Positions 1 through 28,876 of a DNA stretch of 28,876 nt are shown piece by piece. Position 1 is the stretch's first letter; each line of letters opens with the position of its first letter. The translations under genes and the position numbers were made by a program. Under the pieces are notes generated by a model that made no database searches, had not been told where the DNA came from, and saw only the letters and a list, made by a program, of their open reading frames with translations. This DNA is from a virus, in the IMG/VR virus record IMGVR_UViG_3300036715_002909, positions 1 to 28,876 of that record. One strand, written 5' to 3'.

Positions 1-45
1 CTTTGAAAGAAAAAGGCGCTATTTTATTGGTAGCAAAAGATTTGG

Positions 46-918
46 GTGGACTTGTGTGTAACGTTATGGGCTTTAACGCCGGAAGCCTGGAGACTTGTTG
101 CCAACGGGGAAATCCTCGATTTCTGGGCGGTTCTTGAAGTTTCCGATCCAGAGGAGAAGCCCGCTGGGCGTTGGAATCTATTGGTCTCGTGGCTTCAGAT
201 CTTGTCCGGCCTGGAGCTTGAGAAGCGCCACTTGCCGGCCCGCCTCCAGCAAATTTTCCTCAATGACAGTCTGCTGGTCAATCTGGATGCAGAAGATGTT
301 GAGGTCAATTTGCGAGGCGCATGGATGAGCTTTAACACTTTGCGCAACATTTTGAACGAAGCCGAAGTTCGACTCTCACTCGGTACCCTTGAACAGTTCA
401 TTGACCAGGAGCTACCTGCGGTCATCACCTGGATCGCTGCAACAGACCCCGGTCTTGATCGCAATCAGCAAAGGGCCGGTTGGAAGTTCTTGGCCAACAG
501 CGCTGTTGCGTGGGAGTCCGAAATAAGGGACCGCCCCGCTGCTGAGAAGCAAAGATGGCGCTGTGCGGTCAATTTTCTGCAGCGGGATGACTGGTGCATT
601 GACGGCATCACAAATGCATGGGAGTTGCACCGACTTTCATTGACACAACGGCATTGTGCCGATCGATTTCTGGAAGGCTGCTTAGCCGACCTTGAGCGAA
701 TCTTCACAATCAGTGATGCCAACGGCAAGAGACGGGCAACAGTTCGACTGAGTCGCCGCGGGTCGACATGGAGTGTTACTGACGTACGCGGTTTTGCAAA
801 CGCACCGGTTTCCGGTCAACTTCTCGATGTGAGTCAAAAATTGGCCGACTGCTACACCGAAGAATGGCAAGTTGAGAACAGTTCACTCTTGATAAGTTCA
901 ACCGGGAGCAAGGCATGA
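46..918 (+). CDS. Unknown protein, first gene of a three-gene nuclease/MBL operon
   Basis: This 290-residue protein is not one I recognise. It begins with GTG at 46, after an in-frame stop at 31-33; TTG at 52 is an alternative, and neither start has a convincing ribosome site. The N-terminal half is rich in Trp and Leu with acidic stretches, and looks alpha-helical. There is no signal peptide, membrane segment or recognisable catalytic motif. Its last codons overlap the next gene by an ATGA junction (915-918), so the two are almost certainly translated together. The base composition is visibly less G+C-rich than the phage genes beyond position 3186. Its partners, a putative nuclease and an RNase J-like protein, suggest a role in nucleic-acid processing or phage defence, but that is inferred from context alone. 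Confidence 0.75.
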   Translation: MDLCVTLWALTPEAWRLVANGEILDFWAVLEVSDPEEKPAGRWNLLVSWLQILSGLELEKRHLPARLQQIFLNDSLLVNLDAEDVEVNLRGAWMSFNTLRNILNEAEVRLSLGTLEQFIDQELPAVITWIAATDPGLDRNQQRAGWKFLANSAVAWESEIRDRPAAEKQRWRCAVNFLQRDDWCIDGITNAWELHRLSLTQRHCADRFLEGCLADLERIFTISDANGKRRATVRLSRRGSTWSVTDVRGFANAPVSGQLLDVSQKLADCYTEEWQVENSSLLISSTGSKA

Positions 919-1730
919 GTGATACCCCAACAGAAGTTCTTGAAGGCGTTGAGGCAGTCATCGACCATTATTTGCTTTCCGACGAAGACATGGCGCTCGG
1001 CTACAGGTACTTCCATAAGCGTACTTGCAATGCGCTCAGCAAGAATCCGCCGAAGGTATTTCACGGCTCAGCACTTGTTGCCGCCATCTACGAACGCATA
1101 GAGAGCAACTTGGCTAGCCGACCAAAGGAAAGTCGGGCACCGTCAGCACAAAACTGGCGCCTGCGTTTGACCGATGATCAAGAGTCGATTCTCCCGAATA
1201 TTCAAAATCGGAGCGCCGAGGTCAACCTTGAGAGGGCGATTGTCAAGAAATGGCCCCTCAATTGGACCTATCAGTTGCCAGTCGCGTCCGGACTTTTCGA
1301 TGGGCGTTCAGACAAACGCCGTGCAGTTGACTTGGTGTTTGACCATGGGGATCGTCACTATGATCTGGTCGAACTCAAGATCAAATCAGACACGCCCCTT
1401 TACGCAGCCATGGAAATACTTGGCTACGGACTGATTTACCTGGCATCCAGGCGCGACACCGCTAACAATCTTGGATATGAAAGTGTTGATTTGCCCATAT
1501 TAATAGCAAACAGGATTACCTTATGTGTACTGGCGCCCGAAATTTATTATCAGGACTACCCGGGCGGCCTCATTTGGTTGCAGGACGGAATCATGGACGG
1601 TTTGAAGCGATTTGAGGTGCTTGACTTGAGTATCGACTTCTGTTTTCAGAAATTCAGCGCCCAGTTTGGCAATGATCTTCCCATCAAATGTCTGCCTGAG
1701 ACACTGGTTCGTGAACCCGCGTGGCAATGA
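915..1730 (+). CDS. Putative PD-(D/E)XK-type nuclease
   Basis: The 271-residue protein has a pattern typical of the PD-(D/E)XK restriction-like nuclease fold in its middle. Glu106 lies in a helix (NLERAI), Asp139 in AVDLVF, and Glu153-x-Lys155 in LVELKI, followed by a helix containing YAAMEILGYG. In this superfamily these residues bind metal and cut DNA or RNA. The first 100 residues match nothing I know and may recognise a partner or substrate. The gene starts with ATG inside the stop of the upstream gene and itself ends in an ATGA overlap with the MBL gene at 1727. The fold call rests on motif spacing seen by eye. A non-catalytic member of the fold, or an unrelated protein with a chance D-ExK pattern, remains possible. 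Confidence 0.65.
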   Translation: MSDTPTEVLEGVEAVIDHYLLSDEDMALGYRYFHKRTCNALSKNPPKVFHGSALVAAIYERIESNLASRPKESRAPSAQNWRLRLTDDQESILPNIQNRSAEVNLERAIVKKWPLNWTYQLPVASGLFDGRSDKRRAVDLVFDHGDRHYDLVELKIKSDTPLYAAMEILGYGLIYLASRRDTANNLGYESVDLPILIANRITLCVLAPEIYYQDYPGGLIWLQDGIMDGLKRFEVLDLSIDFCFQKFSAQFGNDLPIKCLPETLVREPAWQ

Positions 1731-2956
1731 AATTCCGGATTCATCGGGGCGCCAAAGAGATCGGTGGCAACTGCATTGAGCTGAGTTGTGAAGGCAAGAT
1801 ACTGCTGCTCGATTTGGGGATGCCGTTGACCCTGGGCAACCCGGTGGACGTAGCACTGCCAGACATCGCCGGACTCGCTGACGGAAGGGATGAACATTTC
1901 CTGGGGGTTATCCTTTCACATCCGCACGCTGACCACTATGGGCTGCTGAGCATGGCAGCAAAGAGCACCCGCGTCTATTTGGGCCAGGACTCGCAGCGCC
2001 TATTGCGGGCTGCGCTGCCCTTCACCACCTTCGGGTTGGACTTCCCCAATGTTTCGACCTACCGGGATCGCGAAGCCTTCGAAGTCGGTCCATTTCGTGT
2101 CACACCATTTCTTGTTGATCATTCGGCCTTCGATGCTTACGCGCTGCTGATAGAGGCAGGGGGACGCCGGATCTTCTACACCGGCGACTTTCGCAGCCAT
2201 GGTCGCAAGCCAGGAAGCTTCAAACGATTGTTGGCAGAGCCTTCGATCAAAGGCGTCGATGTGATGTTGATGGAAGGCACGCATCTTGGGCGGAAAGGAC
2301 GGGCCGAGGCTCAGACGGAGGTTTCGCTGGAAGATGACATCGTACAGAGCATCTCCAATACCACAGGCCTGGTATTGGCCTGTTTTTCTGGCCAGAACAT
2401 TGACCGTGTCGTGACCTTCTGGAAGGCCGCCCGGCGTGCTGGACGAACCTTTGTAGCTGACGCGTATCTTGCGCACATCCTTCAATCATTGGACCGACCA
2501 ACGCTGCCACGGCCAACGGTGTTTCTGCCAAGGCGCATGAAGTCGAAGTTGCTTCGTGAAAGCAATACGTCTGTCGTCCTGCCGTTTCGCCGCCGGCGCA
2601 TCTATCCCGAGCAGATCGCCGACAAAGCCGGCAATCTGGTCATGATGTTCCGATCATCCATGATGGAGGAGTTCGAAAGTCTGGCGTGTCTCAAAGGCGG
2701 GAAGCTGATCTACTCACAATGGCCAGGGTATCTTGAGCGCGACCGGGTGAACCTCAGGGAGTGGTGCGCCCAACAGGAGCTGAGTTTTGAGATCCATCAC
2801 ACATCCGGGCATGCAGACGTCAAAACACTCGGCGAGCTAGCTGGGAGTGTTGCTGCCAAAAGGGTGATTCCAATTCACACGGACTCACCTGAACGAATGC
2901 GTGAACTGATTCCTAACGCCGCGCCAGTTCATGATGGTGAGTGGATCGTGGTTTAA
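1727..2956 (+). CDS. MBL-fold / beta-CASP metallohydrolase, RNase J-like
   Basis: This 409-residue protein has the full metallo-beta-lactamase signature. His65-x-His67-x-Asp69-His70 lies in LSHPHADHYG, His132 in VDHSAFDAYA and Asp153 in YTGDFRSHG. The C-terminal beta-CASP-type motifs follow, with His362 in SGHAD and His384 in IPIHTD. RNase J and CPSF-73-like nucleases have this layout and use two zinc ions to cut RNA or DNA. At 409 residues it is shorter than typical RNase J (about 550), lacking the C-terminal extension, so it is probably a specialised relative. ATG at 1727 is preferred over GTG at 1721 because it forms an ATGA overlap with the upstream stop. Its place as third gene behind a putative nuclease argues against a housekeeping role. 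Substrate unknown. Confidence 0.85.
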   Translation: MKFRIHRGAKEIGGNCIELSCEGKILLLDLGMPLTLGNPVDVALPDIAGLADGRDEHFLGVILSHPHADHYGLLSMAAKSTRVYLGQDSQRLLRAALPFTTFGLDFPNVSTYRDREAFEVGPFRVTPFLVDHSAFDAYALLIEAGGRRIFYTGDFRSHGRKPGSFKRLLAEPSIKGVDVMLMEGTHLGRKGRAEAQTEVSLEDDIVQSISNTTGLVLACFSGQNIDRVVTFWKAARRAGRTFVADAYLAHILQSLDRPTLPRPTVFLPRRMKSKLLRESNTSVVLPFRRRRIYPEQIADKAGNLVMMFRSSMMEEFESLACLKGGKLIYSQWPGYLERDRVNLREWCAQQELSFEIHHTSGHADVKTLGELAGSVAAKRVIPIHTDSPERMRELIPNAAPVHDGEWIVV

Positions 2957-3185
2957 GGTTGGTCGACTGAATTGTCATCCTGGTATTTCGACTAGATGGG
3001 TAAATGTCTGGCTGAGTAGCCGGGGAGCGGGCATGCACCAATACCCGCTTTCACTGCATCGCTGAGGTTGACGACGATGCGTTGACCCTTGCAGCGGTGC
3101 AGTGCCTGCGATGCCGCTGATTTCCTCCAAAACACGTTACGCGAAGTGCCCTTCGTTTCTAGCATGAGCAGCGTTTTCTACATGA
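2957..3185. other. Intergenic boundary between the MBL operon and the recombinase cassette
   Basis: About 230 bases with no convincing gene. A six-base-pair hairpin (AGCGGG at 3026-3031 with CCCGCT at 3044-3049) followed by TTTC could be a weak terminator for the upstream operon. Base composition shifts from moderate to high G+C across this gap. If the serine recombinase is the integrase of the element, an attachment site could lie here or left of the operon. No direct repeat that would prove it can be recognised inside the window. Confidence 0.4.
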
Positions 3186-3419
3186 ATGCCTGCCATGCAC
3201 AACGACGAACCCATCTCCTGCGCGAACGCCGACTGGCCGCGCCACCCCCACCAGGAAATCGCTGACCTGCTCGCCTTGGCGGTCCTGCGCCTGCGCGACA
3301 AGGACTCAGCGCCCTATCATTCGGCCACTTCGGACGAGAAAGACGCAGTTGGCCTTGGCTTTACTGCCAACCAGCGCGTGAATGCGAACCCCTATCAGAA
3401 AGAAGGAGTTCGCACATGA
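3186..3419 (+). CDS. Small protein of the DUF2924/serine-recombinase cassette
   Basis: A 77-residue protein with a helical middle (EIADLLALAVLRLR) and no catalytic motif I recognise. Its end overlaps the DUF2924 gene by ATGA at 3416-3419, which fixes it as the first member of the recombinase cassette. Small proteins of this kind often precede DUF2924-recombinase pairs in proteobacterial genomes, and their function is unknown. The start is uncertain: ATG at 3186 and ATG at 3195 are in frame and neither has a clear Shine-Dalgarno sequence. Confidence 0.65.
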   Translation: MPAMHNDEPISCANADWPRHPHQEIADLLALAVLRLRDKDSAPYHSATSDEKDAVGLGFTANQRVNANPYQKEGVRT

Positions 3420-3883
3420 AGACACACGCACCCCAGGTCGACGCCGCCAGCGTGGCGGCCCGCGTCGCCCAAATCCCCCACCTTCCCATGGACAGTCTCT
3501 GGGCGCTGTGGGATGAGCACTTCGACGAGCGCCCGAATCACCATCACCGGACCTGGCTCGAAACCCGTCTCGCGTACAAGATTCAGGAGCGCGCCTTCGG
3601 CGGCCTGAAGGGATCCGTGCGTCGCAAGCTGGAGGAGATCGGCGAGACCGGCATCCTGCCGCCCCGGCTGCGCCGAGAAGCCGATCGCCTGCTGCCCGGC
3701 ACGATCCTCACGCGCGTCTACGACGACGTCGAGCACCAGGTGCTGGTGCGCGGCATGCGCGACTTCGAATACCGTGGCCAGCGCTTCACGAGCCTCACGG
3801 CGGTGGCCAAGGTCATTACCGGGTGCCCGTGGTCCGGTCCTCTGTTCTTCGGCCTCAAGACCAAGAAGAAGGAGGAAGCATGA
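3416..3883 (+). CDS. DUF2924 family protein
   Basis: The 155-residue product has the hallmarks of DUF2924. A helical N-terminal half contains a LWALWDEHF-like segment and a RLAYKIQERAFGGL segment (about residues 52-65). A small beta-rich C-terminal half follows with PGTILTRVYDDVEHQVLV, YRGQRFTSLTAVAKVITG and the closing WSGPLFFGL. The family is almost always found directly upstream of a large serine recombinase and is thought to assist it, perhaps as a DNA-binding accessory factor, though no activity is established to my knowledge. A good ribosome site (AAGAAGGAG) precedes the ATG. The stop overlaps the recombinase start (ATGA, 3880-3883). Confidence 0.88.
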   Translation: MKTHAPQVDAASVAARVAQIPHLPMDSLWALWDEHFDERPNHHHRTWLETRLAYKIQERAFGGLKGSVRRKLEEIGETGILPPRLRREADRLLPGTILTRVYDDVEHQVLVRGMRDFEYRGQRFTSLTAVAKVITGCPWSGPLFFGLKTKKKEEA

Positions 3884-5292
3884 AATCCCATCGCAACACG
3901 CCGGCGCCACCGACGCTTGCGCCCAGGAAGCGCTGCGCGATCTACACCCGCAAGTCCACCGACGAGGGGCTGGACCAGGACTACAACAGCCTCGAAGCGC
4001 AGCGCGACGCCGGGTTGGCGTTCGTGTCGAGCCAGCGCCATGAAGGCTGGACCGCAGTGCAGGACGGCTACGACGATGGCGGCTACTCCGGCGGCAACCT
4101 GGATCGCCCCGCACTCAAGCGGCTGATGGCGGACATCGAGGACGGCCGCGTCGACATCGTGGTCGTCTACAAGATCGATCGCCTGACGCGCAGCCTGCCG
4201 GACTTCGCCAAGCTCGTAGATGTGTTCGACCGCAACGGGGTCAGCTTCGTGTCGGTCACGCAGCAGTTCAACACGACGACGTCGATGGGACGCCTGACCT
4301 TGAACATCCTGCTGTCCTTCGCGCAGTTCGAGCGCGAGGTCACGGGCGAGCGCATCCGCGACAAGATCGCGGCCAGCAAGGCCAAAGGCATGTGGATGGG
4401 CGGCATGCCACCTCTCGGGTACGACGTCGTCGAGCGCAAGCTGGTGATCAACACACCGGAGGCAGACCTGGTGCGGGATATCTTCCGTCGCTACGCCGAG
4501 CATGGGTCGGCGGCAGAGATCGTGCGCGAGTTGGCGATCGAGGGACGCACCACCAAGGCATGGGAGACACAGGGCGGTCTGTTCCGGGAGGGTCGGCCGA
4601 TCGACCAGCAGTACCTTTTCAAGATGCTGCGCAACCGGATCTACCTGGGCGAGATCCAGCACAAGGGCACCAGCTACCCGGGGCAGCACGACGCGATCAT
4701 TGACCAGAAACTCTGGGACGCGGCCCACGCTTTTGTCGAGCGTCGCAAGCACGGTCCGCGCGAAGGCATCACCCAGCATCCCGCGCTGTTGGCCGGCCTG
4801 CTTCACGCGCCCGACGGTCAACTGATGATCCACAGCTACACGCGCAAGAAGAACGGGCGCCTGTACCGCTACTACGTTCCGTACCTGCACAAGCGGCGCA
4901 GCGCCGGGGCGACCCTTGCGCCCGGTTCCGTCGACATCGGGTCGCTGCCTGCCGCCGAGATCGAAACGGCGGTCCTGGAGCAGATTCACAAAGCGCTGCG
5001 GGCGCCGGAGTTGATGGTCGCCACTTGGCGGTCATGCCAAAAGCACCCCAAGGGCGCCAACCTCGAAGAAGCTCAGGTGGTCGTCGCCATGCAGCGCATT
5101 GGTGCAGTGTGGGACCAGCTGTTTCCGAAGGAGCAGCAGCGGATCACGCGCTTGATGATCGAGCGCGTCCAATTGCATGAGCGCGGCTTGGACATCCTCT
5201 GGCGTGAAGACGGGTGGATTGGCCTCGGGGCCGACATCGCCAGCCACCCGCTGGTCGAGGAGTCCGCGTCGACTGAAGGAGCCTACGCATGA
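3880..5292 (+). CDS. Large serine recombinase (site-specific integrase)
   Basis: The 470-residue protein begins with a resolvase/invertase catalytic domain. The nucleophile is probably Ser26 in YTRKST, with the supporting arginines in KIDRLTRS and in the FAQFEREVTGERIRDK helix. A recombinase domain follows (about 165-290, from PPLGYDV to the LRNRIYLGEI region), then a region aligned with the zinc-ribbon domain and a helical tail. The zinc-ribbon cysteines are missing: the expected CxxCG position reads HAPDG, as in a proteobacterial subgroup of these enzymes. ATG at 3880 is preferred over an upstream in-frame ATG at 3823, because it follows GGAGGAAGC and overlaps the DUF2924 stop. It most likely integrates and excises the prophage. 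Alternatively the four-gene cassette may be a mobile unit of its own. Confidence 0.93.
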   Translation: MKSHRNTPAPPTLAPRKRCAIYTRKSTDEGLDQDYNSLEAQRDAGLAFVSSQRHEGWTAVQDGYDDGGYSGGNLDRPALKRLMADIEDGRVDIVVVYKIDRLTRSLPDFAKLVDVFDRNGVSFVSVTQQFNTTTSMGRLTLNILLSFAQFEREVTGERIRDKIAASKAKGMWMGGMPPLGYDVVERKLVINTPEADLVRDIFRRYAEHGSAAEIVRELAIEGRTTKAWETQGGLFREGRPIDQQYLFKMLRNRIYLGEIQHKGTSYPGQHDAIIDQKLWDAAHAFVERRKHGPREGITQHPALLAGLLHAPDGQLMIHSYTRKKNGRLYRYYVPYLHKRRSAGATLAPGSVDIGSLPAAEIETAVLEQIHKALRAPELMVATWRSCQKHPKGANLEEAQVVVAMQRIGAVWDQLFPKEQQRITRLMIERVQLHERGLDILWREDGWIGLGADIASHPLVEESASTEGAYA

Positions 5293-5774
5293 CCTCCAAC
5301 GCGAAGCCGGTCGCGCGGCCGGTGAATCCGAAGCTGCGCAGCGTCCGCATCGAGGTCGGCGACGAGGCACGCAACTACGTCACCGGTCAGCAGCGCGTGA
5401 CCATGGTGCCGCTGACGATTCGGCGCAAGCAATATCGCAAGGTGATGATTCCGCCCCCAGGCGAACGGTCAGTCCTGGGAGCAGGCGGGGAAGACATTCC
5501 CATGATCCGCACACTGGGCAAAGCCTTCTACTGGCAGAAGCTTCTCGATCAGGGGGAGTTCGCCACGATCACGGACCTCGCACGATCCATGAAACTGGAA
5601 CAAGGCTGGGTGGCGGAGGTGCTGCGGATGACCACGCTGGCGCCGGACATCATCGAATCCATCCTCGACGGGCAGCAGCCCCGTCACCTCAACCTACAGA
5701 CTCTTCGCGGGCGGCACGACCAATTGCCGCGCGACTGGCAGGAGCAGCGCAAGGCGCTCGGTTTCTCGATCTGA
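5289..5774 (+). CDS. Helix-turn-helix accessory protein of the recombinase cassette
   Basis: A 161-residue protein that overlaps the recombinase stop by ATGA (5289-5292), so it is translationally coupled to it. The first 60 residues are basic and beta-rich (LTIRRKQYRKVMIPPP). The second half has a clear helix-turn-helix at about residues 92-113 (ATITDLARSMKLEQGWVAEV) followed by LAPDIIESILDGQQP, a pattern shared with ParB/KorB-type DNA-binding segments. Proteins of this kind commonly follow DUF2924-associated recombinases. It may bind the attachment site, control direction, or repress the cassette. The DNA-binding call is from sequence pattern; the exact role is inference. Confidence 0.78.
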   Translation: MTSNAKPVARPVNPKLRSVRIEVGDEARNYVTGQQRVTMVPLTIRRKQYRKVMIPPPGERSVLGAGGEDIPMIRTLGKAFYWQKLLDQGEFATITDLARSMKLEQGWVAEVLRMTTLAPDIIESILDGQQPRHLNLQTLRGRHDQLPRDWQEQRKALGFSI

Positions 5775-5796
5775 TCGGCAGGTAGAACCGACATCA

Positions 5797-5837
5797 CCCA
5801 GACGGCGAGCCATGTGCTCGCCGTTTGCACGTCTGGG
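5797..5837. repeat. Nested inverted repeat downstream of the recombinase cassette
   Basis: CCCAGAC (5797-5803) pairs with GTCTGGG (5831-5837). Inside it, GGCGAG (5804-5809) pairs with CTCGCC (5817-5822) around a CATGTG-containing loop. There is no T-run after it, so a simple terminator is unlikely. It may be a protein-binding or recombination site, or an RNA structure at the end of the cassette transcript. Confidence 0.6.
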
Positions 5838-5848
5838 CCCCGAGGCAT

Positions 5849-5880
5849 TGGCGAACCAGGAGTTTCCGCGTGGTTCGCCA
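5849..5880. repeat. Perfect 10-bp inverted repeat
   Basis: TGGCGAACCA (5849-5858) is matched perfectly by TGGTTCGCCA (5871-5880) across a 12-base spacer. It lies 11 bases after the nested hairpin and about 75 bases before the next gene. The symmetric arms suit an operator for a dimeric DNA-binding protein, such as the HTH proteins encoded on either side, or an RNA hairpin. No T-run follows. Confidence 0.6.
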
Positions 5881-5954
5881 TTCGGTCCCTCGTATGTTCG
5901 CCACCCGAATTCTCCAATGACACCTGTTCCTCAACAACGTCATAGGAGGCTTCC

Positions 5955-6218
5955 ATGCCGACACCGGCAACCCCCAATCCGCAGTCGCCCCGCGAGGCGA
6001 TCAACAGTCTTTCACCCGGCGATCGTCGGGTGCTCAACGAGAACGAACTGGCGCAGCGCTGGGGCATCAGTCCCAAGACTCTGCAGCGCTGGCGCAGTGA
6101 GGGCCGTGGCCCGAAGTACCTGAAGTTGTCCAAGCGAGTGAGCTATCCCCTGGACGCCGTCATCGACTTCGAGACCAATGCTCTGCACGACTCGACGTCC
6201 GAACGCTCGGTTCGCTGA
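5955..6218 (+). CDS. Small helix-turn-helix DNA-binding protein (excisionase/AlpA-like)
   Basis: An 87-residue protein with a good ribosome site (AGGAGG, seven bases before ATG). Residues 28-50 form a MerR/excisionase-type HTH (LNENELAQRWGISPKTLQRW). The wing pattern GPKYLKLSKRVSYPLDAVIDF follows, as in AlpA-like and Xis-like proteins. Such proteins act as excision factors or as activators of early phage genes. It is the first gene after the recombinase cassette and may both assist excision and start the early region. It could recognise the inverted repeat just upstream, but nothing in the sequence proves this. Confidence 0.75.
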   Translation: MPTPATPNPQSPREAINSLSPGDRRVLNENELAQRWGISPKTLQRWRSEGRGPKYLKLSKRVSYPLDAVIDFETNALHDSTSERSVR

Positions 6219-6230
6219 TTGGAGAAGGCG

Positions 6231-6710
6231 ATGAACGAAATCACCATCTTCCCCGAGCAGTTGTCCGCGATGTCGGATGCCCAGTTGGCCTCGCTGCCGC
6301 CGGCACAGCTCTGCGAGGTCCATCACAACCTTGCGCAGCTGGTCGACTGGGTCAAGAAGGCGCAGGCCAAGGTCCACGGCGCCATGCAGCGCCGCTACGC
6401 CGAGCAAGAGCGCGCCGCTCGTGCCGAGGCCGGTAAGGACTTCGGCACCGTGCGCTTCAACGACGGACTGGTCCGTATCGCCGTCGACACACCGAAACGC
6501 GTGAGCTGGGACCAGAAGCAGCTCGCGGCCATCGCCCAGCGCATCGCTGATTCCGGCGACCGGGTCGAGGACTACCTGGACATCGAGTTCAGCGTCCCTG
6601 AGTCCCGCTTCACCAACTGGCCGACCTCGCTGCGCGAGCAGTTCGAGCCTGCCCGTACCGTCAAACCCGGCAAGGCGTCCTACGACCTGGCCATCGATTC
6701 CGAGGACTGA
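6231..6710 (+). CDS. Phage early protein of unknown function
   Basis: A 159-residue protein starting at ATG 6231 after GGAGAAGG. An in-frame TTG at 6219 has no ribosome site of its own. Residues 30-75 are strongly helical and charged (LAQLVDWVKKAQAKVHGAMQRR, then YAEQERAARAEAG), probably a coiled coil. The second half is mixed, with a KRVSWDQKQLAAIAQRI helix. I recognise it only as the type of protein found in early regions of related proteobacterial prophages. It sits in a tight run of early genes leading to the recombination module. No enzyme motif is visible. Confidence 0.75.
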   Translation: MNEITIFPEQLSAMSDAQLASLPPAQLCEVHHNLAQLVDWVKKAQAKVHGAMQRRYAEQERAARAEAGKDFGTVRFNDGLVRIAVDTPKRVSWDQKQLAAIAQRIADSGDRVEDYLDIEFSVPESRFTNWPTSLREQFEPARTVKPGKASYDLAIDSED

Positions 6711-6713
6711 TCC

Positions 6714-6998
6714 ATGAATACCAACAACACCTCTGCACTGCGCAAGCACATCACGTCGTTCTACGCCGACCACCTGCCGGAGCAGATCCGCTACCGGGAC
6801 CGCGCCGGCCGGGAAGTGGTGATCGTGCCGACGCACACGGCCACGCTCGACGAACTGGCATTCGCCATTCAGATGGCATCCGAGGAGCAGTCCATCGCCA
6901 GCCGCCGCCGCTGCGCACTGGACGAGCTCTACATCAACGCCCGCAAGGCCGGCGCCCTCGGGGCCGATCGCCTCTCCGACATCGCCTGGAAGGAGTAA
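6714..6998 (+). CDS. Phage early protein of unknown function
   Basis: A 94-residue protein starting three bases after the previous stop, so it is part of the same transcript. It has a predicted helix around residues 44-72 (LDELAFAIQMASEEQS followed by SRRRCALDELYINARKAG) and no recognisable motif. The next gene begins two bases after its stop, and that gene's ribosome site, AAGGAG, lies within its final codons. Confidence 0.72.
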   Translation: MNTNNTSALRKHITSFYADHLPEQIRYRDRAGREVVIVPTHTATLDELAFAIQMASEEQSIASRRRCALDELYINARKAGALGADRLSDIAWKE

Positions 6999-7000
6999 CC

Positions 7001-7759
7001 ATGAACACGCTCATCCCCTTTCAGTTCGCGACGCATGCCCTGCGCGTGCAGGTCGACGACGCCGGCCAGCCCTGGTTCAACGCCAATGACGTCTGCGCAG
7101 CCCTGGAACTGGCGAATCCGCGCGATGCGCTCGCCAAGCACGTCGATGCGGATGACGTCGCAAAACGCGACATCATCGACAGCCTGGGCCGGGTCCAACT
7201 GGCGAGCTTCGTCAACGAGTCGGGCCTGTACGCGCTGATCCTCGGCAGCACGAAGGATGCCGCGAAGCGGTTCAAGCGCTGGGTCACCAGCGAGGTCCTG
7301 CCCTCGATCCGCAAGACCGGCGCCTACTCCGGCACCCCGGTCGCCGCCTTGCCGGCACCGACCCAGGACCGCGTGTCCTCCCTGCTACTGATCGGTGACG
7401 CCGTGGCCAAGGTGCCGGGCGTGAAGGCCGGCATCGCCATGGCGGCCACGCTCACCTGCATCCAGGAGAACACCGGGCTGGTGATCGAGACGCTGCGCCG
7501 TGCGCTGCCGGCCGCCAACGAGCCAACCTGCTCGCACAACGCGACGCAGCTGGGCAAGTTGGCCGGGTCCTCGGCCAAGGCCACCAACCAGCGCCTCGCG
7601 CTTCTGGGCTTCCAGTTCCGCAACGAGCGCGACGAGTGGGAACTCACCGACGCCGGCAAGGCGTGGGCCGAGGCCATGCCGTTCTCGCGCAGCGGCCACA
7701 GCGGCTACCAGATCCTCTGGAATCCGGCGGTCGTTGAACAGCTGAAGGAGGTGGCGTGA
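7001..7759 (+). CDS. Bro-N domain protein, antirepressor-like
   Basis: The first 110 residues of this 252-residue protein match the Bro-N fold. Its WFNANDVCAALEL helix region, the VDADDV stretch and the closing FKRWVTSEVLPSIRKTGAYS are diagnostic of phage antirepressor and BRO proteins, which bind DNA. The C-terminal 140 residues are a different helical region with TNQRLALLGFQFRNERDEWE, a winged-helix-like pattern seen at the end of many phage antirepressors. It may relieve repression during induction or regulate early genes. AAGGAG precedes ATG by six bases. No CI-type repressor that it might counter is visible in this window. Confidence 0.85.
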   Translation: MNTLIPFQFATHALRVQVDDAGQPWFNANDVCAALELANPRDALAKHVDADDVAKRDIIDSLGRVQLASFVNESGLYALILGSTKDAAKRFKRWVTSEVLPSIRKTGAYSGTPVAALPAPTQDRVSSLLLIGDAVAKVPGVKAGIAMAATLTCIQENTGLVIETLRRALPAANEPTCSHNATQLGKLAGSSAKATNQRLALLGFQFRNERDEWELTDAGKAWAEAMPFSRSGHSGYQILWNPAVVEQLKEVA

Positions 7760-8577
7760 TGACACTTCCGATCATTACCGCTGACCAGCGCCTGCGCGAG
7801 AAGAAGGGCGTGAAGCTGGTGCTGCTCGGCAAGAGCGGCATCGGCAAGACCACGCAACTCAAGACGCTGCCGGAGGCATCGACGCTGTTCGTGGATCTCG
7901 AAGCCGGCGACCTCGCGGTCAGGGACTGGCGTGGCGACTGTGTGCGCCCGAGCACCTGGCCTGAGTTCCGTGACCTCGTGGTCTTTCTGGCTGGCCCCAA
8001 TCCAGCGCTGCCGCCGGAAGCGCCGTATTCCGAAGCGCACTACCAGCACGTCTGCGAGCGCTACGGAGATCCGGCGCAGCTGGCCAAGTACGACTGCTAT
8101 TTCGTCGACAGCATCACCGTGCTGGCGCGCCTGGCGCTGATCTGGTCCAAGGCCCAGCCGCAGGCCATGTCCGAGCGCACCGGCAAGCCTGACACCCGCG
8201 GCTCCTACGGCCTGCTTGGCACCGAGATGCTGGGCTCCCTGATGCATTTGCAGCACGCCCGGGGCAAGCACGTCGTGTTCGTCTCGATCCTCGACGAGCG
8301 CATGGACGACTTCAACAGGAAGGTGTTCGTGCCGCAGATCGAAGGCGCCAAGACCTCGGCCGAGCTGCCCGGCATCGTCGACGAGGTCGTGACGCTCGCT
8401 GAGATCAAGGCCGAGGACGGCTCGTCGTACCGCGCTTTCATCACCCAGACCATGAATCCCTATGGCTACCCGGCCAAGGACCGCTCCGGCCAGCTCGACC
8501 TGCTGGAGCCCCCCAATCTGCGCGCACTCATCGAGAAGTGCGCTGCCGCCACCCAACCCAAAAACAGCAAGGAGTAA
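7759..8577 (+). CDS. Sak4-like AAA-family ATPase (phage recombination)
   Basis: A 272-residue P-loop protein with Walker A GKSGIGKT at residues 24-31 and a Walker B-like strand ending in Asp117 (YDCYFVDS). It resembles the AAA_24/Sak4 group, RecA-like single-domain ATPases that phages pair with a single-strand-binding protein for strand annealing or exchange. The next gene looks like that partner, and a Cas4-like nuclease follows two genes on. ATG at 7759 lies eight bases after AAGGAGG and is preferred over GTG at 7756; both overlap the preceding stop. The P-loop is certain, and the Sak4 assignment depends on neighbours and overall shape. Confidence 0.82.
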   Translation: MTLPIITADQRLREKKGVKLVLLGKSGIGKTTQLKTLPEASTLFVDLEAGDLAVRDWRGDCVRPSTWPEFRDLVVFLAGPNPALPPEAPYSEAHYQHVCERYGDPAQLAKYDCYFVDSITVLARLALIWSKAQPQAMSERTGKPDTRGSYGLLGTEMLGSLMHLQHARGKHVVFVSILDERMDDFNRKVFVPQIEGAKTSAELPGIVDEVVTLAEIKAEDGSSYRAFITQTMNPYGYPAKDRSGQLDLLEPPNLRALIEKCAAATQPKNSKE

Positions 8578-8580
8578 CCC

Positions 8581-9210
8581 ATGTCCGCCTGGAATGATTT
8601 CAACGACGCCGAACAGCAACAGACCTTCGACCTGATCCCCAAGGGGACGGTGGCCAAGGTGCGCATGACCATCAAGCCCGGTGGCTATGACGACCCCAAT
8701 CAGGGCTGGGGCGGTGGCTATGCCACGCAGAGCTTCGACACCGGATCGATCTACCTGTCGTGCGAGTTCGTGATCCTGGAAGGCGAGTTCGCCCGTCGCA
8801 AGATGTGGAGCAACGTCGGTCTGCACAGCGCGAAGGGCCCGGCCTGGGGGAACATGGGCCGCACCTTCGTGCGCGCCGCCCTCAACAGCGCCCGGAACAT
8901 CCGTCCGCAGGACAACTCGCCGCAGGCGACCGCCGCACGGCGCATCTCCGGCTTCCACGAACTGGACGGGCTGGAGTTCGTCGCCCGCATCGACGTCGAG
9001 AAGGACGGTCGCGGCGATCTGCGCAACGTGGTGAAGATCGCCGTCGAGCCGGACCACCCGGACTACGCCCGCGCTACTGGCACTGCCGCGCGTCAGGCAC
9101 AGGCCGCGTACACGCCAGCGTCCCCTGTGGCATCCCCGGCTACGGCACCGACTGCTGCGCCGCAGGCCCAGCGTCCCGCCGTACCGGGCAAACCGGCCTG
9201 GGCGCAGTAA
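8581..9210 (+). CDS. Putative single-strand DNA-binding protein (DUF669-like)
   Basis: A 209-residue protein placed directly after the Sak4-like ATPase, with AAGGAG before the ATG. Its first 160 residues look beta-rich, with strands such as GTVAKVRMTIKPGG, IYLSCEFVILEG and GLEFVARIDVEKD. This resembles the OB-like phage proteins that accompany Sak4 or UvsX-type recombinases. The last 45 residues are a low-complexity Ala/Pro/Thr/Gln tail ending in PGKPAWAQ. Bacterial SSBs also have a disordered tail, but the acidic tip is absent here. Single-strand binding is inferred from context and overall layout, not from a diagnostic motif. Confidence 0.65.
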   Translation: MSAWNDFNDAEQQQTFDLIPKGTVAKVRMTIKPGGYDDPNQGWGGGYATQSFDTGSIYLSCEFVILEGEFARRKMWSNVGLHSAKGPAWGNMGRTFVRAALNSARNIRPQDNSPQATAARRISGFHELDGLEFVARIDVEKDGRGDLRNVVKIAVEPDHPDYARATGTAARQAQAAYTPASPVASPATAPTAAPQAQRPAVPGKPAWAQ

Positions 9211-9219
9211 GGGGGATGC

Positions 9220-9708
9220 GTGAAATGTTGGGTCTGCAAACGACAGGCTCGGGGCTACGGCCACACGGACAACCGTCGTGGCATCGGCAGCCCCGAGCGT
9301 TACCCGATCGACTGGGTCTTCTGTTCGCGCCGGTGTCAGGACGCGTTCCACGCGCTGTACGGCAACTGGGTGCGCGTGACGGACGGCAGCAAGGACATCA
9401 GGGAGGTCAAAGTGATCGATCCCTCTGATGTCGAACGCGCAGCGATGCGCAAGTGCCTCAAGTCCTTCGGTGAGGCGGCGGGTGAGATCGGCTTCGACAA
9501 GCCTCTGGGCAGCTACTCCGAAGCGGAGGCGCTCCTGGTCATCGACGCAATCGTCACCTGCTACACCGACGCGATGGTCGAGCACCACGAGGAGACCAAG
9601 TTCCCGCCCGTGCGGGGCTTGGCTCCCACGCCCGATCCCATGGCCAACCCGTTTGCCGATCTGGAGGACGACTTGCCCTGGGAAGAGCCGAAGGGGGCGA
9701 AGCCATGA
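9220..9708 (+). CDS. Zinc-motif protein, DUF6511-like
   Basis: A 162-residue protein starting with GTG after AAGGGGG. The N-terminus has Cys3-x2-Cys6 and Cys35-x3-Cys39 with a His15 between, in the pattern CWVCKRQARGYGH followed by YPIDWVFCSRRCQDAFH. This should bind one zinc ion. The remainder is helical (MRKCLKSFGEAAGEIGFDKP, then a SEAEALLVIDAIVTCYTDAM helix), with an acidic, Pro-rich end. It resembles the family listed as DUF6511, whose function is unknown. It lies between the SSB-like protein and the Cas4-like nuclease, with an ATGA overlap to the nuclease, which places it in the recombination module. Confidence 0.75.
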   Translation: MKCWVCKRQARGYGHTDNRRGIGSPERYPIDWVFCSRRCQDAFHALYGNWVRVTDGSKDIREVKVIDPSDVERAAMRKCLKSFGEAAGEIGFDKPLGSYSEAEALLVIDAIVTCYTDAMVEHHEETKFPPVRGLAPTPDPMANPFADLEDDLPWEEPKGAKP

Positions 9709-10442
9709 TCGACTTCAACTCCACTTCGAGTATCTCCGGCCAGATCACCGCGCTGGTAGACGCGGGCCTGCAGCAGACGCGTTCGGCGCAGTCGCCGCGT
9801 CAGTACCTCGGCGCATCGCGTCTGGGTGCGGCCTGCGAGCGCGCGCTGCAGTACGAGTTCGCCCAAGCGCCGGTCGATCCCGGCCGTGAAACCGAAGGTC
9901 GCATCTTGCGCATCTTCGAGCGTGGCCACGTGATGGAGGACTGCATGGTCACGTGGCTGCGGGCCGCCGGTTTCGACCTGCGCACCCGCAAGGCCAACGG
10001 CGATCAGTTTGGATTCGCCGCTGTCGATGGTCGGCTGCAGGGTCACATCGACGGCGTGATCGTCGGCGGCCCCGAGGGCTTCGCGTATCCGGCACTCTGG
10101 GAGAACAAGTGCCTGGGGTCGAAGTCCTGGCGCGAGTTGGAGAAGAACCGACTCGCAGCGGCCAAGCCGATCTACCACGCGCAGGTCGTGCTCTATCAGG
10201 CCTACCTGCAGTTGCATGAGCACCCGGCGATCTTCACGGCGATCAACGCCGACAGCATGGAGATCTACACCGAGCTGGTGCCATTTGATGCGGTCCTGGC
10301 GCAGCGCATGTCCGATCGCGGCTCGCTGGTGATCTCAGCGACCGAGGCCGGCGAACTGCTGGCGCGCGGCTTCCACGATCCCACGCATTTCGAGTGCCGC
10401 ATGTGCGCGTGGCAGGACCGGTGCTGGAGGGCCGCAGCATGA
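9705..10442 (+). CDS. Cas4-like PD-(D/E)XK exonuclease with four cysteines
   Basis: A 245-residue protein with the nuclease pattern GHIDGVI followed by Glu-x-Lys in LWENKCLG, and a later Gln/Tyr helix (HAQVVLYQAYLQ). One cysteine lies near the N-terminus (Cys44 in LGAACERAL) and three near the C-terminus (Cys231, Cys234, Cys240 in ECRMCAWQDRC). Cas4 and AddB use this spacing to hold an iron-sulfur cluster. The likely role is a 5'-3' exonuclease that makes single-stranded tails for the Sak4-like recombinase. It starts by an ATGA overlap with the preceding gene and overlaps the next gene the same way. Nuclease class: high confidence. Cluster: inferred. Confidence 0.85.
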   Translation: MIDFNSTSSISGQITALVDAGLQQTRSAQSPRQYLGASRLGAACERALQYEFAQAPVDPGRETEGRILRIFERGHVMEDCMVTWLRAAGFDLRTRKANGDQFGFAAVDGRLQGHIDGVIVGGPEGFAYPALWENKCLGSKSWRELEKNRLAAAKPIYHAQVVLYQAYLQLHEHPAIFTAINADSMEIYTELVPFDAVLAQRMSDRGSLVISATEAGELLARGFHDPTHFECRMCAWQDRCWRAAA

Positions 10443-10678
10443 CGAACCCTACTGTGAACGACGTTCTGCGCGAACGTCTGGTCGATGCGCGTGAGGCGGC
10501 GCACTGCCTGAACCTGCAGATGTACCTGCTCACCCATCCCAAGGAGCGCATCCGTCTTCAGGTCCCGCACTACCGGGTGGGCAAGCTGGTGCGCTTCAAG
10601 CTGGGCGAGCTGCTGGTGTGGATGGAGTCCCTGCAGTCCTCAGCCGAGACGGGCAGCCAGGAGGTCGTCGATGCTTGA
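10439..10678 (+). CDS. Small HTH-like protein upstream of the primase
   Basis: A 79-residue protein beginning with ATG within the nuclease stop (10439-10442). LVDAREAAHCLNLQMYLLT and HYRVGKLVRFKLGELLVWMES match the small winged HTH type used by excisionase and AlpA-like proteins, in which a short helix pair is followed by a basic wing and an LxxW helix. Its last eight bases overlap the primase start. It may bind DNA near the replication genes. The call is by pattern and the role unknown. Confidence 0.7.
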   Translation: MTNPTVNDVLRERLVDAREAAHCLNLQMYLLTHPKERIRLQVPHYRVGKLVRFKLGELLVWMESLQSSAETGSQEVVDA

Positions 10679-12938
10679 TTTCAACGACGACGTTGCCGAC
10701 GCATCCATCGATCCCAGCGCACAGCGCGATGCCGTGCGCGGCGATCTGCTGGCGCGCCTGGAGTCGGTGCTCTTTACGCTGTTCCCGGCCGGCAAGAAAC
10801 GCCGGGGCAAGTTCCTGATCGGCGACGTGCTGGGCAGCCCTGGCGACAGCCTCGAGGTCGTACTCGATGGCGAGAAGGCGGGGCTATGGACCGATCGTGC
10901 GACGGGCGATGGTGGGGACATCTTCGACCTGCTGGCAGCCTACCTCGGCGTGAACGTGACGCAGGATTTCCCGAGAGTCCTGCAGTACGCCGGTGACCTG
11001 GTCGGCCGCGCCCCGGCTACGCCGACCCGCAAGGTCAAGAAGGAGGCTCCGGTCGATGACCTCGGTCCGGCCACTGCCAAGTGGGACTACCTCGATGCCG
11101 CCGGACAGTTGATCGCGGTCGTCTATCGCTACGACCCGCCTGGACGGAAGAAGGAGTTCCGCCCTTGGGATGCCAAGCGCCGCAAGATGGCGCCGCCCGA
11201 ACCCCGGCCCCTGTTCAATCAGCCCGGACTGGTGGCGGCCGAGACGGTGGTCCTGACCGAAGGTGAGAAGTGCGCGCAGGCCTTGATCGGTGCGGGCGTC
11301 GTGGCGACCACGGCCATGCACGGCGCCAACGCGCCAGTGGACAAGACCGACTGGACCCCGCTGCAGGGCAAGGCCGTCCTTGTCTGGCCCGACCGCGACA
11401 AGCCGGGCTGGGAGTACGCCATGTCGGCTGCGCAGGCGCTCCTGACGGTGGGCGCCGCGTCCTGTGACGTGTTGCTCCCACCCGACGACAAGCCGGACGG
11501 CTGGGACGCGGCGGATGCCATCAACGAAGGGTTCGACATCCAGGGGTTCATCGCCTGCGGCCCACGCATGTGCATCAAGCCGTTGAACACCGCGCGCTCG
11601 CAGGAAGCCACGGTCTGGGCGACGGACGATGCCTTGGCGCTGGCCTTCACCTCGCGCTATGCCGACGACTGGCGGTACTGCGCGGCGTGGGGCAAGTGGC
11701 TGGTGTGGACAGGCAGCCGCTGGCAGCCCGACGAGACCCTGCTGTCGCACCACCTGTTCCGCTCCATCTGCCGGGAGGCGGCGCTCAAGGTCGACTCGCA
11801 CCGACTGGCGGCGAAGCTGCTGGCCAGCGGCACCGTGGGCGGCGTGGATCGGCTGGCGCGCTCCGACCGTCGTCACTCGTCAACGTCCGAGGAGTGGGAC
11901 GCGGATCTCTTTGCGTTGAACACGCCGGGCGGGGTGGTCGATCTGCGCACCGGTCGGCTGCGTCTGCACGACCGCGCCGATCGGATGACGAAGTTGGCGA
12001 CGGCCACACCGCGAGGGGACTGCCCGCGCTGGCGCTCGTTCCTCGACGACGTGACCGGGGGCGACCAGGACTTGCAGGCCTACCTGCAGCGCATGGTCGG
12101 CTACTGCCTGACCGGCGCCACCAGCGCGCACGCGCTGTTCTTCCTCTACGGCACGGGCGCCAACGGCAAGTCGGTGTTCGTGAACACGCTGGCCACGATC
12201 CTGGGGGACTACGCCACCAGCGCGCCGATGGACACGTTCATGGAGGCACGCGGCGATCGGCACCCGACCGACCTCGCCGGACTGCGCGGCGCGCGCTTCG
12301 TGGCATCGATCGAAACCGAACAGGGGCGGCGCTGGAACGAGTCCAAGGTCAAGGCCATCACCGGCGGCGACAAGGTGTCGGCGCGCTTCATGCGGCAGGA
12401 CTTCTTCGAGTACTTCCCGCAGTTCAAGTTGGTGATCGCTGGCAACCACAAGCCATCGATCCGCAACGTGGACGAAGCCATGAAGCGCCGCCTCCACCTG
12501 ATCCCGTTCACGGTGACGGTGCCGCCCGAGAAGCGCGACGGCCAACTCACGGAGCGCCTGCTGGCCGAACGGGACGGGATCCTGGCCTGGGCGATCGACG
12601 GCTGCCTCGCGTGGCAGCGCGACGGGCTGCAGCCGCCGCCGTGCGTGGTGTCTGCCACCGAGGAGTACTTCGAGGCCGAGGACGCACTGGGTCAGTGGAT
12701 CGAGGAGCGTTGCCTGCTCTCCAAGAGCCACCGCGAGGGCGTGTCGGAGTTGTTCACCGACTGGCGTGAATGGGCAGAGCGGGCCGGCGAGTACGTCGGC
12801 TCTGTCAAGCGCTTCGCTGAACTCATGGCCACACGCAAGTTCGAGAAGTGCCGCTTGACCGGGGGTGCGCGGGCGCTGGCTGGCATCAGCCTGCGTCCGA
12901 AGCCTTACGGGGGCGGCTATCCCTATCGAGACGACTGA
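10671..12938 (+). CDS. D5/P4-family primase-helicase
   Basis: A 755-residue replication protein. After an N-terminal segment (about 20-95), a TOPRIM-like primase region carries Glu197 in LTEGEKCAQAL and an Asp-x-Asp in VWPDRDKPG. The central part resembles the D5 N-terminal domain (about 325-440). The C-terminal part is a superfamily 3 helicase with Walker A GTGANGKS at residues 494-501, a downstream IETEQGRRWNESKVKAITGG region and a KLVIAGNHKP sensor segment. Phage and plasmid proteins of this class unwind the origin and lay primers. The symmetric repeat array directly after the gene is a plausible site of action. ATG at 10671 overlaps the upstream gene by eight bases. Confidence 0.92.
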   Translation: MLDFNDDVADASIDPSAQRDAVRGDLLARLESVLFTLFPAGKKRRGKFLIGDVLGSPGDSLEVVLDGEKAGLWTDRATGDGGDIFDLLAAYLGVNVTQDFPRVLQYAGDLVGRAPATPTRKVKKEAPVDDLGPATAKWDYLDAAGQLIAVVYRYDPPGRKKEFRPWDAKRRKMAPPEPRPLFNQPGLVAAETVVLTEGEKCAQALIGAGVVATTAMHGANAPVDKTDWTPLQGKAVLVWPDRDKPGWEYAMSAAQALLTVGAASCDVLLPPDDKPDGWDAADAINEGFDIQGFIACGPRMCIKPLNTARSQEATVWATDDALALAFTSRYADDWRYCAAWGKWLVWTGSRWQPDETLLSHHLFRSICREAALKVDSHRLAAKLLASGTVGGVDRLARSDRRHSSTSEEWDADLFALNTPGGVVDLRTGRLRLHDRADRMTKLATATPRGDCPRWRSFLDDVTGGDQDLQAYLQRMVGYCLTGATSAHALFFLYGTGANGKSVFVNTLATILGDYATSAPMDTFMEARGDRHPTDLAGLRGARFVASIETEQGRRWNESKVKAITGGDKVSARFMRQDFFEYFPQFKLVIAGNHKPSIRNVDEAMKRRLHLIPFTVTVPPEKRDGQLTERLLAERDGILAWAIDGCLAWQRDGLQPPPCVVSATEEYFEAEDALGQWIEERCLLSKSHREGVSELFTDWREWAERAGEYVGSVKRFAELMATRKFEKCRLTGGARALAGISLRPKPYGGGYPYRDD

Positions 12939-12942
12939 TACG

Positions 12943-13049
12943 GGGTCGAGTGACGGATTTGACAGGTCTACTGATTAACCCCTTACGCGTGCGCGCACGC
13001 ACACGATAGAGAGGTAACCGGCAAACCCGTCACATCCGTCACTCGCCCC
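12943..13049. repeat. Symmetric TGACRGRT repeat array, candidate origin or operator
   Basis: Two direct copies of TGACRGRT, nine bases apart (12951-12958 and 12960-12967), face two copies on the other strand (complements at 13025-13032 and 13034-13041). The flanks extend this to an inverted repeat with 21-base arms at 12943-12963 and 13029-13049 that match at 19 positions. A perfect 14-base palindrome, GCGTGCGCGCACGC, lies at 12987-13000 between them. Iteron pairs next to a primase-helicase gene suggest a replication origin. An operator for the following genes is the alternative. The repeats are directly visible; function is inferred. Confidence 0.6.
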
Positions 13050-13065
13050 AGAAATGGAGCAAGAG

Positions 13066-13530
13066 ATGAATACGACGATCCTGGCCCTCGATCTGGGCAC
13101 CCGCACCGGTTGGGCACTGCTGCACCTGGACGGAACGATCACGAGTGGCACCGAGCAGTTCAAGCCGCAGCGGTTCGAGGGCGGGGGCATGCGCTTCCTG
13201 CGCTTCAAGCGTTGGCTGGCCGAACTGCTCACGGCTTGCGACCACATCAACGCGGTGTACTTCGAGGAAGTCCGTCGGCACGCGGGCGTGGATGCTGCCC
13301 ATGCCTACGGTGGCTTCCTGGGGCACCTCACGGCCTGGTGCGAGAACCACTGCATCCCGTACCAGGGGGTGCCCGTGGGGACGATCAAGAAGCACGCAAC
13401 CGGCAAAGGCAACGCCGGCAAGGACGAGATGATCGCGTCGGTCACCCAACGTGGCCACCGTCCCGGTGACGACAACGAAGCCGATGCGCTCGCCATCCTG
13501 CATTGGGCGATCGAGACGCAGGAGGTGTGA
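13066..13530 (+). CDS. RuvC-like Holliday-junction resolvase
   Basis: A 154-residue protein with an RNase H-like fold. It has Asp9 in ILALDLGTRTGW, Glu67/Glu68 in YFEEVRRHAG, and the acidic cluster Asp135-Asp136 and Asp140 in GDDNEADALAIL. These match the metal-binding residues of RuvC-type resolvases. It would cut four-way junctions left by phage recombination or trim branched DNA before packaging. ATG at 13066 follows GGAGCAAGAG and is preferred over an in-frame ATG at 13054 with no ribosome site. Phage RuvC-like proteins of this length are common. Confidence 0.85.
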   Translation: MNTTILALDLGTRTGWALLHLDGTITSGTEQFKPQRFEGGGMRFLRFKRWLAELLTACDHINAVYFEEVRRHAGVDAAHAYGGFLGHLTAWCENHCIPYQGVPVGTIKKHATGKGNAGKDEMIASVTQRGHRPGDDNEADALAILHWAIETQEV

Positions 13531-13531
13531 G

Positions 13532-13741
13532 ATGAAGATGCACACCCCCTCCTACCGTTGCCCCCTCGGACGCCTGCAGCCCGAGACCACCGACGTAGAG
13601 GCCGTCAAGCAGCAGGGCTGGCGCGAGCAGCACATCCTGGTGGTCAAGGAGTCCGACGACCGTCTGGACTTCGTCGAGCGCGAGTTCGTTCGCCGCATCG
13701 GCGAGCGCTTGTACGGAGTGGGAGGACGCCGCCGTGACTAG
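13532..13741 (+). CDS. Small protein of unknown function
   Basis: A 69-residue protein whose ATG at 13532 follows GGAGGTGTGAG, one base after the resolvase stop. Longer upstream extensions lack a ribosome site. The sequence is basic at the end and has a helix (DFVEREFVRRIGERLYG); no family is recognised. It overlaps the next gene by eight bases. Position between the resolvase and a late-regulator-like gene says only that it belongs to the same operon. Confidence 0.65.
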   Translation: MKMHTPSYRCPLGRLQPETTDVEAVKQQGWREQHILVVKESDDRLDFVEREFVRRIGERLYGVGGRRRD

Positions 13742-14135
13742 GACCGCCACCCTGTGGACCATCGAGGACGTCGCAGCACGCTTCGAGGATGCCGCGACCA
13801 CCGGACGACGTCTGCCGCCCGTGCGCGTGCAAGGCTACTTCAACACCTGGCCACAGATTGTTCGCCAGCAGTGGGAACTCTTCTCGGCCGACGAGCCGGT
13901 CTACCGACCCTTCCCTCCAAGCCCCGAAGCGGTGGAGCAGATGCTGGAGACGATGCGCTGGGTGCTCTGGCTCGAGGTCGAGGAGCGGCACCTGATCTGG
14001 ATGCGTGCCAAGCGATACGGCTGGCGCGACATCTCGACGCGGTTTGCCTGCGATCGAACGACGGCATGGCGGCGGTGGCAGCGCGCACTGCAGCTCGTGG
14101 CCGACAGGCTCAATGGGGTTGCTCGTTCGTCGTGA
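13734..14135 (+). CDS. DUF6362-like HTH protein, possible late-gene regulator
   Basis: A 133-residue protein starting with GTG at 13734, inside the preceding gene. It has the block RRLPPVRVQGYFNTWPQIV near the N-terminus and a C-terminal helix-turn-helix (RYGWRDISTRFACDRTTAWRRW) like that of sigma-region-4 or ArpU/RinA-type phage regulators. It resembles DUF6362, a family of phage proteins at the end of early operons. The position just before the long non-coding region and the late genes suits a late activator or antitermination-type function. That role is inference. Confidence 0.75.
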   Translation: MTRTATLWTIEDVAARFEDAATTGRRLPPVRVQGYFNTWPQIVRQQWELFSADEPVYRPFPPSPEAVEQMLETMRWVLWLEVEERHLIWMRAKRYGWRDISTRFACDRTTAWRRWQRALQLVADRLNGVARSS

Positions 14136-14280
14136 ATTAGCGTGTTTTGGCGCGAGCAGTCGCGAGCCAGATGGTGTGCGATGGCATGAGCGACTTTTCC
14201 TCGTGCAACAAATCACCCCGGTTGCCCGTAGTATTCGAGCTATCTTCTGGACAGAGTTGACTTCGGGCAGGCCGACGCGA

Positions 14281-14340
14281 TCGCGACGGGTCCTTCCTCC
14301 CGAAAGTGCAATGCGGGGGGCGCGAGCGCGGCATTCGCCT
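14281..14340. other. Possible cos (packaging) segment
   Basis: The segment contains ACGGGTCCTTCC followed about 20 bases later by a G-run and GCGCGAGCGC, flanked by AATGC and GCATT. Similar GGGTCCTTCC plus G-run/GCGC blocks occur, to my recollection, near cohesive-end sites upstream of GpA-type terminase genes. In this genome the terminase genes are 4.6 kb downstream, with methyltransferases and a minus-strand island between. The call rests on resemblance and position and could be wrong. Confidence 0.25.
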
Positions 14341-14350
14341 AGCGTCTGAC

Positions 14351-14385
14351 TGCAAACCCAGGTTTGCACCGGTTTGCAGTTTGCA
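14351..14385. promoter_or_regulatory. GTTTGCA repeat cluster (operator-like)
   Basis: TGCAAACC (14351-14358) is the complement of GGTTTGCA, which appears at 14361-14368 and 14371-14378, with a fourth GTTTGCA at 14379-14385. The first two form an inverted pair and the later ones are direct repeats about 8 to 10 bases apart. This suits cooperative binding by a regulator of the downstream genes. Which protein binds is unknown. Confidence 0.45.
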
Positions 14386-14401
14386 CCCCGATCCGATCAC
14401 C

Positions 14402-14442
14402 GAGCCCGCCCACGGCAAACCCGTCGGCGGGCTCTTTCATTT
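14402..14442 (+). terminator. Intrinsic terminator-like hairpin
   Basis: GAGCCCGCC (14402-14410) pairs with GGCGGGCTC (14426-14434). Beyond a C-C mismatch, ACGG pairs with CCGT inside. The stem is followed by TTTCATTT. This probably ends the early transcript arriving from the DUF6362-like gene. Confidence 0.6.
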
Positions 14443-14460
14443 CACGCTGCAGTGCCCCTG

Positions 14461-14506
14461 GCGGCCCGGGTGGGTTCACTCCTTTCCCGCTCGGGCCGCA
14501 TTTTTT
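14461..14506 (+). terminator. Intrinsic terminator-like hairpin with T6 tail
   Basis: GCGGCCCG (14461-14468) pairs with CGGGCCGC (14492-14499) across a 23-base loop, followed by A and six T residues. It ends only about 14 bases before the likely methyltransferase start. Transcripts of that gene must therefore either start between the two or read through. This suggests antitermination or attenuation. Confidence 0.6.
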
Positions 14507-14519
14507 CGAGGACCACATC

Positions 14520-15923
14520 CTGAACACACTCAACGTCGCCTACCGCAAGGTCGAGACGCTGATCCCTTACGCCAAGAACCCGAGGACCCACACCGATGCC
14601 CAGATCGCCAAGATCGCGGCCAGCATCGTGGAGTACGGGTGGACCAACCCGGTGCTGGTGGACGGCGCCAATGGCGTCATCGCAGGACACGGACGTCTTG
14701 CCGCCGCGCACAAGCTGGGTCTCGCCGAGGTCCCGGTCATCGAACTGGCGCACCTTACGCCGGCACAGAAGCGGGCCTACGTGATCTCCGACAACCGCCT
14801 GGCGCTCGATGCCGGATGGGACGAGGAACTGCTGGCGCTGGAACTGGCGGAACTCTCTGAGGCTGGCTACGACCTGGCCTTGACCGGCTTCGACGATGGC
14901 GAGATCGAGTCCTTCCTGGCCCGTGCCACCGAAGAGGACGATGCTCAATCCGGTGAGTCCGACGAGGACGCTGCGGACGACGTGCCTGAACCGCCCCAGG
15001 TTCCGGTGAGTCAAGTCGGTGACGTGTGGGCGATCGGACGGCATCGCTTGATCTGCGGCGACTCGACCGATGCGTCGGTGGTCGCCACGTTGATGGGAGG
15101 CGATCGCGCCCGGCTGTGCTTCACCTCACCACCCTATGGCAACCAGCGGGACTACACCAGTGGCGGCATCGCCGACTGGGACGCGCTCATGCGCGGCGTC
15201 TTTGCCAACATGCCGACGACTGCCGACGCACAGGTGCTGGTCAACCTCGGCCTGATCCATCGGGACAACGAGTTCATCCCGTACTGGAATGCCTGGGTCG
15301 ATTGGATGCGCACGGCCGGTTGGCGACGCTTCGCTTGGTACGTCTGGGACCAGGGGCCGGGCATGCCCGGTGACTGGTCGGGACGCTTCGCGCCGAGCTT
15401 CGAGTTCGTGTTCCATTTCAACCGCGAGAGCCGCAAGCCGAACAAGATCGTCCCCTGCAAGTTCGCTGGCCAGGAGACGCACCTGCGTGCCGACGGATCC
15501 TCGACGGCGATGCGTGGCAAGGACGGCGAGGTCGGCGGCTGGACGGCCGCTGGCCAGCCGACGCAGGACTTCCGCATCCCCGATTCAGTGATCCGCGTCA
15601 TGCGGCACAAGGGGAAGATCGGGCAGGACATCGATCACCCGGCCGTGTTCCCGGTGGCACTGCCTGAGTTCGTGATCGAAGCCTTCACAGATCAGGCCGA
15701 CATCGTGTTCGAGCCGTTCGGCGGCAGTGGCAGCACCATGCTGGCAGCCGAGCGCACGGGGCGCACCTGCCGCGCCATCGAGATTGCGCCGGAGTACGTC
15801 GACGTGGCGATCCGGCGGTTCCTGCAGAACCACCCGCTGGTGCAGATCACGCTCGTGGCCACCGGCCAGACCTTTGCGGAGGTGACCAAGCAGCGACTGT
15901 TCGTCGGGGAGACGCGGCAATGA
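14520..15923 (+). CDS. ParB-domain DNA methyltransferase with TSPPY motif
   Basis: Counting from a CTG at 14520 the protein has 467 residues. The first 110 form a ParB/sulfiredoxin-like domain (LIPYAKNPRTH, IAGHGRLAAAHKLG). After an acidic linker, a beta-class methyltransferase domain follows, with motif IV TSPPY at 202-206 and motif I FEPFGGSGST at 397-406. TSPPY is usual in N4-cytosine enzymes, although some N6-adenine enzymes share it. The substrate is DNA with S-adenosylmethionine. The frame is open back to a TTG at 14364, but that stretch runs through both terminator hairpins and is low in coding character. GAGGA lies just upstream of the CTG, and homologous proteins usually begin at this point. 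The non-standard start is inferred. Confidence 0.85.
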   Translation: MNTLNVAYRKVETLIPYAKNPRTHTDAQIAKIAASIVEYGWTNPVLVDGANGVIAGHGRLAAAHKLGLAEVPVIELAHLTPAQKRAYVISDNRLALDAGWDEELLALELAELSEAGYDLALTGFDDGEIESFLARATEEDDAQSGESDEDAADDVPEPPQVPVSQVGDVWAIGRHRLICGDSTDASVVATLMGGDRARLCFTSPPYGNQRDYTSGGIADWDALMRGVFANMPTTADAQVLVNLGLIHRDNEFIPYWNAWVDWMRTAGWRRFAWYVWDQGPGMPGDWSGRFAPSFEFVFHFNRESRKPNKIVPCKFAGQETHLRADGSSTAMRGKDGEVGGWTAAGQPTQDFRIPDSVIRVMRHKGKIGQDIDHPAVFPVALPEFVIEAFTDQADIVFEPFGGSGSTMLAAERTGRTCRAIEIAPEYVDVAIRRFLQNHPLVQITLVATGQTFAEVTKQRLFVGETRQ

Positions 15924-17188
15924 CTTCCTGGCTCGCCGACAAGATCGAGCCGTGGCCAACGACTCGGCTCATCCCGTATGCACGCAACGCCCGGACCCAC
16001 TCGCCGGAGCAAGTGGCACAGATCGCTGCGTCGATCGTCGAGTTCGGGTTCACCAACCCGATCCTGGCCGGCAGCGACGGTGTCATCGTTGCCGGTCACG
16101 GTCGGCTGGCTGCCGCCCAGAAACTGGGCTTGGCGACCGTGCCGGTGGTGGTCCTCGATCACCTGACGCCCACGCAGCGCCGGGCGCTGATCATCGCGGA
16201 CAACCGGATCGCCGAAAACGCCGGCTGGGACGAGGCGCTGCTGCGCATCGAAATGGCTGACCTGCAGGACGCCGACTTCGATCTGTCGCTCACGGGCTTC
16301 GATGCCGACGCGCTGGCCGAACTGATGGCGGGCGATGAGCCGCAGGGCGAGGGGCAGACCGACGACGACGCAGTCCCGGACGTGGCGGAGACGCCGGTGT
16401 CACGGCCCGGCGATGTCTGGTTGCTGGGTGGCCACCGGCTGCTGTGCGGCGACTCCACCGTGGCTGAGAGCTACGACAGGGTGCTCGACGGCGAGCCAGT
16501 GGACATGGTCTTCACCGACCCGCCCTACAACGTGAACTATGCCAACAGCGCCAAGGACAAGATGCGCGGCAAGGTTCGCGCGATCCTGAACGACAACCTC
16601 GGTGACGGCTTCTACGACTTCCTGCTGGCGGCGCTGACGCCGACCATCGGGAACTGCCGGGGCGGCATCTACGTGGCGATGTCGTCCAGCGAGCTGGATG
16701 TGCTGCAGGCAGCGTTCCGTGCCGCCGGTGGCAAGTGGTCGACGTTCATCATCTGGGCCAAGAACACATTCACGCTGGGCCGCGCCGACTACCAGCGCCA
16801 GTACGAGCCGATCCTGTATGGATGGCCTGAGGGGGCGCAGCGCCACTGGTGTGGCGACCGCGACCAAGGCGACGTCTGGAACATCAAGAAGCCGCAGAAG
16901 AACGATCTGCACCCGACGATGAAGCCGGTGGAGTTGGTCGAACGCGCGATCCGCAATTCAAGTCGCCCTGGAAACGTGGTGCTTGACCCGTTCGGTGGCT
17001 CCGGCACGACGCTGATCGCCGCCGAAAAGTCAGGGCGGCTGGCACGGCTGATCGAGCTCGACCCGAAGTACGCGGACGTGATCGTGCGCCGCTGGCAGGA
17101 ATGGACTGGCAAGCAAGCCACCCGCGATTCGGATGGCGCGCTGTTCGATGATCAGGCGGCGAGCGACTCCTCGGCGATCTCGCAGTGA
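15920..17188 (+). CDS. ParB-domain DNA methyltransferase with DPPY motif
   Basis: A 422-residue paralogue of the preceding enzyme, joined to it by an ATGA overlap. It has the same N-terminal ParB-like domain (LIPYARNARTHSPEQ, VAGHGRLAAAQKLG) and an acidic linker. The catalytic domain has motif IV DPPY at 200-203 and motif I LDPFGGSGTT at about 355-364. The order DPPY before FGGSG is that of beta-class enzymes; DPPY points to N6-adenine methylation. The pair may modify phage DNA at two bases or sites and so protect it from restriction. Its last 37 bases overlap the end of a minus-strand gene. Confidence 0.9.
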   Translation: MTSWLADKIEPWPTTRLIPYARNARTHSPEQVAQIAASIVEFGFTNPILAGSDGVIVAGHGRLAAAQKLGLATVPVVVLDHLTPTQRRALIIADNRIAENAGWDEALLRIEMADLQDADFDLSLTGFDADALAELMAGDEPQGEGQTDDDAVPDVAETPVSRPGDVWLLGGHRLLCGDSTVAESYDRVLDGEPVDMVFTDPPYNVNYANSAKDKMRGKVRAILNDNLGDGFYDFLLAALTPTIGNCRGGIYVAMSSSELDVLQAAFRAAGGKWSTFIIWAKNTFTLGRADYQRQYEPILYGWPEGAQRHWCGDRDQGDVWNIKKPQKNDLHPTMKPVELVERAIRNSSRPGNVVLDPFGGSGTTLIAAEKSGRLARLIELDPKYADVIVRRWQEWTGKQATRDSDGALFDDQAASDSSAISQ

Positions 17189-17517
17189 ATCACAAAGCCC
17201 GTCAGGTAAGGCAAGCCACGCGGGATGCCGTACTGCTTGCTGGTCTGGCGACCAATCGTCCAGCCCATCCACTGCTGGGTGGCGGCGTTGATCGCGTCCG
17301 CCAGGATCTGGCCCCGGTGCAGCCCGTTCTGCACATCGTCGGCAAAGTGGCGTCCGTGGCGGCTGTCGAGGAATACCCGGACTGATTCGAGGGGCTGGCT
17401 GGTGGCGTCGGAGATGGCGGTCATCGCCAGGGGCCACGCGATGCTGGCGTGTGCGTTCATCGTGCCCCAAAAGCCCCAGGCATCGTTCTGGCTGGCGGGG
17501 ATCGTGGTGTTGGTCAT
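17152..17517 (-). CDS. Minus-strand small protein of unknown function
   Basis: A 121-residue protein starting at ATG (complement of 17515-17517), preceded by AAGGAG with a seven-base gap. Conserved-looking segments include DAWGFWGTMNAHASIAWPLA, VFLDSRHGRHFADDV and WMGWTIGRQTSKQYGIPRGL. I know this type only as an uncharacterised protein of mobile elements and prophages. It is transcribed against the phage late genes and converges with the methyltransferase, overlapping it by 37 bases. A conserved 28-nt element lies 39 bases upstream of its start, so it probably has its own promoter. Confidence 0.8.
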   Translation of the reverse strand: MTNTTIPASQNDAWGFWGTMNAHASIAWPLAMTAISDATSQPLESVRVFLDSRHGRHFADDVQNGLHRGQILADAINAATQQWMGWTIGRQTSKQYGIPRGLPYLTGFVIHCEIAEESLAA

Positions 17518-17556
17518 GTTGTGCTCCTTCGGGTTGATCGTTGCGACGCACGTAGT

Positions 17557-17584
17557 AACGCGCTGTTCGATTGAGAAGCCAAGC
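17557..17584 (-). promoter_or_regulatory. Conserved 28-nt upstream element, copy A
   Basis: On the minus strand this reads GCTTGGCTTC, nine variable bases, then CAGCGCGTT. It lies 39 bases before the start of the 121-residue minus-strand gene. The same element, of the same length and at nearly the same distance, precedes two other minus-strand genes. A TTGGCT with 17-base spacing to GTTACT could be a poor sigma-70 promoter; a regulator site is equally possible. Confidence 0.6.
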
Positions 17585-17615
17585 TGTTCGAGATGGCTTT
17601 CTCGATCAATTTCGA

Positions 17616-17975
17616 TCACCCGAGACGGGCCACGTACCGGGCGTAATCGCCGCCGGAGGGATCGACGTAGAGATAGGGTCGTCCTGGAGCGCAGACCTCC
17701 ACGCACAGCCGTCCCTGACCGTAGTAACCGCCCTTGCCGCGCAGCCAGTCGCGCGAGGCAAGCAGGCTCGCAGCGAAGCCATCGAAGGCTTCAGGCGTCA
17801 GGGTGATGGTCTCCGTGACGTAGACCGCGTAGTCACCCGTGGCGGCCATCTCACGCAGGTTGGCGGGCTTACGGGCGAAAGGCAGGCGCAGGCTGAGTTC
17901 CTCGACCTGCACCGTGCCGCCGTCCCATGTGATCGCGGTGGGCTTGCGCTCCACCGTGATGACGAAAGTCTTCAT
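17616..17975 (-). CDS. Minus-strand small protein of unknown function
   Basis: A 119-residue protein (MKTFVITVERKPTAITWDGG at the start) with a beta-rich first half and a closing YVDPSGGDYARYVARLG. No known domain is recognised. It begins only 14 bases after the stop of the DUF3489-like gene and has no copy of the 28-nt element of its own. The two are therefore probably one transcript. Proteins like this occur in accessory islands of proteobacterial prophages and conjugative elements. Confidence 0.78.
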   Translation of the reverse strand: MKTFVITVERKPTAITWDGGTVQVEELSLRLPFARKPANLREMAATGDYAVYVTETITLTPEAFDGFAASLLASRDWLRGKGGYYGQGRLCVEVCAPGRPYLYVDPSGGDYARYVARLG

Positions 17976-17989
17976 GCGGTGGCTCCGAT

Positions 17990-18508
17990 TCAGGCGACGC
18001 GGTAGATGCGATCGCCGCCTTGGACTTTGTCAGACGTGATGGTCAGACCAAGTTTCTTCTTCAGGGCGCCCGCAAAGGTGCCGCGCACCGTGTGGGCTTG
18101 CCAGCCGGTGGCCTCGCAGATCTGTGCGATGGTGGCGCCCTCGGCGCGCTGGAGCATCCGGATGACTTCGGCCTGCTTGCTGCTCTCGCGGGTCCGGGGC
18201 TTTGAATCCTTGGTCCGTTCCGTGGCCCACGTGGCCTCTGCGGCCGCGACGGCGGCCTCCGTCTCGGGGTCGGGAACCAGGGGCGCCGGTGCGGGACGCT
18301 CGCGCCCCATGGCGTCGTAGCCCTCGGCCGCAACGCACCAGTCGGTGCCGTCCGTGGTGATCAGGGCGCGATTGAACAGGCCGTCGAGCACTTTCTTGCG
18401 TGCGCCGCCTTTGATGTTGTCCGGGAACCAGCTGATCTTGCCGGCGTTGTGTTCGAGGGCGTAGGCCAGGATGGCGTGCTGGGCTGGGGTGAGTTGCATC
18501 GTGCTCAT
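17990..18508 (-). CDS. DUF3489-family HTH protein
   Basis: A 172-residue protein starting at ATG (complement of 18506-18508) after AAGGAGCAGCAA. The N-terminal third (LTPAQHAILAYALEHNAGK, then FPDNIKGGARKKVLDGLF) looks like a winged-helix segment. After a charged Ala/Glu linker comes the DUF3489 block: SSKQAEVIRMLQRAEGATIA, ICEATGWQAHTVRGTFAGAL, then KKKLGLTITS and RIYRVA. The family is a small HTH-like domain found on plasmids, islands and phages, and is presumed to bind DNA. It may regulate this minus-strand cluster. Role inferred. Confidence 0.85.
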   Translation of the reverse strand: MSTMQLTPAQHAILAYALEHNAGKISWFPDNIKGGARKKVLDGLFNRALITTDGTDWCVAAEGYDAMGRERPAPAPLVPDPETEAAVAAAEATWATERTKDSKPRTRESSKQAEVIRMLQRAEGATIAQICEATGWQAHTVRGTFAGALKKKLGLTITSDKVQGGDRIYRVA

Positions 18509-18548
18509 TTGCTGCTCCTTGCAGGGTGGTTGATGGGGTGACGTGATG

Positions 18549-18576
18549 AACGCGCTGTTCGCGAGTGAAGCCAAGC
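18549..18576 (-). promoter_or_regulatory. Conserved 28-nt upstream element, copy B
   Basis: On the minus strand it begins GCTTGGCTTC and ends CAGCGCGTT, with a nine-base variable centre. It lies 40 bases before the DUF3489-like gene. Both conserved blocks are identical to those in copies A and C. Confidence 0.62.
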
Positions 18577-18605
18577 GCTTTCTGCTTGCCTTCGAAGGTT
18601 CTTGA

Positions 18606-18803
18606 TCAGCCGTTGGCCGGTGCCGACTTCTTGGCCCTCTTGGCGTGTTCGACGCCGGCGTTGAAGGCTGCCTCCAGGGCGTCCCGCACGCACCAGACCG
18701 CCACGTCGTGGAAATCGAGGCTGTCCGAGCGGCGCGTCTCCAGCGTTTCGATGGAGAGGTGCTCGTGGGCGATCTGGGTCAGGAGTTGCTCGATCGGGGT
18801 CAT
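18606..18803 (-). CDS. Small protein, DUF6900-like
   Basis: A 65-residue protein beginning MTPIEQLLTQIAHEHL, with AAGGAC before the ATG. The block LETRRSDSLDFHDVAVWCVR followed by DALEAAFNAG resembles DUF6900, a small family of unknown function in plasmids and phages. It is the first gene of the minus-strand island, facing away from the terminase operon. Copy C of the 28-nt element lies 37 bases upstream. A longer open frame reaching into the terminase gene exists but has no start signal. Confidence 0.75.
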   Translation of the reverse strand: MTPIEQLLTQIAHEHLSIETLETRRSDSLDFHDVAVWCVRDALEAAFNAGVEHAKRAKKSAPANG

Positions 18804-18840
18804 GTCTGTGTCCTTGGATGGGGTTGCTGATGAACGAATG

Positions 18841-18868
18841 AACGCGCTGCTTCGGCGTGAAGCCAAGC
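18841..18868 (-). promoter_or_regulatory. Conserved 28-nt upstream element, copy C
   Basis: On the minus strand GCTTGGCTTC and CAGCGCGTT again flank nine variable bases. It lies 37 bases before the 65-residue gene. It also sits about 50 bases before the small terminase start on the other strand, so a bound protein could influence both directions. Confidence 0.62.
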
Positions 18869-18920
18869 GGAATCCGGAGGAATGACGAACAAATGATTGA
18901 AGGGACCAGAGGTCATCCCG

Positions 18921-19457
18921 ATGGGCATCTCGATACGCGCATACGCCCGACATCGGGGCGTGACCGACACCGCCGTCCATAAGGCGATTCGGGCCGGTCG
19001 CATCACGCCGGAGCCCGACGGAACGATCGACATCGGTCGGGCCGACAGCGAATGGGTGCGCAACTCCGAGCCAGCGCAGGCAGGCACGCGCGCCAAGGCG
19101 GTCAAGGTCGCCGTGCCGGATGCCGCCGATGCGAACAGTGGTGCTGCCCCCGCGCTGCCCGCTGGCGGTACATCGCTGCTTCAGGCGCGCACCGTCAACG
19201 AGGTCGTGAAGGCGCAGACCAACAAGGTGCGGCTGGCTCGCTTGAAAGGGGAACTGGTGGATCGCCCGCAAGCGATCGCCCATGTGTTCAAGCTCGCCCG
19301 GGCCGAGCGCGACGCGTGGCTCAACTGGCCGGCGCGAATCTCTGCCCAGATGGCCGCCAGGCTGGGCGTGGAGCCGCACACGATGCACGTCGCGCTGGAG
19401 GCTGCCGTGCGCGAGCACCTGCAGGAACTTGGCGACATGCGCCCGCGGGTCGATTGA
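18921..19457 (+). CDS. Putative terminase small subunit
   Basis: A 178-residue protein starting at ATG 18921 after AGAGG; an in-frame TTG at 18897 is less likely. The N-terminus is a Nu1/MerR-like HTH (ISIRAYARHRGVTDTAVHKA) followed by the wing GRITPEPDGTIDIGRAD. After an Ala/Pro linker comes a helical region (VVKAQTNKVRLARLKGELVD) and WLNWPARISAQMAARLG, which resembles the oligomerisation and large-subunit-binding part of lambda-type small terminases. It would bind the packaging site. Its stop overlaps the large terminase start. Confidence 0.82.
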   Translation: MGISIRAYARHRGVTDTAVHKAIRAGRITPEPDGTIDIGRADSEWVRNSEPAQAGTRAKAVKVAVPDAADANSGAAPALPAGGTSLLQARTVNEVVKAQTNKVRLARLKGELVDRPQAIAHVFKLARAERDAWLNWPARISAQMAARLGVEPHTMHVALEAAVREHLQELGDMRPRVD

Positions 19458-21424
19458 TGATGGATCTCGACTACGAAGGCGCCGACGAGGTTGAACGGGC
19501 CTGGCGGGAGGGGCTCACGCCCGATCCGCTGCTGACCGTATCCGAGTGGTCCGATCGCCACCGCATGCTGTCAAGCAAGGCGTCCGCTGAACCCGGACGC
19601 TGGCGCACCAGTCGCACGCCCTACCTCAAGGCGATCATGGACTGTCTGTCGCCGACCTCGCCGGTCGAGCGCGTGGTGTTCATGAAGGCCGCGCAGCTCG
19701 GTGCCACCGAGATGGGCTCGAACTGGATCGGCTACGTGATTCACCATGCGCCTGGTCCGATGATGGCGGTGTGGCCCACGGTGGAGATGGCCAAGCGCAA
19801 CTCCAAGCAGCGGATCGACCCGCTGATTGAAGAGTCCGGTGTCCTGGCCGAACTAATTGCCCCGGCGCGCAGCCGCGACTCGGGCAACACCATCCTGGCC
19901 AAGGAGTTCCGGGGCGGCGTGCTGGTGATGACCGGCGCCAACAGCGCGGTGGGCTTGCGCTCGATGCCGGTTCGCTACCTGTTCCTGGACGAGGTCTATG
20001 GGTATCCGCTGGACGTCGAAGGCGAAGGCGATGCGATCTCACTGGCCGAGGCCCGCACGCGCACCTTCGCGCGCCGCAAGATCTTCATCGTCTCCACCCC
20101 GACCATCTCGGGGGCGAGCGCCATAGAGCGGGAGTACGACGCGAGTGACCAGCGGCGCTACTTCGTACCGTGCCCGCACTGCAGTCATCGGCAATGGCTG
20201 CGGTTCGAGCAACTGCGCTGGGACAAGGGCGCGCCCGAGACGGCGGCCTACGTGTGCGAGTCGTGCGACACGGCGATTGCCGAGCACCACAAGTCCTGGA
20301 TGCTGGAGCACGGCGAGTGGCGGGCGATGTTCCCCGACGGGAATGGAAAGACTGCCGGGTTCCATCTGTCGTCTCTCTACAGCCCGGTCGGATGGCGCGG
20401 TTGGCGCGACATCGCCACCGCGTGGGAGGCAGCCGTCAGCAAGGAGTCGGGATCGGCATCCGCCATCAAGACGTTCAAGAACACCGAGCTTGGGGAGACA
20501 TGGGTCGAGGAAGGCGAAGCACCGGATTGGCAGCGCCTGATCGAGCGACGGGAGGACTATTTCGTCGGCACGGTGCCTCGAGGCGGACTGCTTCTGGTGG
20601 GCGGCGCGGACGTCCAGAAGGACCGGATCGAGGCCTCCGTCTGGGCCTTCGGTCGGGGCAAGGAGTCCTGGTTGGTCGAGCACCGGGTGCTGATGGGTGA
20701 CACCTCGCGCGATGCGGTCTGGAGCCGCCTGGGCGACATGCTGGGCGAGACTTGGACCCATGCCTCCGGCGCTGACATGCCCTTGGCCCGGTTCGCGCTC
20801 GACACCGGCTTTGCCACACAGGAGGCCTATGCCTTTGTGCGGTCCCGGCGTGATGCGAGGGTAATGGCGGTCAAGGGTGTGGCCCGAGGCGCCGCCTTGA
20901 TCGGCACGCCAACGGCCGTGGACGTCAGCCAGGGCGGCAAGAAGCTGCGCCGAGGCGTGAAGGTCTACTCGGTGGCGGTCGGCATCGCCAAGCTGGAGTT
21001 CTACAACAACCTGCGCAAGAGCGCGGACGTGGGCGAGGACGGTATCCAGACGACCTATCCGGTCGGCTTCGTGCACCTGCCCAAGATCGACGCGGAGTTC
21101 ATCCAGCAACTGTGCGCCGAGCAATTGATCACGCGGCGCGACCGCAACGGCTTCCCCATCCGGGAGTGGCAAAAGATGCGGGAGCGCAACGAAGCGCTCG
21201 ACTGCTACGTCTACGCCCGAGCTGCCGCGTCGAGCGCCGGGCTCGATCGCTTCGAGGACCGCCACTGGCGAGAGCTGGAGCGGCAACTTGGGCTCGACCC
21301 GCCCGAGGATGACCATGAACTGAACCCAGACGAGGCCACCGACACCGGTGGCTTTGTCGCATCTGGAGGTCCGAAAACGTCCCGACCCGTGCGGCGTGTG
21401 ATTCGCAGCCGCTGGATTTCATAG
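19457..21424 (+). CDS. Terminase large subunit, GpA family
   Basis: A 655-residue packaging motor. The ATPase part has a deviant Walker A (KAAQLGATE, residues 77-85), as in the lambda GpA family, and Walker B YLFLDEV with Asp178-Glu179. A Cys4 zinc motif follows (Cys239/Cys242 in CPHC and Cys267/Cys270 in CESC), typical of GpA. The C-terminal nuclease half includes GADVQKDRIEASVWAFGRGK and ALDTGFATQEAYAF. It starts at ATG 19457 inside the small-subunit stop; ATG 19460 is also in frame. It cuts concatemers and pumps DNA into proheads. Length and motifs are those of an intact protein. Confidence 0.95.
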   Translation: MMDLDYEGADEVERAWREGLTPDPLLTVSEWSDRHRMLSSKASAEPGRWRTSRTPYLKAIMDCLSPTSPVERVVFMKAAQLGATEMGSNWIGYVIHHAPGPMMAVWPTVEMAKRNSKQRIDPLIEESGVLAELIAPARSRDSGNTILAKEFRGGVLVMTGANSAVGLRSMPVRYLFLDEVYGYPLDVEGEGDAISLAEARTRTFARRKIFIVSTPTISGASAIEREYDASDQRRYFVPCPHCSHRQWLRFEQLRWDKGAPETAAYVCESCDTAIAEHHKSWMLEHGEWRAMFPDGNGKTAGFHLSSLYSPVGWRGWRDIATAWEAAVSKESGSASAIKTFKNTELGETWVEEGEAPDWQRLIERREDYFVGTVPRGGLLLVGGADVQKDRIEASVWAFGRGKESWLVEHRVLMGDTSRDAVWSRLGDMLGETWTHASGADMPLARFALDTGFATQEAYAFVRSRRDARVMAVKGVARGAALIGTPTAVDVSQGGKKLRRGVKVYSVAVGIAKLEFYNNLRKSADVGEDGIQTTYPVGFVHLPKIDAEFIQQLCAEQLITRRDRNGFPIREWQKMRERNEALDCYVYARAAASSAGLDRFEDRHWRELERQLGLDPPEDDHELNPDEATDTGGFVASGGPKTSRPVRRVIRSRWIS

Positions 21425-21436
21425 ACCGAGTGCGCC

Positions 21437-21802
21437 ATGAGCCTGCAGTCCCAACTCAACAGCTTCGTGGTGCGTGTGGCTGAGCGCTTCGGCGGCGTGG
21501 AAGCGCGCACCGGAGCCCTCGATCGCTTGAAGACCGTCGCCAAGACAGACCTGGTCGCCGCAATCAACGAACTGGCAGAGCGCCCGACCAACGGCGGCGG
21601 TGCTGGTAGCCAGACGTACGAGTTCGTACAGGTCTCGCCCGCCAGGGTCTGGACCGTGAACCACAACCTGGGCCTTCGGCCTTCGGTGTCGATCGTCGAC
21701 AGCGGCGGCGCCGAAGTTGAAGCCGATGTCCGCCACACGAGCCCGAACCAGCTCGTCATCTATTTCGCCATTCCGATTGCCGGGCTGGCCCGATTGACTT
21801 GA
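21437..21802 (+). CDS. Fibre-like structural protein 1
   Basis: A 121-residue protein with a helical N-terminus (QSQLNSFVVRVAERFGGVEA, TDLVAAINEL), a Gly-rich hinge, and a beta-rich tip (VWTVNHNLGLRPSVSIVDSG to LVIYF). The tip resembles the C-terminal module of the next gene's product (NHNFATRDVIVQVFQASG). Phage fibre and spike tips often have such modules. It sits directly after the large terminase, an odd place for a tail fibre in a lambda-like order, so a head fibre or capsid-attached protein is also possible. Confidence 0.68.
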   Translation: MSLQSQLNSFVVRVAERFGGVEARTGALDRLKTVAKTDLVAAINELAERPTNGGGAGSQTYEFVQVSPARVWTVNHNLGLRPSVSIVDSGGAEVEADVRHTSPNQLVIYFAIPIAGLARLT

Positions 21803-21814
21803 TAGGAGAACTGA

Positions 21815-22606
21815 ATGTCCCGTAAGCAACTCTCCGACCTCGACTTTGGCGGGGTCGCACGCGTTCGCAATCTGCCGTCGCCGGTCAACCCGGATGAGCC
21901 GGCACGGCTGGCCGACCTGAACTCTGCCGTCGAAGGGTTGGCGTGGAAGGACTCCAGCCGCGTCGCGTCCCAGACCAACATCAACCTGTCCTCGCCTGGC
22001 GCGTCGATCGACGGCGTGACGGTTGCCGTCGGGGATCGGGTTCTCGTCAAGGCTCAGACCCTTGGCGCCGAGAACGGCATCTACATCTGGAACGGCGCTG
22101 CGATTGCTATGACGCGTGCGCTGGACGCGAACACCGCGTCGGAACTGGAACAGGCCGTCACGACCGTCGAGGAAGGTACATCCGCTGGAACCAGCTGGCG
22201 GCAGTCGGTCGTGAATTTCGTGCTCGACACCACGACCGTCACCTGGCTGCAGTTCGGTGGGACGGTGGGCGCGGCGTCGGAGACCAGCTCCGGTATCGCG
22301 GAGATCGCCACGCAGGCGGAGACCGACGGCGGCACGGACGACCTGCGAATCGTCACGCCGCTCAAGCTCAACAACTGGACGAACAAGCCGCGCCGCGCAC
22401 AGGCCACCATCGGGGACGGCAGCAGCACCCAGTTCGACGTCAATCACAACTTCGCCACCCGCGATGTGATCGTCCAGGTGTTCCAGGCATCGGGTAGTTA
22501 CGAGCAGGTCAACTGCGACGTGAGCCTGCCCACGGTCAACACCGCGCGGCTGAATTTCGCCAGTGCACCGGCCAGCAACGCGTACCGCGTCGTGGTGATG
22601 GGTTAA
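21815..22606 (+). CDS. Fibre-like structural protein 2
   Basis: A 263-residue protein with a short attachment-like start (RVRNLPSPVNPDEPARLADL), as in phage tail-fibre proteins. A beta-rich domain follows (SIDGVTVAVGDRVLVKAQTL, then ENGIYIWNG), then a fibre repeat (SGIAEIATQAETDGGTDDLR, IVTPLKLNNW) and a C-terminal tip similar to the preceding protein. All are hallmarks of phage receptor-binding or decoration fibres. AGGAG precedes the ATG. Its location between terminase and portal is unusual. Confidence 0.8.
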   Translation: MSRKQLSDLDFGGVARVRNLPSPVNPDEPARLADLNSAVEGLAWKDSSRVASQTNINLSSPGASIDGVTVAVGDRVLVKAQTLGAENGIYIWNGAAIAMTRALDANTASELEQAVTTVEEGTSAGTSWRQSVVNFVLDTTTVTWLQFGGTVGAASETSSGIAEIATQAETDGGTDDLRIVTPLKLNNWTNKPRRAQATIGDGSSTQFDVNHNFATRDVIVQVFQASGSYEQVNCDVSLPTVNTARLNFASAPASNAYRVVVMG

Positions 22607-22609
22607 GCG

Positions 22610-23194
22610 GTGAAGGATCTGGCTTACCGGGTCGTGCCGGTTGTCGCTGCCCTGCCAGCACCTTCAGCGATATTGGCGGGCGCGATCGCTCGGCTATCGA
22701 CCGATGGCCATCTGTATTGGTGTGACGGGGCGACCTGGGTCGACGTCAATTCCGACGCTCGTCTCGCGACGGTGAAGCTGGCGGCAGACGTCACCAACAA
22801 CTCCGCGACGCTGGCAAACGTAACCGGGCTGGCCGTAAGCCTGGCTGCCTTTGAGACATACGCCATCAGCGCGCAGGTTCTCTTTCAGTCGGCCGCTACC
22901 AACAACGGGATCCGCCTCGCCCAGACCGTGCCAACGGGTGCGACGGTGGTGGCTCAGTGGAACACACCGACAAGCCTTACTGCGACGACCAACGCCAATC
23001 AGCGCGGCAGTGACGCTGGTGCCGCGACGTCGGGTATCGATCTCGCAAATTCGAGCACTCTGGCTTTAGGCAACTTGCTGGTCGTGATGGGGGCAACCGC
23101 AGGGCTGCTTCAGATCCGCTTCGGCAGTCGCAACGCCAACGTGGTCGTGGCGGTCAAGGCCGGCAGCAATCTCGTCGCGATCAAGGTGGGATGA
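22610..23194 (+). CDS. Fibre-associated structural protein 3
   Basis: A 194-residue protein starting with GTG, three bases after the previous stop. The start DLAYRVVPVVAALPAPSAIL and LYWCDGATWVDV resemble the attachment ends of small phage fibre proteins. The rest is rich in Ala, Thr, Asn and Val, with no charged clusters, typical of a beta-sandwich or jelly-roll. It is likely part of the same fibre as its two upstream neighbours. The Ala/Thr-rich sequence makes the family hard to name. Confidence 0.7.
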   Translation: MKDLAYRVVPVVAALPAPSAILAGAIARLSTDGHLYWCDGATWVDVNSDARLATVKLAADVTNNSATLANVTGLAVSLAAFETYAISAQVLFQSAATNNGIRLAQTVPTGATVVAQWNTPTSLTATTNANQRGSDAGAATSGIDLANSSTLALGNLLVVMGATAGLLQIRFGSRNANVVVAVKAGSNLVAIKVG

Positions 23195-23196
23195 CC

Positions 23197-23418
23197 ATGG
23201 CCTACACGCTCGAACAACTCGAAGCGCTCGAAGGCGCTGTGGCCCGCGGGGAACGACGCGTGACCTTCGCGGACAAGACCGTCGAGTACCGGACGATCGA
23301 GGAACTGAAGGAAGCCATGCGACTGGTTCGCTCGGGGCTCGCCGAGCAATCGGCCGCCACCGGTCTGGTCCCTCCCATCGCGCGGCAGATCCGCGTGACG
23401 ACCGCCAAGGGCTTCTGA
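23197..23418 (+). CDS. gpW-like head-tail joining protein
   Basis: A 73-residue protein with MAYTLEQLEALEGAVARGER and KTVEYRTIEELKEAMRLV, the pattern of lambda gpW. It plugs the connector after DNA packaging and gives a platform for the tail. ATG at 23197 is seven bases after AAGGTGG; ATG at 23191, two codons earlier, overlaps the upstream stop and is possible too. Its stop overlaps the portal start. The position between terminase and portal is the same as in lambda. Confidence 0.87.
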   Translation: MAYTLEQLEALEGAVARGERRVTFADKTVEYRTIEELKEAMRLVRSGLAEQSAATGLVPPIARQIRVTTAKGF

Positions 23419-24935
23419 TGGGATTCATTCAGTCCATTCGCCGCCGACTCTTCGGTGGCATGCCGACCTATGACGGCGTGGGTGGCGGCCGTCGCGCCCT
23501 GGCGTGGATGGTCGGCAATCCGGGTGCTATCGGCGCCTTGCTGCAGACCCAGAACGAATTGCGCGCCAAGAGCCGGGACCTGGTGCGGCGCAACGCGTGG
23601 GCCAATGCGGCGCTGGAAGCCTATGTGGCCAACGCCATCGGCACTGGCATCAAGCCGCAGTCCATAGTGGGCGACGCCGCAGCCCGGGAGTCCATTCAAG
23701 CCCTGTGGCGCGACTGGACCCAGGAGGCCGATGCGGCGGGCCTGACCGACTTCTACGGGCTTCAGGCCATGGCCTGCCGCGCCATGCTCGAAGGCGGCGA
23801 GGTGCTGGTGCGCCTGCGCTACCGCCGCCCCGAGGACGGTCTGCCTGTCGCGTTGCAGATCCAGGTGCTCGAGCCCGAGCACCTGCCGGTGACGCTCAAC
23901 ACCACGGCCGAGAACGGAAACCTGGTGCGCGCTGGCATCGAATTCGATCGGCTGGGTCGCCGGGTCGCGTACCACCTGTATCGATCCCACCCGCAGGACG
24001 GGTTGCTCGCGCCGATGTCTGGTGACGGCGGCATGAGCACGGTGCGCGTCGATGCGTCCGAGATCATCCACATGTTCCGTCCGCTGCGCCCGGGGCAGAT
24101 CCGGGGTGAGCCGTGGCTGGCCCGAGCGCTGGTGAAGCTCCACGAGCTGGACCAGTACGACGACGCTGAACTGGTGCGCAAGAAGACGGCGGCCATGTTC
24201 GCCGGATTCATCACGCGGCTGTCCCCGGAGGACAGCCTGCTTGGTGAGGGCTCGGCGGATGCCAGCGGCGTGGCACTCTCCGGCTTGGAGCCGGGAACGA
24301 TGCAGATCCTGGAGCCCGGCGAGGACATCAAGTTCTCGCAGCCGGCCGATGTCGGTGGCTCGTACTCGGAATTCCTGCGCATGCAGTTCCGGGCGGTGGC
24401 CGCCGCCATGGGCGTGACCTATGAGCAGCTGACCGGAGACCTCACCCAGGTCAACTACTCGTCCATCCGCGCCGGTCTCCTGGAGTTCCGCCGCCGCGTA
24501 GAACATCTCCAGCACGGTGTGATCGTGCATCAGCTCTGCCGCCCGATCTGGGCGGCATGGATGGCGCAGGCCGTCCTGGAAGGCGCGCTGGTCCTGCCTG
24601 GCTATCTGCGTGGTGGATCGGCGCGTCGGCGGGAGTGGCAGGCCGTGAAGTGGATCCCGCAGGGCTGGCAGTGGGTGGATCCGCTCAAGGAAACCGAGGC
24701 GATGAAGTCAGCCATCCGATCCGGACTGATGAGCCGTTCGGAAGCGATCTCTGCCAACGGCTACGACGCTGAAGACGTCGACCGCGAGATCGCTGCCGAC
24801 AACGCTCGGGCCGACACATGGGGGCTGGTGCTCGACACCGACCATCGCCATGACCAGGGACCCGCATCCGGCGCGAACCCCAGGTCTTCGAATCTCGCGT
24901 CCGCCAGCGCGGACGCCCTAACTCAAGGCACCTGA
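23418..24935 (+). CDS. Portal protein, lambda family
   Basis: A 505-residue portal. The start (AWMVGNPGAIGALLQTQNEL and then SRDLVRRNAWANAALEAYV) and the central blocks (EIIHMFRPLRPGQIRGEPWL, GVTYEQLTGDLTQVNYSSIR) are characteristic of the lambda gpB family. Twelve copies should form the ring through which DNA enters and leaves the head. It begins within the gpW stop. The length is typical and nothing is missing. It ends two bases before the protease gene. Confidence 0.95.
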   Translation: MGFIQSIRRRLFGGMPTYDGVGGGRRALAWMVGNPGAIGALLQTQNELRAKSRDLVRRNAWANAALEAYVANAIGTGIKPQSIVGDAAARESIQALWRDWTQEADAAGLTDFYGLQAMACRAMLEGGEVLVRLRYRRPEDGLPVALQIQVLEPEHLPVTLNTTAENGNLVRAGIEFDRLGRRVAYHLYRSHPQDGLLAPMSGDGGMSTVRVDASEIIHMFRPLRPGQIRGEPWLARALVKLHELDQYDDAELVRKKTAAMFAGFITRLSPEDSLLGEGSADASGVALSGLEPGTMQILEPGEDIKFSQPADVGGSYSEFLRMQFRAVAAAMGVTYEQLTGDLTQVNYSSIRAGLLEFRRRVEHLQHGVIVHQLCRPIWAAWMAQAVLEGALVLPGYLRGGSARRREWQAVKWIPQGWQWVDPLKETEAMKSAIRSGLMSRSEAISANGYDAEDVDREIAADNARADTWGLVLDTDHRHDQGPASGANPRSSNLASASADALTQGT

Positions 24936-24936
24936 C

Positions 24937-25866
24937 ATGTTGTTGCCCCATTTGGCGTCCCGTCTGTACGGGACGCCGCTTCTGCTCGTCCGCTCGAAGC
25001 TCGACGTCATCCTTTCGGTCCTCGGTGAGCGCGTCCAATGGCCCACCGCCAAGGAAGCCCTCGCCGTCCCTGCGCCCAGGGCGAACGTCGGCGCCGCCCC
25101 GGGCATCGCGCTGATTCCGGTCTACGGCACGCTGGTGCGCCGGTCCCTCGGCCTCGACGCTGCGTCGGGCCTCACGTCGTACGGCCAAGTGGCCGCCATG
25201 CTGGATGCGGCGCTGGCCGACGCTTCGATCACCGGCATCTTGCTGGACATCGACTCGCCAGGTGGCGAGGCCGGTGGCGTCTTCGAACTCGCGCAGCGGG
25301 TTCGCGCTGCCAGTGCGGTCAAGCCCGTGTGGGCCGTTGCAAGCGACTCGGCCTTCTCGGCGGCCTACGCAATCGCCTGCGCGGCCTCGCGCATCTACGT
25401 GAGCCAGACCGGCGGCGTCGGATCGATTGGCGTGATCGCGATGCACATCGATCAGACCGCCCGCGATGCGCAGGACGGCTACCGCTACACGGCGGTGACG
25501 GCGGGTGCCCACAAGAACGACTTCTCGCCGCACGAGCCGCTAGACCCCGATGCCTACGCGCTGCTTCAGGCCGAGGTGGATCGCTTGTACGGGCTCTTCG
25601 TCGATCACGTCGCCACGATGCGCGGCCTCGATGCGGCGGCCGTGCGTGCCACCGAAGCCGGCCTGTACTTCGGCCCCAACGCGATCAGCGTCGGACTGGC
25701 CGATCGGCTTGGCACCACCGAGTCGGCGTTGGTCGACTTCGCGTCCTACCTCGCGACGAACGCTGCGACGCCCGGCCTGAAGTTCCTCGCTGCTACCAGT
25801 TCCCCTCTCCACCTCCAAAGGGGCGCTCTTTTCAACCAACCCCATGGAGAAAAACGCGATGCATGA
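24937..25866 (+). CDS. S49-family head maturation protease
   Basis: A 309-residue protease of the SppA/gpC type. It has an oxyanion-type loop DSPGGEAGG (about 106-114), the likely nucleophile Ser141 in AFSAAYAIA, and the likely general base Lys193 in TAGAHKND. It would cut the scaffold and trim head proteins during prohead maturation. The start has no strong ribosome site, so translation is probably coupled to the portal. The scaffold-like region that in some phages is fused to the C-terminus is here a separate overlapping gene. Confidence 0.92.
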   Translation: MLLPHLASRLYGTPLLLVRSKLDVILSVLGERVQWPTAKEALAVPAPRANVGAAPGIALIPVYGTLVRRSLGLDAASGLTSYGQVAAMLDAALADASITGILLDIDSPGGEAGGVFELAQRVRAASAVKPVWAVASDSAFSAAYAIACAASRIYVSQTGGVGSIGVIAMHIDQTARDAQDGYRYTAVTAGAHKNDFSPHEPLDPDAYALLQAEVDRLYGLFVDHVATMRGLDAAAVRATEAGLYFGPNAISVGLADRLGTTESALVDFASYLATNAATPGLKFLAATSSPLHLQRGALFNQPHGEKRDA

Positions 25867-26269
25867 GAACGCCATCGACCGACTCCCTCCGGAGTCAACC
25901 AATGCGCCGGAAGACCCGGCACTCGCACCCGAGAAGCCGGATCCGGCCGACGGCAACGCTGCAGTCCAGTCGCAAGTGCACGGCGTCGGCCACGACGTCA
26001 CTACTGCGGTGGACGCGGCGGTCACCCAGGTGCGCGCCGATGCCGTGGCGATCGCCGAGCTGTGCCAGTTGGCTGGTCAGCCCGGGCTCACGCTGTCCTT
26101 CCTCAGCGAAGGCGCCAGCGTCGCACAGGTGCGCAAGACGCTCCTGGCCGGTCGGGCACAGGGCACGGAGATCAGTTCCCTGATCCACCCCGACGCTGCT
26201 TCCACTGCCGCATCGCCGGAGCAGAACCCCCTCATGAAGGCCGTCAAGAAACTCACTGGAAAGGACTGA
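25859..26269 (+). CDS. Scaffold-like protein
   Basis: A 136-residue protein beginning in another frame within the last codons of the protease, with GGAG nine bases before ATG 25859 (ATG 25844 is an alternative). It is rich in Ala, Asp and Pro with two helical stretches (VGHDVTTAVDAAVTQVRADA, and AQVRKTLLAGRAQG). The AIAELCQLAGQPGL segment resembles the C-terminal scaffold part of fused protease-scaffold proteins. It likely guides capsid assembly and is removed by the protease. The role is from position and composition. Confidence 0.68.
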   Translation: MHENAIDRLPPESTNAPEDPALAPEKPDPADGNAAVQSQVHGVGHDVTTAVDAAVTQVRADAVAIAELCQLAGQPGLTLSFLSEGASVAQVRKTLLAGRAQGTEISSLIHPDAASTAASPEQNPLMKAVKKLTGKD

Positions 26270-26273
26270 AGCC

Positions 26274-26654
26274 ATGTCTGCACTCAACGAACCTCTCAAC
26301 CTCGGCGATCTCCTCAAGTACGAGGAGGACTGCCTCAACTACTCGCGTGACGTCGTCACCGTGGCCGCAGGCCAGCGCCTCGAACTCGGTGCCGTCGTGG
26401 GCCGCGTCGCCGCGACTTCCAAGATCAAGCGCTACGAGCCGGACGCGACCGACGGCACCGAATCGCCCGTGGGGATCCTGCTGATCGACTGCGACGCCAG
26501 CCTGATCGAGCGCGACAACGTCCTGCTGCTCGCACGCCACGCCGTCGTCGCATCACACGCCGTCGTCTGGCCTTCGGGCATCACGCCCGAGCACAAAGTC
26601 GCCGCCATCGCCGCATTGGAAGCACGCGGCATCCTCATTCGTCAGTCCGCCTGA
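26274..26654 (+). CDS. Head decoration protein, gpD family
   Basis: A 126-residue protein with the gpD-like pattern RDVVTVAAGQRLELGAVVGR and later PVGILLIDCDAS, DNVLLLARHAVV and ALEARGILIRQ. Lambda gpD trimers bind the expanded head and stabilise it. The place between scaffold and major capsid matches lambda order (C-D-E). A fair ribosome site (AAAGGAC) precedes the ATG. The length is normal. Confidence 0.9.
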   Translation: MSALNEPLNLGDLLKYEEDCLNYSRDVVTVAAGQRLELGAVVGRVAATSKIKRYEPDATDGTESPVGILLIDCDASLIERDNVLLLARHAVVASHAVVWPSGITPEHKVAAIAALEARGILIRQSA

Positions 26655-26668
26655 AAGGAATCCTGAAC

Positions 26669-27673
26669 ATGAACAACCCGTTCAACACCCCGGCGTTTTC
26701 GATGGCGGCACTGACCTCCGCCACCAACGTCATCCCCAACCGCTATGGGCGCCTCGAGTCGCTCGATCTGTTCCCGGCCAAGCCGGTGCGCACGCGCCAG
26801 GTCATCGTCGAGGAGCAGAACGGCGTGCTCAACCTGCTGCCGACGCTGCCCCCGGGTGCCCCAGGTACGGTCGGCGCACGCGGCAAGCGCAAGGTCCGCT
26901 CGTTCGTGATCCCGCACATCCCGCACGACGATGTGGTCCTGCCCGAAGAGGTCCAGGGCATTCGTGCTTTCGGCTCGGAGACCGAGATGGAGTCGGTGGC
27001 CGGCGTGATGGCCCGGCACCTGGAGACCATGCGCAACAAGCACGCCATCACGCTGGAGCACCTGCGCATGGGCGCGCTCAAGGGCGTGATCCTCGACGCC
27101 GATGGTTCGGTCATCTACGACCTGTACGACGAGTTCGGCATCTCGCCGGCGGTCGTGAGCTTCGATCTGGGCAATGCTTCGTCGAACGTGAAGAAGAAGT
27201 GCGCCGACGTGCTGCGTCATCTGGAGGACAACCTCAAGGGCGAGTTCATGACCGGCATCCGGGTGCTGTGCTCGCCGGAGTTCTTCGATGCGCTGACCGA
27301 CCACGCCAAGGTCAAGGACGCCTTCACCTATTGGCAGCAGGGGGCGGTGCTCATCAACGACATGCGCGCCGGATTCACCTTCGGCGGCGTGACCTTCGAG
27401 GAGTACCGTGGCCAGGCGACGGACATCAACGGCACCAGCCGTCGTTTCATCGCCGCCGGTGAAGCCCATGCCTTCCCGATGGGGACGGTGGATACCTTCG
27501 GCACGTACTTCGCGCCGGCCGACTTCAACGAGACGGCCAACACCCTGGGGCAGGCGATCTACGCCAAACAGGAGCCGCGCAAGTTCGACCGGGGGACCGA
27601 CCTGCACACGCAGTCCAACCCGCTGCCGATGTGCCATCGCCCCGGCGTGCTGGTCAAGCTCACGGCGGCCTGA
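26669..27673 (+). CDS. Major capsid protein, gpE family
   Basis: A 334-residue protein with the lambda gpE signature: LTSATNVIPNRYGRLESLDL near the N-terminus, FVIPHIPHDDVVLPEEVQGI (about 90-109), and a C-terminal RGTDLHTQSNPLPMCHRPGV block. It builds the icosahedral shell. GAAAGGAATCC lies before the ATG. The protein appears complete and the expected neighbours flank it on both sides. Confidence 0.95.
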   Translation: MNNPFNTPAFSMAALTSATNVIPNRYGRLESLDLFPAKPVRTRQVIVEEQNGVLNLLPTLPPGAPGTVGARGKRKVRSFVIPHIPHDDVVLPEEVQGIRAFGSETEMESVAGVMARHLETMRNKHAITLEHLRMGALKGVILDADGSVIYDLYDEFGISPAVVSFDLGNASSNVKKKCADVLRHLEDNLKGEFMTGIRVLCSPEFFDALTDHAKVKDAFTYWQQGAVLINDMRAGFTFGGVTFEEYRGQATDINGTSRRFIAAGEAHAFPMGTVDTFGTYFAPADFNETANTLGQAIYAKQEPRKFDRGTDLHTQSNPLPMCHRPGVLVKLTAA

Positions 27674-27676
27674 TCC

Positions 27677-27979
27677 ATGGGCCTGGTCGAAACCGTCTAC
27701 GCGGCGGCCGCCAGCGCTGGCCTGCTCAAGGCTTGCGTCTGGCACCCGTCGGACGGGTCGGCGGCACAGTCGCATTCAGTGGGATTTTCCTGTCCGGACG
27801 AATCCCTTCTGGATGGGCTGACCGTCAGCACCGAGTACGTCATGACGTTCCCGGCATCGGTGTTCACGGGCCTGGCGGCCCAGGAGCAAGTCCAGATCGG
27901 GTCGGCGACCTATCTGGTGCGTGAAGTTCGTTCCGTGGGCGACGGCACCGAGCGACGCGCCCGTCTCACTCGGATCTGA
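27677..27979 (+). CDS. Head-tail joining protein, FII-like
   Basis: A 100-residue protein placed four bases after the capsid stop. The beta-rich sequence (CPDESLLDGLTVSTEYVMTF, then VQIGSATYLVREVRSVGDGT) fits the small FII/PF05354 type that lambda uses to prepare the head for the tail. The family name is from size, position and pattern. Confidence 0.78.
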   Translation: MGLVETVYAAAASAGLLKACVWHPSDGSAAQSHSVGFSCPDESLLDGLTVSTEYVMTFPASVFTGLAAQEQVQIGSATYLVREVRSVGDGTERRARLTRI

Positions 27980-27983
27980 AGCC

Positions 27984-28430
27984 ATGGCTGGCAATTCGAT
28001 CCGCGAGCAGATCCTGCTGGCGGTGATGGCGGCTGTGCGTCCCGCAGCACAGGCTCTGGGCGCCACAGTCCACCGATCACCGTCGGTGGCAGTCACGCGT
28101 GAGCAATGCCCGGCGCTGGTGGTGTTCCCCGAGACGGATGCGATTGCCGAGCGTGCCAATGACCGCGTCACCCGAGAACTGACGGTTCGCATCGTTGCCC
28201 TGGCCCGTGCGGTGCCTCCCATCGTTCCGGAGACAGAGGCAGACCGGCTGCTGACTGCCGCCCACGCGGCCCTGATGTCCGACCTGAATCTGGGCGGACT
28301 CGCGCTCGGGATCCGTGAGCAGGAATGCGAGTGGGAGGTGGAGGACGCCGATGCCGTCGCCGCTTCCATTCCCGCGCGCTACCGCATCACCTACCGAACG
28401 CTGGCCCACGACCTGGCAACCCAAGGATGA
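27984..28430 (+). CDS. Tail terminator / minor tail protein U-like
   Basis: A 148-residue protein starting at ATG 27984, in preference to an in-frame GTG at 27921 that lies inside the preceding gene. A helix-rich start (SIREQILLAVMAAVRPAAQA) and strands such as TRELTVRIVALA, with a later helix at RLLTAAHAALMSD, fit the gpU-like tail terminators and completion proteins that cap the tail tube. Gene order (joining protein, then this, then tail tube) supports it. A gpZ-like assignment is the alternative. Confidence 0.72.
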   Translation: MAGNSIREQILLAVMAAVRPAAQALGATVHRSPSVAVTREQCPALVVFPETDAIAERANDRVTRELTVRIVALARAVPPIVPETEADRLLTAAHAALMSDLNLGGLALGIREQECEWEVEDADAVAASIPARYRITYRTLAHDLATQG

Positions 28431-28435
28431 CACCC

Positions 28436-28636
28436 ATGACCCGACTCGTTTTGACGCGCCCGCACACGCATGCGGGCAAGTCCTACGGACCCGGTGACCG
28501 CATCGAGGTCGACGCTGACGCCGGCGAATGGCTGCTGGCGAACGACATCGCTGCTCGGGAACCGAAGCCCGTCCGAACTCCCACCGACCCATCCGTCGAC
28601 CTTTCTCCCTTTCAACGTAAGGAACCCAAGCAATGA
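28436..28636 (+). CDS. Small protein between tail genes (DUF7210-like)
   Basis: A 66-residue protein with AAGGA nine bases before ATG 28436 (ATG 28427 is in frame but overlaps that site). The sequence LTRPHTHAGKSYGPGDRIEV and EWLLANDIAARE resembles a small phage family I associate with DUF7210, found between the tail completion and tail tube genes. Its function is unknown. It ends four bases into the tail tube gene. Confidence 0.7.
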   Translation: MTRLVLTRPHTHAGKSYGPGDRIEVDADAGEWLLANDIAAREPKPVRTPTDPSVDLSPFQRKEPKQ

Positions 28637-28782
28637 GCACCTATGCAAGTTTTCAAGGCCGAGTCTTTCTCGGCAAGCGCGACATCGCCGGTCTGCCGAT
28701 CGAGGTGCGCTCGCCCGGCAACGTGGCCGAACTGAAGTTGTCGCTGAAGACCGACGTTCTGGAGCACTACGAGAGCCAGTGA
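28633..28782 (+). pseudogene. Tail tube protein, cut by an insertion element
   Basis: The first 49 codons (MSTYASFQGRVFLGKRDIAG, then LPIEVRSPGNVAELKLSL, ending in HYESQ) look like the start of a phage tail tube or major tail subunit, which normally runs to about 150-250 residues. The stop codon at 28780-28782 is the first three bases of an inserted element, not part of the phage gene. The rest of the gene should lie beyond the element, outside the window. Loss of the tube protein would block tail assembly. Confidence 0.75.
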
Positions 28783-28876
28783 AGTTGCCCCCATTTCACG
28801 GACACTTTCCAACTGAAAGGAAGAGTCCAAAATGCCCAAACCGAAGCCACCCTACGCCCAAGGGTTTCGCGACCAG
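28780..28876 (+). mobile_element. Left end of a probable IS3-family insertion sequence (partial)
   Basis: The sequence from TGAAGTTGCCCCCATTTCAC onward has the TG start and the CCCCCATTTCACGGACA block seen at the ends of IS3-family elements. It is followed by a leader, a GGAAGAG ribosome site and the start of a transposase orfA. The insertion falls inside the tail tube gene. Only the left end is present, so the target duplication and right end cannot be seen. Confidence 0.78.
28832..28876 (+). CDS. IS3-family transposase orfA, partial
   Basis: Fifteen codons (MPKPKPPYAQGFRDQ) run off the window edge. The start is typical of IS3-family OrfA proteins, which begin with a basic Pro-Lys-rich stretch followed by an F-R segment before the HTH that binds the element ends. 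The start is preceded by GGAAGAG. It normally works together with the integrase-like OrfB made by frameshifting; neither the rest of OrfA nor OrfB is visible here. Confidence 0.7.
   Translation, partial: MPKPKPPYAQGFRDQ

Follow-up and report, generated by a model that had tools for sequence, protein, structure and literature searches.

A candidate modular defence operon in a prophage cargo slot pairs an RNase J-like MBL/beta-CASP protein with an exchangeable PD-(D/E)XK-type nuclease

The window analysed here (the whole 28,876-bp stretch of IMG/VR virus record IMGVR_UViG_3300036715_002909) carries at its left end three genes, g1, g2 and g3, forming an operon. This operon is probably the prophage-carried version of a modular system of defence type (anti-phage or anti-MGE) that has no name yet; the core of the system would consist of g3 and an adjacent PD-(D/E)XK nuclease. 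We infer the defence function from the recurrent pairing of the two genes, the intact catalytic motifs in both, their mobile and defence-rich genomic contexts, and the replacement of the partner beside a nearly unchanged MBL gene. The operon and the adjoining prophage sequence are arranged as follows (window coordinates):

46 to 918, plus strand: g1, a truncated PcfJ-like accessory protein, with a helical N-terminal part and a C-terminal domain (about residues 183-286)
915 to 1730, plus strand: g2, a putative PD-(D/E)XK-type nuclease of class A, with predicted catalytic residues E102, D139, E153 and K155
1727 to 2956, plus strand: g3, coding for a 409-aa RNase J-like MBL/beta-CASP protein that forms the system's conserved core
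3113 to 3148, plus strand: cargo/backbone edge, where variable cargo meets the conserved prophage backbone, with the core AAAACACGTTACGCGAAGTG at 3129-3148
3195 to 5289, plus strand: prophage backbone beside the cargo, comprising a small conserved ORF, a DUF2924 protein and a large serine recombinase

Both ATGA overlaps described in a sequence-only reading of this DNA (g1/g2 at 915-918 and g2/g3 at 1727-1730) are present. The same reading credited g3 with complete MBL and beta-CASP motifs, and this holds: all ligands (D29, H65-x-H67-x-D69-H70, H132, D154, E183, H358/H362 and H384) are present and remain invariant in 15 homologues, down to 27% identity. They account for MBL motifs 1-4 (D, HxHxDH, H, D) and for beta-CASP motifs A (D/E), B (H) and C (H), at E183, H358/H362 and H384, with motifs named and defined as in PMC3095777. 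Pfam Lactamase_B_2 matches g3 (2.9e-15), and the nearest solved relatives in a profile search are EF2904 (PDB 2az4; 4e-37) and RNase J (about 1e-30), with CPSF73 and Cas14 also matched. The likeness to the RNase J/beta-CASP family, including EF2904, thus extends over the MBL fold and both sets of motifs. Unlike RNase J, however, g3 lacks the C-terminal RNase J domain (409 aa, as against about 550 aa for the full-length enzyme with that domain), reaches only 69.6 bits against the cut-off of 400 for the RNase J equivalog TIGR00649, and, in contrast to the RNase J controls, shares its operon with a PD-(D/E)XK gene. A plain RNase J identity or host housekeeping role was rejected in view of the short length of g3, the patchy distribution of its family and the partner linkage. 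Cas14 and Apyc1-like identities were also rejected on scores or partners (the NCBIfam Cas14 model gives 28.1 bits against a cut-off of 800).

For g2, the proposed D139...E153-x-K155 nuclease pattern is borne out by distant homologues: E102, D139, E153 and K155, which together match the E...D...ExK catalytic set of the PD-(D/E)XK superfamily, are invariant across nine sequences, most of them just 12-21% identical to g2. At such low identity, this invariance argues that the pattern is not due to chance. An AlphaFold2 model of low confidence (pLDDT 45) has the order helix-strand-strand-strand-helix-strand expected of the superfamily core, with D139 opening one strand and E153/K155 closing the next, likewise where such residues should lie. 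Foldseek returned no significant match for this model, and restriction-type folds (EcoO109I, N.BspD6I, EndoMS, FokI and HamA) recur in the list. Searches of g2 against Pfam, PADLOC, NCBIfam and PDB sequences gave no match, which does not exclude it from a superfamily as divergent as PD-(D/E)XK. Scans of plasmids with g2, and of viral contigs with g2, g1 and relatives of both, yielded nothing useful. The assignment of g2 as a predicted PD-(D/E)XK nuclease is based on its conserved motifs and modelled strand order.

We assembled g3-family loci from genomes, plasmids, viral contigs and phylum samples (Pseudomonadota, Bacteroidota and Bacillota included), and here the two core genes travel together: profile models for four partner classes place a PD-(D/E)XK-type gene no more than 3 kb away, with an overlap in most cases, in 36 of 45 loci, compared with none of the 12 control loci (RNase J or distant MBL). 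The partner models were trained on 27 of the 45 loci. Among the 18 untrained loci, nine gave a model match, three lie at contig ends (L005, L152 and L154), two have partners recognised by eye (L163, and L022, where E replaces K), and four have no recognisable PD-(D/E)XK partner (L003, L013, L020 and L167). An overlap of exactly 4 nt is seen in about a dozen pairs, in both gene orders. A search for the L002 pair in E. coli genomes yielded nothing useful.

Partners fall into class A (the window, L001, L002, L021, L025 and L026), class B (L014-L019 and L023), class C (L004, L029 and L131) and class E (L024, L027, L032, L033 and L128), and D and ExK are invariant in all class alignments. By hhalign, classes B and E are homologous (5e-13), classes A and C are probably so, judging by an alignment over the motif (3e-5), and the match between A and B is weak (0.005). 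Because A and B are not clearly homologous, the term "partner" may lump independent nucleases. L134/L161 looks like a decaying copy: stop codons interrupt its MBL gene, whose neighbours are a class C partner and a WG-repeat-like gene.

The idea of a shared three-gene system survives only in part, in that PD-(D/E)XK-type and MBL genes recur in unrelated genomes, often beside defence genes, but the trio is not fixed: it is complete only in L001 (76% identity to the window in g3, 55% in g2 and 45% in g1), and outside these two copies g1 is replaced or absent. Further system genes to the left of the window, which had been suggested, are not required, because the L001 operon consists of exactly g1-g2-g3 and stands alone between unrelated housekeeping genes, which we take to be a decarboxylase gene and folA. 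What the left side of the window does lack is the 5' end of g1 itself. The gene probably does not truly begin at position 46: relative to L001 g1 (346 aa), its N-terminus is short by about 82 residues, and homology begins at nt 70, indicating that g1 was truncated by the contig edge or rearranged close to it. Window positions 1-69 are AT-rich and without homology to the L001 g1 N-terminus, representing either a contig-end artefact or a real junction.

The sequence-only reading left g1 unrecognised. No Pfam, PADLOC or NCBIfam model matches it, but its C-terminal part can now be likened to PcfJ: hhalign aligns g1 with the Pfam-positive PcfJ gene of L025 (probability 79%, E 1.6e-5), L001 g1 scores 11.9 bits against Pfam PcfJ (cut-off 25), and plasmid matches of g1 carry PcfJ annotation. 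The PcfJ gene of L025, an independent viral locus, lies two genes upstream of g3. This locus (L025:4072-8057) is a compact viral operon of a PcfJ-like gene, a gene reading like agmatine deiminase, the MBL gene and the PD-(D/E)XK gene. The C-terminal part of g1 was modelled at a pLDDT of about 80, and almost all of the 50 best Foldseek matches to this model are GNAT/FemX-like (probability up to 1.0, E 1e-2 or worse); we take the predicted GNAT-like fold as a lead only. We class g1 as an accessory gene outside the g2+g3 core, and g3 is the conserved core of a two-gene unit.

The site beside the integration module had been called typical for defence cargo, and comparison with related phages agrees. 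In more than 10 relatives (integrases 68-98% identical), similarity to the window sets in at about 3113-3127 and extends rightwards only, and the upstream DNA differs. To the left of this edge, relatives carry ImmR and ImmA, followed by no cargo or by one to a few variable genes, which defines a slot between ImmA and the DUF2924 gene/large serine recombinase (seen with L045, L047, L057, L072 and L076). Cargo in these relatives includes DzbA of Dazbog (2e-51), a HEC-05/GmrSD-type gene (2e-39), a trypsin-like PDC-S45 gene (3e-15) and a WYL regulator. The backbone genes of the window match DUF2924 (2.7e-41), Resolvase (6.4e-39) and Recombinase (2.1e-13) in Pfam, and the small backbone ORF is also kept in L045/L057. 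Elsewhere in the window, two overlapping phage genes at 14364-17188 read as a ParB-like protein and a DNA methyltransferase (SPPY/DPPY motifs), and parts of 6227-8000, under antirepressor and hypothetical-protein genes, are ~78% identical to Acidithiobacillus phage AcaML1 DNA.

The sharp edge at 3113-3127 also raised the suspicion that the trio is chromosomal flank from a badly trimmed prophage, a host gene cluster possibly engaged in ordinary RNA or DNA metabolism. Such an origin would fit a contig that is cut inside g1 and shows no ImmA gene, as well as the L001 trio, which sits among housekeeping genes. We nevertheless judge it unlikely: the phage family continues to the left of the boundary, with ImmR-ImmA and cargo beyond the edge and ImmA found there in 24 relatives, and the gene is invisible in the window because the contig ends inside g1. 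Base composition is foreign in both copies of the trio (window and L001), and the low GC3 of the window trio (0.56-0.63, versus 0.85 for the backbone) marks it as acquired. The g3 family is, moreover, rare and patchy, being present in 9/299, 3/296, 8/299 and 2/74 genomes of four phylum samples. Overall, we consider it likely that the trio is prophage cargo and not host flank.

Several other members of the family lie in defence-rich or mobile surroundings. The L002 pair neighbours a type I methyltransferase, PDC-S11 and a Wadjet operon; L015 is accompanied by an Eco57I-type RM system and a mobF relaxase; two GmrSD-like genes adjoin L020; McrC and WYL genes occur at L021; and the MBL locus of L023 directly follows a large serine recombinase. 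Additional gene families were seen next to the MBL gene: a metallophosphoesterase gene overlaps its 3' end at L018:8209-8853 and L020:8455-9024 (L020 being without a detected PD-(D/E)XK partner), an unnamed family of small proteins (about 125-150 aa) with a GIFW motif adjoins it in alphaproteobacterial plasmids (L013, L014, L015 and L019), and AAA ATPase genes lie upstream of it at L003 and L034/L150, the L034 one matching IetA (7e-37).

Overlapping two-gene operons on plasmids, in prophages and in transposon-rich regions are also what a toxin-antitoxin or addiction module would look like, in which one nuclease is toxic and restrained by the other gene product or an accessory protein, so that the cell retains the element. 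However, neither of the two is a small antitoxin, both look catalytic, and the gene order varies; we regard such a module as improbable. Even less probable, in our estimation, is a counter-defence role in which the MBL protein degrades a host signal (e.g., a cyclic nucleotide, like Apyc1) and so protects the phage. Prophage carriage and a weak match of g3 to the cyclic-nucleotide phosphodiesterase model NF041851 (17.8 bits, cut-off 400) point this way, and phages reportedly deploy MBL-fold nucleases against CBASS and Pycsar; but beta-CASP motifs A-C indicate nucleic-acid cleavage, many members are chromosomal or plasmid-borne, several are neighbours of defence genes, and a PD-(D/E)XK partner accompanies the majority.

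Within the family, the PD-(D/E)XK partner is drawn from at least four subfamilies and has been exchanged repeatedly. On a 43-row g3 tree, the partner label (five states: the four classes and "none detected") changes 21 times, and since shuffled labels average 24 changes, it is hardly clustered. By well-supported branches of this tree, class B alone requires at least seven changes. Among same-class pairs of loci, g3 is more conserved than the partner in 159 of 181 (mean 39% versus 31%, the pairs not being independent of one another). The clearest case is that of L150 and L151, whose g3 proteins are 97.9% identical. At the DNA level the two loci share a 2346-bp stretch (98.2% identity) that breaks off precisely with the g3 stop codon, and similarity resumes, at 94% identity, directly past the partner gene. 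The partner genes in between have no DNA similarity and 26% amino acid identity, and both carry D-ExK. A third locus, L148, has the same flanking genes and a class E partner. L150 and L151 sit on short contigs (7.5 and 8.8 kb) on which misassembly is possible, though it would need to respect both gene borders. A search within the family of L150 for further alleles of this locus returned only already known loci.

How the two proteins divide the work can be proposed only conditionally. The g2 and g3 proteins would form a complex in which the variable PD-(D/E)XK protein recognises and cuts invader nucleic acid, or is triggered by it, and the conserved MBL protein, acting as beta-CASP enzymes do, would either process the exposed ends of RNA or DNA or break down transcripts; PcfJ-like, WYL, metallophosphoesterase and other genes would be optional sensors, regulators or accessories. 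In restriction systems, type I hsdS is an exchangeable specificity gene beside a conserved core, and the present system works alike in that one gene is swapped beside a conserved core gene, although the g2+g3 unit is without a methyltransferase and the swapped gene itself bears nuclease motifs. The roles might also be reversed, with the MBL protein as a constant sensor, regulator or gated enzyme and the PD-(D/E)XK protein as an exchangeable effector, in the way that CBASS keeps a constant core and changes its effectors. The partner could indeed be the effector and not the recogniser: the swapped gene is a nuclease whose D-ExK stays intact while the remainder changes, the L150/L151 swap fits either role, and MBL nucleases act as gated effectors in other systems (PMC12799240). 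We nonetheless consider the reversed assignment unlikely. The MBL protein is not merely a sensor, because all catalytic residues are kept in the 15 aligned members; and because the L150 and L151 partners are of the same class and similar length with the motif intact, their swap resembles a change of specificity more than one of effector type.

Comparison with described systems leaves the pair without a name, in line with the earlier failure to match it to a known defence system. PADLOC 2.0 has no model matching g1-g3 or the g3 homologues scanned (the L023 partner weakly matches HEC-02B, 5e-4), no Pfam, PADLOC or NCBIfam model names the g2+g3 pair, and searches of the open-access literature in PubMed Central turned up no description of it (most subscription journals and bioRxiv lie outside these searches); the DefensePredictor main text mentions neither MBL nor RNase J. 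Cas14 of type VII CRISPR is a beta-CASP effector nuclease recruited into immunity (PMC10910872); g3 is also a beta-CASP protein, but its operon contains no Cas5/Cas7. MBL nuclease-trypsin pairs, which occur in AVAST, Hachiman, Lamassu and DRT, likewise combine an MBL nuclease with a second enzyme in defence loci, but there the MBL protein is likened to DNA-uptake nucleases and the partner is a protease (PMC12799240), whereas here an RNase J-like protein accompanies a PD-(D/E)XK protein; identity with that system was rejected on scores or partners. Prophage-encoded defence hotspots, with variable cargo at a fixed site in temperate phages, are a known concept (PMC8791490), and the present case differs in its slot, between ImmA and DUF2924/serine recombinase, and in a cargo type unnamed in PADLOC.

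In a more far-reaching form, to which we give somewhat less than even weight, the locus would represent an undescribed, phylum-spanning immune system in which an RNase J-like beta-CASP nuclease is stably paired with a cassette-replaced PD-(D/E)XK nuclease, so that recognition changes and the processing enzyme is kept, with the prophage copy adding a PcfJ-like third protein, predicted to be GNAT-like, as a further layer. Its building blocks appear to be known nuclease folds, and the chance that the system is categorically new is the smaller one. If the defence reading is correct, enzymes of RNase J type, familiar chiefly from housekeeping RNA decay, would have been recruited into widespread modular defence, and natural cassette swaps would provide ready-made pairs for testing which subunit sets the target. 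Carried by a prophage, such a system would shield the lysogen from competing elements, and the locus also points to a site for defence cargo within a family of prophages.
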